From the IMG/VR virus record IMGVR_UViG_3300020183_000008, positions 91,271 through 155,270 of that record: 64,000 bases of DNA; one strand, written 5' to 3'. A program made the translations under genes and the position numbers. This DNA comes from a virus. Under the pieces are notes generated by a model that was not told the DNA's origin, did no database searches, and saw only the letters and a program-made list of their open reading frames with translations. Numbering within the stretch: position 1 is the first letter of the stretch; each line of letters starts with the position of its first letter. Shown here piece by piece: positions 1-64,000 of the stretch.

Positions 1-716
1 AAAATACCTGAATCTTCATCGTGCCGAGAAAATGCATAAGCCGTGGGATAAGCCATCGACCCTTGAGCAAACACGGTAGATGAATCAGTCACACCATCAG
101 GGTGCGCTCCGAAATTGACCCCCTGAACTGTGCGAATTCTGTACTGAAGCTGAACACGCGAAGTTGTAGATGTGCCGATAGGAGAAAAATAAATATCATC
201 TTCGAGGGGTGTGATGCCACTCTGTACATTACCATAAGGATAAATTGTGTTCGTGCTAGGTTTACCTTGAGAAACTAAGGGTTCTAACTGCATGTACCAC
301 AATTCGAGAATAACCAAATCTTGCCGAGCACCCGTGCCTGGAGCAGGTGGTAAGGTGATCACTAATTTCGAGGGATCATTGGTATTTGTCCCACCAATCT
401 CAACAAAGTCACCGAGAAGATTGAACCTAAAAGGTTTATCCAAACTATTTTTAACGATGAATGTATTAGGTGTATTTGTAAAGTTCACCCCGTACTGCTC
501 ACCACTTTGGTCATAGCCAACACTAAAAGGATTATTAGCTGGTAGGAACCCTGAAGGGTAAATAGAACTAAATGCATCTCTCGAAAGAGATGATGAGAGG
601 TCCCCGAGGAAATTCAGTTCTGAGTCGAGCGGTGGTTTACTCGGTTTGAATATAACACTCCGATAGCTCGAATCGCCTTTTTCAAGTGTTCTTGTTGTTC
701 CGTTGTAGTTTCTCAT
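1..716 (-). CDS. Tail fibre/appendage protein, partial (C-terminus beyond window)
   Basis: Reading leftward from an ATG at 716, the frame stays open to base 1, so only the N-terminal ~238 residues are present. The start (MRNYNG) and a PPLDSELN motif near residue 29 align with MRN and PPLDSEWN in the next gene upstream (start 4147), so the two are paralogues. The phrase LDSELN also recurs in the virion protein starting at 34027, and this kind of N-terminus is common in phage baseplate-attached fibres. The ATG overlaps the upstream stop as TGATG, indicating translational coupling. The rest of the N-domain is Gly, Thr and Asn rich, as in fibrous virion proteins. The exact role (fibre, baseplate appendage) is inferred. 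Confidence 0.7.
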   Translation of the reverse strand, partial: MRNYNGTTRTLEKGDSSYRSVIFKPSKPPLDSELNFLGDLSSSLSRDAFSSIYPSGFLPANNPFSVGYDQSGEQYGVNFTNTPNTFIVKNSLDKPFRFNLLGDFVEIGGTNTNDPSKLVITLPPAPGTGARQDLVILELWYMQLEPLVSQGKPSTNTIYPYGNVQSGITPLEDDIYFSPIGTSTTSRVQLQYRIRTVQGVNFGAHPDGVTDSSTVFAQGSMAYPTAYAFSRHDEDSGI

Positions 717-3700
717 CAATCAACCTTCGTTCTGACTTTGATAATACGATCAGTTGGATAAAAGAGTTCAGCCGCACCTAAAATTCGGTTCGCTTCATTC
801 TTCTGCCCTGTAGTCGATACAACCACCGCATTGTTGTTAATTATTAGGGAATTAGCTTTACCTTGTTTTAATAAATTAAATTCAGGGGTTGAAACCCACT
901 CTGCGGATGCAGTGGATGTCAGGGTGAATAACAACAATTCGTTTTTGTAAATCCCGCGACCTACTGCGATGCCATAAACTATGTTCATAGTATTTTGACC
1001 TGTGCGGTACATGATCTTCACTTCAGAAGACACAGCAGGTGCGTTTTTCAAAATGATCGTGTTATCCCTACCTCTAATTTCATCAATACTCTCAGGATCT
1101 AATTCTACCCCATCAACAAATACTTTAAGGTCGGGCATGTATATTTCATAGCAATCAGTGATATTTGTTCCTGAAAAAGCTGTTTTCAAATTCAAAAAGC
1201 TATCACTCTGAACAGTATGAACAGTGTACCAAGTCGTTGTCCCGAAAGGTCTGATTTTCATCCCAGGTACAAGAACTCGCGTGAAAAAACTACCGACCCC
1301 ATTCACGGTTCTTTGTCCATTTTGAAAAGTAGCCACTTCATCAGGAATAAAAAGTCTACTTAGACAATAAGTACCGTAAATGTTCAGTATAGGCTCGCGA
1401 GTAGTAAATATCTTATTTGTCCCTGTGGTCTGAACGCTAAGATCCTCTTCGATCAGATCTGAAAATTTTCCACCTTGAATACTTATTTTCGGTGAAATTA
1501 AAGCTAAACCACGTCTTGGATAATTAGGAGATGAAGAACTTGAAATCTTTTTGAAAACAAGACGGTCACCTTCCTCCAAGGGTTTAGTTTCGGGAAAATA
1601 AGAAAACGTGTAGTGAAATTTATTGGTAGCACCTTTGTTTTCGACAGCGAAAGATGACACGTTTCTACTTGTGAATTCATAATCGTAGTCGGTGGAATTG
1701 ATTGGAAGGCGTATTGTTTTTCCAACCTCGTGGTCGTTTCGAACAACACCCCCTGTGCCATTCGATGTTACGATCACATCATTTGATAAATACACCAAGT
1801 CAGCTTCCAACTCTTCATCATCAGATAAGGTATTCGAAAGACCTTGGTAAGGAATTGATGAATAAAGAATTGAGTAAAGGTCTGTGCCTAAAGGAGCGTA
1901 ACTGCCTAGAACAGGAATTCGAACGGTCTTTCCTGCGGGAGGGGCAGTTAGAAAACTAACCGTTAAACTTATTGTATTTAAACCTGTGATAGTATCGATT
2001 TCTAACCAGGCACCATCTGTAGTCAAAGAATCAGAAATGAAACAACCATACTTATAGGTGTTTGGTGTATCCTGATAACCAGCCAAGGCGTATACATACT
2101 CCATCCTGTTACCAGTCGAGGTCGCTTGCCTGATTGTGTAGTTTTTTTGATCAGCTACGGTGGTGATAGTCAAATAAGTCGTTCGGACAAAGTTTACCAA
2201 ACCTCTATTTGGTGTGATGACCTCACAGCCCGTACCACCTAGCAACAGAGTAATTTTTATTACATCCGTGCTCGCCGGAAAGTAGGATGCGAAATTCACC
2301 TCGTAACTACCATCTGATTTTCTGGTTATTTTTGCATTTTGACCGAAGCCGAGAGGCAAATCAGCAGCGGTGTCAGCCTTCTGTACTCGCATGACAGTCA
2401 ACACAGCCATGTTATCGATGGTAGCAGGGACGGTCACTTTTGAAGTCCCGTTACCTACAGTATGCCAAACCCGTTCTACCAAACCACCTTTAATATCTTC
2501 TCTTGCTGTAGTCGGATTGATGAAATTAGAGGCAGGTCGAATGAAAGCACTGTCCAAGTATCCGTTAATGGTTCTTGTTACAGCGAGATTTCTGATTTTT
2601 TGATCCCGAGACCATAAGACTTCTTTTGAGGTCAAATCATCACGAACAGAATAAAAATCCGTAGGTAAATAGGATAGACCAGAACCCGCAGGTAACACTA
2701 AATCATACTCAACAAGAAGGGGTTTGCCTAGAATATCGTTGTTGTTAAGTGGTTTAAACGTAACTTTATTTTTCTTTAGCCTATCCCCAAGATTAACCCA
2801 ACCAGAAATGCCCACCGATGTGTCAGCCGATATTTCCGAACCCGTCGTAGCGTTGGTTACTTTAGGAATCTTCTTTAACCCGATGAAGGGGTTGTAATCT
2901 TGGTAGTCATCTGAGTCAGCACTCGTATAAAAAACAGGAGGTTCAATCTCTAACCTACCGTTCACTAAACTACCCGCTGTAATGTACTGAACTACACGCT
3001 CAGTCATTTCGTTATCAGTGAAGGATCTACGAATTCCATTTGGTTTTCGTAGCATATTGTCCGCAATACCTGATCTTTCAGTTGTGGAAATACCATCGAC
3101 CTGAAGATTTTTTGCGGAAAATAATTCAGATGTGCCACCAAGAGAAAGACGATTAGGTAACCCATCCAAGATATCTCTTAGAGATTTGTCAGCGAGTGAG
3201 GGGTAATTTATATTGAAGTCGACCACATGACGAAGGTCCTCAATTTCATGGTCTGCGATTTCATCTACGAAAAGACCATCAGGACGATCGCTTACAAGGT
3301 CTTCAATTTTTTTATTTCCACCGTTCAAATTTGTTGAACTGTACGCTAAACGATTTCTACGGTGAATCGCACAAACAGGTAATGCATAGACATACCCATC
3401 AACGGTACCTAATGCACTCGTATCTGTATTTGTGCCACCTCCAGCAATAAAATGACCTTGAGGTGTTTTAACAAAATTTTTACCGATGATAGGACTTGTT
3501 TTTGCTCCTTGCGCAAAAACAGCGGGATGGTCTACACCTTCTCGAAATGATAGAAAATCCACACCTTCGACTACACGGTAACGATACTTGATTTGAGTAC
3601 GTTTCGTCGTTTCGCGACCGATGTTAGAATCAACTAAATCATTTGCGATCGGAGTACCTGCGTACTGCGAGTTTCCATATTTTGGAATGTAGGAATCACT

Positions 3701-4147
3701 TGAAATAACCTCTTCCCACACCTCAAGGAAAACCAAATCTTCTCGACTGCCGATGGATGGACCATCACCGATGATGAAGAAACTTGAGTTCTCATCACCA
3801 TTGCCCAACATCTGCCAAACATTCTGCGTCGCATTAGCTTGGAACTGATTAGTTCCCCCGCCAACGTGAAACACATGCCCGTTTATCAACACAGTAGGGT
3901 TAGGAATGGAAATCGTATGTTTCCACACATTCGTTCCACTCGAAGGACGACCTGTAATTGGACCTTTGATAACGAAACCACTCGTCGTTATCGCGGATAC
4001 CAAGTTTCGGAGATTTTCCACACCGATCGCCTGAACAAGGTTCCACTCACTGTCGAGAGGAGGACGAAGAGGTTGAAAAACGACTCCTGTAAAGGATCTG
4101 TCTTCCGCTGGAAGCACTCTACTGGTTTTGTTTCCTAAATTCCTCAA
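716..4147 (-). CDS. Large tail fibre/appendage structural protein
   Basis: This 1143-residue protein starts at TTG 4147, preceded by a good ribosome-binding site (AGGGAGAAAGAG). The start is supported by the aligned MRN start of its downstream paralogue. The N-terminus carries the PPLDSEWN motif, followed by beta-rich, Gly/Thr/Asn-rich sequence without enzymatic motifs. Residues ~130-200 match the paralogue in pattern (EDLVFLEVWEE versus QDLVILELWYM). No signal peptide or membrane segment is visible. It is probably a long virion appendage such as a tail fibre or baseplate spoke. Its stop overlaps the start of the next gene (TGATG), so the pair is one leftward operon. Confidence 0.7.
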   Translation of the reverse strand: MRNLGNKTSRVLPAEDRSFTGVVFQPLRPPLDSEWNLVQAIGVENLRNLVSAITTSGFVIKGPITGRPSSGTNVWKHTISIPNPTVLINGHVFHVGGGTNQFQANATQNVWQMLGNGDENSSFFIIGDGPSIGSREDLVFLEVWEEVISSDSYIPKYGNSQYAGTPIANDLVDSNIGRETTKRTQIKYRYRVVEGVDFLSFREGVDHPAVFAQGAKTSPIIGKNFVKTPQGHFIAGGGTNTDTSALGTVDGYVYALPVCAIHRRNRLAYSSTNLNGGNKKIEDLVSDRPDGLFVDEIADHEIEDLRHVVDFNINYPSLADKSLRDILDGLPNRLSLGGTSELFSAKNLQVDGISTTERSGIADNMLRKPNGIRRSFTDNEMTERVVQYITAGSLVNGRLEIEPPVFYTSADSDDYQDYNPFIGLKKIPKVTNATTGSEISADTSVGISGWVNLGDRLKKNKVTFKPLNNNDILGKPLLVEYDLVLPAGSGLSYLPTDFYSVRDDLTSKEVLWSRDQKIRNLAVTRTINGYLDSAFIRPASNFINPTTAREDIKGGLVERVWHTVGNGTSKVTVPATIDNMAVLTVMRVQKADTAADLPLGFGQNAKITRKSDGSYEVNFASYFPASTDVIKITLLLGGTGCEVITPNRGLVNFVRTTYLTITTVADQKNYTIRQATSTGNRMEYVYALAGYQDTPNTYKYGCFISDSLTTDGAWLEIDTITGLNTISLTVSFLTAPPAGKTVRIPVLGSYAPLGTDLYSILYSSIPYQGLSNTLSDDEELEADLVYLSNDVIVTSNGTGGVVRNDHEVGKTIRLPINSTDYDYEFTSRNVSSFAVENKGATNKFHYTFSYFPETKPLEEGDRLVFKKISSSSSPNYPRRGLALISPKISIQGGKFSDLIEEDLSVQTTGTNKIFTTREPILNIYGTYCLSRLFIPDEVATFQNGQRTVNGVGSFFTRVLVPGMKIRPFGTTTWYTVHTVQSDSFLNLKTAFSGTNITDCYEIYMPDLKVFVDGVELDPESIDEIRGRDNTIILKNAPAVSSEVKIMYRTGQNTMNIVYGIAVGRGIYKNELLLFTLTSTASAEWVSTPEFNLLKQGKANSLIINNNAVVVSTTGQKNEANRILGAAELFYPTDRIIKVRTKVD

Positions 4148-4247
4148 ACTCTTTCTCCCTTTACACTCTTACGCGATGCAATTATCAAAACTTTACGAGT
4201 TCAGGATTTCTGATCAACTAAGCATAGTTCTTAGAATTATTGCTTAA

Positions 4248-4526
4248 TTAGCAGAACACAGCTCCCGAATACCTTCCGTTCGATATATAAAGCGTAACTC
4301 CATAAAGGGTGAAATCCATTTTTTGCACACACTCAGGGCAAAGAAAAGCATCGAAATGCTCGAAGTCCCCAACGATGCCTTCACCGATAGGATCTCCATC
4401 TTTATAGACGTTCCCAACAACACCTAACCCCAAAGTATGTACTTCCACATCACCTTGGTAGGAGCATCTTGAGCACGACCATCCCTTACACACAAATACA
4501 CTTGTTTTTATCTTCGGAAGTTCCAT
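4248..4526 (-). CDS. Small zinc-binding protein (two CxxC pairs)
   Basis: The 92-residue product has CSRC near residue 18 and CPEC near residue 64, a spacing typical of a small zinc ribbon. The middle is hydrophobic and glycine-rich, and the protein ends in Cys. There is no recognisable enzymatic motif. It is the most upstream gene of the leftward group and is followed by ~100 bp before the TTG start at 4147. It could be a structural zinc protein or a small regulator; the sequence does not decide. Confidence 0.55.
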   Translation of the reverse strand: MELPKIKTSVFVCKGWSCSRCSYQGDVEVHTLGLGVVGNVYKDGDPIGEGIVGDFEHFDAFLCPECVQKMDFTLYGVTLYISNGRYSGAVFC

Positions 4527-4690
4527 CCTAAGATGATAGCAAATTTAATACAAACACAATTCTCATTTCAAAAACATCCACAAAGATGTCTGAAATAAAT
4601 TTATGCTCATAAGAAACTACTCACTCTGGTCGCTCATATCAGAGAATTTCGACTCACCTCGTATCCCTTTTGGAGCTTGGCATCGAGTCT

Positions 4691-4743
4691 ACAGTTAAGA
4701 GGGTTTTCTAGCTTCAGGAGCTCAAGCATCCTGTCCTAACTGT
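4691..4743. other. Nested inverted repeat, potential structured RNA or terminator
   Basis: ACAGTTA (4691-4697) pairs with TAACTGT (4737-4743), enclosing a second stem CAGGA (4715-4719) with TCCTG (4729-4733). A T-rich tract follows on the plus strand. No plus-strand gene lies upstream in the window, so a terminator role is uncertain; it may be the 5' part of a structured transcript. Other short perfect inverted repeats occur just downstream, for example GGGTCG/CGACCC at 4956-4968. Confidence 0.4.
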
Positions 4744-4750
4744 TTGTTTT

Positions 4751-4807
4751 TACTGTTTCTTATAGATGTTTTTCTTCTTTTCCTATTTCAGTTTTTTGTC
4801 TTTGTTT
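4751..4807 (+). repeat. Direct repeat DR94, copy 1 (partial)
   Basis: These 57 bases match the first part of the repeats at 5732 and 5906 with two substitutions. The match breaks inside what is a perfect hairpin in the other copies, where this copy runs into a T tract. With copy 2 it brackets the hairpin-array segment 4808-5731. Confidence 0.85.
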
Positions 4808-5172
4808 TTTTTCGAACTTTCGGGGCTTCACTTTTCATCGTGTCCGTCCAACCACGAGGCTTTCACCTCGATTCTCCGAGCATCTCGACGAGCTTTCATT
4901 TCTAAAAGCGGGGCGAGTGTCTTCTCTGGTCCATCCGTTTCACAGGTAACTTCTTGGGTCGTCGACCCTTGTCGCTACGAGCTACCCACCGCAGACACCC
5001 AACTTAAACTATCGTTCGGTGACGCTACAGGAGATGATGTTATCGGCTGTGCCCTGACCTAGTTCAGATGATGCTGTAAAGATTGCACAGGGATGAAATA
5101 GTTCACCCCTTCGAACCAACAGCCTATGCTCCCACAAGACTGACCTACATGAAGACCATTACTTCAGAAAGT

Positions 5173-5524
5173 GATGGTAGTGAACATCACCCATTTCCAT
5201 AAACCTTTTGCCCTTAACTTCTCAGGTAAACAGTAGCGGAATTCAATCCATTCCCATAAACCTAGATACGCTTCTATGAAGACCATCAATCAAGAAGGTA
5301 ACAGTAGCGGAATTCAACCCATTCCCATAAACCTTTCCCACCAACTTCTCCAAGATAAACAGTAGCGGAATTCAATCCATTCCCATAAACCCTAGATACG
5401 CTCCTACGAAGACCATTAAAGACAAGAAGGTAACAGTAGCGGAATTCAATCCATTCCCATGAACCTTTGACTTAACTTCTCTGAAGGATTGCAGTAGCGG
5501 AATTCAATCCATTCCCACAAACCT
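5173..5524 (+). repeat. Array of ~35-bp hairpin repeats in a ~132-bp composite period
   Basis: Five good copies of a ~35-bp core begin at 5229, 5300, 5358, 5432 and 5491; a diverged sixth copy lies at 5173-5206. Each good core contains GGAAT, a 7-nt loop and ATTCC, a potential hairpin. In three cores the flanks AGGT or AAGGT and ACCT or ACCTT can form an outer stem. Two kinds of spacer alternate: one contains AGATACGCT plus GAAGACCAT, the other AACTTCTC. The start spacings are therefore 71, 58, 74 and 59, giving a composite unit of ~130 bp. The diverged copy keeps a stem with a different sequence (GTGATG/CATCAC). Spacers recur rather than being unique, so this is not a CRISPR array. Confidence 0.85.
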
Positions 5525-5648
5525 TAGATACGCTTCTGCAAGTGTTACTTGCTTACAGAATGAACTCTGTCTTTCGGTAAACTAACTATCAAGAATAGAT
5601 ACCTGTTCACACATTGTTCATCTGAACGATTACATAATAGACAGACAA

Positions 5649-5658
5649 TTTCGGCGGA
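5649..5658 (+). promoter_or_regulatory. TTCGGCGGAA-type dispersed motif (intergenic copy)
   Basis: TTTCGGCGGA lies in the divergent gene-free region just after the hairpin array. It matches 9 of 10 bases of the motif found repeatedly across the window (see findings). Function unknown. Confidence 0.4.
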
Positions 5659-5731
5659 GTCAATAACTCATCTAAGATTTTCAAAATAAATATACTTGAC
5701 TACTTTTGATGCATTTAATCGAGGGCAGTCT

Positions 5732-5825
5732 TACTGTTTCTTATAGATGTTTTTCTTCTCTTCCTATTACAGTTTTTTGTCTTTGTTTCAAAGAAACAAA
5801 GTAAGAGGGTAAGATCTATATCTAT
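5732..5825 (+). repeat. Direct repeat DR94, copy 2
   Basis: These 94 bases are identical, as read, to 5906-5999. The unit contains a perfect 9-bp inverted repeat, CTTTGTTTC/GAAACAAAG with a 3-nt loop (5781-5801), preceded by a T6 tract and followed by a purine-rich GTAAGAGGGTAAG segment. Only the first 57 bases are shared with copy 1 at 4751. Confidence 0.9.
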
Positions 5826-5905
5826 TTATATTTATATTTATAATGATCTAAAATATAGCATTTTATGTTTGATTACTTTTATAGCACTATGACATGATAG
5901 ATACC

Positions 5906-5999
5906 TACTGTTTCTTATAGATGTTTTTCTTCTCTTCCTATTACAGTTTTTTGTCTTTGTTTCAAAGAAACAAAGTAAGAGGGTAAGATCTATATCTAT
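5906..5999 (+). repeat. Direct repeat DR94, copy 3
   Basis: Identical to copy 2 over 94 bases; its 9-bp inverted repeat is at 5955-5975. Copies 2 and 3 are 174 bp apart and separated by an AT-rich stretch. The perfect identity implies recent duplication or gene conversion, or selection on the whole unit. Confidence 0.9.
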
Positions 6000-6044
6000 A
6001 AATATTGAGTAAAGGATAGTTCATAGGAGAAGAGAAGAGGATAG

Positions 6045-6092
6045 GGATACCTCATAGGATACCTCATAGGATACCTCATAGGATACCTCATA
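6045..6092 (+). repeat. Four tandem copies of a 12-bp unit (GGATACCTCATA)
   Basis: Four exact 12-bp units run head to tail. Related half-units flank them: TTCATAGG with AGAAGAGAAGAG before, and AGAAGAGAAGAG with CTCATAGG after, so the whole block is roughly symmetrical. It ends ~70 bp upstream of the first rightward gene. Iteron-like spacing (about one helical turn) suits binding of a protein, either an initiator or a repressor. Confidence 0.85.
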
Positions 6093-6161
6093 GAAGAGAA
6101 GAGTAGCTCATAGGGTGAGATAAATCGTTCATCCTTTTCAACCTACGGATGGGGGTGAAAG

Positions 6162-6704
6162 GTGAGTGCTTTAAAGGCAGAACTCAAAAGAGTTGTGAAA
6201 TTCGCTGAAAGCCTAGGACTCAAGGTGCATTTCATAGATGCGTATAAGCGCGATTACCACGGTTGTTATATGCACCCTGAGAAATTCGAACCTGGCATAA
6301 TCGAAGTTTGTAAAACCAGAAGAACCACCATCACTTTTCAAATCATCACCTTGCTTCATGAGATAGGTCACCATCTTGACTTCATCGAATCAGGGAAGAT
6401 GCCAGATTCCTATAATCTCATCGATTCCGATGACTGTCCCGATTGGGCTAGGAAATCAATCTTTAAAGCGGAAAGGCGTGCCTGTAAGCACGCTGAAAAG
6501 CTGTACTGGACTTTGAGACTCCGAGTTCCTTTTTGGAAGGTCAAAATGGAATTGTCTTTGGATATTTTCCTGTACCGCATGTTCAAAAATACAGGGGACT
6601 ATCCAACCACGAAACAGTATGAAAGTTTTCGGCGGAATTGGAAAAAGAGGTTTAAGGAAAGATATTCAAAAGATACACCCCCAAGGAGTAAACTGATTGA
6701 TTGA
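6162..6704 (+). CDS. Putative zinc metallopeptidase (HEIGH motif)
   Basis: The 180-residue protein starts at GTG 6162 after a G-rich ribosome-binding region. LLHEIGHHLD near residue 64 is a classic HExxH zinc site, and a downstream acidic ligand is plausible in KAERRACKHAE near residue 103. Size and motif recall ImmA/IrrE-type or similar small phage metallopeptidases, but no fused HTH is present. The C-terminus is basic. As the first gene of the rightward block it may act early, for example by cleaving a host regulator, but that is inference. It contains a copy of the TTCGGCGGAA motif (6626-6637). Confidence 0.6.
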   Translation: MSALKAELKRVVKFAESLGLKVHFIDAYKRDYHGCYMHPEKFEPGIIEVCKTRRTTITFQIITLLHEIGHHLDFIESGKMPDSYNLIDSDDCPDWARKSIFKAERRACKHAEKLYWTLRLRVPFWKVKMELSLDIFLYRMFKNTGDYPTTKQYESFRRNWKKRFKERYSKDTPPRSKLID

Positions 6705-6748
6705 CTTTCCGCCGATTTGACCTTAGCCTTTTTAAAAGAGGTACAATC

Positions 6749-7288
6749 ATGTCAAAGCGTGTGAGTAAGAGCAGTCTAAAAACTGTTTCTAAAAATTCTG
6801 TAAAAAAACCATCTCAAGCAAAACCATCCGTGAAGGGTTCATCTGCACATCTCAGCAGCCCTAAAAAGGTATCAAACAAGCCCAAGGGTGAGGTTAAAAA
6901 AACTTCGAAGGTGGTTTCCCCTGTCACAGACAAACAGGGGTATGTGCCAAAAGTAAAAGAATTAAAAAGTGAATTGAAACAACATCTGCTTAACGAAAAG
7001 GCTGATATTGAAAAAAGAATCTCCGCGATTCAATTCAGACCCTCTGAATCAACGGGTGATTTCGGGGATATTAGTTCAGCCCTCTCGGATGAGGGTCTTC
7101 TTTTGATCGAACGTGACCGGTTGATCGATCAGCTTGAAAAGGTTAAACAGGTTTTAAACAGACTAACGACAAACAAGTATTTTGCGAACTGCGATGATTG
7201 CGGGGAAGAGATCGAGTATAAACGTCTTATCTTCATCCCGACAGCTCGTCGTTGCGTTCATTGTCAACAAAACGCAGAGAGAAAATGA
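6749..7288 (+). CDS. DksA/TraR-like zinc-finger protein with long basic N-terminal tail
   Basis: I choose ATG 6749 because AAAGAGGT precedes it; an upstream in-frame ATG at 6701 has no such site. The product is ~179 residues. About 70 N-terminal residues are Lys/Ser rich and look disordered. A helical hairpin follows (two Glu/Lys-rich helices around residues 70-145). The C-terminus has CDDCGEEI and RRCVHCQ, a four-Cys finger as in DksA/TraR. That family binds the secondary channel of RNA polymerase, so a role in redirecting host transcription is likely. Whether the acidic tip of DksA is conserved was not established. Confidence 0.65.
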   Translation: MSKRVSKSSLKTVSKNSVKKPSQAKPSVKGSSAHLSSPKKVSNKPKGEVKKTSKVVSPVTDKQGYVPKVKELKSELKQHLLNEKADIEKRISAIQFRPSESTGDFGDISSALSDEGLLLIERDRLIDQLEKVKQVLNRLTTNKYFANCDDCGEEIEYKRLIFIPTARRCVHCQQNAERK

Positions 7289-7926
7289 CGCCGATTCAAG
7301 CGATTTATGCAAGAATGCCTGTCAAACCCAAAAGTACATTACTTGTGGGTAATCGAAGCGCAGATGATTTCACAAAAACTTATTTTTCCGATGCAGATTC
7401 ACTTTACATCGATCACTTGACTAGCGAGAAAGCTGAAGAAATGATCTACTTCTCATCTTTAGCCCCTCGGGGAGATCGAAGAGTTGTGGTAGTCAATAAT
7501 CTTTGCCACTCCAGAAAAGACATTCAAGCGACTTTGCTCAAAGCGATCGAAGATTCCCCTGAACGTAGTTTTTGGGTTTTATCCGTAAAAAACCGTAACC
7601 GCATCTTGGAGCCTATCATCTCTCGATCATTTATCATGGATTGGGTTCAGTCATCCGCTGAAAACGCTCTTTTTACATCAGAACTCAAGCAACTAATTTC
7701 AAGTAAAAATTATCTTGACCTATTTAAACTTCATTTCAAAATATCTGAAATGGCTGGCAAAGATTTGGAACAAATTAAAAATTTACATCTATCTTGTTTA
7801 GCGGAATTGATGTTTTTAGTTCCCACTGAAACAGCTAAAAAAATTCAGCATTTAAGGCAAGAAATTATAGCTCAAAATAGGACTGAAGTGAGTTTCAAAT
7901 CAGCTTTGCTTGAGGTCTTGTCATGA
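7285..7926 (+). CDS. DNA polymerase III delta'-like clamp-loader subunit
   Basis: Start ATG 7285 overlaps the previous stop (ATGA). The 213-residue protein has an AAA+-like stretch, LLVGNR near residue 16, then LLKAIEDSPERSFWVLSV and NRILEPIISRSF near residues 85-120. This is the delta' pattern in which a lysine-rich helix, EDSPE and the IISR sequence mirror LLKTLEEPP and IxSRC. A canonical GxxxxGKT P-loop is missing, so it is probably ATPase-inactive like delta'. It overlaps the delta-like gene by 4 bp, so the two likely form a partial clamp loader. No clamp or tau/gamma homologue is in the window. Confidence 0.6.
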   Translation: MTPIQAIYARMPVKPKSTLLVGNRSADDFTKTYFSDADSLYIDHLTSEKAEEMIYFSSLAPRGDRRVVVVNNLCHSRKDIQATLLKAIEDSPERSFWVLSVKNRNRILEPIISRSFIMDWVQSSAENALFTSELKQLISSKNYLDLFKLHFKISEMAGKDLEQIKNLHLSCLAELMFLVPTETAKKIQHLRQEIIAQNRTEVSFKSALLEVLS

Positions 7927-8885
7927 AAATAAACGATGCTCTTGGTAATATTCCTCAAGCATCGGTATTTCTAAGCTACGGTACAAATTTATTTGCAAAA
8001 TGGCAGTTAAGAAAAAAACTTGAAAAGATTCACAGTGCGCTTCCGCGCTCAGTAATTTTCGGAGATGATCCTAACTTATTCGAAAAGGCTGAATGTGGTG
8101 GTCTAATCCCTGAGCCAAAGTTGGTAATTATTGAAGATTTTTCAGAGATAAAAAATAAAAAATTATTTTTCGATCTCATCGAAAGATCGGCTGAAGGTTC
8201 TATTTTTTTACTTCAAAGCGCAAAAAAAGAAAAAATTGCAACAACTAAGAGCGTTGTAGAGATTGAATGCTCAGACTCGAAGCAAAACGAACGAGAATTT
8301 GTTCAGACAGTGAGAGACTGGTTAAAAAGTTCTAGTTTCACTTTAAATGACAACGCTTTGAAAAAAATCTTCTCTCTGACGAATGGGGATTTGTTCCACG
8401 CTTTCAACGAAATACAAAAGGTTGCAATTTACGCCCACGCTACAAATTCAGCTCACATTTCTTTAGATGAACTTCGTTGTTTGATGGGTCCTCGTTTTGA
8501 TACAGACCCTTTTGCCTTTTCAACTTTTTATCTGCAAAAAAATTCGAAAATGGCTCTTAACGAATTACACACTTGGAAAATCACTGATGTGCAGCTTCAG
8601 CTTCACAGCCAATTCAAAGCTATTGAAAAAGCCTTGCTCGCTTTGGTCTGTAAGAAAAAGAATATGAAAATAGAAAAAATCACAGCGGAAACAGGCATTC
8701 CTTTTTGGTATTTCAAATACTCCTTTCCCGAGATTGAATCAAAATGGTCGGAGAAAGAATTGATCGGTGCTCTCAAAGACTGTACCATCGCAATTCATAA
8801 ATCTAAAAAGATTGTGAATATTGCTGTACCGATAATGATGGAGAGCGTTCTGCGAAGATGTAAATTCGGCGGAACAGTGGAGTAA
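7923..8885 (+). CDS. DNA polymerase III delta-like (HolA) clamp-loader subunit
   Basis: The 320-residue protein follows the HolA plan: an N-terminal degenerate AAA+ region, then LTNGDLFHAFNEIQKVAIYA near residue 150 (the G-D-x-x-x-x-x-N-E-[LI]-x-K motif), ISLDELRCLMG, DPFAFSTFY and a helical C-terminal domain with repeated basic segments. It has no intact Walker A. The start overlaps the delta'-like gene by 4 bp. In bacteria delta opens the sliding clamp; here it would load a phage or host clamp. A motif copy (ATTCGGCGGAA) sits in its last codons at 8863. Confidence 0.6.
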   Translation: MKINDALGNIPQASVFLSYGTNLFAKWQLRKKLEKIHSALPRSVIFGDDPNLFEKAECGGLIPEPKLVIIEDFSEIKNKKLFFDLIERSAEGSIFLLQSAKKEKIATTKSVVEIECSDSKQNEREFVQTVRDWLKSSSFTLNDNALKKIFSLTNGDLFHAFNEIQKVAIYAHATNSAHISLDELRCLMGPRFDTDPFAFSTFYLQKNSKMALNELHTWKITDVQLQLHSQFKAIEKALLALVCKKKNMKIEKITAETGIPFWYFKYSFPEIESKWSEKELIGALKDCTIAIHKSKKIVNIAVPIMMESVLRRCKFGGTVE

Positions 8886-8888
8886 AAA

Positions 8889-9575
8889 ATGGAAATTTCT
8901 AAAGATTTTTTTGTAGGTGGGGGTTGGCACCCTTCAAATGACCTACTCGACTCCGACTTCCCTGAATGGTTTTATAAGGAAACAGTTTTTCAAACTGAAA
9001 AGAAAAAACAAGTTTATCTTGATGGGCATACTTTCAATTTGCCTTTAGAAAGTCATTCCTACGTTTTTCGATGGATCATGCCCCAAAAACCAAACATCTA
9101 TAAGCCTGATTGGGAAATCCCAAATGATTACAGGATGGCTTCTGTCCTAAGATTTACTGTAGGTGAGTGGTTTGGATTGACGGAACAAGACTTAAACGAA
9201 GTGCGCGAAGGTCGAGCTAACCTATCAAGAGATAAACTCGCGCACATTTCGAAAGTGCTTGAAAACTCGTTTCTGTTTAATGGGTTGAAAATACCCTACA
9301 TCGAAGTTCGGTGTGATTGGGTGTCAGACAAAGAACTACAAAATTTTATCGATTTCCATCAAGGGAAAACTGCTGAACAAGCGTTCTTAATTACAAAAAA
9401 CGTAAAAGAGTCACAAATTAAACAAAAACGTGAGTTATTACGAAGTGTCACAGACACCTTACGTTCCAAACCCAATTTCCTTTCAATTTTGAGGGATGTG
9501 GTGGGTGAAAAAATCTCGGTCGAAGATGCAGTCGAGATGACAGGTAACTCAGGTATTTTTCAAAAGGGTGTGTGA
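8889..9575 (+). CDS. Unknown protein in replication operon
   Basis: The 228-residue product is not recognised. It is Trp- and Tyr-rich in its first 80 residues (GGGWHPSND, EWFYKE) and has a charged helical C-terminal half. The segment around residues 95-130 (LTEQDLNEVREGRANLSRDKLAHISKVLE) has the look of an HTH or XRE-like helix set, so DNA binding is possible. It follows the delta-like gene by 3 bp and couples to nrdA through TGATG. Confidence 0.45.
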   Translation: MEISKDFFVGGGWHPSNDLLDSDFPEWFYKETVFQTEKKKQVYLDGHTFNLPLESHSYVFRWIMPQKPNIYKPDWEIPNDYRMASVLRFTVGEWFGLTEQDLNEVREGRANLSRDKLAHISKVLENSFLFNGLKIPYIEVRCDWVSDKELQNFIDFHQGKTAEQAFLITKNVKESQIKQKRELLRSVTDTLRSKPNFLSILRDVVGEKISVEDAVEMTGNSGIFQKGV

Positions 9576-11890
9576 TGCAGATTGTAAAACGTAATGGAAA
9601 AAAAGAAGACGTTAAGTTCGACAAAATCCTGCAACGAGTGAAAAATCTTTCGGATGGTTTGAAAGTTGAGCCTGTAGCTGTTTCTCAAAAAGTTGTAGCT
9701 GGTCTTGTTGATGGTATTTCATCGACCAAGATTGATGAGTTGTTGGCAGAAACCGCAGCCGTGCTCACAACCGAGCACCCTGACTACGCTTGTTTGGCTG
9801 CAAGAATTTCAGTATCCGCCTTACATAAGGTCACAGCTTCGTCGTTCTACCAAACGATGAAACAGCTTTATAAAGAAGGTGTCCTTTCAGATCAGTTCAT
9901 CGAATTTTTGCGCGGAAATGGGCAAAAGATTGATGCCATGCTCGATTATGAGCGTGACTTTAATTTTGAATACTTTGGTTACAAAACACTAGAAAAAGGC
10001 TACCTGCAAAAGATCAATGGGAAGATTGTTGAGAGACCTCAACATCTATTTATGCGCGTTGCCGTTGGTGTCGCCGGTTTGGGTGGTGGCACTCTGGATG
10101 ATGTGAAAGAACTGTACGAAATGATTTCGAACGGTTTGTACACTCACGCGACACCTACGCTGTTCAATGCGGGTACAAAAAGACCTCAACTTTCGAGTTG
10201 TTTCCTTACATCCATGAAATCTGACAGCATCGAAGGCATATATGACACTCTTAAAGAGTGCGCTTTAATTTCAAAAAATGCAGGTGGTATCGGTCTTCAT
10301 GTTCACAATATTCGTGCTACAGGCAGCCCTATCCGTGGAATCAACGGCACGAGCGATGGTATCATCCCGATGCTCAAAAACTTCAATGAGACTGCACGAT
10401 ATGTAAATCAAGGTGGTCGTCGTAAGGGATCATTTGCAATTTATCTCGAACCTTGGCACGCGGATGTCGAGGCTTACCTTGACCTAAAAAAGAATACAGG
10501 GAAAGAAGAAATGCGGGCGAGAGACCTCTATCTTGCTCTGTGGATTCCAGATCTTTTCATGAAGCGTGTCAGAGAAGATGGAAACTGGACTTTGATGTGC
10601 CCTGATGAATGCCCTAACTTGCCTGATGTTTGGGGTGATGAGTTTGAGAAACTCTACACCAAGTATGAATCTGAAAATCGCGGTCGCAAAACCATCAAAG
10701 CGCGAGAATTGATGGCGAAAATCATCGAAGCTCAGATTGAAACAGGTGTACCTTATATTTTGTTCAAAGATGCAGCGAACGCTAAGTCAAACCAACAAAA
10801 TCTTGGCACCATCAAGTCATCGAATTTGTGCTGCGAAATTATTGAATACTCAGATCCAACAGAAACCGCTGTTTGTAACTTGGCAAGCATCTGTTTGCCT
10901 AAGTTTGTCAAAAATGGGGCATTTGATCATGAGGCTCTCGGCAAAGTCGTGCGTGTTGCGACTCGGAATTTGAACCGTGTTATCGACATCAACTATTATC
11001 CGACACCCGCTACTAAAAAATCGAATGATAGGCATCGCCCGATTGGATTGGGTGTGCAAGGTCTGGCTGATGTTTTCTTTATGTTAGGTCTGCCATTCGA
11101 ATCTGTAAAAGCACAAGAGTTGAATCAGCAAATTGCTGAAACGATTTATTTTCACGCTGTCACTGAATCGGTTGAACTTGCGAAAGAACAGGGAGCCTAC
11201 GCGACCTTCCAAGGGTCACCTGCATCTCAAGGAAAACTTCAGTATCATCTTTGGGGTGTAACTCCCACGATGAAATACGACTGGAAAGGTCTTGAGAAAA
11301 ATGTTGTTGAATTTGGACTGAGAAACTCTCTCTTGGTCGCACCCATGCCTACAGCTTCAACCGCTTCTATTTTTGGCAACATCGAGTGTTTCGAAGCTAT
11401 TACCTCAAACCTCTATAAGAGAATGGTTTTGGCAGGGGAGTTTGTTCTGGTAAACAAATATCTTGTAGCCGACCTTGAAAAGCTGAATCTCTGGAACAAA
11501 GAGATGCGGGATCAAATCATCGCTGAAGGTGGTTCAATCGCAGGTGTCTTCGAAATCCCCGATGAAATCAAACAAGTGTATAAAACTGTTTGGGAAATTA
11601 AAAACCGAACAATCATCGACATGGCTGCGGCACGTGGTCCTTTTGTTTGCCAAAGTCAGTCTATGAATCTCTGGTTTGCAAAACCGACGTTTGGGGCAAT
11701 CAACTCCGCGTTGTTCTATTCATGGGAGCGTGGATTAAAGACAGGTAGCTACTATATCCGAACGAAACCCGCTCTTGAAGCAGTAAAAGTCACGACAAAC
11801 ACTAAAACAGATAAACCTGAATATACGGCTCAAGAAGCTATCGTATGTTCTCTCGACAACCCAGAAGACTGTGTTGCTTGCTCTTCATAA
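9575..11890 (+). CDS. nrdA: Ribonucleoside-diphosphate reductase, class Ia alpha (large) subunit
   Basis: ATG 9575 (TGATG overlap, AAAGGG upstream) gives 771 residues. An N-terminal ATP-cone (QIVKRNGKKEDVKFDK) should confer allosteric control by ATP/dATP. Catalytic residues are present: Cys 209 (LSSCFLT), and N417, C419 and E421 in NLCCEI. PMPTAS and a C-terminal CVAC redox pair also match. The wording of the active-site block (EYSD, AVCNLASICLP) resembles eukaryotic and viral large subunits more than E. coli NrdA. It reduces NDPs to dNDPs with the beta subunit encoded 8 bp downstream, feeding phage DNA synthesis. Confidence 0.95.
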   Translation: MQIVKRNGKKEDVKFDKILQRVKNLSDGLKVEPVAVSQKVVAGLVDGISSTKIDELLAETAAVLTTEHPDYACLAARISVSALHKVTASSFYQTMKQLYKEGVLSDQFIEFLRGNGQKIDAMLDYERDFNFEYFGYKTLEKGYLQKINGKIVERPQHLFMRVAVGVAGLGGGTLDDVKELYEMISNGLYTHATPTLFNAGTKRPQLSSCFLTSMKSDSIEGIYDTLKECALISKNAGGIGLHVHNIRATGSPIRGINGTSDGIIPMLKNFNETARYVNQGGRRKGSFAIYLEPWHADVEAYLDLKKNTGKEEMRARDLYLALWIPDLFMKRVREDGNWTLMCPDECPNLPDVWGDEFEKLYTKYESENRGRKTIKARELMAKIIEAQIETGVPYILFKDAANAKSNQQNLGTIKSSNLCCEIIEYSDPTETAVCNLASICLPKFVKNGAFDHEALGKVVRVATRNLNRVIDINYYPTPATKKSNDRHRPIGLGVQGLADVFFMLGLPFESVKAQELNQQIAETIYFHAVTESVELAKEQGAYATFQGSPASQGKLQYHLWGVTPTMKYDWKGLEKNVVEFGLRNSLLVAPMPTASTASIFGNIECFEAITSNLYKRMVLAGEFVLVNKYLVADLEKLNLWNKEMRDQIIAEGGSIAGVFEIPDEIKQVYKTVWEIKNRTIIDMAAARGPFVCQSQSMNLWFAKPTFGAINSALFYSWERGLKTGSYYIRTKPALEAVKVTTNTKTDKPEYTAQEAIVCSLDNPEDCVACSS

Positions 11891-11898
11891 GGTGATTT

Positions 11899-12825
11899 AT
11901 GACAGATAATAGATATTCTATTTTTCCAATCAAGCATTCAAATTTGTGGGAAGCCTTCAAAGTTCATCAGCGTGCGATCTGGACTCTTGAAGAGCTAGAT
12001 TTTGCGAGAGACCTACAAGATCTTCCAAAACTCACAGCGGGTGAATTACATTTTGTTACTTGGGTGCTAGCATTTTTTGCTCAATCAGATGGAATTGTGA
12101 ATGAAAATTTGGCAATCCGTTTCTATAAAGATGTAGAAATTCCAGAAGCTCGCGCCTTCTACACAATGCAAATGCTCATCGAGACTGTACATGCTGAAAC
12201 GTATGGCAAGTTGATCGAGACTTATGTTTCTGACTCTCAAGAGCGGAATAAGTTGTTCAACGCGATCGAAAATATCCCAACTATCGCCGAAAAAGCGAAA
12301 TGGGCGATGAAGTGGATTGATTCACAAGAAAACTTTGCAAAACGATTAGTCGCATTCGCTGTTGTTGAAGGCATTTTTTTCAGTGGGAGTTTTTGCGCGA
12401 TTTTTTGGTTTAGAAAGCGGGGCTTACTTCCAGGTTTAGCGAGTGCCAACAATTTGATTGCTCGTGATGAAGGTTTGCATTGGGTTTTTGCAGCCGAACT
12501 TTTCAAAGAGATGGGCTTGAAACTAAGTGTTGAAGATTTCAGAACGATCGTGACCGAAGCGGTCGAAATCGAACGTCATTTCATCACCGATGCTTTGCCT
12601 GTCAGCCTGATTGGAATGAATGCAACTCTCATGGCACAATATATTGAGTACACAGCGGACAGATTGTGCGAAAAATTTGGTTACGAGAAAATTTACAAAG
12701 TAGAAAACCCATTTGATTTCATGGCTTTATCTGATTTAGAGCTTAAAGGTAATTTCTTCGAAGTGAGGACTACGGAGTACCAAAAGCCTTTATCGAGGTC
12801 TCTTGATTTCGACTCTGATTTTTAA
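11899..12825 (+). CDS. nrdB: Ribonucleoside-diphosphate reductase, class Ia beta (small) subunit
   Basis: The 308-residue ferritin-like protein has the di-iron helices FAQSDGIVNENL (D ligand), ETVHAETY (E95, H98), EGIFFSG and ARDEGLHW. Tyr 102 lies four residues after H98, the position of the stable tyrosyl radical, so it is class Ia rather than a radical-less type. Like the alpha subunit its motif wording is close to eukaryotic/viral R2. It has the usual variable C-terminal tail that would dock into alpha. A strong terminator follows immediately. Confidence 0.95.
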   Translation: MTDNRYSIFPIKHSNLWEAFKVHQRAIWTLEELDFARDLQDLPKLTAGELHFVTWVLAFFAQSDGIVNENLAIRFYKDVEIPEARAFYTMQMLIETVHAETYGKLIETYVSDSQERNKLFNAIENIPTIAEKAKWAMKWIDSQENFAKRLVAFAVVEGIFFSGSFCAIFWFRKRGLLPGLASANNLIARDEGLHWVFAAELFKEMGLKLSVEDFRTIVTEAVEIERHFITDALPVSLIGMNATLMAQYIEYTADRLCEKFGYEKIYKVENPFDFMALSDLELKGNFFEVRTTEYQKPLSRSLDFDSDF

Positions 12826-12840
12826 GTCGAGTTTAATTTT

Positions 12841-12874
12841 AGGGTGTTTTTCATCCTGAAAAACACCCTTTTTA
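12841..12874 (+). terminator. Rho-independent terminator after nrdAB
   Basis: A 12-bp perfect stem (AGGGTGTTTTTC / GAAAAACACCCT) with a 5-nt loop is followed by a T run. It ends the transcript from 6162 or an internal promoter and separates nrdAB from the ligase-like gene. Confidence 0.9.
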
Positions 12875-12886
12875 ATAGGTAATCTT

Positions 12887-13633
12887 ATGAAAAGTGCTGA
12901 GAACTACATAGAGATTCTGAGAAGGTATAACAGCTCTTACTACACTTCGAGAGAACCTGAAGTATCAGATCAAGAGTACAATGCTATCAAAAATGAATTT
13001 AGACAGCACTACCCAGACCACCCTTTTCTTCGCGGGGTAGGGGTCACATCAACCCAAACCGAGGCATCAACTTCGGTTTCTGCAAATCACTCCATCGCGA
13101 TGGTTTCTCTGAAATCTATTTCAGAAGAGGGTGAGTTTCGCTCTTGGGCGAACGATGTATCTAACGATGGGATTTTCTGTGTGTCGGAGAAAATCATAGG
13201 TCAGTCATTCAGTGTTTCTTATTTACAAGGGAAATTCTACCAAGCTATTACTAAAGGTGATGGTAAAACGGGTATCGATATTTCTAAAGATTTGCGACAA
13301 AAATTGCCATTTGGTTTGCCTGTATCGATATCAGTAGTCCTTCAAGGGGTCACTTCACCCCAAGGTCTTTATTTTTTTGATTTGCTTGGAAGTATGGTGT
13401 TTCATGTGGAACATCAAAAATTTGATTACATAAAAAACATTTTGAAACTACAGACTCCGTTTTACAAGAAAGCAGCGTTAGAGGAAGTTGTTTCTATTTA
13501 TAAGAGCTACAAAAAAAACAGACCCTCATTCTTGGATGGAATCATCATCACAGTCGATTCAAAGATACAGCAAGAAATGTTAGGTATTGATAAAGATCCA
13601 CCCGATTATAAAGTGAATTTTAAACTTAGCTAA
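12887..13633 (+). CDS. Short NAD-dependent DNA ligase (LigA)-like protein, adenylation region only
   Basis: The 248-residue protein follows the LigA N-terminus: a Ia-like helix region (YYTSREPEVSDQEYNAIKNEF, HPFL), SLKSISEEGEF, then VSEKIIG with the putative nucleophile Lys 102, AITKGDGKTGIDIS and LDGIIITVD, ending with PPDYKVNFK where LigA has PRWAIAFK. OB, zinc, helix-hairpin-helix and BRCT domains (about 400 residues in cellular LigA) are absent. The KxDG motif reads KIIG, losing the usual Asp. It is either a minimal, diverged ligase or an inactive adenylation-domain protein. It starts shortly after the nrdB terminator. Confidence 0.65.
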   Translation: MKSAENYIEILRRYNSSYYTSREPEVSDQEYNAIKNEFRQHYPDHPFLRGVGVTSTQTEASTSVSANHSIAMVSLKSISEEGEFRSWANDVSNDGIFCVSEKIIGQSFSVSYLQGKFYQAITKGDGKTGIDISKDLRQKLPFGLPVSISVVLQGVTSPQGLYFFDLLGSMVFHVEHQKFDYIKNILKLQTPFYKKAALEEVVSIYKSYKKNRPSFLDGIIITVDSKIQQEMLGIDKDPPDYKVNFKLS

Positions 13634-13645
13634 TTTCGGCGGATA
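13633..13645 (+). promoter_or_regulatory. TTCGGCGGAA-type motif between ligase-like and RecD-like genes
   Basis: ATTTCGGCGGATA overlaps the end of the upstream gene and lies 37 bp before the helicase start; 9 of 10 consensus bases match. Role unknown. Confidence 0.4.
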
Positions 13646-13681
13646 CTTGTTTATAAGAGCTTCATGTGAGATAAAAATTAC

Positions 13682-15337
13682 ATGAACGACATAGAAATTC
13701 ATGAAAAAGTCCAAGCAATTCTTCATGAGCATGGAAGTGAAAGCGACCGTGCTATTCTTAAATTTGAGCAGAACATAAGCACTTTTATAACGAATGTTTA
13801 CATCAATTACCCTTCAGGTCTGTCATGGAACGCTACCCATGCTTTGGGTCAAGAGTTTGCAAAATCGACTGAGGTAGAAGGGCATTTGCTTTTCTTTTTG
13901 AACAACAAAATCGCATCCGAAGGGCATACCTGCTACCCCTTGAGTTTGCTTTTCGGAGCCATGAAATACAACTTTCCGTATCTGAAAAACGAAAAAGTTG
14001 ATTTAGAGAATGCGCTTAGAAAACTTATAGACCTAGGGAAAGTTGTAATAAAAAACAAAACCGTGTGGATACAACATTCCTACTCCGATGAATCCAAAAT
14101 TCTCAGTGGTTTAAGAGATGTAGTGAGTCGACCTTCAGATGTAGAAGTTCCTTTGGATGCCTTCACAGCGGGTTTGACTGAAATGCAAGCATCGGTCATC
14201 CGCTCACTCAGTAAATCAAGAATGGTAATTTTGGATGGTTACCCTGGTACCGGAAAAACCTACTTGTCTGCGAAAATTTCTCAGGTTCTTGAAGCCGATG
14301 GATTTCAGGTAACTCTGCTTGCTCCAACGGGTCTCGCTGCAAAAAATCTAAAAGACCGCTGCAATAAACACGCATCAACCATCCATTCTTTTGTCCTATC
14401 TCAAAAAAATAAAGAAAAATCTTTGCAAGGTAGACACGCATTTCTCATCGATGAGTTTTCGATGGTTGACACGCGTATCTTCTCAGATTTTTTTGAAGTC
14501 ATACAAGATTGTGAACCGTTTTTAGTTCTTGTCGGTGATACGAATCAACTTCCATCTGTAGGTGGTGGAAACCTTCTTTCTGAAATCATATCTTTGAAAC
14601 AAATACTAAATTTCTCTTATACTCAGCTAACTGAAATCATTCGTCAAAAAACTGGTAGTGAGATTGCTCAAAATGCAGCTTTGATTAGGTCGGGTAAAAC
14701 AAATTTAATCAACGCTTCTGAATTTAAGTTTTACGAAATGAATGAACGAGAAATACCTAATTTGATTTTGAAGTCAGCGCAAAAACTGATGGCTGAGAAG
14801 AGAAATTTTGTAGTTCTATCACCTGTGAAAAAAGGCTCATGTGGTGTAGATTTTTTGAATATCAAGTTGAAAGAGATATTCAATCCACCTGCAATAGAAA
14901 AAAGAGAATTAAACTCTTGGCGTGAAGGTGATCGAATCCTGGTCAATAGAAACTTTTACGATTTAGGTTTGGTTAATGGTGATATCGGTCACATAAAAGA
15001 AATTCTAGCGAACAATAATATGATTATTTCGGTCGCAGGAAAAGAGTTTCAAATAAACAACGAAGTGATCGTAAATTTGAAATTATCCTACGCAATCACG
15101 GTTCATAAATCGCAAGGGTTGGAATTCGAGACAGTAATAATGCCTTTCGTAGATGCGTTTGGAACCATGTTAAAAAACAGGCTACTTTACACTGCTATCA
15201 CACGAGCTAAACAAAAATGTGTTGTATTTGGTTCATCTTCAGCATTGTCGAAAGCAATTCGAAACACCAAAGATCAAGATAGATTTACAGGACTGCGTTT
15301 GCTTGAGACTGGGAAGCCTTCGTGGAGTAAGACATGA
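13682..15337 (+). CDS. RecD-like SF1B DNA helicase
   Basis: The 551-residue protein has all SF1B motifs in order: Walker A GYPGTGKT (~residue 186), motif II FLIDEFSMVD, motif III VGDTNQLPSVGGG, motif V TVHKSQGLEFE and motif VI LLYTAITRAK. An N-terminal ~160-residue extension recalls RecD2/TraA-type helicases. It should translocate 5'-3' on ssDNA, displacing proteins or unwinding ends during recombination-dependent replication, like T4 Dda. No strong Shine-Dalgarno site is seen before ATG 13682. Its stop overlaps the next start. Confidence 0.85.
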   Translation: MNDIEIHEKVQAILHEHGSESDRAILKFEQNISTFITNVYINYPSGLSWNATHALGQEFAKSTEVEGHLLFFLNNKIASEGHTCYPLSLLFGAMKYNFPYLKNEKVDLENALRKLIDLGKVVIKNKTVWIQHSYSDESKILSGLRDVVSRPSDVEVPLDAFTAGLTEMQASVIRSLSKSRMVILDGYPGTGKTYLSAKISQVLEADGFQVTLLAPTGLAAKNLKDRCNKHASTIHSFVLSQKNKEKSLQGRHAFLIDEFSMVDTRIFSDFFEVIQDCEPFLVLVGDTNQLPSVGGGNLLSEIISLKQILNFSYTQLTEIIRQKTGSEIAQNAALIRSGKTNLINASEFKFYEMNEREIPNLILKSAQKLMAEKRNFVVLSPVKKGSCGVDFLNIKLKEIFNPPAIEKRELNSWREGDRILVNRNFYDLGLVNGDIGHIKEILANNNMIISVAGKEFQINNEVIVNLKLSYAITVHKSQGLEFETVIMPFVDAFGTMLKNRLLYTAITRAKQKCVVFGSSSALSKAIRNTKDQDRFTGLRLLETGKPSWSKT

Positions 15338-15900
15338 ATGAAAGTCGAATGAATGAGATAATCTTAGATATAACAAAAATGCAGATTGATTTATCAGGGA
15401 ATCAAGCTGACATCACTCGTTATTATTTGACTCAAATTCTTGCAGTTGGGAATGCTCATCTGAACAGATGTTCTGAGTTTCTTAATGAAGCCGTAGATTC
15501 TATTCGAAAGCTAGAACCTGTTTTAGACAATTCTGAAGATCAGCTTTCTCTATCTGAAGATGACCTTTATTTAAACGACAATCAGGTTCAACAACTTTCG
15601 AGTCAAAGATTGAAAGATGCTTTTGTTCGACAAAAAACTAAAGATCTTCGTCACCGTGTTATTGAGTTAAGGTCTAAAAAGAAGAGCCTCACCAATTTAG
15701 TAAAGATTATTGAAAACCGTATGAAATCTATTCAGAACACGATTGTTTCTGTAAAGAAACAATTCGAAAGTACGATGATGACCGCGAAATATCTTAACTT
15801 TGATCCCACGGCAGTCGAAACACCGATAAATACAATTCATTCCGACCCTGCGCTCATCGATCCTATCGAGGATCCAGCTCTATCTGATTTGTTAGGCTAA
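15334..15900 (+). CDS. Coiled-coil protein of unknown function, coupled to helicase
   Basis: The 188-residue product starts in an ATGA overlap with the helicase gene. It is helical, with heptad-like Leu/Ile spacing in residues 40-65 and 90-150 and a basic middle (LRHRVIELRSKKK). The C-terminus is acidic and ends DPALSDLLG, reminiscent of short interaction tails. Position suggests a partner of the helicase or a recombination mediator, but no family was recognised. Confidence 0.5.
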   Translation: MNESRMNEIILDITKMQIDLSGNQADITRYYLTQILAVGNAHLNRCSEFLNEAVDSIRKLEPVLDNSEDQLSLSEDDLYLNDNQVQQLSSQRLKDAFVRQKTKDLRHRVIELRSKKKSLTNLVKIIENRMKSIQNTIVSVKKQFESTMMTAKYLNFDPTAVETPINTIHSDPALIDPIEDPALSDLLG

Positions 15901-15918
15901 TGACGTAATAAGTACAAG

Positions 15919-15960
15919 TGGTTCCGGTATTGACTATAATCAAGTAAGTAGAGGGAACCA
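15919..15960 (+). promoter_or_regulatory. Inverted repeat overlapping the HU-like gene's ribosome-binding site
   Basis: TGGTTCC (15919-15925) and GGAACCA (15954-15960) are perfect complements around 28 bases that contain TTGACTATAAT. The only Shine-Dalgarno-like purines (GAGGGA) of the gene starting at 15964 abut and enter the second arm. The arrangement could be an operator or an RNA hairpin masking the RBS. Confidence 0.45.
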
Positions 15961-15963
15961 TAA

Positions 15964-16437
15964 ATGGAACTTACTAAGAAAAAAAAGGAAAAGAGGGCTG
16001 AAGGTGAGCACACCGAGGGTTACTTGCGAATCCTCGAAAGACGCAAACGTGAAGCTAGTTATAAATTGTATAAAAAGATGGAGATCGTAGACTTGCTTAC
16101 AGGAGTCTGTGATTTACCAAAAGCAAAAATTGGAAATGTTTTTGATGCTTTCTGTGATTTACTTGTGGAAATTTCACACACAGAAAGCATCATCCAATTT
16201 CCAAAATTCGGTCGAATCATCTTTGAACCTAAGTTTCAAAGACGCATTTTTAATCCAAAGCTAGATCGCACTGTTATTTACCAGAACCCTCGCATCACTC
16301 TTCGATTGTCAGCGAGGTTGAGAACTTTGCTTCGAAAGCAATTCCGGAGAAACTGTTATCAGCTCTATGAGTTGAACGGTTTAACTCCAAGTGTTTATGT
16401 TAGATCTGAAAGAAAAAAGAAGGGCGCTGATGAATAA
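15964..16437 (+). CDS. HU/IHF-family DNA-binding protein with N- and C-terminal extensions
   Basis: Residues ~38-120 align with HU: KMEIVDLLTG...LPKAKIGNVFDAFCDLLVE (helical dimer part), then IQFPKFGRIIFEPKFQRRIFNPKLDRTVIY, matching the GFGxF beta-arm region with the NP intercalating turn. About 37 basic residues precede this and ~35 basic residues follow. It probably bends or compacts phage DNA. The total of 157 residues exceeds the usual ~90-100. It overlaps lon by 8 bp, a suggestive pairing because Lon degrades HU family members in bacteria. Confidence 0.75.
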   Translation: MELTKKKKEKRAEGEHTEGYLRILERRKREASYKLYKKMEIVDLLTGVCDLPKAKIGNVFDAFCDLLVEISHTESIIQFPKFGRIIFEPKFQRRIFNPKLDRTVIYQNPRITLRLSARLRTLLRKQFRRNCYQLYELNGLTPSVYVRSERKKKGADE

Positions 16438-18766
16438 AGATCAGATCAAGTTTGAAGAGGAATTGCCTTTGATGCCTATTAGGGATGTAGTCATGTTTCC
16501 GAACATGATTATACCTTTTTTCGTAGGCAGAGAAGAATCCATCCGTTCTATCAACTTCGCCTTGCAGCACACCCACCGAGTTGTGATTTGCGCGTCGCAA
16601 AAAGATATCTTGAATGATAAACCGTCTCCTTCAGACATCTATGAAATCGGTACTGCTTGTTTAATCGTCCGCACCAAAAATGTACCTGATGGACGGGTTA
16701 AAATTTTGGTTCAAGGGCTAGGTAAAGTAAAAATAACCGAGTTTGTGTCATCCAATCCTTATGTAGTTAAATATGAAAGGATAGATGAACCCGCCGATTC
16801 TCAAGAGGATCCTGAAACAATCGCTATCGTACAGCTCGTGAAAGATAACATCACTCAGCTTATCGATCTCGGGAAGTTTATTACTGCCGAGGCTCCAGCT
16901 ATCCTTGAAGAAACAGATGCAGGTAAACTTGCAGATTTACTTGCGGTAAATCTAACCCTCAAGGTCTCTGAAAGCTACGCTCTTCTTGAAGAAATTTCCC
17001 CTAAGAAACGACTAGATATCATTAACAAGCATCTTGTAGCTGATATTGAAATCCACAAAATTCAGCAAAAAATAAAAAACACTACAAAAGAAGAGATGAC
17101 TAAAACTCAACGCGAGTATTATTTGCGTGAGCAACTCCAATCTATTCGCAAAGAGCTAGGCGAAGTAGAAGACAAGGAAGGTTATTCGAAAAAAATCAAA
17201 GATGCGAAAATGCCTCCTGAAGCTGAAAAAGAAGCTCTGAAACAAGCTAAGAGGTTGGATTCTTTAAGCCCTGATTCTTCCGAAAGCGGCTTGATTAAAC
17301 ATTATCTTGATTGGATGGTCGAGGTTCCTTGGTCAATCTCTACTGAAGATGATACAAGCATTTTGCATAGCCGAGAAATCTTGAACGAAGACCATTTCGG
17401 TCTTGAAGATGTGAAAGAAAGAATTCTTGAATTCTTATCAGTAAGAAAACTTAAAGCTGATAGTAAAGGTCCTATCTTATGTTTTGTTGGACCCCCTGGT
17501 GTTGGTAAAACTAGCATCGGTCGATCTATCGCTAAATCTCTCGGACGCAAGTATATTCGCTGTTCTTTAGGTGGTGTCCGTGATGAGGCTGAAATTAGAG
17601 GTCATCGTCGAACCTATATTGGTTCCATGCCAGGAAAAATCATTCAAAGCCTAAAACAAGCAGGTAGCAATAACCCTGTTTTTATCTTGGATGAGATTGA
17701 TAAGATGGGGCGTGACTTTAGAGGTGATCCATCAGCGGCTTTGCTCGAAGTTCTTGACCCTGAGCAAAACAGAGAATTTAAAGACCATTATCTAAATGTA
17801 CCTTTTGATGTAAGCCAAGTTTTTTTCATCGCCACAGCAAACTCGTTGGATACGATTCCAGGACCTTTGCTAGACCGCATGGAAGTCATCAAGGTATCAG
17901 GTTATACTGATCGTGAAAAACTTGAAATCTGTAAACAATACCTTTTGCCTAAACAGCAAACAGAAAACGGTTTGAGCGATAAAGTTATTGAATTTACAGA
18001 ATCAGCGATTCAAAAGATTATTCGAGGTTATACGCGAGAAAACGGTTTGCGTAATCTTGAAAGGCTTGCCTCTAAAATTTATCGTAAAATTGCCCTGAAA
18101 GTCGCTGAAGATGGTGTTGATGGTAATTTCAAGATCGATGCTGAGGATATTCCGACCTACTTAGGTAGTGTGAAGTATCTCGATGATGACTTGGCTGAAA
18201 AAGATTTGGTAGGGGTTGTCACAGGTCTGGCTTGGACAAGCGTTGGTGGTGAAACTCTGGAAATGGAAGCTATTAAAGTTCCAGACACTACCTTCAACAT
18301 CAAGGTCACAGGTCAGCTTGGTAGCGTTATGAAAGAATCATCAGAGATATCTTTCAGTGTTGTCAAAAGCAAACTCTCTGAATTAGGTGTGAACATCGAG
18401 GATCACAAAAACACTTCCATCCACGTTCATGCCCTTGATGGAGCCGTGCCAAAAGATGGACCTTCGGCGGGAATCACGATGGCTGTCGCTATAGCGAGTG
18501 TCTTGTCTGATCGTCCGATCAGCAGGGATGTAGCCATGACGGGTGAGCTCTCGTTAACAGGAAGGGTTATGATCATCGGTGGGGTGAAGGAAAAACTAAT
18601 CGCCGCCGCAAGGAAAGGCTGCAAGAAAGTCCTCATCCCTAAAGATAACTTCAAAGACTTGGAAGATGTTCCCAAAGAGGTTCTCTCAGCTTTAGAGGTG
18701 GTTCCTGTGAGTACGATAGATGAAGTATTCAGCCACTCTCTGAGCAAAAAAAAGAAAAAGGGGTGA
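16430..18766 (+). CDS. lon: ATP-dependent Lon protease
   Basis: ATG 16430 with AGAAGGG upstream gives 778 residues, full bacterial Lon length. The LAN domain opens with LPLMPIRDVVMFPNM; then come a coiled coil, an AAA+ module with Walker A GPPGVGKT (354-361) and FILDEIDKM, and the C-terminal protease domain with Ser 679 in DGPSAGIT and Lys 722 in GGVKEKL, the Ser-Lys dyad. All catalytic residues are intact, so it should unfold and degrade proteins. A complete Lon is uncommon in phages. It may remove host regulators or superinfection factors. It ends in a basic KKKKKG tail. Confidence 0.95.
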   Translation: MNKDQIKFEEELPLMPIRDVVMFPNMIIPFFVGREESIRSINFALQHTHRVVICASQKDILNDKPSPSDIYEIGTACLIVRTKNVPDGRVKILVQGLGKVKITEFVSSNPYVVKYERIDEPADSQEDPETIAIVQLVKDNITQLIDLGKFITAEAPAILEETDAGKLADLLAVNLTLKVSESYALLEEISPKKRLDIINKHLVADIEIHKIQQKIKNTTKEEMTKTQREYYLREQLQSIRKELGEVEDKEGYSKKIKDAKMPPEAEKEALKQAKRLDSLSPDSSESGLIKHYLDWMVEVPWSISTEDDTSILHSREILNEDHFGLEDVKERILEFLSVRKLKADSKGPILCFVGPPGVGKTSIGRSIAKSLGRKYIRCSLGGVRDEAEIRGHRRTYIGSMPGKIIQSLKQAGSNNPVFILDEIDKMGRDFRGDPSAALLEVLDPEQNREFKDHYLNVPFDVSQVFFIATANSLDTIPGPLLDRMEVIKVSGYTDREKLEICKQYLLPKQQTENGLSDKVIEFTESAIQKIIRGYTRENGLRNLERLASKIYRKIALKVAEDGVDGNFKIDAEDIPTYLGSVKYLDDDLAEKDLVGVVTGLAWTSVGGETLEMEAIKVPDTTFNIKVTGQLGSVMKESSEISFSVVKSKLSELGVNIEDHKNTSIHVHALDGAVPKDGPSAGITMAVAIASVLSDRPISRDVAMTGELSLTGRVMIIGGVKEKLIAAARKGCKKVLIPKDNFKDLEDVPKEVLSALEVVPVSTIDEVFSHSLSKKKKKG

Positions 18767-18769
18767 TTT

Positions 18770-19615
18770 GTGGCGGAGATTTACAGGGATAATGAAGGTG
18801 TAGTTCTCAAAAAACTCGGCAAACCTGTTCGCAGAACTATTGTGGACAAAAATACACGAGTTTCTGATGATTTTGACCTGACTACCCCTGAAGAAGAATC
18901 GACTCGACCTGTCGGCAAAAGGACTTTGATTGCAAACGAAGGTCCTTCCTCAGATGGAAAGATAGATTTCAAAGTTAATCCTGACTGTTTTGACTATCTT
19001 TTGCAGTACCACGAATCCTATAAACACCCTAATGATGCTGAAGGTTACAAGGCGACATCTGAAAAAGTCTGTAATAGTTTCAATAAAATTTTCAAAAGTC
19101 AGATGACTCCACCTGAACTAGCTTCTGAACTTAATTCGCGTCTTGGGGTATCTGTAGGTGGAACAACACCACCGACAGTCTTAGGGGCAGAAGCCATTAA
19201 AAATAGACAAGTCGGTCAGCGATTAAAGCCACAAGAAGAACCGAGGCAAGAGCAGCAAAAATCGGAATCTTCCGATGATATTCTTTTTACACCGTTGAAA
19301 GTCGAGCGGCTGAGTACCGTTTCGGGTGGTAAAGTTTTATTGTCAGGTGAACGCTATGAAATTTGTAAAATTTTGAATTGTCCCCATATCTGTGTTGTTT
19401 CTCGAAACAAAGGTAAGCTGACTCAAAACGGTCTGATGCACGCAGCTTGCTCGAATTCAGAGCAAGGGGAAATCGACAAAAAAACTTGCCCGCAAGAAGC
19501 ACCCCGAAACGACAAAGAAGAATTGGCTTATCAACTATTCTTTCAAACATTTGGTGATGAAATGAAAGCTCGAAAGATGCTTTTCATATCTAAAGAGGTA
19601 TTTTCACCAAAGTAA
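18770..19615 (+). CDS. Unknown protein with Cys/His-rich C-terminal region
   Basis: GTG 18770 follows lon by 3 bp. The 281-residue protein has a charged, probably disordered N-terminal ~60 residues, a helical middle, a Glu/Gln-rich linker (residues ~145-170) and a C-terminal domain with ICKILNCPHIC, MHAAC and KKTC, plausible zinc ligands. No family was recognised. Immediate adjacency to lon allows the idea of an adaptor, which is only inference. Confidence 0.45.
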   Translation: MAEIYRDNEGVVLKKLGKPVRRTIVDKNTRVSDDFDLTTPEEESTRPVGKRTLIANEGPSSDGKIDFKVNPDCFDYLLQYHESYKHPNDAEGYKATSEKVCNSFNKIFKSQMTPPELASELNSRLGVSVGGTTPPTVLGAEAIKNRQVGQRLKPQEEPRQEQQKSESSDDILFTPLKVERLSTVSGGKVLLSGERYEICKILNCPHICVVSRNKGKLTQNGLMHAACSNSEQGEIDKKTCPQEAPRNDKEELAYQLFFQTFGDEMKARKMLFISKEVFSPK

Positions 19616-19667
19616 CTTTCCGCCGAAATTTATTTTTGGTGAGGTATTGATTTTTCCGCCGAAATCA
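19616..19667 (-). promoter_or_regulatory. Two TTCCGCCGAA motifs upstream of the putative ssb
   Basis: CTTTCCGCCGAAATT (19616-19630) and TTTTTCCGCCGAAATC (19651-19666) lie in the same orientation, 36 bp apart between matching cores, in the 171-bp gap before the gene at 19787. Both match the 10-bp core of the dispersed motif exactly. Paired, phased copies in a leader suggest protein binding. Confidence 0.5.
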
Positions 19668-19726
19668 CGGACGATAAAAAAGGTAAGGGAATTGCCAAGG
19701 TCGAAGAGTGATGATCTTTGACTAAA

Positions 19727-19745
19727 CTCACTATGACCAAGTGAG
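19727..19745 (+). promoter_or_regulatory. Inverted repeat in the leader of the putative ssb
   Basis: CTCACT and AGTGAG flank a 7-nt loop, ~42 bp before ATG 19787. It could be an operator or leader hairpin for autoregulation. GTCAAGAGGTGAATC gives the gene a strong Shine-Dalgarno site. Confidence 0.35.
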
Positions 19746-19786
19746 ATTCCGACAAAGACTAACGGTCAAAAGTCAAGAGGTGAATC

Positions 19787-20446
19787 ATGTCATCATCAGT
19801 TCAGGAAATGTCGTTCGATGATAGCTCTCTAGCATCTGCACAGGTAGACCGCTTTAAGGGCACTAAAGATGTTACGGATCGTATCGCTTTTGTTCATCTG
19901 AACCCGCAGAAAAAACCGGTCATCAAATCAGCGAATGTGGTATACATCGAAGGTGCTGGTTACTGCATCGCAAATGAAGCGACTGAAAAATTGGGTTATA
20001 CGAGCGCATCTCAGCGGTTTGTGGCGATTATTGCGCACTATACAACTGATCGTCTCGGAAAGCTCAAAACCCCGTTCACGGAAAACAGCGTGAACTTGAA
20101 ATACTACATCTTCTCTAAGGCGAAGGCTGAACGCCTTAGTGCTATCAACTCCGAGTTCCCTCTTTCGGAACACGATCTTTTGGCAAAATGCACGGAAGCT
20201 ACTTACCAGAAGATTGACTTTACGCCTTGTAAAGAGGCTGCGTGGAAACTCAAGCCTGAGATCAAGAAATTGGTCGAGGAGCAAGTCGCTGTTCTTGCCA
20301 AGAACATGGACCGCGAGCTTGGGCGTACATGGACGGTTGAGGAGTTGAAAGCTAAGTTAGGACAAGCCTCGGAATCTGAAGAACCTGATTCTGCTTCAAC
20401 AGTTAATCAGAGTTCAGCAGCAGACGATATCCTAGCTTCCCTTTAA
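19787..20446 (+). CDS. Putative single-stranded DNA-binding protein
   Basis: The 219-residue protein has a beta-rich core with aromatic and basic residues (VDRFKGTKDVTDRIAFVHL, GYCIANEATE) and an acidic, Ser-rich tail ending AADDILASL. Such an acidic tail is characteristic of phage and bacterial SSBs, which use it to recruit partners. It sits directly before ruvC and recA, has its own long leader and is followed by a terminator-like hairpin, consistent with high separate expression. The family assignment rests on architecture and context; no OB fold was demonstrated. Confidence 0.5.
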   Translation: MSSSVQEMSFDDSSLASAQVDRFKGTKDVTDRIAFVHLNPQKKPVIKSANVVYIEGAGYCIANEATEKLGYTSASQRFVAIIAHYTTDRLGKLKTPFTENSVNLKYYIFSKAKAERLSAINSEFPLSEHDLLAKCTEATYQKIDFTPCKEAAWKLKPEIKKLVEEQVAVLAKNMDRELGRTWTVEELKAKLGQASESEEPDSASTVNQSSAADDILASL

Positions 20447-20458
20447 ACCAAGGATGGG

Positions 20459-20494
20459 GATGGGTGCTCTGAAAGGAGCACCCATCAGGGGTTT
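20459..20494 (+). terminator. Terminator or attenuator between putative ssb and ruvC
   Basis: GATGGGTGCTC and GAGCACCCATC form a perfect 11-bp stem with a 6-nt loop, followed by AGGGGTTTTC. The T run is short and the AGGGG is also the Shine-Dalgarno site of the gene at 20497, so termination is probably partial. Confidence 0.75.
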
Positions 20495-20496
20495 TC

Positions 20497-21159
20497 ATGC
20501 GAGTTATTGGCGTTGACCCATCACTAACCAATCTTGGTTATTGTGTCTTAGATTCCAAAGATGGATTGCTTGAAAAAGGTAAATTTCAGACATCACCGGA
20601 AGATGGTCTGAACATACAGCGGTATTTCTTACAAGCGAAACGCATGTCTGAACTTATTCGCAAGTATGATATCAAGTATCTAGCATCCGAATCACCAATC
20701 ATGCGTGATTTTTCAACCGAAATATTGTTTGGATTACAAAGTTTTCTTCAAGGTGTTTATTGGGCTCACGGCTTGAAAGTTGTGTTTTTAGCACCAACTC
20801 AAGTGAAAAGTTACGCTTGCCCTAACACCAAAGGAAAAGTTTTCAAATCCGACATGGTAAAAGCCGCTCGGTTGGATCTAGGGATGGCTGATAATGCTCG
20901 CCTTGCTAACGATGTCGCTGATGCCTTCTGGATAAGTAAGATAGGATTTCGTTTTTGGTCTTACATGGAAGGTGAAATCAAAGAATCCGATTTAACCAAG
21001 AAGGAACATGACATGTTTCTTCAACAACATGAGTATACACGGGGTAAGAAAAAAGGTTTTGTCGAAAAGAAGGGGATTGTTTTCCGCCGAAATGAGATCT
21101 ACTATCTTTTCGATGAAATTCCCTACCCTGATGCAGACTTTCTAAGGAGAAACCGATGA
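20497..21159 (+). CDS. ruvC: RuvC-like Holliday junction resolvase
   Basis: The 220-residue protein begins MRVIGVDPSLTNLGY, the RuvC RNase H-fold first strand with catalytic Asp 6 or 7. ASESPIMRDF provides the Glu, and NDVADAFWI near residue 148 provides the C-terminal Asp pair. Length is slightly above bacterial RuvC (~170) because of a basic C-terminal extension. It should resolve branched recombination intermediates before packaging. It overlaps recA by 4 bp and contains one motif copy at 21080. Confidence 0.8.
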   Translation: MRVIGVDPSLTNLGYCVLDSKDGLLEKGKFQTSPEDGLNIQRYFLQAKRMSELIRKYDIKYLASESPIMRDFSTEILFGLQSFLQGVYWAHGLKVVFLAPTQVKSYACPNTKGKVFKSDMVKAARLDLGMADNARLANDVADAFWISKIGFRFWSYMEGEIKESDLTKKEHDMFLQQHEYTRGKKKGFVEKKGIVFRRNEIYYLFDEIPYPDADFLRRNR

Positions 21160-22355
21160 GCAGCAAGAAAAAAGGCATGTCTGATGTTATTGCAGGTTTG
21201 ACCAAGGAATTTGGGTCAAGCGTATTGGTGGATTTTAACGAGAAACTTGATTTTATTTATACGGGTTCGATCATCCTGAATAAAATTTTGGGCATCCCTG
21301 GTTACCCAAAAAAAAGAATCTCAGAAATTTACGGACCTGAATCATCGGGTAAATCAACTTTGGCGATGATTGCAGCCGCAAACGTATTAAATGAAGGTGG
21401 CAACGTCGTTTATCTTGATTATGAAGGTTCTTTTGTAGTCGAGTATGCGCAGACGTTAGGATTCCCTGTAGATCTTATAAATGACCACGACCGTTTTATT
21501 CTTGTAAATCCGGAAGACCTTGAAAAAGGTTGGCAGGTGGTACGCACCCTTTTGGAAAGTGCTGCGAAGATTGACCTGATTATCATCGACTCTCTTGCTG
21601 CAATGACACCAAGGGCTTTGCTCGAAGGTGATCCAGAGAAAACTCCTCAAGTCGGTCTTCAGGCTCGTAAGATTGGAATGTTCCTCGCTGAAATCAGCAA
21701 AACCATTATCGATACCAACACTGCTTTGCTGATCGTGAATCAAATTCGTAACAGAATTAAATCGAGTCCTATGGACTTCGGACCCGACACTGACAGTCCA
21801 GGTGGAAGGGCTCTAAAATTTTATGCCACGCTGCGTCTTGAATTGTCCCCTGGACGCAAGGAATCGCGTGAGGCTATTAACCCTGTGACTGGTATTAAAG
21901 ATGATGTTCCTTTCGGGACTTTCGTCAATGCCGTGTGCCGTAAGAACAAGTTAGCTACTCCCTTCCGTAAGGGCTCGTTCTTCCTTGAATATGGAATCGG
22001 AGTGGATAATTTACGTAGTTTGGTTGACCTTGCGGAAAATCTTAAAATCATCACTCGCAAAGGTTCATACTACTTCCTCGATCCAAGTTTCCCTTTGGTC
22101 ATGGACAGCAATTTGATGGCAGGTGATGAACCTAAATTTCAAGGTTCAGAGAAGCTATACCAATACTTTGCGACTCACTCAGACATGCGTGAGAAACTAG
22201 CAGACCGCGTTCTGTTAGATCCAGATGAAAACGTGAAACGGGAGACGTTGGCTGAAGATAAAAAACACAGCTACACACAAGCTGAAGTCGCCCACGATCA
22301 AGAAAACGTAAAGTCTGTAAAACGTAAATCAAAAGATGCGGCTAAAGAAGCATGA
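21156..22355 (+). CDS. recA: RecA-family recombinase
   Basis: The 399-residue protein has Walker A GPESSGKST (residues 60-68), a Walker B LIIIDSLAAM, TALLIVNQIR (motif before L2) and GGRALKFYAT, all RecA hallmarks. The C-terminal 70 residues are charged, ending in a Lys/Glu-rich tail. It should form filaments on ssDNA and drive strand exchange. It is more RecA-like than UvsX-like in motif wording. The stop overlaps the next start (ATGA), linking it to the Rad50-type genes. Confidence 0.93.
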   Translation: MSSKKKGMSDVIAGLTKEFGSSVLVDFNEKLDFIYTGSIILNKILGIPGYPKKRISEIYGPESSGKSTLAMIAAANVLNEGGNVVYLDYEGSFVVEYAQTLGFPVDLINDHDRFILVNPEDLEKGWQVVRTLLESAAKIDLIIIDSLAAMTPRALLEGDPEKTPQVGLQARKIGMFLAEISKTIIDTNTALLIVNQIRNRIKSSPMDFGPDTDSPGGRALKFYATLRLELSPGRKESREAINPVTGIKDDVPFGTFVNAVCRKNKLATPFRKGSFFLEYGIGVDNLRSLVDLAENLKIITRKGSYYFLDPSFPLVMDSNLMAGDEPKFQGSEKLYQYFATHSDMREKLADRVLLDPDENVKRETLAEDKKHSYTQAEVAHDQENVKSVKRKSKDAAKEA

Positions 22356-23632
22356 AAGATGTTTTAAAGGTAGAGTTGGAAAACATCCAAGCGGTGAAAA
22401 AAGCCTCGATTGAAATCGAAGGCTTCACCGCTGTGGTTGGGCGTAGTAACTCTGGTAAATCATCATTGATTCGAGGTATGCACGCAGCCTTAACAAATAA
22501 GAGCCCCAAAACTCTGTTTCGCACAGGTACAAACCAAAGCTCGGTAAAAATCGAGGATGTTGCTAAAAATATTTCCATCGAATGGAAAAAAGGCGACAAG
22601 ATAAACGCATACCTAATCAATGGCAAAGAATTTACCAAAGTTGGCAAAGATGTTCCAAAAGATGTAGAAGAATTTGGATTTAAAGATATCCGTGTAAATG
22701 ATGAACCTCTTGAAGTTCAATTTGCAAGGCAGCACGAATACATTTTCTTATTAAATAGATCCGGTGGGTTCATCGCTGATTTTATATCAAAAATCACCAA
22801 AGCTGATGTACTAACTGGTGCTGTGAAAGATTGCGAATCTGATATAAGAAAATGTAATGAAAATATTAAATCTTCTCAAAAAGAAAAGGATCGTTTAGAC
22901 CTACAACTCCAACGATTCATTTCTGTTGACAAGATAGATACTGATTTAGATGAAACAATCAAAGATATAAAAAAGTCAATAACTTTACATGAAGATGTAA
23001 TTTTCTTAGATGCATCCCTTCGATCTTTTGAAGATTTTCAAAACCAAATTAAAAAACTTAAAAATCTACCTGAAATTTTGTTTGTCGATTTTGACATCAA
23101 CGCTATTGAAAACATCGATTGCTATATTCAAGGTAGAGATGATTTGAAGGCTGAACTCTCTGTTCTGTCAAAAATACCTGATGTGCCAAAAGCTGAATTT
23201 AACCTTCAGTCGCTTCTCAGTATTGAGTCTTGGGTACTCGAAAGAGATATTCAAAAAAATAAATATGTACCGCTAAAAACTTTAAATGATTTTTCTGTTC
23301 CAAGTCTTGATTTTAAATTAGCAGATCTGGAATTGATCGAGATCACTTATAAATCTTTGAAATCAAGAATTCCGAATCTGCCTGATGTACCTGAATTAGA
23401 AACAGTCTCCGAAAAAATATCAGACATCAATAACATCGAGTTATTCAGAAAAGATTACACCTCAGTCGAAGCGGACATAATTTCTATCCAAAAACAGTTG
23501 AAAGATACATCAGACCAAATCAAAAACTTCTTTGATCAAAAGAAAAAGATGCAAAAAGATTTAGGTGACTGCCCAACCTGTGGAAGAGGTTTCGATGGTG
23601 AAGAAAAAGACTGTTCTACTCACAGTGGGTGA
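22352..23632 (+). CDS. Rad50/SbcC-like ATPase, N-terminal half ending at zinc hook
   Basis: The 426-residue protein starts with an ABC/SMC head (LENIQAVKKASIEIEGFTAVVG) and Walker A GRSNSGKSS near residue 31. Residues ~155-400 are coiled-coil-like with IPDVP/LPDVP punctuated repeats. It ends DCPTCGRGF only ~14 residues from the stop, a CxxC zinc hook. No signature motif, Walker B or D-loop is present; these lie in the separate gene at 25680. It overlaps recA by 4 bp and the SbcD gene by 38 bp. Confidence 0.75.
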   Translation: MKDVLKVELENIQAVKKASIEIEGFTAVVGRSNSGKSSLIRGMHAALTNKSPKTLFRTGTNQSSVKIEDVAKNISIEWKKGDKINAYLINGKEFTKVGKDVPKDVEEFGFKDIRVNDEPLEVQFARQHEYIFLLNRSGGFIADFISKITKADVLTGAVKDCESDIRKCNENIKSSQKEKDRLDLQLQRFISVDKIDTDLDETIKDIKKSITLHEDVIFLDASLRSFEDFQNQIKKLKNLPEILFVDFDINAIENIDCYIQGRDDLKAELSVLSKIPDVPKAEFNLQSLLSIESWVLERDIQKNKYVPLKTLNDFSVPSLDFKLADLELIEITYKSLKSRIPNLPDVPELETVSEKISDINNIELFRKDYTSVEADIISIQKQLKDTSDQIKNFFDQKKKMQKDLGDCPTCGRGFDGEEKDCSTHSG

Positions 23633-24557
23633 TGTTCATCTCGCAGATCGGACACCTGCATCCAGAAAAGATGATTACAAAGCAGAAACATTTAATGAAC
23701 TTAGAATGATAGCTAGGGTTGCAGCCAAGCAAAATGCATCGGCTGTGTTGTTTACTGGTGACATTTTCCACGAGAAAAGTGCCAAAATGAACAGCCATTC
23801 TCTTGTTCGAGAAGCCATGTCCGTTTTTTCTTCGTTTCCTTGCCCATGCTATTCTATCGTAGGAAATCACGACATCTCCTACAACCGTATGGAGACCCTT
23901 GAAAAACAACCCCTTGGTGTCTTATTTGAGAGCGGTGCTTTGAAAAGGCTAACTCGCGAGCAAATAGGTGAATTCGAGGTCGTCGGTGTCGATTTTGATG
24001 AAAATGTTACTTATGAAACTTTGAAACCCAAGAAAACAGACCCAGAGCGCAAGTTAGTTACGGTGTGTCATGTATACGCTGAACCCACGGAAAGAGATCT
24101 TTTCGGTGAACCCATTTATGGTTATGATAAAATATCTGAAAATACTGATGTGGATGTCTATGTTTTTGGTCATTACCACCACGACCAAGGTATTGTGAAA
24201 ATAGGTGATAAATCTTTTGTAAACATCGGAGCCCTATCGAGAGGATCTTTAAATAAAGAGAATCTAGATCGTGATGTGAAAATAGGAAAAATAAGCATCA
24301 CAAATGGAAAAGTTATTTGTGAAGAGATAAACCTTCCTGTTAAGTCCGGTGTTGAAATATTCGATGTCGAAAAGAAAAAATCCATAGAAGAAAAAGAGAA
24401 CGAAATAGAGCAATTCGTTTCTTCTCTAGGTAAAGCGAATTTATTCGAGTCTTTATCATCTTTAGAAAATACGATAAAATCTATGGAGCTTGAAAAGAAC
24501 GTAAAAAATCGCGTTGAGCAATACTTAAACAATCGCGGTGCAGGCATCAATTTATGA
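23595..24557 (+). CDS. sbcD: SbcD/Mre11-like nuclease
   Basis: ATG 23595 is preferred over the open frame start at 23565 because AAGAGGT precedes it and GDVHLADR then sits at the usual N-terminal place. The 320-residue protein has the five metallophosphoesterase motifs: GDVHLAD, GDIFHE, GNHDIS, CHVYAEP and GHYHHD. It is shorter than bacterial SbcD (~400) and has a helical C-terminal part rich in Lys/Glu that may bind the ATPase. With the two Rad50-like halves it should form a DNA end-processing nuclease, as T4 gp46-gp47 do. Confidence 0.88.
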   Translation: MVKKKTVLLTVGDVHLADRTPASRKDDYKAETFNELRMIARVAAKQNASAVLFTGDIFHEKSAKMNSHSLVREAMSVFSSFPCPCYSIVGNHDISYNRMETLEKQPLGVLFESGALKRLTREQIGEFEVVGVDFDENVTYETLKPKKTDPERKLVTVCHVYAEPTERDLFGEPIYGYDKISENTDVDVYVFGHYHHDQGIVKIGDKSFVNIGALSRGSLNKENLDRDVKIGKISITNGKVICEEINLPVKSGVEIFDVEKKKSIEEKENEIEQFVSSLGKANLFESLSSLENTIKSMELEKNVKNRVEQYLNNRGAGINL

Positions 24558-25375
24558 AAAAAATGTATCTCACTTATAGTCGTATGAAAGACTACAGTGA
24601 ATGCCCTAAACGCTACAAATTTAGGTACATTGATAAATTGAAAATACCTGAGGATCTGTACTACGCTTGCTCAGGAACGATCAAGCAAAAGATAGTTGAG
24701 CTACTGTATAATGAAGACTGGTTTTTTCGAGAACAACCTCAAATCATTAAAAACCACTTTAAAAAAAGCGTCCCTAATTTATTCAATGACTGGCTCAAAA
24801 GTGTTGAAAAAGAGGGGAATCATGTTGATTTTAAAAGATATGATAGAAGCCCTGATGCTTTGATATCTGAAATCACAAATGGTGTTGACCAAATATTTAA
24901 CATCATAAAATCAGCCAAACTTTTAGTATCTCCTGCGGAAAACAACCGATCAGAGGTTGATGGGGTATTCGAAGGGAAAAATTTTACTTTGAAAGGTCGT
25001 ATCGACCTTGTAATCGGCGACAGAAGAAACAGCCCTGTTATCATCGATGGGAAAGATACGATCCTAGAAAAAGGTGAAGATTACAACGATCCGGATCAAC
25101 TCTACGCGTATGCCTTGATGAACGAGTACCAATACGGTGTTTTACCAAGCAAATTAGGTTTCATGATGTTTCGGTTCAACAAAATGCGTTGGATCGACCC
25201 CAGAGTGGGATTAAAAACATTCGAAGAAAAAGCGGAAAAAATAGCCGAAAGGATGCTCAATAATGACTTTCAGGCTTCTGTAGGTGATGCTTGCTTGTGG
25301 TGTAAATTTAAGCCAAAATGTAAAGAATATCAAACTTGGATGTCATCACAAGGAATCAAAGAAGACACTTTATAA
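24554..25375 (+). CDS. PD-(D/E)XK nuclease with Cas4/AddB-type cysteines
   Basis: The 273-residue protein begins SRMKDYSECPKRYKFRYI, then has LKGRIDLVIG and PVIIDGKDT (the D...DxK core) and QLYAYAL (the QxxxY motif of RecB-family nucleases). CLWCKFKPKC near the C-terminus plus the N-terminal Cys gives four cysteines placed as in the iron-sulphur cluster of Cas4 and AddB. It is probably an ssDNA or end-processing exonuclease. It lies inside the Rad50-Mre11-like operon, between the two ATPase halves, coupled by an ATGA overlap. Confidence 0.8.
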   Translation: MKKMYLTYSRMKDYSECPKRYKFRYIDKLKIPEDLYYACSGTIKQKIVELLYNEDWFFREQPQIIKNHFKKSVPNLFNDWLKSVEKEGNHVDFKRYDRSPDALISEITNGVDQIFNIIKSAKLLVSPAENNRSEVDGVFEGKNFTLKGRIDLVIGDRRNSPVIIDGKDTILEKGEDYNDPDQLYAYALMNEYQYGVLPSKLGFMMFRFNKMRWIDPRVGLKTFEEKAEKIAERMLNNDFQASVGDACLWCKFKPKCKEYQTWMSSQGIKEDTL

Positions 25376-25384
25376 GGTGGAATT

Positions 25385-25672
25385 ATGCAGACTGTAAAAG
25401 AACTTTCCGAAAAATATCAAAGTCTATTGAAAAATATTGAACAAGCGAATGAAATGAAGGTTAGGCTTGAAGAGCGTAAAAAAGCGGCTGAAAAAAACCT
25501 TCGTGCTTTAGTTCAGAAAGTCACCGAAGCTGGATATGATATTAAGAATTTAGATAAGATTAGGGAAGAGAAAATCGCTGAATTAAAAAATCTAGTTGAA
25601 ACGAAAGAAAAAGAGATCACTGAAGTGATGTCCCGACTCAACTCGATCTCAGCGGAAACATCAGCGGAATGA
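25385..25672 (+). CDS. Small coiled-coil protein between nuclease and ATPase half
   Basis: The 95-residue protein is almost entirely charged helix (KYQSLLKNIEQANEMKVRLEERKKAAEKNL) with Leu/Ile heptads and no other motif. It has AAGGTGG before its ATG. Its place between the two ATPase halves suggests it may extend or bridge the returning coiled-coil arm of the split ATPase. Confidence 0.55.
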   Translation: MQTVKELSEKYQSLLKNIEQANEMKVRLEERKKAAEKNLRALVQKVTEAGYDIKNLDKIREEKIAELKNLVETKEKEITEVMSRLNSISAETSAE

Positions 25673-25679
25673 GGTGAGT

Positions 25680-26336
25680 ATGCTTGAGTCGTTGAAAATC
25701 AACCCATCGGAACTTTTGAAACAGACTCAAGATGCCAAGTTAGCCTTAGCTCGTATAAAAGGTGATAGGGATTCTATTCTTAGAAGACAAAATTTAGCTG
25801 AATCGGAAATCGAAACTCTCAAAAAAGAGCAGGTTGAATTATTAAAAGCCAAAGCAGTTTTGGATGACCTTGTAAAGAGTTTTATAGGTTTTCAGCTAGA
25901 ACGTATCAAAGAGTATGTCGGTTTCGGTCTGAAAACTGTAATACCCGACCAAGAGTTAGATTTTGAATGCGAGGTATCTACCAAGATGAACAAACCTTGG
26001 GTGGAATTCCTCACAATAAATTCTGATGGTATCTCAGCGAATGCCTTAGATGGTTTCGGCGGTTCAGTAGCTCAGATTGAGTCTCTGATTTTGAGAGTTC
26101 TCGCTATACTACAACTCAAACTATACCCTCTGATTGTATTGGACGAGAGTTTGAATGCGGTTAGCGAGGAATACCTTCCAAACCTTTCACATCTTTTGAG
26201 AGAATTATCAAAACAACTAGGTGTGAAAATTTTACTCGTGACCCATAATAAAGAGATCCTTTACTCAGCAACAAGAATATACAAGGCGAGTGAAAAACAC
26301 GGTAGTCTTCACATTGAAGAGGTACATGAAAGGTGA
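25680..26336 (+). CDS. Rad50/SbcC-like ATPase, C-terminal half
   Basis: I prefer ATG 25680 (GAGG 5 bp upstream) over GTG 25674. After ~65 residues of coiled coil come the C-terminal ABC head elements: a signature-like FGGSVAQIESL, Walker B PLIVLDESLNAVS with a D-loop, and a switch histidine in LLVTHN. There is no Walker A, so it can act only with another subunit, presumably the product at 22352. The two together cover the complete Rad50 head. It overlaps the next gene by 4 bp. Confidence 0.75.
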   Translation: MLESLKINPSELLKQTQDAKLALARIKGDRDSILRRQNLAESEIETLKKEQVELLKAKAVLDDLVKSFIGFQLERIKEYVGFGLKTVIPDQELDFECEVSTKMNKPWVEFLTINSDGISANALDGFGGSVAQIESLILRVLAILQLKLYPLIVLDESLNAVSEEYLPNLSHLLRELSKQLGVKILLVTHNKEILYSATRIYKASEKHGSLHIEEVHER

Positions 26337-26779
26337 AAACACCATCGGAAATTTCATCAAAAATAAAACAGGTAAGATTTGAATACCTAAAAGCCGCTTA
26401 CCAAATTGAATTAACACGGCATCCTTGTAACTGTATTTACAACCGAAAGGTCACGCTTCACGGTGAAGGTGAAGTTGTGACTCGACTTTGTGGTTTTTAT
26501 TCTGATGATAAAAACTACATCGTTTGTGATACCGAGGATAGTGCTCGGAATTGCGATGCTTTCGTGTGCAAGAAATCTAAAAAGCAAGTTCGAGAGCAAC
26601 TTGAAAAAGACATGATTGAAAACTCGCACAAGTACCCTGAATTATTGGCTCTTGAGTGGGTTTTAGAAAAGAAAAGCCCTATATTTTTGATTACTAAATT
26701 TGATGTTATAGTGAGCGAAATTAAAAGGCTGTTCGTAAATACAAAAGCTAAAATTCAAAAATTCTGGAGAAAAAAATGA
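26333..26779 (+). CDS. Cys-rich unknown protein
   Basis: GTG 26333 overlaps the ATPase half. The 148-residue product has HPCNC near residue 31 and further Cys at LCGF, VCDT, NCDAF and VCKK, enough for one or two metal sites, followed by a basic helical C-terminus (KAKIQKFWRKK). No family was recognised. Its end overlaps the next start. Confidence 0.5.
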   Translation: MKTPSEISSKIKQVRFEYLKAAYQIELTRHPCNCIYNRKVTLHGEGEVVTRLCGFYSDDKNYIVCDTEDSARNCDAFVCKKSKKQVREQLEKDMIENSHKYPELLALEWVLEKKSPIFLITKFDVIVSEIKRLFVNTKAKIQKFWRKK

Positions 26780-27309
26780 ATCTAAATAGACAGCAAAGGC
26801 GGGCAGCTAACTCCAAAGGTGTTATGCCAAATTTTCAACCACCAGCCGATTTATCCTTGAAATTGGGTGGTATCGTTGAACAACTTCAAGCCTTGCATAA
26901 ACAAAACCTAAAAATAACTGAATTTAATCGCAAACTGTTCGGGAGTTTTACCAAGCTCAAAGAATCTCTCGAAAGAAAAGGTGTTATTACTCAACAAGAC
27001 TTTGATGAAGTCGAGTCTCTGTATTTGAACATGCTCCCTCGTCGAGAGGCTAAAATCAGAGAAATTAACGCTTCAGAAATGACAGATGACATGAAAATTA
27101 AATTCTGCATCGATGATTTTAATTCGCGTGTTCACGGTTACGATAAATACAACATCATTCCTGTTAGAGATTTGAATATTGCACCAGGTCTTGTGGTCGA
27201 ATATCTAACAACCAACGGGTACATCTCCGACAATTTAAAAGTAATGGCTGTGAGTATGGGTGTTCCTGAAATGATGATCTCTAGGAAAGAAGAAGCGCGA
27301 CAGACATGA
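26776..27309 (+). CDS. Unknown helical protein
   Basis: The 177-residue protein starts NLNRQQRRAAN, a basic head often found at the start of phage proteins, followed by a long helical region (residues 30-95) and a mixed C-terminal half (YDKYNIIPVRDLNIAPG). It overlaps both neighbours by 4 bp. No family recognised. Confidence 0.5.
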   Translation: MNLNRQQRRAANSKGVMPNFQPPADLSLKLGGIVEQLQALHKQNLKITEFNRKLFGSFTKLKESLERKGVITQQDFDEVESLYLNMLPRREAKIREINASEMTDDMKIKFCIDDFNSRVHGYDKYNIIPVRDLNIAPGLVVEYLTTNGYISDNLKVMAVSMGVPEMMISRKEEARQT

Positions 27310-27539
27310 AATACAATTTGACGATCGTTGATAAAAACCCTGATATAAAAAATTTTATTTATGCTGGTGTTTCTGAATCTTGTTTATTGCAAGTGAAAGA
27401 AGATTTCAAAAACAAAAATCCAGTTCTTCATTTTAAGTACGATGAGGGTGAAGTTTTAGTATCGGTATCTGAAATTCACTCGTTGGTTATCTCTGACTAC
27501 TCAAATGATCTGGATGACACCTTGGAAGGCGAAATTTGA
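27306..27539 (+). CDS. Small unknown protein
   Basis: 77 residues, acidic C-terminus (DYSNDLDDTLEGEI), start overlapping the previous stop and stop overlapping the next start. Its tight coupling on both sides supports it as a real gene. No recognisable domain. Confidence 0.5.
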   Translation: MKYNLTIVDKNPDIKNFIYAGVSESCLLQVKEDFKNKNPVLHFKYDEGEVLVSVSEIHSLVISDYSNDLDDTLEGEI

Positions 27540-27802
27540 TGGATATTTCCGCAATAAGAAACAGGGTGCTCGCTATTCAAGAAGACCTTCATTATTTCGA
27601 TGAAATCCTAAAAAGTAAAGCTAGGTATGAAGTTAATCTTTGGGGAATTCGCGAGCAGAAACAATTCCCTGATGAAAATATTGAAGAATTAAATCAAGCT
27701 GAAGTGGAGCTTTCTCGCAGAATTGCTAATTGTCAGTCTCTATTAGAGAAGACACGAGAAAAACTATTAAAAGCTCTTGGCGTGAGAAGTGAAAAAGGAT
27801 GA
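27536..27802 (+). CDS. Small coiled-coil protein
   Basis: 88 residues, nearly all helical with heptad leucines (DLHYFDEILKSKARYEV, LLEKTREKLLKAL). Coupled to neighbours at both ends. Unknown role. Confidence 0.5.
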   Translation: MMDISAIRNRVLAIQEDLHYFDEILKSKARYEVNLWGIREQKQFPDENIEELNQAEVELSRRIANCQSLLEKTREKLLKALGVRSEKG

Positions 27803-27992
27803 AGTGCTAAAATTTGTTGAGAAGTGTAAGCACTGTGAGAAATGTGCGAAACCCACCCTATTTCTTGAATACGATGGTTTAGTCATCTCTGGGTGTGATG
27901 ATCACATGGTCGAACTGGGTGAGTTGTTAAGAGAAACTGGGTATTATGACAAGTATCTTAATATTGACACAATACCAGAGTCGGATAACTGA
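27789..27992 (+). CDS. Small zinc-binding protein (CxxCxxC)
   Basis: GTG 27789 lies 14 bp inside the previous gene, preceded by GTGAGAAG. The 67-residue protein has KHCEKCAK and a later GCDDH, likely ligands for one metal. The C-terminal part is acidic. Unknown function. Confidence 0.45.
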   Translation: MKKDEVLKFVEKCKHCEKCAKPTLFLEYDGLVISGCDDHMVELGELLRETGYYDKYLNIDTIPESDN

Positions 27993-28001
27993 GGTGTCGT
28001 T

Positions 28002-28352
28002 TTGAAAATTTTGATCCTATCAAGAGATAAAATTAGTCAGAATCTATTCAGGTCTAGGATTAAAAATATTTCAAACTACCAATTAGTTGGAACGAACAGC
28101 AATCAAACCGCAGAAGACATCAAGCAAAGACTAGACTTAGCAAAAAACGATGTGATTTTTTTTCACGCACTTAAAAAATCTTTTTTTGTGACCGAACCTG
28201 ATTGGTTGCCCGAACCTGTAGCGGACTACCCGAAAATTCTATGGGGTCAGTGTGATTTGATACTGTACACAAAAACTCTGTTTCAGGGTGGTGGTTACGC
28301 GGTGTTGAAAGGTTCAATTCAGGAATCAGGTTTAGTCATCGAAGAAGAATGA
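28002..28352 (+). CDS. Unknown protein, possible receiver-like or Rossmann-type fold
   Basis: TTG 28002 has GAGGTG upstream. The 116-residue product starts MKILILSRDKISQNLFRSRI, and later NDVIFFHAL, alternating hydrophobic strands and helices reminiscent of response-regulator receiver folds. The phosphoacceptor Asp arrangement is not convincing, so only the fold pattern is suggested. Confidence 0.4.
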   Translation: MKILILSRDKISQNLFRSRIKNISNYQLVGTNSNQTAEDIKQRLDLAKNDVIFFHALKKSFFVTEPDWLPEPVADYPKILWGQCDLILYTKTLFQGGGYAVLKGSIQESGLVIEEE

Positions 28353-28537
28353 CTCAATACATCAAAATCAAAGACTTTTTAACAAATTACCCCTTTAGAC
28401 TTGACCTAGGCTTGCCTTCGAGCCATTCTAATCCCAATCTACGCACGGTTAAAATAAGCTGCAAGATCGAGCATTTATTTCAAATGTCTTATTCATTCAG
28501 CGTTGCAGAATCGAGACCTGTGAAAGGTAGGAAATGA
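28349..28537 (+). CDS. Small unknown protein
   Basis: 62 residues, overlapping the previous stop by 4 bp. It is basic at the C-terminus (ESRPVKGRK) and lacks recognisable motifs. The overlap is the main support. Confidence 0.4.
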   Translation: MTQYIKIKDFLTNYPFRLDLGLPSSHSNPNLRTVKISCKIEHLFQMSYSFSVAESRPVKGRK

Positions 28538-28573
28538 TCTTACCATATTACAGCATATTGAAAGGGGTAATGA

Positions 28574-29131
28574 ATGTTATTCGAAACTCAGGTCGATGTG
28601 ATTCTATTAAGAATGTCTGTGCTAAGAGATGAAGATGGGGATCCCGTTGTGGAAAGAGGTCGCCCCAAAACAGAAATTAAAGTGATGCTGTACGATACCG
28701 GTGATGGTTATATGTTACCAGGTAGCGCGATACCTGAAATCCCACCAGAGGAATGCGAAGGTTGTGACCCTTTTGATGACAATGCTCCGTGCGAAGCTGT
28801 AGCGATGGCTTTAGTCGAACAGTTGTCTGGTTTAAGTCCTCTCTACATTGAGGACAATGCTTTTCATCAGTTCACATGGAAAAATTGCACAGATTACAGC
28901 ACAAAACCAGTTTCAGGCAAGGCTGTTCTTTACTATTACGGATTTGTTCAAGAAGAAACCGAGAGTGAATATAGTGCCGTGGAAGCTGTGCTTGCTGAAA
29001 AAGGTTCATCGATCCGATTTTTTTCAGAAGATGAGTTGAAAAAACCTCATTTTCCTTGGTCGGGTGGTGACAAAGATGAAGAGACCATTCAAGAAATTCT
29101 AAGGTTATTCAAGCCTCATCTTGAACACTAG
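28574..29131 (+). CDS. Possible Nudix-like protein with degenerate Nudix box
   Basis: The 185-residue protein has AAAGGGG before ATG 28574. A strand with YDTGDGYMLPGSAIPE leads to CEAVAMALVEQLSGLSPLYI, which resembles the layout of a Nudix fold (GG...E then AAxREL.EE.G). The key REUxEE residues are not intact, and a Cys/Asp/Glu-rich insert interrupts the box. It may be an inactive or nucleotide-binding relative. The C-terminal FFSEDEL resembles the loop after the box in Nudix proteins. Confidence 0.35.
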   Translation: MLFETQVDVILLRMSVLRDEDGDPVVERGRPKTEIKVMLYDTGDGYMLPGSAIPEIPPEECEGCDPFDDNAPCEAVAMALVEQLSGLSPLYIEDNAFHQFTWKNCTDYSTKPVSGKAVLYYYGFVQEETESEYSAVEAVLAEKGSSIRFFSEDELKKPHFPWSGGDKDEETIQEILRLFKPHLEH

Positions 29132-29140
29132 GATCCTCTT

Positions 29141-29653
29141 GTGCCTAGCAAAAAAGAAATACACTACACAATTAGCCCTAAGAATGTCGATGAAATAGAC
29201 TTCAGGTCTATCATCGAAACTCTTGCAACACGTTTGCGAATGAAAAGAAACGGTGCTCTTGTATCTCTTTTGAGAAATACAGAATTCGATGGTCGATTTT
29301 TCCGTTTCATTTATTTTGAGGCTGATACTTGGAAGGTTTATGTTCTTTGTCCAAAATGTAGAGAGAAAAAACTAAAATTATACAAACTCGACGATGAATA
29401 TGCTTGCGAAACTTGTCATCACCTTTCTCGACCTACCCGAAGAAGCCCACCAAGAATATCGCAAATTTATTCTAAATATGTACGACCACTAAGACTTTTG
29501 AAAGAAATAGAATCAAAACTCTTGGATCCTCAAGTGGTTCTTAGTGACAGGCAGCGTTCGATACTTGAAAACAAAGCTGCAAAAATTAGAAAAACGATGC
29601 CTGAATACATTCAAGCGTTACGGGAAGAAATACTTGATAAATTAAGTGATTAA
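29141..29653 (+). CDS. Zinc-ribbon protein of unknown function
   Basis: GTG 29141. The 170-residue protein has CPKCREKK and CETCHH about 26 residues apart, a zinc ribbon, flanked by a helical basic C-terminal half. It could bind nucleic acid. It ends ~50 bp before the next gene. Confidence 0.5.
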   Translation: MPSKKEIHYTISPKNVDEIDFRSIIETLATRLRMKRNGALVSLLRNTEFDGRFFRFIYFEADTWKVYVLCPKCREKKLKLYKLDDEYACETCHHLSRPTRRSPPRISQIYSKYVRPLRLLKEIESKLLDPQVVLSDRQRSILENKAAKIRKTMPEYIQALREEILDKLSD

Positions 29654-29698
29654 ACAACTAATCTATAATTTTTATGGTTGCGTGAGAGGTGAATGACC

Positions 29699-29968
29699 AT
29701 GAAAATAAAGCGAGTGGCTTACAAAGTCGCTGTGAAATATCTGAGCGAAATATCAGAAATGATTGATCCTTCAGACAGTTTAAAAAAAGATGAATCAGCG
29801 AAACCCTCTGATTTGATCATGCAAAAAGATAAGGTTCTATATCACCATCTCAAAGGTGGGGGTGATACAGAAGACTTTGAAAAAACTCCTCAGTTCGATA
29901 AAATCAATTACCTTGTTAGATACTACATCGATAATGAAGGAAAAAAACGCAAAAAGGATTCTTTCTGA
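29699..29968 (+). CDS. Small protein with recurrent RVAxxVA helix at N-terminus
   Basis: I prefer ATG 29699 because GAGAGG lies 9 bp upstream; ATG 29693 is too close. The ~89-residue product begins MKIKRVAYKVAVKYLSEIS, the amphipathic helix type seen at the start of several head-module proteins here. The rest is charged and ends KKRKKDSF. It abuts a virion-type protein, so it may be a virion component or cargo. Confidence 0.5.
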   Translation: MKIKRVAYKVAVKYLSEISEMIDPSDSLKKDESAKPSDLIMQKDKVLYHHLKGGGDTEDFEKTPQFDKINYLVRYYIDNEGKKRKKDSF

Positions 29969-30528
29969 TGGCTTTATCAAACCTCGCTATGCGCGATTAC
30001 ATCCACTTGAAAAAAGGTGATACGCTCACTTGTGTGGCTGATCAGCTATTGCTTGATCAAGGTTGGAAGGGTGGAACTTTTCTGTCCTTTGCAAACGCTC
30101 TTATCGTAGATGGTAAAGCTGTACCTACAGTAACAGTATCCGATGGTATTTATGGTGGACCTTTAGCTCTTTGGGGTAGCGATGAACCTGAAGACAGGCA
30201 GACATCCTACACTGAGCAATATAAGCGATACCGTTATGTGCAATGCACCTACGGTAATCAGATTTTCTTAACAAGAAATTTTGAGACCGTTTCTTTTTTT
30301 GAGCGAACAGGGTTATCTGTTTTAACAGACAAGTATGGGCAAACGCACTCAGCCTTGAACACCACATCTTACGATTTGGAATATAAAGCAGGGCAGCTTT
30401 TATACGTGTCTGATAGAGGTTACCTGACAGCCGAAAAAATATGCGAAGGGTCGGTTCAATGGGGTATCGTTTTCGCAGAGCCGAATGAAGAAAATTCATA
30501 TTTTCTAGGTGTGGCAAACACTAATTGA
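29968..30528 (+). CDS. Putative virion protein
   Basis: The 186-residue protein is beta-rich with Gly, Thr and Tyr (GGPLALWGSDEPED, QLLYVSDRGYLTAE) and resembles small phage decoration or tail accessory proteins in composition. Its final segment (SVQWGIVFAEPNEENSYFLGVANT) recalls the ends of the decoration-type proteins at 48688 and 49276. It closes the rightward block and converges on the leftward gene at 30552. Confidence 0.45.
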   Translation: MALSNLAMRDYIHLKKGDTLTCVADQLLLDQGWKGGTFLSFANALIVDGKAVPTVTVSDGIYGGPLALWGSDEPEDRQTSYTEQYKRYRYVQCTYGNQIFLTRNFETVSFFERTGLSVLTDKYGQTHSALNTTSYDLEYKAGQLLYVSDRGYLTAEKICEGSVQWGIVFAEPNEENSYFLGVANTN

Positions 30529-30551
30529 ACTTTCAGTGAAGAATCCTCAGA

Positions 30552-31892
30552 TTACGCCATTATGTCCTCAAAAGTCACCGTTCTCCCCTTCTCAGCAGGG
30601 TAATTTCGATCTGAGGGTTTTTCTGATGGTATCAGAGGTGATACCTGAGAGGGTCTTTCTGTTCTCGTATTGAACGGTGGTGCAGGTTCTAATGCTTTCA
30701 ATCCAACTTTATATGCGGTGTCTCCGAAATCTAATTGTTGGAGTTGGAACATCTGCTGAAAAATAGCCCCGCGTTGACCTACATAATTTATAGATCCAAC
30801 CGAAAACCTTTCACCTGTTGCTCGAACAACGATATCCCTTTTGTTGAGCATCGGAGAAGGTCCTGTCCACGAATCGAAGGTATAATTCACTCGGAGACCT
30901 ATCTCAGTCAATTCAATGTTTTTCTCAGCATCAGGTGGAGCTATGATAATCTCAAAAGGACCTTCGTAACCACCTACGATGTTAGTACCGAAACAGATGG
31001 GGCAATCATGTGGTGAGTTTTCGTGAGTTTCAGAATACTCAGCGCAATTTTGACCGTTCCATTTTCTAATATAAACCTGAACACGCTCACCGCTTTGCTC
31101 AAGTATCCAACGGTTTCTACGTATAGACTCTTTCCAGATCCAATCGGTTTTTTCTTGTTGGAACAAGGTAACTGCTTTACACGAATTCAACTCGGACTCT
31201 AGTATTTGACCTTCGGTATCAAGAGCTACCGTTGTCAGCTTATAGAATATGCGATTGTGCAGAGATGTTGAAACTTTATTCGAATTGACTTTGTAGCTGA
31301 TGGTCAAAGATCCTGAGATCGCAGTTGGTAGTCTTGGCGGTAAAACTTTTTGTGTTTGTGGATCCAAAATACCAGTGCTGATTAAGATAACATCACCTGT
31401 TCTAGGTTCAATTCGCAGAATCGGTACCTCTAGTAAACCTAAACCATCACCGTTATCGACTTTAACAATTACATCTCTAGTTGTAGCGTAGGGGGCATCC
31501 AAATTATCCGAAACGATTGGGTAGAAACGTGTTTTGAATCTCCATTCCCCTTGAGCATTTAAACCAGGGTCTAAATTCACAACGGACTCATCTTGAATGA
31601 CTGTGTTTGTAGTGTGGTCGCGGTAGACACCAACACCCAAAGGATCGCTGTTCAATTTTTGATATGGTCCTGCTTCAGAATCAAAACTGCGATAAATATT
31701 TACCCCGAGGATCGCACTGAAGATGGTGTTTTCAGGAATGAGTTTGGGGTCATCCCATCTAACATCGAGAACACCGTTGATATAAGGTGATAAAACAAAC
31801 ACATTCATAGGCGGCAAAGGGAGAGATGCGGAGGGCTTAGGCTCCGTTCTGTCAAATGGTTTGTTTGTCTTGTAGACCTCGTTGAATCGCAT
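30552..31892 (-). CDS. Virion protein with zinc motif (neck/baseplate type)
   Basis: The 446-residue protein starts at 31892 after AAGGAAA. Residues 30-130 look like an Ig/FN3-type domain (LDVRWDDP, FSAILGVNIYRSFDSEAGPY). Near residue 293 DCPICFGTNIVGGYEGP forms a CxxC-glycine motif of a kind seen in phage structural proteins. It has no catalytic motifs. Although on the minus strand beside replication genes, its composition is that of a virion component. It overlaps the upstream gene by 41 bp. Confidence 0.6.
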   Translation of the reverse strand: MRFNEVYKTNKPFDRTEPKPSASLPLPPMNVFVLSPYINGVLDVRWDDPKLIPENTIFSAILGVNIYRSFDSEAGPYQKLNSDPLGVGVYRDHTTNTVIQDESVVNLDPGLNAQGEWRFKTRFYPIVSDNLDAPYATTRDVIVKVDNGDGLGLLEVPILRIEPRTGDVILISTGILDPQTQKVLPPRLPTAISGSLTISYKVNSNKVSTSLHNRIFYKLTTVALDTEGQILESELNSCKAVTLFQQEKTDWIWKESIRRNRWILEQSGERVQVYIRKWNGQNCAEYSETHENSPHDCPICFGTNIVGGYEGPFEIIIAPPDAEKNIELTEIGLRVNYTFDSWTGPSPMLNKRDIVVRATGERFSVGSINYVGQRGAIFQQMFQLQQLDFGDTAYKVGLKALEPAPPFNTRTERPSQVSPLIPSEKPSDRNYPAEKGRTVTFEDIMA

Positions 31893-32217
31893 TTAATTTC
31901 CTTGCAAGTTCTTCACACTCGTCAATTTTATTTGCTAAGTATTCAAAAACCGAATTCACTTCTTCCGGAGTAGCTTTACGGTTCAGCATCTCTTTTTCGT
32001 AAATTCTGTCTTTATAGAAAAATCCAATTTGCGAGTTAGCGCAAAGAAATGAAGAATTTTCTTCAAATTCGACTTTTTCTACGAAAAATCCACATGTCAA
32101 AGCAGAAAATTTATCTAAATCAACAATAACTTTGTCTTTTCCTTGTTGTCGGATAACTTGAGCCATCCAGAATACGAATGAGCTAATCGACATCAAAAGG
32201 TACGAGATGGTATTCAT
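31852..32217 (-). CDS. Small protein with N-terminal hydrophobic segment
   Basis: The 121-residue product begins MNTISYLLMSISSFVFWMAQVIRQQ, a likely membrane anchor or uncleaved signal, then a soluble charged domain with a helical C-terminus (ECEELARKLNAIQRGL). It overlaps the helicase stop by 4 bp. A membrane-anchored early protein or a lysis-related accessory are possibilities that cannot be separated. Confidence 0.45.
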   Translation of the reverse strand: MNTISYLLMSISSFVFWMAQVIRQQGKDKVIVDLDKFSALTCGFFVEKVEFEENSSFLCANSQIGFFYKDRIYEKEMLNRKATPEEVNSVFEYLANKIDECEELARKLNAIQRGLQDKQTI

Positions 32218-33923
32218 GAAGTTATGATATCCAAAAAAGTATTTTTTGCAGGTATACCTTTGAAAGTCGTTTTAGGAAAAGATATAAATAAACGTGTCCT
32301 AGCTCTGGTGATCGCAACGTAATACAAACGGAGTTCTTCCTCTTGGTCTACTCGATGAAACTCAAAGCGATCGTTTCTCAGAGATGGGAAAAGACCATCG
32401 TAAACCCCGATGATGAAAACATTGTCCCATTCAAGACCTTTGCTTGAATGAATTGTGGTGAGGGTGACACCTTCAGATGTTTTTTCATCGACCGAAAACA
32501 TGATATCAGTCACGAATTTTTCTAAATCTTTTTGAGATGATGCGTATTCAAGAAATCTTTCTACCGCAAGGTCTCTCGGTTGGTCTGGGTATTTTTCTTT
32601 CACGTAGGGAATGTAAAATTTCTTTACTTCTTTAAGAAAAGTGCTTGTATCCCTATCAGAAAAAACATTTTGCAATTCTTTAATTGCCTCGTTTTTTACA
32701 TTTTTAATTCCTGACTTAACGATTTCATCAGCAATTTGACTGCCTTTTACTTTTCCAATTTTCGGCAACATCCTAGCAATTCTAGTCCAAGCTATCGTAT
32801 CTTTTGGGTTTGCATAACATCTCAAAAAACAAATCACGTCTTGGATATGGTTTGCTGTAAGAAGGCTCTGTCCGCTCCAAACCGAAAAAGGGACTTGTTG
32901 AGATGTGAGTCTTAGCTGCATTTGCTGAGATGCGTGATGCGACCTATACAGGATCGCCATCGAATCCCAACTGTGACCTTCGCGACGCAATTCAGCCATT
33001 TTGTTGTAAACCCAAGCTGATTCATCACCGCTATTGTCAGGTCTAGCTACGATTATTTTCGGAGCATCAGGTTCATTCCGTATAGGTACAAGTTCTACCT
33101 TTTCGGTCGATGTGAGTTTCCGAACCACCAAATTTGCGACCCTACAGACCTCTTGAGTCGACCTGTAATTTACTGACAAAGGGTAGTCGATGCACCCCTC
33201 GTTCGACCAATCTTGGAATGACTCCAGCGATGCTCCGCGCCAACTATACAGACATTGCGCTGCATCACCGACAATAAAAAGATTGCGTTTAGGGTTTATC
33301 AAAGCCTTGGTAATCTCAGATTGAATAACCGAGTTATCCTGAGCTTCATCGACTAGAACTAATTCGAGATTTAACTTGATAACATCTTTGCGCAAAAGAA
33401 GTAAGAAGTCTTCAAGCAGGTCATCATAATCTTTTAGATTTTTATCAATTTTATACGCTTTAAATTCAGTAGCTAATTTGGCAAGATCAGGATCTTTTAT
33501 AGCCTCGTTCTTGTTTCTCGATGAACTAATCAGAGCTACCAACTCAGAATTTTTACCTTCCCAACCCATGCGTTCAGCTAATTCACCGACAACATCGTGA
33601 ACATCATTTTCAGACATCAGTGTATATTTAAATAATTTTTTCAGGTAATTGTGCGCAAAAGAGTGGAAGGTACCAGAGTAAACTTTTTCAGCGGAGTCAC
33701 CTATGATTTTTTTGAGTCGAGTTTTTAACTCAGACCCCGCTTTTTTGGTAAAAGTTAAAGCGACTATTTTCGATGGATTTACACCCCTTTTAATTTCGTA
33801 TGCTATTTTTGCAGTAAGCAAGGTTGTCTTACCTGACCCTGCTCCCGCAATAACGCGCACGACACCAGAAGGGGCTTTTACAGCCGCTAATTGTTGAGAA
33901 TTTAATTTTGAGAAAATACTCAT
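32214..33923 (-). CDS. UvrD/Rep-type SF1A DNA helicase
   Basis: The 569-residue protein has the SF1A set: Q-motif LNSQQLAAV, Walker A GAGSGKTT (~residue 27), motif Ia ALTFTKKAGSELK, motif II LVLVDEAQD, motif III GDAAQCLYSWRGA, motif IV NYRSTQEV, motif V TIHSSKGLEW and motif VI LYVAITRAR. It is shorter than UvrD (~720) mainly in the 2B region. It should translocate 3'-5', complementing the RecD-like 5'-3' enzyme. It is transcribed leftward, from the divergent gap at 33924-34026. Confidence 0.92.
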   Translation of the reverse strand: MSIFSKLNSQQLAAVKAPSGVVRVIAGAGSGKTTLLTAKIAYEIKRGVNPSKIVALTFTKKAGSELKTRLKKIIGDSAEKVYSGTFHSFAHNYLKKLFKYTLMSENDVHDVVGELAERMGWEGKNSELVALISSSRNKNEAIKDPDLAKLATEFKAYKIDKNLKDYDDLLEDFLLLLRKDVIKLNLELVLVDEAQDNSVIQSEITKALINPKRNLFIVGDAAQCLYSWRGASLESFQDWSNEGCIDYPLSVNYRSTQEVCRVANLVVRKLTSTEKVELVPIRNEPDAPKIIVARPDNSGDESAWVYNKMAELRREGHSWDSMAILYRSHHASQQMQLRLTSQQVPFSVWSGQSLLTANHIQDVICFLRCYANPKDTIAWTRIARMLPKIGKVKGSQIADEIVKSGIKNVKNEAIKELQNVFSDRDTSTFLKEVKKFYIPYVKEKYPDQPRDLAVERFLEYASSQKDLEKFVTDIMFSVDEKTSEGVTLTTIHSSKGLEWDNVFIIGVYDGLFPSLRNDRFEFHRVDQEEELRLYYVAITRARTRLFISFPKTTFKGIPAKNTFLDIITS

Positions 33924-33966
33924 AGTCTTACTGTAATAATATGAAATAGTAGAAGTAGCAAATCCG

Positions 33967-33979
33967 ATTTCGGCGGAAC
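33967..33979 (+). promoter_or_regulatory. TTCGGCGGAA motif in divergent promoter gap
   Basis: An exact core copy (ATTTCGGCGGAAC) lies midway in the 103-bp gap between the leftward helicase gene and the rightward fibre operon, an expected place for promoters or operators of both. Confidence 0.5.
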
Positions 33980-34026
33980 CGATATTACTCTAATTTATAG
34001 ATTTCTCAGGTTCCAAAGGGGAAAAA

Positions 34027-35280
34027 ATGAGCGTATCAAGAGAATCATTTGACATATCAAAAGGCTACCTCGAAGTTCAGTTCAATCAGGATGTTCCTCT
34101 TTTGGACTCAGAACTGAATGAAGCGCAAAAGATTATCCGTTCTTCTATTGAAGATACTAGAAGAGCTGGGTTCGGTACAGCATACGCAGGTGATGAATGG
34201 CGTGTTGTCGTAAGCCCTGACACGAACAGTATTGTTGTAAAAAAAGGCACTTTTTTCCATAATGGCTACGCTGTCCGTTTGCTCCAAGATGTGACAATCG
34301 GATTTCTTACGACACCTGTGACAGATCGTGTCGATACAGTTTTCTGTGAATATTATTTTGGTACAGTTGATGCGACTCTCGATTCAGACATGCTTGATCC
34401 CGCTGTAGGGCTAGAAACATCACAGCGAATCAAACTCTTCTTTTCTATCCGCGTAGGTGAAGGTGTTGCTTTCCCTGTACCTCAAGGTAACAGGTTTTAT
34501 TTTCAGCTTGCAACACTAAGACGTGAAGCCGCAAATCCTAATATCACTGAATCTATGATTGTCGATGACCGATACAGAACAGTTCATACCTATGTTGTTA
34601 ATGGAGCTGAAGTGAAATCCGCAGGTGGACTTGCGGTTTCGGTGACATCAGGTCAAGTACGTGTAGCGGGAAACGATTACTTTGTAGAATCGAACCAACC
34701 TACGATTTCTCTGCCGGGAAATTCGACACGCTATCTCATAATGGCGGGTGAAACTATCTCTCAAGTCGCTCTATTACCTACTTCTTATCATGTGGTTCTT
34801 GCAAGAATCGTAACTGGAAGCTCAGGTATCAATATCATAGAAGATAACAGGGTGTTTCAACCTGTTATTTATGCTCAACCACGAGTGCAACCTGATGTGA
34901 TTGACCCGAACCCTGAGACAGGTGTCGATAAGCAAAGTTATATGGCAGGTGAAGCCGTTCAAAAATTTGGTTTGGTTTATCTGACATCTACATCAAATGT
35001 GGTTCGCAAGGCTTCAAATATTTCAAGCGCAACAGCTCCAGTTGTTGGATTGGCTCTAACTCCTCTCGCTGCAAATAACGAAGGTTCTTTCCTACGTCGA
35101 GGTCAAGTCTATAATCCTTCATGGAATTGGACTCTAGGACTTCCGATTTTTTTGGGATTAGATGGTAATATGACGCAAACACCACCTTCAGCGGATCTAA
35201 CAATTATACAAAAAGTAGCCATGCCCGTGACGCCATCAACGATTGAATTCAATCCTAGCTTTTTTACTGTGAGGAATTAA
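34027..35280 (+). CDS. Tail fibre/baseplate protein with VPLLDSELNE N-terminus
   Basis: The 417-residue protein starts after AAGGGG. Residues 1-40 (FDISKGYLEVQFNQDVPLLDSELNEAQKII) match the N-terminal motif of phage fibre proteins of the DUF4815 type. Beta-rich sequence follows. Residues ~300-390 (AGEAVQKFGLVYL...GLALTPLAANNEGSFLRRGQVYNP) resemble decoration-type beta domains. It heads an operon of four fibre proteins and shares its N-terminal motif with the minus-strand genes at 1-4147. Confidence 0.7.
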   Translation: MSVSRESFDISKGYLEVQFNQDVPLLDSELNEAQKIIRSSIEDTRRAGFGTAYAGDEWRVVVSPDTNSIVVKKGTFFHNGYAVRLLQDVTIGFLTTPVTDRVDTVFCEYYFGTVDATLDSDMLDPAVGLETSQRIKLFFSIRVGEGVAFPVPQGNRFYFQLATLRREAANPNITESMIVDDRYRTVHTYVVNGAEVKSAGGLAVSVTSGQVRVAGNDYFVESNQPTISLPGNSTRYLIMAGETISQVALLPTSYHVVLARIVTGSSGINIIEDNRVFQPVIYAQPRVQPDVIDPNPETGVDKQSYMAGEAVQKFGLVYLTSTSNVVRKASNISSATAPVVGLALTPLAANNEGSFLRRGQVYNPSWNWTLGLPIFLGLDGNMTQTPPSADLTIIQKVAMPVTPSTIEFNPSFFTVRN

Positions 35281-35283
35281 GAG

Positions 35284-38256
35284 ATGGCGCTAGAAAAATA
35301 TCTAGTCGTAAGACCGGATGGACAAGTCGAAAAATCTAAGTCAGTTGATAAAATTGATTCTAGGTCATCATCGTTTTTCGCAGCTACCCCTTCAGTTTCA
35401 CCATCTAAAGGGTTTACTATTCTTGGTGGCTACGCGGTAATCCTGAGAAATTTTGTGTCGATAAGCGATACAAACATTTCGATGGGTATCGGTGGTACTC
35501 ACGAAACTGAGTCGATTCCGGCTGGGTATTGGAATCAAGCGGCTTTCAGCGTGACTCAAAATGGAACAATCGTAAAGACCGAAGGTACACCCGCTGCAAC
35601 AAAAGAAGCTGTAGTGCCTCCTGTATTTCCTTTCGGGACGTTACCTATTTGTTTGGTGACTTATCAGGACAGTGGCTCTGGATCTGCGGGGACAATTAAC
35701 GATCTGAATCCGGCTGAGATTATCGATAGAAGACCGTTTTTTTACGGATCCTATAATCAGCCGCTCGACTATACCGATGCGATTTCAGATTTTAAGATTG
35801 ACCCTACATTTCCTGCAAGCACAGACTTGATCGTTCGATTCGGTCATATTTATTTTTCTAACGGTCAGCTTGTTGAACTACCTGAAACAGTGCTTCCACT
35901 CGGCACAGGTGGTACGTATGAAGTACCCGCGAGCCCCGCAAATCAGTTCCGCGTGGGGGTTATTTGCCTCACCCAATATAGCTCAATCGAAATAGTTTGG
36001 TCGGATCCGAATGCTGATGATATGGCACTGGTTAGACCGAATCTGCCCCGAGGAATCATTCCCCTCGCCGCTGTGACCGTTCGGGATAACGGTTCCGCAG
36101 TCGTCGGATCGATCCGCCCAATCAGCAATGAGAACATTTCAGATACCCGACCCTCGACTTCAGCTATGTTGGGTATTCTCAGAGCAGATGACCTGAATTA
36201 TGTAAAAGTTCAGTCGATGTTTCCCCCAGATAAAAGAATTACCATCAACGGGGGAATCATTTACCCATCAGCAGGACTTCTGATTGATTATGAAACTGAA
36301 ATCCTTGATTTCGGTACAGGGGTAAATCAGTTAACACCGCTGAGTAATGGTTACTGGAAACGCATTCTTATTTCATTAGATGCTGCTGGGAACACGCTTC
36401 TATTTTACTCCGCTGAAAGCAGTGACCGCGCTTCCCTAATCAACCCAATCATCCCTAAAAATGTCATACCTCTCGCGTACGTTGATGTTCAGGATGACTT
36501 TGCTGGGTTAGCCGGAAGTATCCGCCCAATCAAAAACGAGCATATTCGGGATATCCGTCCTTGGCTTGGTGCTTCTGGCAGTGGCGCAGGCGGTGTGACA
36601 CCCGCTTCATCCATTTATAGTGATTACCTTAACACATCATCTTGGGAACAAGGTTTTTATGAAGATTTCCAAGATGATGATTTGATCGATACAGATAATA
36701 CGACCGGTGATGTTGATGTTTTAGTTGACAATAATTGTACACTACAACCAGGTCAAAAAATCACAACTCTCGACATTTACGACAATTTCGCAGGTCTTGT
36801 ATCGATTGATCGTGGATTAGTTATTATTGATGCGGATAATGTGAATGACCTAAGCGTTGAACTAACGAATAACGGTGGTTTAGACTGGTTTACCGTTCAG
36901 GAAAAAGGTGTACTTGAATTTACGACGAGTGGTCTTGATTTAAGGCTCCGTCTCACGAATCAAGGTTCCTCCGATGTGGTTATCTCTAATTACGGTGTTT
37001 TTTACAACGATGATGAGATAAGTCCATCCTTTCTCTTTTCAAACGAGCGTCTTCCGTTGTTCCAGACTATTTTGGGGTCTGATCCTGAAGTCTCAGGTAC
37101 AACAGTTACTCTGAAGGATGGTCGGCAATACCCTATCGGTGAAAACGCACTGATGGTATTCAAAAATGGTTCCCTTCTTCCGAAGGATTCCACTCTCACC
37201 ATTTCCAATTCGTACAGAGAATCAAGCATGACATCGATTCAACTCCAAACGGGGTTGAATCCATCGGATCGCTTAGATTTAGTGATGCCTGCCGGTTACT
37301 TCGGTCAGACAGTGGCTCAATTTCAATCTACTCTAAGCGGTCTTGTATCTTCCAAGCATATTGTTGATGGTCTTGTCCGTACTCCATCTGAAGGTACAAG
37401 CCCTGATGTTCAAACATCTGTTAATAATGACTTAGACCCATCTGATGGTGGAAATATTCTGCTAGAGACACAGACTCATAATATTTCAACCGCAATTCTT
37501 ATTTCTAATAAGCCTACCTACATTTATGCTAAGTCACGTAAAGCGACTCTTCAGTGTTCATCTAGTTATTCATCATCAATTTTGAATATTCAAGATAACT
37601 CTGAATTTCAGTTGTCTAACGTAACTATTCGATCGGCTTCATACGCTTCATCAGCTAAAGGCATCAACTTATCAGGAACATCACCTGATGTTGTTATTTC
37701 AAATTGTGTGTTTGAAAATCTAGGAGTCGCAATCAATGTTGCATCCGGTTGTAACAGGCTTATCATCAGGGATTGCAAGTTTATAAATTGCGGAAAAGCT
37801 GTTGTCGGATCTTCAAGAGTACGGCTAGTGAACTGTGAATTAAATGGTTCAACTAACGGAACTGAGGGAGTTTTGTTTAGTGGTGAGTCAGTCATCAACA
37901 ACAATATCATCAAGAACTACTCGACCTTCGGTTTAAGAGCACAAGGTTCATCCGTTATTTCAGGTAACGCTGTATCCTTGTGTGGGGTTGGTATCCATTT
38001 GAATTCTAGCGCAGATGAAACCGTGGTTGCAGATAACATCGTTAAAAGTTGTACTACAGCGGTTCAGTCTGATGCCGATTCCAGTGTTATCAAAGCTAAT
38101 ATTTGTAAATCAAATTCAACTGGAATTATTCTCAATGGTATTGAAAACATACTTGAGTCTAATGTTGTAACTGACAATTCCGTGGATGGTATTGTGATTG
38201 GAGCCTCTGCCACAGGAAACGAAATTGGTAACAATGTTTTGGTGAGGAATCCATAA
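35284..38256 (+). CDS. Long tail fibre/spike with C-terminal parallel beta-helix
   Basis: The 990-residue protein has repeated internal domains: segments with IIDRRPFF, ISDTRPST and IRDIRPWL each preceded by IP/GSIRPI wording mark three similar ~140-residue units in the first half. From ~residue 720 the sequence becomes a right-handed beta-helix (ISNCVFENLGVAINV, IIRDCKFINCGKAVV, ADNIVKSCTTAV, LESNVVTDNSVDGIVI). Such helices bind or cut surface glycans. The stop overlaps the next start (TAATG). Confidence 0.75.
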   Translation: MALEKYLVVRPDGQVEKSKSVDKIDSRSSSFFAATPSVSPSKGFTILGGYAVILRNFVSISDTNISMGIGGTHETESIPAGYWNQAAFSVTQNGTIVKTEGTPAATKEAVVPPVFPFGTLPICLVTYQDSGSGSAGTINDLNPAEIIDRRPFFYGSYNQPLDYTDAISDFKIDPTFPASTDLIVRFGHIYFSNGQLVELPETVLPLGTGGTYEVPASPANQFRVGVICLTQYSSIEIVWSDPNADDMALVRPNLPRGIIPLAAVTVRDNGSAVVGSIRPISNENISDTRPSTSAMLGILRADDLNYVKVQSMFPPDKRITINGGIIYPSAGLLIDYETEILDFGTGVNQLTPLSNGYWKRILISLDAAGNTLLFYSAESSDRASLINPIIPKNVIPLAYVDVQDDFAGLAGSIRPIKNEHIRDIRPWLGASGSGAGGVTPASSIYSDYLNTSSWEQGFYEDFQDDDLIDTDNTTGDVDVLVDNNCTLQPGQKITTLDIYDNFAGLVSIDRGLVIIDADNVNDLSVELTNNGGLDWFTVQEKGVLEFTTSGLDLRLRLTNQGSSDVVISNYGVFYNDDEISPSFLFSNERLPLFQTILGSDPEVSGTTVTLKDGRQYPIGENALMVFKNGSLLPKDSTLTISNSYRESSMTSIQLQTGLNPSDRLDLVMPAGYFGQTVAQFQSTLSGLVSSKHIVDGLVRTPSEGTSPDVQTSVNNDLDPSDGGNILLETQTHNISTAILISNKPTYIYAKSRKATLQCSSSYSSSILNIQDNSEFQLSNVTIRSASYASSAKGINLSGTSPDVVISNCVFENLGVAINVASGCNRLIIRDCKFINCGKAVVGSSRVRLVNCELNGSTNGTEGVLFSGESVINNNIIKNYSTFGLRAQGSSVISGNAVSLCGVGIHLNSSADETVVADNIVKSCTTAVQSDADSSVIKANICKSNSTGIILNGIENILESNVVTDNSVDGIVIGASATGNEIGNNVLVRNP

Positions 38257-39077
38257 TGTCGCTCGTTAAAATCAGCGGGATCAGAAAACTTAGAAAAATA
38301 CGCACACCTCGTGATGCTGACTTGGCAGGAGGGGTGTTCAATTTCAACTTGTATAACGGTTCCGATGGATCTGGACCTGGAAATAAAATTTTTCAAACAA
38401 GTAGAAATTTCGTCGTCGATGATAAGTCTTTGATGGTATTCAAAAACGGTGAGTACATGTATGAAGGTGTCGACTACCAAATCCTCGATGCTAGAACCAT
38501 ATTATTTACCGGAACCATCAACAGCTCAGATAAAATCGCTCTGATTGTAAACGGCGGTACTATTCTGAGGGATAACTCATCAACTAATACGTTTAATATC
38601 AATCAGCTTGCAGGAGACCTTTATAAAAATGGAACAGGGTATTTAACAAACGCAGGCAACAAATTTTTCGCTCCAAATTACAGTATTCAATCCTTAACAT
38701 CAACTGTTCATGCAGTTGTAGGCGCGAACGGTACTCATGACAACCTACAGTCTGCTATCAACGATGTTAGCGCAGGTTCGCGCATTCTTATCGATACAGG
38801 CACCTACACTTTATCATCGGCTGTGAATGTGAATAAACAAAACTTAACAATCGAGGGTGTTGGAAGAGGTGCTCTTCTCACAGGCTCAGGTGTTGGTTTG
38901 AATATTACAGCAGCAGGTGTCCTCGTTGAAAAAATAAAATTTCAAGGTTTTACGACAGCTCTCTACATTCGTTCAGAAAGCTGTATGATCAATAGAAATT
39001 GGTTCAGCGGAAATACTACAGATATTGACTATTCAACCGTTACAAAGATTGTAATGGAAGGAAACATTCAGGAGTGA
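38256..39077 (+). CDS. Tail fibre/spike protein with short beta-helix module
   Basis: The 273-residue protein has an N-terminal adaptor part with LMVFKNGEYMYEGVDY (also seen as LMVFKNGSLLPKD in the previous protein) and a C-terminal ~100 residues reading as a beta-helix start (NLQSAINDVSAGSRILIDTGTY, LTIEGVGRGALL) and ending KIVMEGNIQE. The same module closes the next gene. It is probably a branch of the same host-recognition structure. Confidence 0.65.
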   Translation: MSLVKISGIRKLRKIRTPRDADLAGGVFNFNLYNGSDGSGPGNKIFQTSRNFVVDDKSLMVFKNGEYMYEGVDYQILDARTILFTGTINSSDKIALIVNGGTILRDNSSTNTFNINQLAGDLYKNGTGYLTNAGNKFFAPNYSIQSLTSTVHAVVGANGTHDNLQSAINDVSAGSRILIDTGTYTLSSAVNVNKQNLTIEGVGRGALLTGSGVGLNITAAGVLVEKIKFQGFTTALYIRSESCMINRNWFSGNTTDIDYSTVTKIVMEGNIQE

Positions 39078-39086
39078 TTGTAAAGC

Positions 39087-40982
39087 ATGGCTAACATCGG
39101 TTTAAAACTAAAAGGAAACGCTGTTACCGAAGATGATAGCATACTATCGCTCCGGCTTCTTGAGCCTACATGTACGGAAACAGATACAGTTATCACTGTT
39201 AGGTCTGCTACTGCGGTAAAACAAAACGGTCAAACCGTAAAAGCATATACAGTCCCTAGAAAACCATCTGACTTCACAGGTGGATCTTTCGACTTCAGCA
39301 CTGTTTCATCAAGTATACCTGCAAATAATTTCTGCTACGCCTTAGTCACGATCAATTCAATCGACCAAATCGAAGTCGTGCTAGGTACCCCTGCTTTAAC
39401 TCTCGGTGCAGCCACTCTTCCAACGACCGCAAACTATCAAGTCGCCTTGGTCAAGTTGAAAAAAGGTGCTCTAAATCTCGATCCTATCACGAATACAGAC
39501 ATCACGGATCGTAGAGCAACCAACCAAATCAACGACCAACCTATTTTTTATGCGACAGGTGAAGAACTTGTATCAGAGCAGTACCTTGCTCAAATCGCTG
39601 ATAATTTCGTTGCTTTCCCTAACACCGATGATAGCTCTGTCGATTTCGGTACCAATAAAACATCTGTTAGTCAGTACGCCGCATCTAACTTGTTAACACT
39701 GAATTACAGCACAAGAACAGGTACAATTTCTGGTGATACAGAATTAGTTCTCTCATCCGCACCTAGTTTTTCAGTGCGTGTTGGCTGTTGGGTTCGATTA
39801 GGCTCTTCTTTTTCGAGAATCGTTACTGTTACGAATCAAACTACATTCACTTTAGCTACATCTCTCACGAACGGTTCCGGTACATTTATCATCTTGGAGC
39901 CTGTTTATACGAAAGATTTAGTGACAGAAGTTGGCAACGCGAGTCAACAAACTCGACTCTCAGATGTCTTCACCTCAAACGTAGATTCGGTTATTGTAGA
40001 CTACGATGACAGCTTATCTTTAGGTGATATTGATTGGGATGGTGGCACCCCGAACGTAGTTTGCTTGGTCTCAAATGGGAATGTGGATAATTTTATATCT
40101 GCTGTTCGACCTTCGACAAAGAACGGTTCCTTAGTTGAAACTTTCACTAACACGCCATCGAATAATCTTACTCTGGTATTCTTACCGAATATCACGACCG
40201 GTAACGGAACAGTAAATTTACTTTGGTATTCTTGCTTCCTATTTAAAGATCCTTTCATTTTCAACGGTGGTATTTTAAGCCAATCTTTTGGTTACACAAC
40301 ATCTGCCACGGGTCTAAACTGCGCCTTCAGTGTTGATAGCGGTAAAACGGTTATAACCATCACGAACAACTTCCCTAACTATGTCATGAATGTAAATTCA
40401 GGGACTCCGTTTGGTGACTTGATTGTTGAAGATTTTGGTATCGAGATACCTAGACGTACAGTAGGTGTCACCGATGACAACTTGCCTTATTACACCGAAA
40501 CAGCTTTCAACAAAATCACTCTTTGGGAAGACCTTAGCACTTCAACTCGTCAAATCACGATTAAACGTAGAACGGGAACACAGGATGTTTCATCTACGAA
40601 TAGTTTAAGGCTGAATGCTCAATATGAAGCTATTGTCGGGTCTTCTGCTAATGTGACAGCCGGAATCGCCACGCATTCCACTCTACAGTCTGCCATCGAT
40701 GCTCTAGCCTCAGGATCGCGGATACTTGTGCTTGCAGGTACCTACTCAGGTAACACCACTCTAAGTAAAAATGACATGACCATCGAAGGAAAAGGGAGAG
40801 CTACTATCCTCAGCGGAAACCTTACCATTTCAGGATCAGGTAATAATGTTTCCGGATTTAAGGTAGGCGGTGATCTAGTTTTGACAGGTAGTAATTACTG
40901 TTTTGTAAGATGTTGGCTTTCATCGACTTCAGTTTACACCCCAGGTGGAGCTGGTAATTCAGTCTCAAATATTCAAGAGTAA
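39087..40982 (+). CDS. Tail fibre/spike protein with shared C-terminal beta-helix module
   Basis: The 631-residue protein begins with a fibre-type domain (KAYTVPRKPSDFTGGSFDFS, DITDRRATNQIND). From ~residue 530 it shares the module of the previous gene: STLQSAIDALASGSRILVLAGTY, DMTIEGKGRATIL, and ends SNIQE like the GNIQE end of its neighbour. The repeated cassette suggests duplication and exchange of receptor-binding tips. Confidence 0.7.
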   Translation: MANIGLKLKGNAVTEDDSILSLRLLEPTCTETDTVITVRSATAVKQNGQTVKAYTVPRKPSDFTGGSFDFSTVSSSIPANNFCYALVTINSIDQIEVVLGTPALTLGAATLPTTANYQVALVKLKKGALNLDPITNTDITDRRATNQINDQPIFYATGEELVSEQYLAQIADNFVAFPNTDDSSVDFGTNKTSVSQYAASNLLTLNYSTRTGTISGDTELVLSSAPSFSVRVGCWVRLGSSFSRIVTVTNQTTFTLATSLTNGSGTFIILEPVYTKDLVTEVGNASQQTRLSDVFTSNVDSVIVDYDDSLSLGDIDWDGGTPNVVCLVSNGNVDNFISAVRPSTKNGSLVETFTNTPSNNLTLVFLPNITTGNGTVNLLWYSCFLFKDPFIFNGGILSQSFGYTTSATGLNCAFSVDSGKTVITITNNFPNYVMNVNSGTPFGDLIVEDFGIEIPRRTVGVTDDNLPYYTETAFNKITLWEDLSTSTRQITIKRRTGTQDVSSTNSLRLNAQYEAIVGSSANVTAGIATHSTLQSAIDALASGSRILVLAGTYSGNTTLSKNDMTIEGKGRATILSGNLTISGSGNNVSGFKVGGDLVLTGSNYCFVRCWLSSTSVYTPGGAGNSVSNIQE

Positions 40983-40986
40983 AATT

Positions 40987-41580
40987 ATGAAAAAGTATGC
41001 TAATCAAAGTCAATCGGATACTGATATTGAAAACAGAAAGTACGACACTACTTTTGAAAGACCTCCGCGCCATGACTTGAGAAGAGATCATGCACCCTTG
41101 CGTGATCCAGACCTACAGTCTGAAAAAATTCAGAAAAGAAAAGACTTGGGAGGTACATCCGTTTACCAACCAAAGAACAAAAGAGCCCAAGACAAAGGGC
41201 AACCGCAACAATTAAGATCTATTTCTGGTTTTGAGCCAAAGTTGGAAAATCTTCAAAGTTTAATTTCAATCGAAACAAAACTCGACATCTGTTTGAAATA
41301 TTTAAGTCAAGCGATGGGTGAATTTATCGCTCTTAAATCAGTGGATGTGAGCCACGATGGTAAATTAGGTGGAAAAGGTTTTGTTATGGAAATCCCAGAG
41401 ATGCGCGAACGGATGTACCATTGTGTCGAGTCCATCTCATCTCTTATTGATACTTTGTACGATGAAACGAGAGCTAAACATTGGGATTGCTTCAAACAAG
41501 AACAAAAATCTGATGAAAGCACAGAGAACCCTGAAGACAAAATAGCTTACCTTTTGCGTAAGGCTGTGACTAATACATGA
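40987..41580 (+). CDS. Unknown protein at start of head module
   Basis: ATG 40987 is taken because the longer frame (40945) overlaps the fibre gene without an RBS. The ~197-residue protein is charged and probably disordered for its first 85 residues (NRKYDTTFERPPRHDLRRDHAPLRDPD), then helical (residues 90-180). It is coupled to the peptidase gene by ATGA. Composition fits a virion-associated or scaffolding accessory protein. Confidence 0.5.
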   Translation: MKKYANQSQSDTDIENRKYDTTFERPPRHDLRRDHAPLRDPDLQSEKIQKRKDLGGTSVYQPKNKRAQDKGQPQQLRSISGFEPKLENLQSLISIETKLDICLKYLSQAMGEFIALKSVDVSHDGKLGGKGFVMEIPEMRERMYHCVESISSLIDTLYDETRAKHWDCFKQEQKSDESTENPEDKIAYLLRKAVTNT

Positions 41581-42086
41581 TTGCTATACGAGTCGCTGAA
41601 CGATGGGTGGAGTTAGCCTATCCAAAAATAAATGTTGATGCCTACGTTAAAAAACTAAACGATGGTAGTTATCAAAGTTTATTTCAAAGCACTTACAATA
41701 AATTGCCTACGAAATGCAAGGAAATCCTTAGAGGTATCTCTGTACACTTATGCGGTGACCCGCTGATGAAGGCTGTAGTAGGACAAGATGGTGTTTTAGG
41801 CTTCTGTCGTCCTAAGGAAAAAAGAATCTTATACAACGTACAAAGATTCGAAGAGAGCCACAGAAAATCAGAAGATTTTGAATCTTTAGTTTACCATGAA
41901 ATAGCTCATTTTATGGTGCACCATTTTTCAGACAAAGAAAAAGCATTTTATTTTAAATTATTTGGAGTTGAGCCTGTCACATCAGGTGAACCTGAAGCTG
42001 ATGGGTTTGTAGCCTATATGAAAGGTCTCGCTCCGTATAAAGTCAACGAATTTTGGTCTTGGTGGGCTGTTCAAGGAATAAACTAA
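41577..42086 (+). CDS. Putative zinc metallopeptidase (HEIAH motif) in head module
   Basis: The 169-residue protein begins MIAIRVAERWVELAYP, the recurring helix, then has VYHEIAHFMVHHF near residue 105 (HExxH) and EPEADGFVAYM about 30 residues later, a plausible third ligand. It is unrelated in surrounding sequence to the HEIGH protein at 6162. The N-terminal helix suggests it may be packaged in the capsid. Its substrate is unknown. Confidence 0.6.
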   Translation: MIAIRVAERWVELAYPKINVDAYVKKLNDGSYQSLFQSTYNKLPTKCKEILRGISVHLCGDPLMKAVVGQDGVLGFCRPKEKRILYNVQRFEESHRKSEDFESLVYHEIAHFMVHHFSDKEKAFYFKLFGVEPVTSGEPEADGFVAYMKGLAPYKVNEFWSWWAVQGIN

Positions 42087-42125
42087 CTTAGTATTTTATA
42101 GGTTTGTATAACCTAGGGGTCTATT

Positions 42126-42827
42126 ATGAGTAGAGACAGAATTGCTGAAAATATCTTGAAGAAAACTTTAGATGATAGGGTCATCTATAAAGAAACAGAA
42201 CCCACACAAGTGGATGGCAGTGAATATTTTCATAAAGGTCAAGTTCTTGATAGCGGTGACCAGAAATCTGTTCATCCTGAAACAGTAAAACCATCGCAGA
42301 TTTCAGAAGATCATCTTGAAGAGATTGCATCTGAAACGGTGAAAAATTTAGATAAACAAATGCTTGATTATAATCAAGAAGCGGCTGTTGAATCTGCTTT
42401 GGTTTTAACTATCCGCGATTTCATGGGTGGTTTGTACGATGGAAAAATCGATGCTGAAAACTATTTACAGTTAAAAGGTTTAGTAAAAAAGATGAAAAAG
42501 ATTGGAACTATCAGAACGGCTTCGTATTACACGAGCAAACTAGACAAGATCGCAAATGAAATTAGAGAAATGGTCGTCTCAGGTGAAATCAGCCCTGATT
42601 TGGGGTACGAACTTGAGCACGCACTTGATGAAGTCAGCGATGAAATCGAAAAAGATGTGACTGCATCGGTATTCGAAGATCATCAACTAAAAATTCTTAA
42701 AGATACTGTAAAAAACCCAAATAAATCACTTTTGGGCGGTCCTGATGCTGATGAAGCAAAAAAGATATTGAAGAAAAAATTCAAATTCACAGATAAACAG
42801 ATTTCGGATTTAGAAAATAAAAAATAA
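42126..42827 (+). CDS. Head-module protein with TASYYTSKLDKIANEI domain at C-terminal side
   Basis: The 233-residue protein has an acidic N-terminal half and, near residue 135, RTASYYTSKLDKIANEIREMVVSG followed by SPDLGYELEHALDEVSDEIEKD. This ~50-residue domain is nearly repeated at the start of the next protein. The final 50 residues are Lys-rich. It is likely a virion or scaffold-associated protein. Confidence 0.5.
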   Translation: MSRDRIAENILKKTLDDRVIYKETEPTQVDGSEYFHKGQVLDSGDQKSVHPETVKPSQISEDHLEEIASETVKNLDKQMLDYNQEAAVESALVLTIRDFMGGLYDGKIDAENYLQLKGLVKKMKKIGTIRTASYYTSKLDKIANEIREMVVSGEISPDLGYELEHALDEVSDEIEKDVTASVFEDHQLKILKDTVKNPNKSLLGGPDADEAKKILKKKFKFTDKQISDLENKK

Positions 42828-42852
42828 ATTTATTGATTATAAGGAGGTATTT

Positions 42853-43197
42853 ATGAAAAGAACGGCTTCGTATTACACGAGTAAACTAGACAAGATTGCA
42901 AACGAAATCCGCGCTCTTGTAGTCGCAGGTGAGTTGAGTCCAGAGCAAGGTTATGAACTTGAATACTCACTCGATGAAATCAGCGATGATATTGAAAAAG
43001 AAGCATCTGCTCTCGAACATGAAGCTGATGAAGAATACATGGAAGGCTTCGGAAATGACCCAGCTACGATCGAAGCTGATAAAGATGAAGAATACATGGA
43101 AGAATTTTCCAACAAAGGTCAAAACGCATTCGAAGAAATGAAGAGTGCATCGAATAAACTTGATGCTCGTAAATTAGCTCAAAAGCGTAAGGCATAA
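42853..43197 (+). CDS. Small head-module protein, paralogous to previous domain
   Basis: The 114-residue protein, with AAGGAGG before ATG 42853, starts KRTASYYTSKLDKIANEIRALVVAG, almost identical to the internal domain of the upstream gene; the nucleotide sequences also match closely (42516-42560 versus 42859-42903). The rest is acidic, with a repeated DEEYMEGF/DEEYMEEF unit. A local duplication is evident. Likely abundant given its strong RBS. Confidence 0.6.
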   Translation: MKRTASYYTSKLDKIANEIRALVVAGELSPEQGYELEYSLDEISDDIEKEASALEHEADEEYMEGFGNDPATIEADKDEEYMEEFSNKGQNAFEEMKSASNKLDARKLAQKRKA

Positions 43198-43202
43198 TTG
43201 AT

Positions 43203-43910
43203 ATGGGTAAAATTGCAGGACAAAACAATAACATGGTAAATGCCACTGACTTTGCTGTCAGTGATGTGGTAAAAAGTGTTTCACAAGACCTCGCTGCAAA
43301 CCATGTTGGCGTTGTCACGCACATTTTACCCAAGTCAAATAAAGTTAACGTCCAATGGGCTTGGGGTAATAAATCAGAGTCTCCTGAGACTTTGATCAAG
43401 GTTCCAAAAGATTGGTACCCGCCAAGCGCCATAACCGATACATCATACTCAACTTGGGAAACAGACAAGAGCGAAAAGATGTTCGGTAAACTTCCGAGCA
43501 ACAGACGGGCATCTATCGCTTCAAAGATCGCTCTGCGTTTCACTGATAAAGAAGCTGCCGGACTCAAGTCTGAAAAATGGCTTGACCATAAATTTGAAAG
43601 TTCTTCGACGAAAACTCCTGAATTTAAACAATTCGCTAGAGACTTTTTATCCGACATCAAAAAAGTATGTGATGGGTATGAAATTGTTGAAAAGAGCGTT
43701 GGTCATTTTTATGTGAGCGGATTCTTGAAAAAAGAAGGTAAATACTTCTATTTCTCGATTTCCGATGTGCGCAGTTTTCCAGGTGAATGGTTCAACAATA
43801 TTCTTGTTCGCACTGCAAAAAATGAAAAAGACTATACAGGTGGTTCGAACAATTACGCAAAGCTCACAAATTTGAAAGATAAACTAGATTACCTTTTTAA
43901 GAGTGAATAA
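43203..43910 (+). CDS. Unknown head-module protein with internal RRASIASKIALRF helix
   Basis: The 235-residue protein has an N-terminal beta-rich part (VVTHILPKSNKVNVQWAWG, an SH3-like look), a middle segment SNRRASIASKIALRFTDKEAAG near residue 100 that matches the recurring helix motif, and a C-terminal alpha/beta domain. It may carry a processed linker in the middle. It ends in an ATG overlap with the next gene (TAATG). Confidence 0.5.
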   Translation: MGKIAGQNNNMVNATDFAVSDVVKSVSQDLAANHVGVVTHILPKSNKVNVQWAWGNKSESPETLIKVPKDWYPPSAITDTSYSTWETDKSEKMFGKLPSNRRASIASKIALRFTDKEAAGLKSEKWLDHKFESSSTKTPEFKQFARDFLSDIKKVCDGYEIVEKSVGHFYVSGFLKKEGKYFYFSISDVRSFPGEWFNNILVRTAKNEKDYTGGSNNYAKLTNLKDKLDYLFKSE

Positions 43911-44863
43911 TGAAATCAAAAACAGGTTTATACTGGTCTGGTAAAGGGCGTTTATTTCGTAAGCATAAAACTGATGCGGACACCCATTCATGCCCGAAGT
44001 GTAAATCTGTAATGGTAAAACGTATCTCTGATATTGATCTCATGGGTGATAGGAAATACGTTTGGGTTTGCTCTAACCCTGCCTGTTTATTCGTCGTTTC
44101 ATCAAACAAGATTGCGAATCTAGATCTTCAAAAAGTAAAAAAAGATTTGGGTGCAAGGGCTAATTCGACTTTGTACGCCATGACTGATGAAAATAACATT
44201 CTTCACATCACCGATTCTGATAAAAATATCTATGTAAATGCATCAGGTGAAATTTGGACAAGCGGTTCTGATAAATTTTATAAAACCGTTTCAAACGCAT
44301 CCAACGCTGTGCAAGAAGTGAGAAAACTTATGGCATCATCACGTATTTCTTTTGAGATTCTTGCTGAGGATGTTCTCAAAAACGGTGACCCTGTGCTTGC
44401 TGAACCTGTCTTCGAAGATTCACCTGAGCAAGTTGTAATCATCGAAGTTGGTGATGAGATTATTTCAGATTTGATGAACGAACCAGAAGTAGAAGAACTT
44501 TGCCCAGAAGACCAAGATGAAGTAGCTGTGATGGTTTTTGATGAAATACTTGCAGATAAAAATTCATCATATTTGAAAAAAATGTCAAAAAAATCATGCG
44601 ATTTTTTGAATGAAATTTTTGAAAATATGAAATTCACAGCTATTGGAAATAAAATTAAAGTATCTTTCGATGCAAAATTAGCATCTAGCAATTTATCTAA
44701 AAAAGAATTTCAAGATTTTTTGTTCTCTACCGTTAAGGATAGCGATTTATATTCAAAATTGAGCACAGTCGCTAATGAAGAGCGTTCAAAAACAGCTTCC
44801 GAGTTACCCAATTTTTTTAGAATTAGAGAAGTTATTCTTAAAGAGATTAAGGAGCAGCTATGA
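43910..44863 (+). CDS. Unknown protein with N-terminal zinc ribbon
   Basis: The 317-residue protein has HSCPKCKSVMV and VCSNPACLF in its first 65 residues, a topoisomerase-like zinc ribbon, then a beta stretch (LHITDSDKNIYVNASGEIWTSG) and a helical acidic C-terminal half with SKTASELPNFFRIREV near the end. KTAS echoes RTAS in neighbouring proteins. It sits immediately before the protease module; it is not recognisably a portal. Confidence 0.5.
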   Translation: MKSKTGLYWSGKGRLFRKHKTDADTHSCPKCKSVMVKRISDIDLMGDRKYVWVCSNPACLFVVSSNKIANLDLQKVKKDLGARANSTLYAMTDENNILHITDSDKNIYVNASGEIWTSGSDKFYKTVSNASNAVQEVRKLMASSRISFEILAEDVLKNGDPVLAEPVFEDSPEQVVIIEVGDEIISDLMNEPEVEELCPEDQDEVAVMVFDEILADKNSSYLKKMSKKSCDFLNEIFENMKFTAIGNKIKVSFDAKLASSNLSKKEFQDFLFSTVKDSDLYSKLSTVANEERSKTASELPNFFRIREVILKEIKEQL

Positions 44864-45177
44864 AAAATTCTCGTATTGCAAATAACGTAGCTGCCCGATT
44901 TAAAAGAGCCTACTTAACTGTAAAGCTACCTATCAATTATGCCATAGTTGTAAATTGCAAGAAATTTCTCGAAGACAGGGACATCAGCGTAGATGATGAA
45001 ATTCTTGTTGAAATTTTATCCCGATACTTAGACTTGGTGATTTATGGTCTCTGCAACGGAAACACTCCATCTGAAGATGACCTTACGCAAGTCGCTACCG
45101 AAGTTGTCGATGAGTATAATGATGATGATTATCTCGATGATGATTTTCAAGATGACTTCGAAGAGGAAAGATTCTAA
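44860..45177 (+). CDS. Small acidic head-module protein with N-terminal RIANNVAARF helix
   Basis: The 105-residue protein begins MKNSRIANNVAARFKRAYLTV, followed by a compact domain and a very acidic tail (DDDYLDDDFQDDFEEE). Both ends overlap neighbours. The basic-hydrophobic head and acidic tail are typical of packaged or scaffold-interacting proteins. Confidence 0.55.
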   Translation: MKNSRIANNVAARFKRAYLTVKLPINYAIVVNCKKFLEDRDISVDDEILVEILSRYLDLVIYGLCNGNTPSEDDLTQVATEVVDEYNDDDYLDDDFQDDFEEERF

Positions 45178-46946
45178 TGGCATTTTTGAAGTATGCTGAT
45201 GCTATCGTAAATACACCTAAACTTGGTTCACATAAAGAGTGGAACAAGGTTCGTGTGGCATCTTCTGTGCCCTCTGTGCAGTCCGTTGCTGTAAATAATA
45301 TCTTGGCTGATTTTAGCCCTGATAAATATCTTTTAACTCACGCTACTATTGTTGCAAGCGTGGATGTCGAAAAAAACGATTATTATATCAAATCATGCTG
45401 TTCAAAATACGTTAACCAAAATGGTGATAGCTGGGAAAGAAAACTTCTTCTATCTACATTCCACACATTCATCGGTGCGCAAAATTACTTAGAGCACGTG
45501 CAAATACCGCACCTAAGTAAAGGCAGGATTATCGATGCAGTGGCTCGTTCAGTGAATGATGATGAATCTATTTACATAGACATTCTGGTCGCTACGAGTA
45601 AAGAGCACATTGATCTAGTAGAATCGATCGAAAATGGAACTTTAAATACCCTATCTATGGGGTGTTCAATTAAATTTTCTATTTGCTCAAAATGTGGGAA
45701 TCGAGCAGTTGATGAGACTCAGCTCTGTGACCATATCAAATACATGAAAAATCAATTTTTTGTAGATGAAGATGGTCAACAAAGAATTATCGCTGAACTT
45801 TGCGGTCACCGAGACGAGCCTGATTCAAATGTATTTATTGAAGCATCTTGGGTTGCGAACCCTGCCTTTAAGGGAGCTGTGTTGAGAAACATCATAGTCG
45901 CTAAAGATGATGCAGAAACGGCAAAAAAAATTGAAAAAGCATACATCTCTCGAAAAGCTGAATTCTCAAACATCGATGGGTTTTTAAAAGCGGCGTCAAT
46001 ATCACAAATCGATACGTTGATTTCAAAAATATCTAAAGCATTAAAAAACAAAAAAGCTGACGAAGATCCTCTTGGAGTGTTTGATGATGAAGACGAGGGT
46101 AAGCCTGCTGAAAATACTCAGGCGGAAGCAGATAAATTACAAAATGAATTAACGGATAGCTTAAAACAAGCACCACCTGCGGAAGCACCACCTGCGGAAG
46201 CACCACCTGCGGAAGCACCACCTGCGGAAGCACCACCTGCGGAACAGCCGCCTGCGGAACAGCCGCCTGCGGAACAGCCGCCTGCGGAACAGCCGCCTGC
46301 GGAACAGCCGCCTGCGGAACAGCCGCCTGCGGAACAGCCACCTGCGGAAGCACCACCTGCGGAAGCACCACCTGCGGAAGCACCACCTGCGGAAGCACCA
46401 CCTGCGGAAGCACCACAGGCGATGACTCCACAGGATGGGAGTCCTGCATCTTTAGAAGACTTGATCGATGATGTGAAAAAGAACATCCGCCAACAAATTA
46501 TGGATGAACTTTCAACCGAAGTTCAAAAAATGAACGCGCAAAATGATGATTACACCAGCCACCCTCAGAATTATCCACCGATGTCAAACAATGACAACTT
46601 GGTAAAAGCCTTTGTTAAAGAATATAAACCAAAAACAGGGTGGTCTTCTTCAAAATTAGCATCTGTTTGTAAAATGCTTGTTGCTCAAAACAATAAAGAA
46701 CCTTTGACCAAGTTTGCAAAAAATCGTCGTGATGCAATCGACTTTTTTGAATTTTTAGACAAATTTACAAGCAACGGTTTGTCCTCCATGCACTATAATT
46801 TATTGAGGCGTGCATCTTCCAAAGATTTTTCATCTCCTGATAATTTTTACTCTTATTTAAAAAAATCAGGGTTGGTTGATAACAACGTAATAAAAAAGAT
46901 TTTTGAAAGGGCTTCTCTGTTAAAGGTGCTTGATGACTATTCTTGA
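45177..46946 (+). CDS. Putative prohead protease with PPAE-repeat linker and C-terminal extension
   Basis: Residues ~50-240 look like a head-maturation protease: DILVATSKEHIDL with His 144, GTLNTLSMGCSI with Ser 160, then an inserted zinc-like block (CSKCGN...LCDH) and IEASWVANPAFKGAVL, the Ser-His arrangement seen in S78-type phage proteases. Residues ~330-412 are 16 repeats of PPAE(A/Q). The C-terminal ~150 residues are helical and could be a scaffold or delivery domain. A protease fused to scaffold-like sequence fits its place before the scaffold and capsid genes. Confidence 0.6.
   Translation: MAFLKYADAIVNTPKLGSHKEWNKVRVASSVPSVQSVAVNNILADFSPDKYLLTHATIVASVDVEKNDYYIKSCCSKYVNQNGDSWERKLLLSTFHTFIGAQNYLEHVQIPHLSKGRIIDAVARSVNDDESIYIDILVATSKEHIDLVESIENGTLNTLSMGCSIKFSICSKCGNRAVDETQLCDHIKYMKNQFFVDEDGQQRIIAELCGHRDEPDSNVFIEASWVANPAFKGAVLRNIIVAKDDAETAKKIEKAYISRKAEFSNIDGFLKAASISQIDTLISKISKALKNKKADEDPLGVFDDEDEGKPAENTQAEADKLQNELTDSLKQAPPAEAPPAEAPPAEAPPAEAPPAEQPPAEQPPAEQPPAEQPPAEQPPAEQPPAEQPPAEAPPAEAPPAEAPPAEAPPAEAPQAMTPQDGSPASLEDLIDDVKKNIRQQIMDELSTEVQKMNAQNDDYTSHPQNYPPMSNNDNLVKAFVKEYKPKTGWSSSKLASVCKMLVAQNNKEPLTKFAKNRRDAIDFFEFLDKFTSNGLSSMHYNLLRRASSKDFSSPDNFYSYLKKSGLVDNNVIKKIFERASLLKVLDDYS
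46170..46409 (+). repeat. 15-bp coding tandem repeat, 16 units
   Basis: Sixteen 15-bp units encode PPAEA (5), PPAEQ (7), PPAEA (4). Within each block the units are nearly identical in nucleotides, so expansion is recent or ongoing. The antisense frames are open through the repeat only because the period is a multiple of three. Confidence 0.9.
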
Positions 46947-47154
46947 AGAAATTGAAAGCCTACTGTCAAAAGTAGCTTACAAACCCAGAATTCAAAGACA
47001 GCACAAGATTCGTGGTAAATCCCGCGTGGAAAGCAGGATGTACTATCGAAAACATAGATCGGCGATTAAGAAAAGGATGCACGTATATCGAAAGAGATAC
47101 AAAAATCTTTTGAAAGCTAGAAAAAGAAGACCATCGTATAGAAGGATTGGGTAG
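46933..47154 (+). CDS. Small highly basic protein
   Basis: About 73 residues starting at ATG 46933, 14 bp inside the protease gene. The head (TILEEIESLLSKVAYKP) is an amphipathic helix of the recurring type; the remainder is Arg/Lys/Tyr-rich (RMYYRKHRSAIKKRMHVYRKRYK), expected to bind nucleic acid. A DNA-condensing capsid protein or internal protein is plausible. Confidence 0.55.
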   Translation: MTILEEIESLLSKVAYKPRIQRQHKIRGKSRVESRMYYRKHRSAIKKRMHVYRKRYKNLLKARKRRPSYRRIG

Positions 47155-47405
47155 TGTCGAAAGATCATATTTCAAGCATCGTATATCAGTTAGAAGAATG
47201 CTCAGATGACATACTTGATTCTGATATCTATACAGCATCGCGCTTGCGAAGAATCGCATCGAACATCGCTCTAGCTTTCGTGGACAATGATTTATTGATT
47301 TCACAGCTTGATGTGGATGATAAAACAAAAGCTAAAATTGCAGCTATGATAAAAGAAGCTGTCGAGAAGAGACAGAAAAAAAAGAAAAAAGAAATTAAAT
47401 ATTAA
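47154..47405 (+). CDS. Small head-module protein with RRIASNIALAF helix
   Basis: GTG 47154 overlaps the previous stop. The 83-residue product contains ASRLRRIASNIALAFVDND near its middle, another instance of the recurring helix, and ends in a Lys-rich tail (KRQKKKKKEI). Function unknown; likely cargo or an assembly factor. Confidence 0.5.
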   Translation: MSKDHISSIVYQLEECSDDILDSDIYTASRLRRIASNIALAFVDNDLLISQLDVDDKTKAKIAAMIKEAVEKRQKKKKKEIKY

Positions 47406-47445
47406 TTTTTTGGTTTTATCTGAAAGGTTTGATTACGGAGGAATT

Positions 47446-48669
47446 ATGAGAGATCGTTTGACAAGAAGAATTAAGAAAGCGGATCCTTTTACTCTTGGAC
47501 GGGAAAAAGCAGATGTTTACCCTGTCGAGAAGTATGAAAAAGGTGGTCCAAGTGAGTTCGGTGAAGATGTTTATGATAAAAATCTTTCCGAGGCTGATGA
47601 GCGTGAAGAAACAGGTCACGCGTCTGAATCATTCAAGAATTTTGGACCGAGTGTAAAAGAAGCGGCTATCAAGCAAGCTAAGGAAATCAAAGCTAAAGCG
47701 GTAAAATGCGTTCGCATCGCTGAAGCTATGCTTCCAGATGCTAAAGAAGAGGCTATCGAGGATCAAGGTCTTGATCTTATGGAACTTTCTGACCGTGCTA
47801 TCGAAGCTACTCTGAAGCGTCTCGCTGAAATTGAAGATGAGCAAGAAGAAGCACAGGAAAAAGAAGAAGAAGTTGTTAAGGAAGCACGCACTCTTCTCGC
47901 AAAAGTTCGCGGTTTGATCGCTGAACTCGAAGAAGAAGAAGAAGCCGCTGAAGAAGTAGAAGAAGATGAAGAAGCCGCTGAAGAAGATGAAGAAATGAGC
48001 GAAGCTGAAAAGAAGGCTTCCGTTCTCGTCAAGAAAGCGAAAGGCATCATCCTAGCTGCTGAAGCTGAAGAAGAACTCGGTGATGAAGAAGAAGCTGAAG
48101 AGCTCAAGAAAGCTGCACGCGCAGTTTTAGCTTCAGCGCGTCGCGTTCTCGCTGGGATGGAAGACCTTCCACCTGCTCTTCAAGAAAACGCTAAGAAGAT
48201 GAAAGAAGAAGGCGGACTCGAAGAAGAAGATGACCTTGAAGCTAAAAAAGAAGCTGCGATGCGTCATCTCGAAGCTGCTCGTAAGCTAATGGCTGAATGG
48301 GAAGCTGAGTGCGGTAAGGAAGAAGAGCCTGAAGCTGAAGTCGAAGCGAAGGAAGATGAAGAACCTGAAGCTATGGAAGAAGATCCAGAACTCGAAGACG
48401 AAGCTGAAGAAGAAGATCTCGATATGATCCCTTCTGAAAAAGATGAAGGTCTTGAAGAAATCTTCATGAATGAAGACATGAAGGAAGCTCAGGAAGCATA
48501 CGAAGCTGCGTTCGGTGAAGGCAAAGAAGATGAAGAAGCTCCTGTAAAAACTGCGTCTAAAAAAGGTGCTAAATCTCTAAAGGCAGGAATCAAAATTAGC
48601 TCTGTTTCTAATTCTGATTTGTCCAACCTTTGGGATGCTCCTCCAGACGTTTCTCATCTTTTCAAGTAA
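47446..48669 (+). CDS. Putative scaffolding protein, Glu/Ala-rich coiled coil
   Basis: ATG 47446 has GGAGG at ideal spacing; the longer frame from 47410 has none. The ~407-residue protein is dominated by Glu/Ala/Lys helices with two similar segments (EARTLLAKVRGLIAELEEE and KARAVLASARRVLAG type). It is extremely acidic and lacks globular motifs. The C-terminus switches to VKTASKKGAKSLKAGIKISS, a basic region that could bind the capsid protein. Location before decoration and capsid genes supports a scaffold. Confidence 0.65.
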   Translation: MRDRLTRRIKKADPFTLGREKADVYPVEKYEKGGPSEFGEDVYDKNLSEADEREETGHASESFKNFGPSVKEAAIKQAKEIKAKAVKCVRIAEAMLPDAKEEAIEDQGLDLMELSDRAIEATLKRLAEIEDEQEEAQEKEEEVVKEARTLLAKVRGLIAELEEEEEAAEEVEEDEEAAEEDEEMSEAEKKASVLVKKAKGIILAAEAEEELGDEEEAEELKKAARAVLASARRVLAGMEDLPPALQENAKKMKEEGGLEEEDDLEAKKEAAMRHLEAARKLMAEWEAECGKEEEPEAEVEAKEDEEPEAMEEDPELEDEAEEEDLDMIPSEKDEGLEEIFMNEDMKEAQEAYEAAFGEGKEDEEAPVKTASKKGAKSLKAGIKISSVSNSDLSNLWDAPPDVSHLFK

Positions 48670-48687
48670 GAGACTTTAGGGGGAACC

Positions 48688-49218
48688 ATGTTAAACATCC
48701 TATATGTAGGTAAAAGAACAAGTTTAGGGAAGCTCACGAACCTTGCTTTCACGAAAAGCAACGCTAGTGGTAACGCTCAACTTGCAGCTAACCTTACGTT
48801 AGCACCCTATCGGGATGTTGCTGGAGTTCTCGGTGGCTCCGTTGCCGCTGCGGTCGGTTCCGATCTTATCGGACCTTCAGGTGCAGCAGCAGCGAGTGAC
48901 TCCGTTGTCGGTATTTTCATCAACAATGCAGCGGGTAACCCGTTTGAAAATTCTCCTGCTGCATCTTCTGGAATTGGTCCCTACGTTAGCGGGATGGGGA
49001 CTTTTGAAGTGGATATTTTCGAAACACACGATACTTCGGGAAATCCAATTCAGTTGCCTCAGGTTGGTGAAAAACTTTACTCATCCCAAAATGGTCTGCT
49101 TACTACAGTAAGAGGTCTCGCGGGTGGAACAGCACCATCAGGAGCAACAGTTATCGGCATCGTAACTGTAGCACCAAGCGGTAGCAATTTAATGATGCGA
49201 TTTGATATGCGGATTTAA
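48688..49218 (+). CDS. Putative head decoration protein
   Basis: The 176-residue protein, preceded by AGGGGGA, is Gly/Ala/Ser/Val rich and beta-like (GVLGGSVAAAVGSDLIGPSG, VGEKLYSSQNGLLTT, VIGIVTVAPSGSN). It resembles its downstream neighbour in pattern (an early LGKLTNLAF, late GIV plus a C-terminal RFDMRI versus QLRI), so the pair are probably paralogous capsid cement or decoration proteins. Confidence 0.6.
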   Translation: MLNILYVGKRTSLGKLTNLAFTKSNASGNAQLAANLTLAPYRDVAGVLGGSVAAAVGSDLIGPSGAAAASDSVVGIFINNAAGNPFENSPAASSGIGPYVSGMGTFEVDIFETHDTSGNPIQLPQVGEKLYSSQNGLLTTVRGLAGGTAPSGATVIGIVTVAPSGSNLMMRFDMRI

Positions 49219-49275
49219 TTTTATTCTTAATAAGCGAGTAATAAATCGCTCAAAGGAAAGGTTTAGGAGGAAATT

Positions 49276-49716
49276 ATGGCTCTTTTTGAAATTCTTCACG
49301 CGGTAAAGCGTCCTACGATTCTCAAGCTATCGGCTGGGGTCAGCAAAGACGCTGTTTTGGCAGGTAAACTCGCGGCTGTTAACAACTCGGGTGAACTTGA
49401 AATCGCTGGTAATAACAGCGCAGCAGTTGTTGGAGTCTTCCAGACTCAAGCATCTGTTCCTGCTTACGAATCAACCGGTCTTCTCAGTGCTCAGGTAAAC
49501 GGAGCAGTTGGAAGCGCGGGCGGCGGTAGCAAGGTTTCTCTCGTTGCAGGTGCAGGCGCAGTTATCAAGACAGATCAGGTTGCAGGAAGCCCTCTTGCAG
49601 GTGCTTTGCTTGGATCAGATGGTTCTGGTCTTTTCAAGGCTTACTCAAGTGGAACCGTCGCTGGCATCGTCCTCAAGGTCGAAGCTGATGGTTACGTTAT
49701 CCAGCTCCGTATCTAA
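49276..49716 (+). CDS. Putative head decoration protein (DUF2190-like)
   Basis: The 146-residue protein has AGGAGGA before its ATG. The pattern SKDAVLAGKLAAVNNSGELEIAG then VVGVFQTQ and a beta-rich Gly/Ser end resembles small capsid cement proteins of the DUF2190 kind. It lies directly before the major capsid gene. A strong RBS implies high expression. Confidence 0.6.
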   Translation: MALFEILHAVKRPTILKLSAGVSKDAVLAGKLAAVNNSGELEIAGNNSAAVVGVFQTQASVPAYESTGLLSAQVNGAVGSAGGGSKVSLVAGAGAVIKTDQVAGSPLAGALLGSDGSGLFKAYSSGTVAGIVLKVEADGYVIQLRI

Positions 49717-49795
49717 TAAAAGATTGATATAAATTTAGAGTCAAGTGTTAGCGAGCAAGTGTCTCGTGAAAAACATAAAGGACTAAGGAGAAAAC

Positions 49796-50662
49796 ATGAA
49801 GGCATCTAACGAAACAAAGCAGAAGGTCATCTCTGACCTTATTAAGACAGCAGCAGGTCGCGCTAAACTCGCGGCTTCTATGGTTCAACCACTCCGTTTC
49901 CGTCGTGACTATACCTCGATCGGTCGTAAGACTTTCTTGGTTGAATCACTTCCTGATGGCGCGTTGCCAATCTATGACAAGGATCCTAAGGCTACAGCTT
50001 ATGTGATCGGTGAAGAAGGTGAAAACATTCTCGCTATCCAAAAGCCAAAGCGTGTAATTTTCCCATTGTTCGAAATCGCTTCGAATCCTGAAATCCCTCT
50101 TACTCAGATCAAAGAGCGTCGCTTCGACCTAATCGAACGTGCTCAAGATCTCGCTAAGTCTGAAATTCAGGCTGAAGAAGATGGTCGCGTATTTGAAATC
50201 CTCGACGCTATCGCTGGTGCAGCTACCGATGATGGTATCACTAACCCTGATATCCCTGTCGTTGCTCCTATCACCCCTAGCGTTCTCGCTGACAGCTACG
50301 CTGATGTTGAACGTCATGACCTTCGCGTCTCTAAGGTTTTTGCTAACGCAAAAGACTATAGCGATATTCGTAAATGGGGTCGCGACGTACTTGACATCGA
50401 AACTCAACAAACACTTCTCAAGACTGGATTGCTCGCGTACCTCTGGGGTGCACAAATCCTCGTCTCTCGTCGTGTTCCTGTGAACCATCTTTACACTTGC
50501 TGTGAAGCTGAAATGTTCGGCAGAATTCCTGTGCGTAGCGAATTGACTGTACTATCTGCTGATGATCCTAAGGCTCGTACTGTTGGATTCTCAATCTTCG
50601 AGAACATCGGAATCGGTGCGCATAACCCTGCGGGATTGTCGCGTCTTGTTGTAGCTCGTTAA
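49796..50662 (+). CDS. Major capsid protein
   Basis: The 288-residue protein has AAGGAG before ATG 49796 and a strong terminator just after its stop. Its codons are distinctly C-ending compared with neighbours, typical of a highly expressed gene. The sequence (LIKTAAGRAKLAASMVQPLRFRRDYTSIGRKTF, ERRFDLIERAQDLAKSEIQAEEDGRVFEILDA, GRIPVRSELTVLSADDP) has HK97-fold features: an N-arm, a long spine helix and a beta-rich end. No long delta domain is present, consistent with the separate scaffold. Confidence 0.75.
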   Translation: MKASNETKQKVISDLIKTAAGRAKLAASMVQPLRFRRDYTSIGRKTFLVESLPDGALPIYDKDPKATAYVIGEEGENILAIQKPKRVIFPLFEIASNPEIPLTQIKERRFDLIERAQDLAKSEIQAEEDGRVFEILDAIAGAATDDGITNPDIPVVAPITPSVLADSYADVERHDLRVSKVFANAKDYSDIRKWGRDVLDIETQQTLLKTGLLAYLWGAQILVSRRVPVNHLYTCCEAEMFGRIPVRSELTVLSADDPKARTVGFSIFENIGIGAHNPAGLSRLVVAR

Positions 50663-50685
50663 TTTCGCTTCTTTGATTCGGAATT

Positions 50686-50723
50686 AAAAAAGCCCTGACA
50701 GAGAGATCTGTCATGGCTTTTTT
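50686..50723 (+). terminator. Terminator after major capsid gene
   Basis: AAAAAAGCC...CTGACAG pairs with CTGTCA...GGCTTTTTT (one mismatch, 6-nt loop). The A/T flanks make it work in either direction, so it also ends the leftward island transcript. Confidence 0.85.
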
Positions 50724-50749
50724 GTTTGAAAAATATGCTTGCGCGTAGG

Positions 50750-50890
50750 TTAAGATTTGAGAATAAATCTCCAGTTACCTGAACCGTAAATAGGGTAGAT
50801 ACCCTCTGCTGCAAGTAGGGTTAGTGCAGAAATTTCTTTATCCCATTTTTGTGCAGATGACCCTAAAATATTTTCAGGTCGTTTGCGAGT
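50750..50890 (-). pseudogene. In-frame open extension beyond the homing endonuclease stop
   Basis: Directly after the endonuclease TGA (50891-50893) the same frame stays open for 46 codons to TAA at 50750. It reads protein-like (AQKWDKEISALTLLAAEGIYP, GSGNWRFILKS). It has no ATG, GTG or TTG start of its own. It is either a C-terminal part reached by readthrough, a nonsense-mutated end, or a remnant of an older gene. Confidence 0.45.
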
Positions 50891-51784
50891 TCATTTGGAT
50901 ACCAACCCAATTTTATACCTAAACTCGCCCAAGATGTTCGGTTCAACGAGTTTTTCAAACTTATAGGCATCCACACCTTGAAAGAATATCCGCGAGTCTC
51001 TCGTGTATGCCTTCATACCCCACCGTTCTTGAAACCATCTGATTATGATTTCTCTATCTTCATCATCATAAGCATCTGTCGAGAGACCTATGAGATTTTG
51101 AGTTTTGAACCCATCATCTTGAAACCAATATGTGAGTCCTCTGTCATCTAATTTCCTCAGGGCGTCTTCGCTCACATACTTAATTCGACCTCGATAAAAC
51201 ATGGGGTGGATGTCACTGAAGATTTTTGAATTCACTGTTTTGAAAGAAACAGATGTGTAGGTCTTATCGGCTTTCTTGTGGTACCGTTCATTGACCTTGA
51301 TTTCGTTTGAAGTCAGGTTTCTAAGAACTTGGAATTTATGTTCACAGTAGCTCTTCTGGGGCAAGCCGTGCTCAAACTTAATTCTCGCAGATCCGTGGTG
51401 TAGTTCTAAAAAAGCATCTCCGAAAAGGCTTCCATAAATGAGTTGTTCTTGAATCGGGTGGAGCCAATTCAAAGGCTCATTTCCACTCCAAAGGGTTTCG
51501 TGCGTCAGTTGATGTCGTATCAGAGCCTTGCTGACCGCGATGGTAGTTGTATTGGCTTGTTTTGCGATCTCTTCGATTGTTCTTTTTTTCTCGATGTATT
51601 CTTCAATCAGAAATCTTTTTGTGATGTTCACACCATCGTTACGCCTGAACACAACCTTTTGGTTCTTGAGCCACGCATAGATTGATGAGAATGAAGAATT
51701 GAGGCGTTGCGCTATTTCCGTGATGGGGGCACCTGACAGGTAGAGTTGAACCGCTTGCTCGTGTTTTTCAGGTAGTTTTCTCAT
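50891..51784 (-). CDS. LAGLIDADG homing endonuclease with HTH N-terminus
   Basis: Start ATG 51784 is taken (the frame is open to 51865, inside the upstream gene). The ~297-residue protein has two HTH-like segments at the N-terminus (GAPITEIAQRLNSSFSSIYAWL and RTIEEIAKQANTTTIAVSKAL), then the two LAGLIDADG helices LIYGSLFGDAF and GLTYWFQDDGF, and the usual FRYKIGL end. It should cleave a long specific site and spread itself. It overlaps the Mom-like gene by 17 bp. No intron or intein was seen around it. Confidence 0.85.
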   Translation of the reverse strand: MRKLPEKHEQAVQLYLSGAPITEIAQRLNSSFSSIYAWLKNQKVVFRRNDGVNITKRFLIEEYIEKKRTIEEIAKQANTTTIAVSKALIRHQLTHETLWSGNEPLNWLHPIQEQLIYGSLFGDAFLELHHGSARIKFEHGLPQKSYCEHKFQVLRNLTSNEIKVNERYHKKADKTYTSVSFKTVNSKIFSDIHPMFYRGRIKYVSEDALRKLDDRGLTYWFQDDGFKTQNLIGLSTDAYDDEDREIIIRWFQERWGMKAYTRDSRIFFQGVDAYKFEKLVEPNILGEFRYKIGLVSK

Positions 51785-52652
51785 CAGGGTTTCTTTTTGG
51801 GTAGGGCTTAGTTTGATATTTTTTAAAAGTATTAAGTTCAGCCTGTTCTTTTTTATCTTTGCCAAGAACTAAGATGTATTTACCTTTCGGGTTGACTTTG
51901 ATTTTTTTAGATTCTTTTTTGATGTTTGATCCCCACTGATACCATGCTTTTTTGATAATATCTGGGATTTTGCTCAAGTCTTTAAATCCGTTTTCTTTAA
52001 TCCAACTTGGGTCGATGGTGATTCCAGTCTCTTTTGCCCATTTTTTAAGCGTTGATGTTCGTCTGAGAGTTTGTGGTGAGAAGGGTTCACCTTTTTTCAT
52101 GGCAGGGTGTACGAGCATTTCTTTTACACCGAAACCTGAGCCTAGGTATTCAAAGTTACAGGCTTGATAAATTGTACCGATTTCGTGCGCAGATGGGTCT
52201 GCATAAGCGACAAACATTCTTTTCTCGGTATTGCTCACCATCCATCGACACGAGTGCATGATCAAGCGGCTTGCTAAGTTTTTAGGAGTCCACGAAGCAC
52301 AGGCACCTCGTTGGATGAGAGCCTCATATTTTCTTGTGTTGGAACCGAGTATTTTGGAATAGCTGTTTGGTTCATTGATAAGGACGACACCACCGAGGAC
52401 ACCGTTGTAACGGGCTGTGAATACCCATTTAGGGCTAACTCCCGTGGTACCAAGCCATTCATAGGTCTTGATGAAGTGGGTGATCTCTTTGCTCATGGGT
52501 TCTAAACTGAGGGTAAAATCAGTAGCTTTGAGGGAAGAGTGGTCGAAGGGCAAGGTTTTAAGATCAGATTCGAAGAGGTTTTCTCTGATAATCCTCTGGT
52601 GGCTTTTCATACCTTGACTTTTTTCTTTAGGTTTTGATAGGTGTATAGACAT
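51768..52652 (-). CDS. Mom-like GNAT-fold DNA-modification acyltransferase
   Basis: The 294-residue protein has GVLGGVVLINEP, RGACASWTPKNLASRLIMHSCRWM, FVAYADPSAHEIGTIYQACNFEYLG and a late GKYILVLGKDKKE with a PYPKR end. These match the plan of phage Mom-family proteins, which modify adenine against restriction; a generic GNAT acetyltransferase is the alternative. ATG 52652 shares bases with the divergent ATG 52651; an internal ATG at 52610 is another candidate. It is followed by the endonuclease. Confidence 0.6.
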   Translation of the reverse strand: MSIHLSKPKEKSQGMKSHQRIIRENLFESDLKTLPFDHSSLKATDFTLSLEPMSKEITHFIKTYEWLGTTGVSPKWVFTARYNGVLGGVVLINEPNSYSKILGSNTRKYEALIQRGACASWTPKNLASRLIMHSCRWMVSNTEKRMFVAYADPSAHEIGTIYQACNFEYLGSGFGVKEMLVHPAMKKGEPFSPQTLRRTSTLKKWAKETGITIDPSWIKENGFKDLSKIPDIIKKAWYQWGSNIKKESKKIKVNPKGKYILVLGKDKKEQAELNTFKKYQTKPYPKRNPDEKTT

Positions 52653-52935
52653 GAATCAGACTTTCACATTCAAAGTGACCCCTTTGTTCCGCGAGACAGT
52701 GGAATCCTCTTTATGTTATGTGAAGAATGTTAATTTATCAAGAGAATTTGATCTTAGTCAAAGTGAAGTGTCATTGACGAGTCGGCAAGTCTCTTTGATC
52801 CTAGAGGGTTTGCAACCAGTTATTGAGTACCACAATAATCATGAGATGTGGGAGAAGGCTGATGCCTTCAAAGAAATTCAAACTTATCTGATTTTAGAAT
52901 CTAAGAATCAGTATTTCGGGGATGTGGCGAAATAG
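52651..52935 (+). CDS. Small protein ending inside tRNA-Leu
   Basis: The 94-residue protein (FRETVESSLCYVKNVNLSREF..., a helical C-terminal half) is not recognised. Its ATG overlaps the start of the Mom-like gene in a CATG palindrome. Its last 18 bases, including the TAG stop, lie in the 5' part of tRNA-Leu. The opposed starts and the tRNA overlap make it less certain than neighbours. Confidence 0.4.
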   Translation: MNQTFTFKVTPLFRETVESSLCYVKNVNLSREFDLSQSEVSLTSRQVSLILEGLQPVIEYHNNHEMWEKADAFKEIQTYLILESKNQYFGDVAK

Positions 52936-53004
52936 GTAGACGCATCGGACTTAAAATCCGGTGGGAGTAATCTCGTGCCAGTTCGAGTCTGGTCATCCCT
53001 ACCA
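52918..53004 (+). tRNA. tRNA-Leu (UAA anticodon)
   Basis: GGGGATG (52918-52924) pairs with CATCCCT (52994-53000, one G-U), followed by discriminator A and an encoded CCA. The anticodon arm TCGGA-CTTAAAA-TCCGG gives anticodon TAA, reading UUA. A long variable arm (class II) and a T arm with GTTCGAGTC are present. In an AT-rich phage it would supplement a UUA-decoding tRNA. Confidence 0.95.
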
Positions 53005-53005
53005 T

Positions 53006-53401
53006 TTATTTCTTTATGTATTTTTGTGCGAGTTCGGGTCTGTTTGAGTAATAACTTTCATTTCTCAAACCTGCGGAAATACAGCCACAAGATTTAGATT
53101 TCCCAGAAATCAATGAAGATGATCGCACTGAAACTTTCGACCCGCAAAAACACTTGCATAACCATCTGTAGTTACCTGAGCTATCTTTCCCCTCTGATTT
53201 TTCTACGACAAGAAAACCAAATTTATCACATGTGTGTATCTTGGCTCGTGATCTCAGGTGGTTTGTTTTCAAACACCCACAAGATTTACTGTTATAGAAT
53301 TGCTTGATTGTTTTTTGTAATTTTTTTCCGCAGTCGCACAAACATATAACAGTATCACCATCTCTTTTTACTACATTAAGTAATCCGTTTTTGTTTTTCA
53401 T
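53006..53401 (-). CDS. Zinc-knuckle protein of homing-endonuclease-associated type
   Basis: The 131-residue protein contains two similar units: CLCDCGKKL...SKSCGC near residues 20-43 and CKCFCGSKV...SKSCGC near residues 83-107, each preceded by aromatic/basic residues. This CxCxCG...SCGC repeat is typical of DNA-binding parts of phage HNH or AP2-type homing proteins. No HNH core is visible, so it may be a truncated or accessory form. It sits just past the tRNA, a common mobile-gene site. Confidence 0.6.
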   Translation of the reverse strand: MKNKNGLLNVVKRDGDTVICLCDCGKKLQKTIKQFYNSKSCGCLKTNHLRSRAKIHTCDKFGFLVVEKSEGKDSSGNYRWLCKCFCGSKVSVRSSSLISGKSKSCGCISAGLRNESYYSNRPELAQKYIKK

Positions 53402-53458
53402 GGATTAGAGTCACCTCTCTGTTTGTTCTCTAATAAAAATAATATTAAAAGGTGCTTG

Positions 53459-53773
53459 ATGGCTGAAAATTTAGATAAATTATTCAAAGATATGAAGGGT
53501 GGTGAATGGCAACCACTTTACTTATTTAAACCTGCTACGGTTCGGGAACTTTTTTTAATTGTTTCAGACCTTCAGGAAGAGCTATCTGTTTTGGATTACC
53601 CAGCTATTAAAAAATTTCAGGCACTTTTAGAGTTACATGTTACAAAAGCGCATTTATACAAAAACCGTAATCAAGTTGAGTTCGTATTGAATGTTACGAA
53701 TGCGATTTTGAATGTGAATGATATTTTAGATTGGTTGTACAAAAATCGTAAATCTCACAAGGAGGGGTTATGA
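53459..53773 (+). CDS. Small helical unknown protein
   Basis: ATG 53459 has AAAAGGTG; the longer frame start at 53423 has no site. The ~104-residue product (LDKLFKDMKGGEWQPLYLFKPATVRELFLIVSDLQEEL...) is helical. It opens the neck/tail group and overlaps the next gene by 4 bp. Confidence 0.55.
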   Translation: MAENLDKLFKDMKGGEWQPLYLFKPATVRELFLIVSDLQEELSVLDYPAIKKFQALLELHVTKAHLYKNRNQVEFVLNVTNAILNVNDILDWLYKNRKSHKEGL

Positions 53774-54039
53774 AACGTATTACGCATACAGGTGAAGTTA
53801 CTTTGGCGTTAGGTGGTTTTAAAGTAGGTGATTTTGAATCATCTGTTTATCTTGGAGACATCGGTCGCCGTAACGGTCTCGGCGGTGGTGGTTCTATTTA
53901 TCAGCTTGGTCAAGATCAATATCTTGCTTCCGGTGACTATGTAGATTTGGTTGCAACTGGAGATGTGCTTCTTTCTATTGAGAAAGGTGTCATCGCTAAA
54001 CTTGTATCCATCGGTCTTCTCGAAGTCACTGATGTTTAA
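53770..54039 (+). CDS. Small beta-rich virion-type protein
   Basis: The 89-residue protein, with AAGGAGGGG upstream, is Gly-rich and beta-like (TLALGGFKVGDFESSVYLGD, NGLGGGGSIYQLG). Position and composition suggest a head-tail joining or minor virion protein. A strong terminator follows. Confidence 0.5.
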   Translation: MKRITHTGEVTLALGGFKVGDFESSVYLGDIGRRNGLGGGGSIYQLGQDQYLASGDYVDLVATGDVLLSIEKGVIAKLVSIGLLEVTDV

Positions 54040-54046
54040 TCTTTGA

Positions 54047-54073
54047 GGGTCGTCTTCGGACGACCCTTTTTTT
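54047..54073 (+). terminator. Terminator with UUCG tetraloop
   Basis: GGGTCGTC and GACGACCC form an 8-bp stem closed by TTCG and followed by seven Ts. Confidence 0.93.
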
Positions 54074-54086
54074 ACTCAGGTATAAT

Positions 54087-54341
54087 ATGGATCAACAACG
54101 CGACCAAAGAGAGCATCGCACCTCAGATTTATACTTTGGTGCATATTTGATGACAGCGGGCTGCACTTTGAAAAAAACTGAGCGCGTTATGAGCCGAATT
54201 TTTTTCATTTTCGATTATACACCTTTGTTGGAAGAGCTGAAAATTCAGTATTTCAATGGTGAGGCGAAAGTGAAAGCTCAGGCTTATGCGGCTCAAATAA
54301 AGAATTTAAAAAGTCTGACTCATCAAATTCTCGCTAGTTGA
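54087..54341 (+). CDS. DUF5659-like small protein
   Basis: The 84-residue protein (SDLYFGAYLMTAGCTLKKTERVMSRIFFIFDYTPLLEELKIQYFNGEAKVKAQAYAAQIKNLKSLTH) follows the plan of the DUF5659 family: a DLYxAAYL head, an F-F strand and a late helix with LKSL. The family is common in bacterial and phage genomes and has no established function. Confidence 0.5.
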   Translation: MDQQRDQREHRTSDLYFGAYLMTAGCTLKKTERVMSRIFFIFDYTPLLEELKIQYFNGEAKVKAQAYAAQIKNLKSLTHQILAS

Positions 54342-54386
54342 TCTGTAAAAAGCTAATTATTTTTTGATCCGTGGGAGACATCAAAA

Positions 54387-55298
54387 ATGAGTTTTTTACT
54401 AGGGTCAAACGCTGATTTTTTATTTCCAGTCGTCGCACCTGTTTCAGTATCTTCTGTGTCTGTTTTGACGGTGCAAGATTTGACGCCCGCTTCAATAGTG
54501 AGTGGTAAGCGGGAGCCTTTTTTAGGGCTTGCAGGATCAAGTTTAGTTCTGGAAGTTCCAACAGCCGATACAGATTTGTTTCAATCTAGGTTGGTTTCTG
54601 TTACACAGAAATTAGATTCTGATTTAGGAGCATCTGATGATGACTATCAATCGACTGTCATCGTTTCAGGTGGTTCTTTGCAAACCAGATTTCACGTTCT
54701 TTTGCAGAAACTAGACAATGACACAGGCGTGACGGATGATGATTACTATTCAAGCCTATCGTATTCATCAAGCGGATATTTCCAATCAAACTTTAATGAT
54801 TTGATGGATAAACTAGATGCGGACACGCATTTGGCATCAGCCGACTACGGTACATTAAAAATATCAGAGTTACAGACCATCACAGTTAATTTCGACAAGG
54901 ACTTAAACTACGCAAGTGAAATTGCAGGTGTGATTTCTCAGGCAGTTGGTTCATCGGGAAATATTGAAGTTTCCTCTCGTAATGGTTTCGTTTTAATCAA
55001 TTCGCTAGTTAAAGGTTCAGATTCAACCATCAGCGTGAAAAACACGAATCAGTCTCTCGGTTTAACGGTTACGGATGCGTTTGGAACAGACCATAATTTA
55101 TTATCTGTGAGCGCAGATATTAGTGTTGTGATGGTTTCTCCGACCTTGGCTGCGGTGAGCGTATATCTGGACAGAAACGTGTTCGTTTTGAATAAGCCTT
55201 ACTTCATCGTATTGAGCGATGGTGGTTCTCAGCAGATTGAGAGAGTCAGTATCATTCGTCAAAACTTAGCAAGTGCAAATTTTGTGGCGGGTGTATGA
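54387..55298 (+). CDS. Virion protein with internal ~40-residue repeats
   Basis: The 303-residue protein contains three related units, KLDSDLGASDDDYQSTV, KLDNDTGVTDDDYYSSL and KLDADTHLASADYGTL, spaced ~40-45 residues, in its first half, and a beta-rich second half. The repeats have Asp patterns that could bind calcium. It overlaps the next gene by 4 bp. Likely neck or tail. Confidence 0.55.
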   Translation: MSFLLGSNADFLFPVVAPVSVSSVSVLTVQDLTPASIVSGKREPFLGLAGSSLVLEVPTADTDLFQSRLVSVTQKLDSDLGASDDDYQSTVIVSGGSLQTRFHVLLQKLDNDTGVTDDDYYSSLSYSSSGYFQSNFNDLMDKLDADTHLASADYGTLKISELQTITVNFDKDLNYASEIAGVISQAVGSSGNIEVSSRNGFVLINSLVKGSDSTISVKNTNQSLGLTVTDAFGTDHNLLSVSADISVVMVSPTLAAVSVYLDRNVFVLNKPYFIVLSDGGSQQIERVSIIRQNLASANFVAGV

Positions 55299-56527
55299 TA
55301 GCGATAGAAAGAGGTCAGCAACTCACTAAAAACGATCTTCAGGTTTACGTCAGAGATGATGCGAACAATTTGGTCGACCCTTTTTCTATTACTTATGCGA
55401 TTTATGACAGGACGGGATCAAAACCTGTTTTAGTCGGAAATCGACTTGACCAACAGCCTGCCAGAGAATCCGTAGGCTTTTATTGGGCTAACATCCGAAT
55501 AGAAGATGCTGATAATCTCGGTGAATTCGAAATCGAATGGGCTATTCGGATTAACGAGAACTCTGTAAAAGAGTGTGTGAGGCAAAGGTTCTCTATCGTA
55601 AAGAAAAGCGATCCTTTGAGAATGCTTTCCAACACGGGTGGTGTAGCCTACTACCCCAATCAATTTCTCGGTCCAAACGAGCTATACATTCAAGTTTTAA
55701 ACGAAAGAAATAACCCTTTCGACCCATCAGAAATCACATACGCTATTTTCGACAGAACTACAGGATTAGACATCCTTGTAGGTTCACCTGCGCAAACTCC
55801 GACTCGAACATCGTGTGGAAGGTATCACGCGAATTTTCAAATCCCCGTAAACGCAAATCAAGGGGATTGGATTATTCGTTGGAATTTCAAGGATGATGCA
55901 ACGGACAGTGAGCGAAATGTTGTACAAGAGTTTGCTGTGGTCCATCCATCTACTGTTGTTTCTAGCCCTTATAAAGAACGCGAACGGGACTTTTTAAGAA
56001 GGTTGCGTTTTCTTCTTAGAGACAACAACCCAGATAGAAATTATAAATTTGTGCCTCCTGAAAGTGAAAGGGTCATACAAAACTTCACCGAGACCTTTGG
56101 GTTTATTTGGACTGATGAAGAGTTGTATGAATATCTTTTGCTTGCTGTAGATGCAGTGAACAACTACCCACCTTTAGAAGATCACTCTCTACCGAGCGCC
56201 CCATCCCATTTGGCGGCTCTTATCGTTCTCAAGGCAGCTTCGTTTGCTTTATCCGCTCTAGCGATAAATTGGGTGCATGATGAATTCGATTATTCAATCG
56301 GTGGTGTGTCTTTAAATATTGATAAATCATCTAAATATCAGGGTTTGTCTGAAAAGTTCGAATCTGAATATCAGACCCAATTAGAGCGTTACAAAGATTT
56401 TGGAGTCAAGATTATTATGGGTATTCAGCAACCACGTTACGGTATTGGTATCGCTTCGGCTTTAGGACCGTATAGTGGTCGCGGTGTTCAAAATAGAAGA
56501 AACTTCATAGGTAGTTATAGAATTTAA
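55295..56527 (+). CDS. Virion protein with two tandem Ig-like domains
   Basis: The 410-residue protein repeats a ~105-residue unit: LTKNDLQVYVRDDANNLVDPFSITYAIYDRTGSKPVLVG and LGPNELYIQVLNERNNPFDPSEITYAIFDRTTGLDILVG, each followed by a GxYxANxxI strand. From ~residue 230 a helical domain follows (FLRRLRFLLRDNNPDRNYKF, HLAALIVLKAASFALSALAI), ending in a Tyr/Gly/Arg-rich tail. A neck or connector protein is likely. Confidence 0.6.
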   Translation: MIAIERGQQLTKNDLQVYVRDDANNLVDPFSITYAIYDRTGSKPVLVGNRLDQQPARESVGFYWANIRIEDADNLGEFEIEWAIRINENSVKECVRQRFSIVKKSDPLRMLSNTGGVAYYPNQFLGPNELYIQVLNERNNPFDPSEITYAIFDRTTGLDILVGSPAQTPTRTSCGRYHANFQIPVNANQGDWIIRWNFKDDATDSERNVVQEFAVVHPSTVVSSPYKERERDFLRRLRFLLRDNNPDRNYKFVPPESERVIQNFTETFGFIWTDEELYEYLLLAVDAVNNYPPLEDHSLPSAPSHLAALIVLKAASFALSALAINWVHDEFDYSIGGVSLNIDKSSKYQGLSEKFESEYQTQLERYKDFGVKIIMGIQQPRYGIGIASALGPYSGRGVQNRRNFIGSYRI

Positions 56528-56553
56528 AACCCCATGCGGGGAGGGGATAAGCC

Positions 56554-57024
56554 GTGTCATTTTCAACTGTATTATCTTCATTGAAACCTCAAGCAAAAGC
56601 TGTAGGTGTCTCTGAGGAATCTTTTTTTCTACATCAACTCCATAAGGTGGCAGCGGGCAGTGATCCTACTTTGCTACAAAATCTTGTAAATTATGCTAAT
56701 TCCTTAGGTATGGTTGCAACAGCAGCTATCGTCAATGACTTGCTTCAAAGTGCAACAAAAATTGCCCAAGCCGCTGTGGATATGAAGAGCGGATATCTGA
56801 CTGTTACAGGGTCGGACAATATCATCGTCCCTATTGGTTTTTTGGTTGATGAATATTTTGTGAATTTTATTTCTCCATCAAACCCATCATACATTACATG
56901 TTCACCTAATGTTTCTGACTCTGTTTCAGGGGAACTTTTGGTGCATAGTAGTCACGCACACAATTTTAAGATTACTTGGAATGTAGCGGGTACGAGAACT
57001 ATAAAATGGTTAGTAAAACAGTAA
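56554..57024 (+). CDS. Small virion-type protein
   Basis: GTG 56554 has GGGGAGGGG upstream. The 156-residue protein begins with a helical part (FFLHQLHKVAAGSDPTLLQNLVNYANSLGMVATAAIVNDLL), containing LHKVAAGS, another relative of the KxAxS pattern, then a beta-rich C-terminal domain. Its role is unknown; context says tail or neck. Confidence 0.5.
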   Translation: MSFSTVLSSLKPQAKAVGVSEESFFLHQLHKVAAGSDPTLLQNLVNYANSLGMVATAAIVNDLLQSATKIAQAAVDMKSGYLTVTGSDNIIVPIGFLVDEYFVNFISPSNPSYITCSPNVSDSVSGELLVHSSHAHNFKITWNVAGTRTIKWLVKQ

Positions 57025-57037
57025 AAAGAGACTTTAT

Positions 57038-58339
57038 ATGGAAAGATACGCGGTCTCCTCTGGAAACCGAATTACTGCTATTTTAACATCCAAACCTTTA
57101 GGTCGTGATTTCGTTGTCGTTCCGAAATCACTTTCATCCGTAACTGATACGGAAATCATCTCTAATTACTTCATTCAAAATCAAACCATCGAAAAATTAA
57201 ATGCGTGTAAAAAACCGTCTAAGATTGCGGTAATATCGAATTGGAATGTGAATTGCGGTATCGCTACTTACACAGGTTATTTAGTACAGTCTTTAAAAAA
57301 AATAACACCATCTGTGAAAATTTTTGCTGAAATAGCTGAAGGTGTACCATTTGAGAACGATGTTGTTAGATGTTGGGATAGGAAGGGTGACTACGGAAAA
57401 ATTCTAGGTGAGATTGAAAAATATAACCCTGACCTGATCATCATACAACATGAATTTGGTTTGTTTCATAAAGTTAATTTGTGGCAAACACTTCTGAGTC
57501 AATTATCCCGTTGGCGCGTGGTAACGACCTTCCATACGGTTTTGGAACATAGAGTTCCGAACTCGGATGCAAGTTTGGATTATAGAGCGCGTTCTTTCGC
57601 TGAAACGGCGTGTCTTGAAATTATAGTTCATCAAAAGAAAGCGAGAGAAACTCTTCGCGACCGTGGTTTTTCTGGTCGTGTCCATTATATACCTCACGGT
57701 TGTTTTGAACCGAATCGAGAGAAGCGACTACAACCCCAGAAATATGGAATGTATACTGACCATTCCATGTTTCAATACGGTTTTGGGGGTAGGCATAAGG
57801 GTTGGGAATTCGCGATTGATACTGTAGAAATTCTAAAGTCTAAATATCCCGAGATTCTTTATCTTGGTGTATTTAACATTCCTGTTGGAGGTGAAACTCA
57901 TACTCACCTCTATCACTTAGAATTGTTAGACTTGATAAAAAAGAAGGGTCTAACTGAGAATGTTTCGATCATCAGAGGTTTTCAATCTGAGATGATGATC
58001 AGGAATATACTCTCGGGTGTAAAAGTCGGTTTTTTCCCTTACCAGAGCCCTAAGAATTGGTTCAGTTGGGGTGCATCAGGGGCAGTGCAGATGCCTTTAT
58101 CGATGGGTCTACCTTTAGTGTTAGGCGATTTCTCTCAATTTGAAGAGTACCGAGGAAAAATACCTCTTGTGAAGACCCCAGAGGAAGCGGCTACTGAAAT
58201 TGATCACCTGTTTTCAGACCAAAATTACTGGAGTCAAATGTCTGAAAAATCTTTTAAAATTTCAGCGGAAAGAACTTGGACTAAAGTAGCCGAGTGGTAT
58301 TTGACTTGTACTTCTGAACAGGACTTTGATGCACTATGA
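57038..58339 (+). CDS. GT-B fold glycosyltransferase (GT4-like)
   Basis: The 433-residue protein has a first Rossmann segment, KIAVISNWNVNCGIATYTGYL, then PDLIIIQHEFGLF, VVTTFHTVLEH and VHYIPHG, typical of GT4-type enzymes. In the second half, GASGAVQMPLSMGLPLVLGDF occupies the donor-binding region. It likely transfers a sugar from a nucleotide-sugar. It is coupled by ATGA to the pyruvyltransferase-like gene, inside the virion block. Confidence 0.8.
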   Translation: MERYAVSSGNRITAILTSKPLGRDFVVVPKSLSSVTDTEIISNYFIQNQTIEKLNACKKPSKIAVISNWNVNCGIATYTGYLVQSLKKITPSVKIFAEIAEGVPFENDVVRCWDRKGDYGKILGEIEKYNPDLIIIQHEFGLFHKVNLWQTLLSQLSRWRVVTTFHTVLEHRVPNSDASLDYRARSFAETACLEIIVHQKKARETLRDRGFSGRVHYIPHGCFEPNREKRLQPQKYGMYTDHSMFQYGFGGRHKGWEFAIDTVEILKSKYPEILYLGVFNIPVGGETHTHLYHLELLDLIKKKGLTENVSIIRGFQSEMMIRNILSGVKVGFFPYQSPKNWFSWGASGAVQMPLSMGLPLVLGDFSQFEEYRGKIPLVKTPEEAATEIDHLFSDQNYWSQMSEKSFKISAERTWTKVAEWYLTCTSEQDFDAL

Positions 58340-59256
58340 AAATAAATTTCATCGGTTGGTATGGTAAAAATAACTTAGGTGATGATTCTTTTCAGTCAGT
58401 TTTTTCTCAGGCTTTTTACGGGCATGACTTAATTTTTTCTGAAAAGCCTGATCTAAGTGCCGATGCTTTTATTCTCGGCGGTGGTGGTGTTATTGATTAT
58501 GGTTATTTCGAGGGTTTAGAGAACCTTGGTAGCCGACCTTTGTACGCTGTCGGGGTTGATATACCGCTATCAGGTCCGCGTTACGGTGACCTGATCATGA
58601 AGTTTCCTTTTCGCAAGATTTACATTCGTTCGAAGGAATACTGTTGGTTAGCGCGTGCTCAGGGTCTATCGAATGTCGTGTACATGCCAGACATCGCTTT
58701 CTATTTGGAGCCGCCTGTTAAATCTAAATTCAACTTTCCGCCGAAATTGGGTGTGTCCTTGATGAACCATCTACTTCAAGATGAAGAACACCTACAAGAT
58801 CATATCGCCCGAGTTTTAGAAGTTAGAAAAGATACTTTTGACATCAGTTTTCTTATTTTTAAAGAATCTGATGAAATTATGGTTTCAAAAATATTGTCTA
58901 AGTGCTCGATACCTTGTCAAATTGTCAAACCTAAAACACCCGAAGAAATGCTCAAAGTTATATCAAACCTCGATGTTCTTTTAACTATGAGATTTCACGG
59001 GGCTATTTTCGCAAATATATGCAAGGTACCTTTTGTAAGTTTGAGCGACACCGGTAAGCACTCGATTTTCTGTGAACAAGAAAATTTACACAGTTCCTTT
59101 TTAGATATCAGGGATCTAAATCCATATAAACTTTTTGTAAGTTTAGAACGCATGTATGAAACGAAATCGCGAGGGACTCCAGAAATAAATAGAAAAGCAG
59201 TCGTTTTTACTTTATCTGAAATCAGAAAAGAGCTAGAATCATCTGACTTCTCCTAA
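58336..59256 (+). CDS. Polysaccharide pyruvyltransferase-family protein
   Basis: The 306-residue protein has IGWYGKNNLGDD, ILGGGGVIDYG, a middle YIRSKEYCWLARAQG and the family's LLTMRFHGAIFANICKVPFVSLS. The family adds pyruvate ketals to glycans (CsaB, ExoV, WcaK types). In a phage this would decorate a virion glycan or alter a host surface polymer. A motif copy lies inside the gene (58734-58748). Confidence 0.8.
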   Translation: MKINFIGWYGKNNLGDDSFQSVFSQAFYGHDLIFSEKPDLSADAFILGGGGVIDYGYFEGLENLGSRPLYAVGVDIPLSGPRYGDLIMKFPFRKIYIRSKEYCWLARAQGLSNVVYMPDIAFYLEPPVKSKFNFPPKLGVSLMNHLLQDEEHLQDHIARVLEVRKDTFDISFLIFKESDEIMVSKILSKCSIPCQIVKPKTPEEMLKVISNLDVLLTMRFHGAIFANICKVPFVSLSDTGKHSIFCEQENLHSSFLDIRDLNPYKLFVSLERMYETKSRGTPEINRKAVVFTLSEIRKELESSDFS

Positions 59257-59269
59257 AGGATAATCAGGT

Positions 59270-60403
59270 ATGACAGATGCTCTAATCGTGTACGATGGAT
59301 ATGGTGATTCAGGTGCCTTTGAAGAATTGTCAAATGAACTCAAATCTTCTGGATTGATGTTTGATACTATTACACATCTTGGTGAATACGACGATTGGAA
59401 AAAAGGTTTAAAAAATCCAAACACTCCTGTTCTTTTTTATCGAAACGAATTCATAAGAATAAAAAGTCCAAAAGAGTATTTGGACTATCACAGGCAGAAT
59501 CCAAATTCTCCTTTTACAACGGATACGAGTTGGGGTTTCTATCAACCAGTTTCTTTGAATCCATCCCATGTGCAAATAAAAGATGGTTTTAAACCGTATT
59601 CGGATAACTTTTTTAGCCTGTTGTACAGGTCATCTGATTACGTTTTAACCATCGCAAAACCACAGTATGAGCAAGTTCCGATTTTCGTTTTAGCTCACAA
59701 TAGACCTGAGTATCTTAAATTAACTTTGAATTCATTGCTGTATTCGACAGAAGATTTGGAAAATAGAAAAATCGTAGTCATTTTGAATGACGCAACGACT
59801 GAAGTGAGAAACCTGTGTTTTTCGTACTTAGACCGAGACCTTGAATTCTTAGAAATTTCGCCGAACGCGAAATTCGCAGCTTTGAACGTAGCTCTTCAGG
59901 TGTATAAGCCTAAAAAGTTTATTTACTGTGAGGATGATGTCATTTTCCCTGAGACGACGCGCAATTATTTTCCTCAGTGGGTCACCCAGTTTGCAAGTCG
60001 ACTTCATCAATTTGATATGGTTGCATGGCACTACGGTGTTGAGAATGTGAACGTGATCTATGGATTACAGAGATTGAATCTAAATGATCACAGTCGTTGG
60101 CTGCATGTCGATGAACATCCAGGTCTGACGATCGGAGGTCAGTGTTTCTGTACGACTTACGATTATTATTCAAAAGTGGCAACCAAAGAGAACGACTGGA
60201 CACCGACGGATAAGTTATTATTCCAAGGAAAATCATACTCCCCTTCATTAAGACTCTACCATTTAGGGGCAAACCACAGGATGGATTATCCGAATAAAAT
60301 TATAGATGGTAGTACATTTCGGGTAACATCGGATCGCTATACAGCAAAAAAGCTATTAACAGGGGAGAGATTTTCTGTTCACTTGGCTGACATAAAAAAC
60401 TGA
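59270..60403 (+). CDS. GT-A fold glycosyltransferase with unusual N-terminal domain
   Basis: The 377-residue protein has ~140 N-terminal residues of unknown type, then VPIFVLAHNRPEYLKLTLNSLLYST (GT2/GT-A entry), VVILNDAT, a CEDDVIFPE metal site equivalent to DxD and a C-terminal WHYGVENVNVIYG...WLHVDEHPG segment. This resembles alpha-1,3-mannosyl/GlcNAcT-I-like enzymes more than ordinary GT2. It ends the three-gene glycan set. Confidence 0.7.
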   Translation: MTDALIVYDGYGDSGAFEELSNELKSSGLMFDTITHLGEYDDWKKGLKNPNTPVLFYRNEFIRIKSPKEYLDYHRQNPNSPFTTDTSWGFYQPVSLNPSHVQIKDGFKPYSDNFFSLLYRSSDYVLTIAKPQYEQVPIFVLAHNRPEYLKLTLNSLLYSTEDLENRKIVVILNDATTEVRNLCFSYLDRDLEFLEISPNAKFAALNVALQVYKPKKFIYCEDDVIFPETTRNYFPQWVTQFASRLHQFDMVAWHYGVENVNVIYGLQRLNLNDHSRWLHVDEHPGLTIGGQCFCTTYDYYSKVATKENDWTPTDKLLFQGKSYSPSLRLYHLGANHRMDYPNKIIDGSTFRVTSDRYTAKKLLTGERFSVHLADIKN

Positions 60404-60405
60404 TG

Positions 60406-60636
60406 CTATTTTTTTCCGAATTGTTTTTCTAATTCTTTTCTCATTTTTGGAATTTCTGGGAATTCCGCTTCGCTTGGTTGGTCTGAAAGGTTGAAGCTTC
60501 CAGTAAGTAGTCAGAAATTCGCTTCAAACCTCTGGGCGGGATGCTCTCTCCGATCATTTCCCGAATATTTTTTATCGCGGAGCGGTTTTCTATCTGCCCG
60601 CTCCCACACAAAGTCAAAGTCTGCTACCGTATGCAA
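60406..60636 (-). pseudogene. Possible minus-strand gene interrupted by one TGA
   Basis: From TTG 60636 (AGGA upstream) one frame reads MHTVADFDFVWERADRKPL... to ANF, then TGA (60511-60513), then continues in frame with LLTGSFNLSDQPSEAEFPEIPKMRKELEKQFGKK to TAG at 60406. Both parts look like protein and share the frame, so a nonsense mutation or readthrough of UGA-CUA is possible. A second minus frame (60441-60617) is open but less convincing. The rest of the 319-bp gap holds only the leader of the gene at 60723. Confidence 0.35.
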
Positions 60637-60691
60637 AATGCATCCTATTCCCTGATCCTAATTTCTTTATTAGAATCAAGACACAACAAAC

Positions 60692-60715
60692 TATAATACT
60701 ATTTCAGCAAGGAGG
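60692..60715 (+). promoter_or_regulatory. TATAAT box and strong RBS before gene at 60723
   Basis: TATAAT (60692-60697) is followed by AAGGAGG (60709-60715), 7 bp before ATG. The -35 side is weak (TTAGAA about 16 bp upstream). The -10 to ATG distance is short, allowing only a very brief leader. Confidence 0.4.
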
Positions 60716-60722
60716 CTGATTT

Positions 60723-61568
60723 ATGACAGCAAGCACTAATCGAGAATATATCGCAACAAAAACTTTTTTTGCTGGTGAAATCAACTTAAAAATCAACGAA
60801 CAGGAGAGAATCAAGTTCGATGGTTTCAAGGCTTTGATCCGAGGGCAAGAATATAAATGCAGCACTTTGATGGCTGCCGTCAGAGCGGGTCTCTTGATGT
60901 TAGCTCAAACAGATGCATCTGGAAAGAGCATCGAACATGTAGAAGAATCAGCGGAAAATAGAGCCAAGAGGATGAAGGAAGAGCGTCTCCGCGCTATCAA
61001 CGGTGCGAAAGGAAACGGTGAGATCCTCGAAGAGATTGCGGTGAAGCCATCCAAGGTGGTAAAGCGTGATGGCACTCCGGTTGCCCAAGCTGCGGTTGTT
61101 GAAATCGCTGAAGTTAAGCATCCGAAAAAAGAAAAACGAGCCGTTGTACAAGAAAACGAAGGTAAAGAAGTAGCTAAGGTCACCAAAGCTAAATCAGGTT
61201 TGGAAGAAGACACATCGAAATCTTTTTATGAAGCCATGTTAGATGGGGATAAAAAGAAACTAGAAATTGCAAAAGACCAATTTGCAAGAAAAGTCATCAA
61301 AAAATCTAGTCAAGATGATGCGGTAGAAGTGAAGAAGTTGGTCGAGTCAGTAGGGGAAGCATCTGAGATCACTCCAAAAAAAGATCCGTTAAAAAGTTGG
61401 AAGTCCTTTACAGTAAAAAAGAAAGAGGCTTTCATCAAAAAAGCGACCGATATTTCCCTAATCAAAAGAATTATTGACAGTGAGGGTGGAAATCTTCGCC
61501 GAAAAGCTGAAGAAAGATTAGCGGAAGTAGATCATGCCAAAGCCAAAGATGTGGGACAACATCCATGA
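60723..61568 (+). CDS. Unknown Lys/Glu-rich protein, virion-associated by context
   Basis: The 281-residue protein has a folded N-terminal ~65 residues (NREYIATKTFFAGEINLKINEQERIKFDGFKALIRGQEY), a middle rich in Ala/Glu/Lys/Val likely to be disordered or coiled, and a helical C-terminus. It has one of the strongest RBSs here. It overlaps the next gene by 35 bp. Function unknown. Confidence 0.5.
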   Translation: MTASTNREYIATKTFFAGEINLKINEQERIKFDGFKALIRGQEYKCSTLMAAVRAGLLMLAQTDASGKSIEHVEESAENRAKRMKEERLRAINGAKGNGEILEEIAVKPSKVVKRDGTPVAQAAVVEIAEVKHPKKEKRAVVQENEGKEVAKVTKAKSGLEEDTSKSFYEAMLDGDKKKLEIAKDQFARKVIKKSSQDDAVEVKKLVESVGEASEITPKKDPLKSWKSFTVKKKEAFIKKATDISLIKRIIDSEGGNLRRKAEERLAEVDHAKAKDVGQHP

Positions 61569-62373
61569 TTTTACATCCCCAGAGGACTTACCGAAATCTG
61601 GTGATGTAGTTTTACAGCCTGTGGAAGACCACGCTTTTGCTGTACCTGAAATGGTGCGCACGGAGTTTGGTCTTCTCCCTGCTGAATATATGAGAAGGTT
61701 GGATCAAAGAGATCCTGAAACGGAACAGCAGTTACCGAGAATCACATCCGTGCCTACGAGGTCTGCTTTTTTGTCGGATCAGAGTCCAAACCCTGATGCG
61801 ACAAACGATTACATCGAGAATAGAGATCTTGATGTTAATAATCCTTCTGCTCATGTTGAGATTCCAAATTTACCAGACCCATACATTGAAAAAATTGCAA
61901 GAAGGGTTGTTTCAGGTTGGATGCTTGAAAACCATCCTTATGAAATTGAATTAGATCAAACCAAGGTTGCAGTCAGTCTCCTTGATCTTATCAAAAGCAC
62001 CTCAGCATTTTCGAAGAAAAATGAACCGAAATGTTCTCCTAGAATCACTCGAAAAAACGGGAAACTAAATCGGTACGATTTCAACGTCATTTGTGGTGAG
62101 GATTATTCAGATCCAAACGGTCACACAGTTAAATTCAAATTTTTACCGCAAGGAAATACAAAATACGCTTGGAAAACAAGAGTTTTAGTCAGTTGCTCCT
62201 GTGAATTTTGGCGTTATTACGGGTGTGATTGGAACTCAAAAAGGAAGGATTACCAAGAACGCCAGATGTCAAATGGTGCTGCACCCACAGTGCGAGGAAA
62301 AACTCATCTAATCTGTAAGCATGTAGCTGCGTGTGTGCCGAAGGTTAGACTTTTCGTTTTGAGGCGAAAATGA
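61534..62373 (+). CDS. SWIM-type zinc-finger protein with KIARRVVSGWM helix
   Basis: The 279-residue protein has a Pro/Asp-rich N-terminal ~110 residues, then DPYIEKIARRVVSGWMLE, again the recurring helix. The C-terminal half has VSCSCEFWRYYGC and HLICKHVAAC, the CxC...CxH arrangement of a SWIM zinc finger, normally a nucleic-acid or protein interaction module. The split may be a processed, packaged protein. Coupled to the next gene by 4 bp. Confidence 0.6.
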   Translation: MPKPKMWDNIHDFTSPEDLPKSGDVVLQPVEDHAFAVPEMVRTEFGLLPAEYMRRLDQRDPETEQQLPRITSVPTRSAFLSDQSPNPDATNDYIENRDLDVNNPSAHVEIPNLPDPYIEKIARRVVSGWMLENHPYEIELDQTKVAVSLLDLIKSTSAFSKKNEPKCSPRITRKNGKLNRYDFNVICGEDYSDPNGHTVKFKFLPQGNTKYAWKTRVLVSCSCEFWRYYGCDWNSKRKDYQERQMSNGAAPTVRGKTHLICKHVAACVPKVRLFVLRRK

Positions 62374-62663
62374 AAGAATTAAAAGGGTTGTTCTCTGAAT
62401 TATTTTCCAATCAACTTGAGTTGGTTCAGGATTATTGGGATGGTACTGAACTCATCGATGATGAAACAATCAAAAAAGCACTAAGATATAACTGTATGGA
62501 AATGGCTCGTAATTTAAAAGATATGCTCGAACACTTTCGTGACCTAGATGGGGAGTCTGACATCGTTGATGACATGGAAGATAACTTAGATGGTTTACAC
62601 GACCAGTTAATGGGCGGACCTGGTGATAACCTGTTAATTAAAAAGGAAGACTATGATTCCTAA
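62370..62663 (+). CDS. Small acidic protein
   Basis: 97 residues, helical and acidic (LDGESDIVDDMEDNLDGLHDQL). It overlaps genes at both ends (4 and 11 bp). No recognisable domain. Confidence 0.45.
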   Translation: MKELKGLFSELFSNQLELVQDYWDGTELIDDETIKKALRYNCMEMARNLKDMLEHFRDLDGESDIVDDMEDNLDGLHDQLMGGPGDNLLIKKEDYDS

Positions 62664-63279
62664 TGTAAACGTCTGGTCTGTGGACTCAGATTACATCATC
62701 TTGGTTTGGAAGGTTAAAGAGAGGGACACTTTTAAGTCCTACAACCTTTACGGTTGCACCACTTCAGGTGGATCATATAGCCTTGTTGAGGGATCTATCC
62801 CAAACGTAGCTAACCCCATGTCTCCCGGTTCAGTCTTAGTAAAAATATCGAGGTCCGCTTTAAGTTTAGCGGCAGATGCACCTTATTTTTTCAAGATTAC
62901 ATCTGTAGATATGAGCGATTCTGAATCAGATATTGATGATTCTGAGTTTATTTCTGTTGATGCTTTGGATGATGTTTTTAGAAATCGTTGGGCTGATGAC
63001 AATTCACCTGTCTATAAAAGTGCGACTTTATCTTTGGCGCATTCAGCTACAAATGTAGAGTACGACATCGTTCAGCTTTTAGGTCGGCAAGCGAATTGTC
63101 TACGGATTGAAACAACTAAAAATGTAAGCGTTCGTATCAATTCTACCAACAATGATGCCATCCTAATTACAGATGCGCATCCGTTTTTACCTGACCGAGG
63201 CGCAATCTTAGCTAGTAAATTGTTTTTCACTACGGTGAGCGAGAACGCGACTGTAAATGTTTTTGTATCTGGTAACTAA
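62653..63279 (+). CDS. Virion-type protein with FN3-like N-terminal domain
   Basis: The 208-residue protein starts NVNVWSVDSDYIILVWKVKERDTFKSYNLYGCTTSGGSY and has APYFFKITSVD near residue 80, an FN3-like pattern. A beta-rich second half ends VNVFVSGN. Likely an exposed virion domain. Confidence 0.5.
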   Translation: MIPNVNVWSVDSDYIILVWKVKERDTFKSYNLYGCTTSGGSYSLVEGSIPNVANPMSPGSVLVKISRSALSLAADAPYFFKITSVDMSDSESDIDDSEFISVDALDDVFRNRWADDNSPVYKSATLSLAHSATNVEYDIVQLLGRQANCLRIETTKNVSVRINSTNNDAILITDAHPFLPDRGAILASKLFFTTVSENATVNVFVSGN

Positions 63280-63296
63280 TTCAAGGAGGATTTCGT

Positions 63297-63545
63297 ATGA
63301 ATAAACTTAGCGCACTAGCTCAAGAAATTGAAAAAATTGCTTATGAACTCGATGTATTTGGTGTTCAGAAAGAAGCGGCACAACCTCGACTTTATGAATA
63401 CGAATACGAAGGTATGAAGTTTTACATGGAAGAAAAGAAGCCACAAGGTGTTCGCCTTCCCGCAGGTAAGGCTTTATTTACAAAGAAATTTTACCCAGTT
63501 TCTGGCGCACTTGCAAAAGACCTCAAAGAAGATTCGGATGAATAA
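63297..63545 (+). CDS. Small protein with IEKIAYELDVFGVQKEAA leader and repeated C-terminal cassette
   Basis: ATG 63297 has AAGGAGG upstream. The 82-residue product has an N-terminal helix (LSALAQEIEKIAYELDVFGVQKEAA), then QPRLYEYEYEGMKFYMEEKKPQGVR and a Lys/Asp-rich end. The stretch from FGVQ onward recurs exactly in the next gene. It overlaps that gene by 8 bp. The head resembles the recurring helix signal. Confidence 0.65.
   Translation: MNKLSALAQEIEKIAYELDVFGVQKEAAQPRLYEYEYEGMKFYMEEKKPQGVRLPAGKALFTKKFYPVSGALAKDLKEDSDE
63357..63483 (+). repeat. Exact 127-bp direct repeat, copy 1
   Basis: Identical base for base to 63874-64000, offset 517 bp; the second copy runs off the window, so the true repeat may be longer. 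It encodes FGVQKEAAQPRLYEYEYEG onward in the same frame in both genes. Confidence 0.95.
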
Positions 63546-64000
63546 ATTTTTTGGTATATCCAAAAAAGAAATACGAAGTCTTTTTTTGGATACACCTGAG
63601 AATAAAAAATCATCGTTTTTAAAAGAATTGATGGATTTTTCTAAAAAATACATCAGTGACCACGATGTTTATTCTTATGTTAAAAATTTTGATGATGGTA
63701 TCAGTTTTGAAAAAGCTAAAAAAGAAATTTTGAAAAGCCAAGAAGAAGCAAAACAATTCTTGGAAAGTTTGCCACCACAAGAAATCCCAAAAAAGGAAAT
63801 CATCGTGAGAAGAAAACAAAGTCTTGTAGAACTTGCAAAAAAGATCGAAAAAGTAGCTTATGAGCTAAATGTTTTTGGTGTTCAGAAAGAAGCGGCACAA
63901 CCTCGACTTTATGAATACGAATACGAAGGTATGAAGTTTTACATGGAAGAAAAGAAGCCACAAGGTGTTCGCCTTCCCGCAGGTAAGGCTTTATTTACAA
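63538..64000 (+). CDS. Partial protein carrying a second copy of the FGVQKEAA cassette
   Basis: ATG 63538 lies inside the previous gene's end, and the frame is open to the window edge (154 codons). The first ~100 residues are new (GISKKEIRSLFLDTPENKK...), mostly charged helix. QSLVELAKKIEKVAYELNVFGVQKEAA and the exact repeated cassette follow. So the helix plus cassette is internal here but N-terminal in the upstream gene. Confidence 0.7.
   Translation, partial: MNKFFGISKKEIRSLFLDTPENKKSSFLKELMDFSKKYISDHDVYSYVKNFDDGISFEKAKKEILKSQEEAKQFLESLPPQEIPKKEIIVRRKQSLVELAKKIEKVAYELNVFGVQKEAAQPRLYEYEYEGMKFYMEEKKPQGVRLPAGKALFT
63874..64000 (+). repeat. Exact 127-bp direct repeat, copy 2 (cut by window end)
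   Basis: See copy 1 at 63357. No silent differences are visible, which implies very recent duplication or gene conversion. Confidence 0.95.

Follow-up and report, generated by a model that had tools for sequence, protein, structure and literature searches.

Glycosylation of virions by phage-encoded enzymes is already known, and the demonstrated cases are few; Che8 and other mycobacteriophages are among them (Freeman et al. 2023, as presented in PMC11256854 and PMC12619734). Among the pyruvyltransferases of the PF04230 family, the PEP site has been placed at R148, R306, H308, and K328 of CsaB by mutagenesis and modelling (PMC10435577), and R217 and R337 of Pvg1p touch PEP in the published model (PMC4872226). 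Glycosyltransferase (GT) clusters of jumbo phages, in turn, have been interpreted as a means of outer-polysaccharide modification (PMC7824862). We found no report of a pyruvylated phage virion glycan in a literature that was mainly the openly accessible one, which makes this weak evidence. The term "pyruvyl" is absent from the huge-phage literature examined, PMC12619734 included, and the sole mention of phages in a review on pyruvylation regards the O-antigen as phage receptor. Within open-access text, one paper brings together polysaccharide pyruvyl transferase, phage genomes, and glycosyltransferases, namely a Klebsiella phage-resistance study.

We analysed a window of 64 kb (G000:91271-155270), the closing part of an incomplete virus record of 155,270 bases. 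An earlier note had claimed a three-gene glycan cassette at positions 57038-60403 with virion genes around it. Both points agree with our data: three intact co-directional open reading frames (ORFs) occupy exactly that interval, and a major head protein, a maturation protease-like protein, and a connector homologue are encoded nearby (Table 1). The cassette lies ~6 kb downstream of the major head protein gene, and the record also encodes, outside the window, a terminase large subunit and a portal. In Tunturi_5, a Tunturiibacter phage whose host phylum is Acidobacteriota, the genes after the annotated head-tail connector encode a tail terminator and a tail sheath. A consensus scan revealed no strong plus-strand terminator between position 54068 and the cassette, so the cassette and the connector are likely co-transcribed.

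Table 1. Features of the cassette, its surroundings, and related gene groups (window positions unless a locus or record is named)
Feature	Position	Strand	Details
Head maturation protease-like protein	45177-46946		
Major head protein	49796-50662	+	phrog_2522, 2.2e-52
Terminator-like hairpin, upstream of connector unit	54045-54068	+	consensus scan only
Head-tail connector-like protein, left flank of insertion	55295-56527	+	30% to Tunturi_5 connector
p56554, candidate acceptor or virion protein	56554-57024	+	156 aa; co-inserted with enzymes
GTB, GT4-like GT-B glycosyltransferase	57038-58339	+	433 aa; PF13439 5.5e-8
PYR, polysaccharide (ketal) pyruvyltransferase family protein	58336-59256	+	306 aa; PF04230 1.1e-13
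GTA, GT2-like GT-A glycosyltransferase (~residues 133-377)	59270-60403	+	377 aa; PF00535 4.3e-4
p60723, right flank	60723-61568	+	homologues in L002, L003-L005
RmlD, RmlB-like, RmlA-like, 117-aa protein, and GT-B gene	L086:704-4861 = G000:76704-80861	minus	outside window
PF04230 and Glyco_transf_7C/GT2 pair	L023:8808-11634; L026:11596-14471		

GTB and PYR overlap by 4 nt, and 13 nt separate PYR from GTA, in keeping with the coupling or close spacing described before. GTB scored 33.4 bits against PF13439 (cut-off 28.5) and PYR 52.1 bits against PF04230 (cut-off 25.3), both above threshold, and GTA reached 20.7 bits against PF00535, slightly below the cut-off of 23.3. The GT-B, pyruvyltransferase-family, and GT-A identities given by the earlier note were thus recovered, the last one just under the threshold. 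The same is true of the unknown N-domain of GTA: only residues 138-228 aligned to PF00535, and residues 1 to ~132 had no Pfam family match. A GTA relative (32% identity) is located elsewhere in record G002. The cassette proteins had no match in PHROGs, and PDB sequence searches with GTB, PYR, and GTA gave no significant match. The composition of the cassette is that of the neighbouring genes. Between the window and locus L002 the synonymous sites of the cassette genes are saturated and pN/pS is 0.23-0.36, which argues that the genes are maintained; as judged from these orthologues under purifying selection, the ORFs are not chance ones.

Relatives of the connector were gathered from 80 viral loci. 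In L002, whose connector is 90% identical, p56554, GTB, PYR, and GTA occur in identical order (68%, 69%, 59%, and 67% identity, respectively). In L003-L005, which share the flanking genes and a connector at 70% identity, all four genes are missing: the p60723 homologue lies directly 3' of the connector, at ~50 nt. Since p56554 is present with the cassette in L002 and missing with it in L003-L005, it moves with the enzymes, and the unit is of four genes, one more than the three originally noted. The gap between GTA and p60723 (60404-60722) is 320 nt in the window against ~40 nt in L002; it has no Rfam match and its folding is not unusual. The motif CTATAATA is located upstream of p60723 in the window, L002, and L003; as it is not enriched within the window, we withhold a promoter claim for it.

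The window holds two other features. A Mom-family DNA modification gene (51768-52652, minus strand; PF25680, 9.5e-13) overlaps a LAGLIDADG endonuclease-like gene amid the head genes (together 50891-52652, minus strand), and this pair has homologues in several relatives. At 63297-63999, two consecutive small ORFs have in common a ~60-aa segment, AAQPRLYEYEYEGMKFYMEEKKPQGVRLPAGKALFT, that is nearly identical between them; this tandem duplication is present in L003 and L005 too.

The residues of the PEP site are recognisable in the window PYR: R98, R219-F-H221, and K241 correspond to those of CsaB, with the lysine 20 residues after the histidine exactly as in that enzyme, the equivalence of R98 to R148 being assigned by motif and not by structural superposition. 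The four equivalents are kept in six phage PYRs (window, L002, LR756511, L104, L114, and L119). The L114 protein also matched the NCBIfam CsaB model (1.4e-17), under its equivalog cut-off. On these residues, PYR is predicted to transfer pyruvyl from PEP to a sugar. The EDD motif of GTA (221-223) is invariant between the window and L002, and GTB retains a GFG-KG loop. The retaining GT4 enzymes usually carry an E-x7-E motif. The GTB family has GASGA[VI][RQ] in place of this pair, and for this reason we class GTB as GT4-like rather than typical GT4 and regard its donor as uncertain.

Single-protein searches of viral contigs with PYR, GTA, or GTB found nothing, and two-sequence alignment searches returned L002 as the only match. 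The recurrence of GTB was assessed with a three-sequence alignment including the LR756511 orthologue (33%). It matched 17 viral loci, L002 among them, and gave two weak matches (27% and 22%) in 84,980 bacterial and archaeal genomes, both counts being lower bounds because the search was pattern-based. The family is apparently phage-specific. Among 50,697 phage records, LR756511 alone had a detectable relative of the GTB or PYR family.

In LR756511 (595 kb) and in twelve loci (L105-L113 and L116-L118, where the nearly identical L110 and L111 are both counted), GTB stands behind one or two ~100-aa proteins. On contigs that extend far enough, portal and an 80-aa gene precede these proteins, and GTB is followed by head maturation protease, a scaffold-like gene, and major head protein; the assignments in LR756511 are phrog_213 for the portal (1e-72), phrog_207 for the protease (3.5e-46), and phrog_138 for the major head protein (5e-81). 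In L104, L114, L115, and L119, a small-family protein of 89-113 aa is followed by a PYR homologue and then by GTB, an order also recovered with the PF04230 and small-protein profiles. The PYRs of these four loci are 22-26% identical to that of the window (E 1e-13 to 2e-21), and their modules lie outside any recognised portal-protease cluster. The PYR of LR756511 (39% to that of L104) is at 164 kb, far from GTB at 529 kb. The portal frame of LR756511 (L101:11444-14017) contains an extra, intein-like stretch with a weak HNH-endonuclease match, and a 1005-aa frame with intein-type matches is found at L114:13643-16660.

The L104 small protein was modelled with 16 family sequences (mean pLDDT 80), giving a helix and a six-stranded beta-sandwich. 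The best Foldseek matches were the phi297 tailspike, Helix pomatia agglutinin (an H-type lectin), the SLL-2 lectin, and R-pyocin fibres, all moderate (E 0.007-0.08, probability ~1, TM ~0.4-0.5), and the model further matched viral tail-fibre or H-type-lectin proteins. The fold predicted for the small huge-phage proteins thus bears a moderate resemblance to those of H-type lectins and tailspikes. Homology of p56554 to this small lectin-fold family (A6) found no support in three tests: hhalign gave a probability of 3%, hmmsearch gave no match, and the alignment mostly did not exceed shuffles. The p56554 model, with a predicted helical N-half and beta C-half, was itself of low confidence (pLDDT 49), too low to support a fold search. 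For these reasons we treat p56554, on sequence comparison, as a positional analogue only of the lectin-fold proteins.

Glycosyltransferases are also found near the connector in other relatives. Of the connector-bearing records that are 75 kb or longer and contain PF00535 genes, 18 in all, 10 have such a gene within 10 kb of the connector (rotation expectation 3.2, P 0.0004) and 15 within 17 kb (4.9 expected, 0/5000 rotations), and no significant excess was found within 5 kb; since the distances were hand-chosen and the records are related, we take this enrichment as supporting evidence only. In L023 and L026 (connector 43%), one gene downstream of the connector, another PF04230 protein is encoded with a Glyco_transf_7C/GT2 protein; the R-x-H motif of this PF04230 protein lacks its first arginine. 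In L023, the intervening gene has an ART-PolyVal match. In L006-L012, ~4-16 kb upstream of the connector and on its strand, lie multi-domain glycosyltransferase frames of very large size (565-1810 aa). The large GT cluster of record G005 is far from the head genes.

None of the cassette proteins has a hydrophobic stretch suggestive of a membrane segment, and the enzymes are predicted to be soluble. A Wzx-type flippase (PF01943) was not found in seven records, which are incomplete. Regarding sugar supply, RmlD (above cut-off), RmlB-like, and RmlA-like genes lie at 76.7-79.8 kb of the G000 record, so that the phage may itself make one nucleotide sugar or more; this gene group possibly provides a dTDP-6-deoxyhexose. 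At the end of the record opposite the window (L082, G000:1 to ~19790, minus strand), a collagen-like frame of at least 6593 residues with GVQG-x-TG repeats runs past the contig end. Two glycosyltransferase genes in opposite direction (494 and 781 aa) are just beyond its start, the 494-aa one with a sub-cut-off match to a SunS peptide glycosyltransferase.

Glycosyltransferase genes are encoded here together with virion genes, as expected of a virion glycosylation system. The scenario we favour, to which we give about an even chance, is cytoplasmic glycosylation of a virion protein by a late module, with a pyruvate ketal ending the glycan. In this large tailed phage, the four-gene module inserted into the head-connector operon would be expressed late alongside the connector, and its enzymes would act in the cytoplasm on a virion protein, either ahead of assembly or while it proceeds. 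Both GTs together may assemble a short oligosaccharide from host nucleotide sugars, possibly with the phage-made dTDP-6-deoxyhexose, and PYR would then add a terminal pyruvate ketal from PEP, making the virion glycan negatively charged. The likeliest acceptor would be the small protein encoded just upstream, i.e., p56554 here and the lectin-fold proteins in huge phages. As a likely benefit, the particle could gain stability, diffuse or adsorb differently, or be shielded. We favour a virion target because GTB recurs in head clusters of unrelated huge phages, the enzymes appear soluble, and no flippase was found. The earlier note's enzyme identities hold up, and the virion target that it considered is the favoured one; the existence of the glycan, its pyruvylation, and its location on the virion and not on the host surface are inferred from the genes. 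Some observations weigh against the favoured scenario: the distance between PYR and GTB in LR756511, the unsupported homology of p56554 to the lectin-fold family, the absence of E-x7-E from GTB, and the incompleteness of the records.

The main rival, in our view unlikely, is that the enzymes remodel the LPS, capsule, or exopolysaccharide of the host, e.g., with a pyruvate ketal, blocking superinfection or progeny re-adsorption. WcaK is a PF04230 enzyme that acts on cell-surface glycans. The characterised members CsaB and Pvg1p do the same (PMC10435577, PMC4872226), and this, together with the interpretation given to the jumbo-phage clusters (PMC7824862), makes the host surface the main rival. 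The relative with a big GT cluster away from the head genes (G005) fits it as well, and soluble GTs can act on lipid-linked host glycans too. Against it, the cassette lies within a head-connector operon and GTB is in head clusters elsewhere, its proteins have no hydrophobic segments, Wzx was not found in the seven incomplete records, and GTB is almost absent from bacterial genomes. We consider distinctly less probable that the virion glycan is neutral and that PYR has been repurposed, either as a transferase of another kind or as a structural partner. Few members of the broad PF04230 family have been characterised, the window PYR shares just 22-26% identity with the huge-phage PYRs, and the L023/L026 version lacks an arginine; nevertheless, all four PEP-site residues are kept from the window to LR756511, L104, L114, and L119.

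Two further explanations appear very improbable. One is that the GTs hypermodify phage DNA instead of protein: phage GTs that glycosylate DNA do exist (Pyle 2024, as described in PMC12619734), and the Mom-family gene is close by, but the cassette family is placed in head clusters, and no thymidylate synthase-like gene was found in the incomplete records G000 and G001. The patchy distribution and the empty site in close relatives could suggest, instead, a recently captured, non-functional fragment of a bacterial polysaccharide locus. To our knowledge, pyruvyl transfer to DNA glycans does not occur in any described system. The non-functional capture is largely contradicted by a composition equal to that of the neighbours, by purifying selection across saturated synonymous sites, and by a recurrent module whose GTB family is apparently phage-specific.

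Returning to a virion glycan, a broader and more tentative possibility, somewhat doubtful at present, is that a late module composed of a small lectin-fold or co-inserted protein, a pyruvyltransferase, and a phage-specific GT-B is common to several large-phage and huge-phage lineages, and that it equips a virion surface protein dedicated to this role with an acidic glycan capped by pyruvate. If true, the module would be the phage counterpart of sialic-acid-like capping. How stable a particle is, how it diffuses and adsorbs, and how it is recognised all depend in part on its surface charge. With its candidate acceptor and its unusual acidic cap, such a recurrent module would make virion glycosylation testable in huge phages, and the GT-B family with PF04230 near portal or connector genes offers a genetic marker for possibly glycosylated virions in metagenomes.

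As in the jumbo-phage outer-polysaccharide clusters (PMC7824862), several GT genes are present in G000 along with sugar-nucleotide genes; in contrast to those clusters, the cassette GTs sit within the connector operon, and the seven incomplete records searched yielded no flippase. With CsaB and Pvg1p the phage PYR has in common the family match and the PEP-site residues, but CsaB adds pyruvate to a secondary cell wall polymer and Pvg1p is a membrane-anchored yeast enzyme, whereas the phage PYR is encoded among head genes and predicted to be soluble. The LR756511-type head cluster of the Al-Shayeb huge phages has a GTB of the same family, which immediately follows a small protein in the portal-protease interval. 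It differs in that no GTA homologue was recognised beside GTB, PYR is elsewhere in the LR756511 genome and was not found in some of its relatives, and homology between its small proteins and p56554 is not supported. In the Che8-type phages, the capsid and tail-tube subunits are the acceptors and their glycans have been demonstrated, whereas the glycan and acceptor of the cassette are predicted ones; the available accounts of those phages report no pyruvyltransferase, unlike the cassette with its PYR. What they share is the mode that we propose here, namely phage GTs acting on virion proteins.
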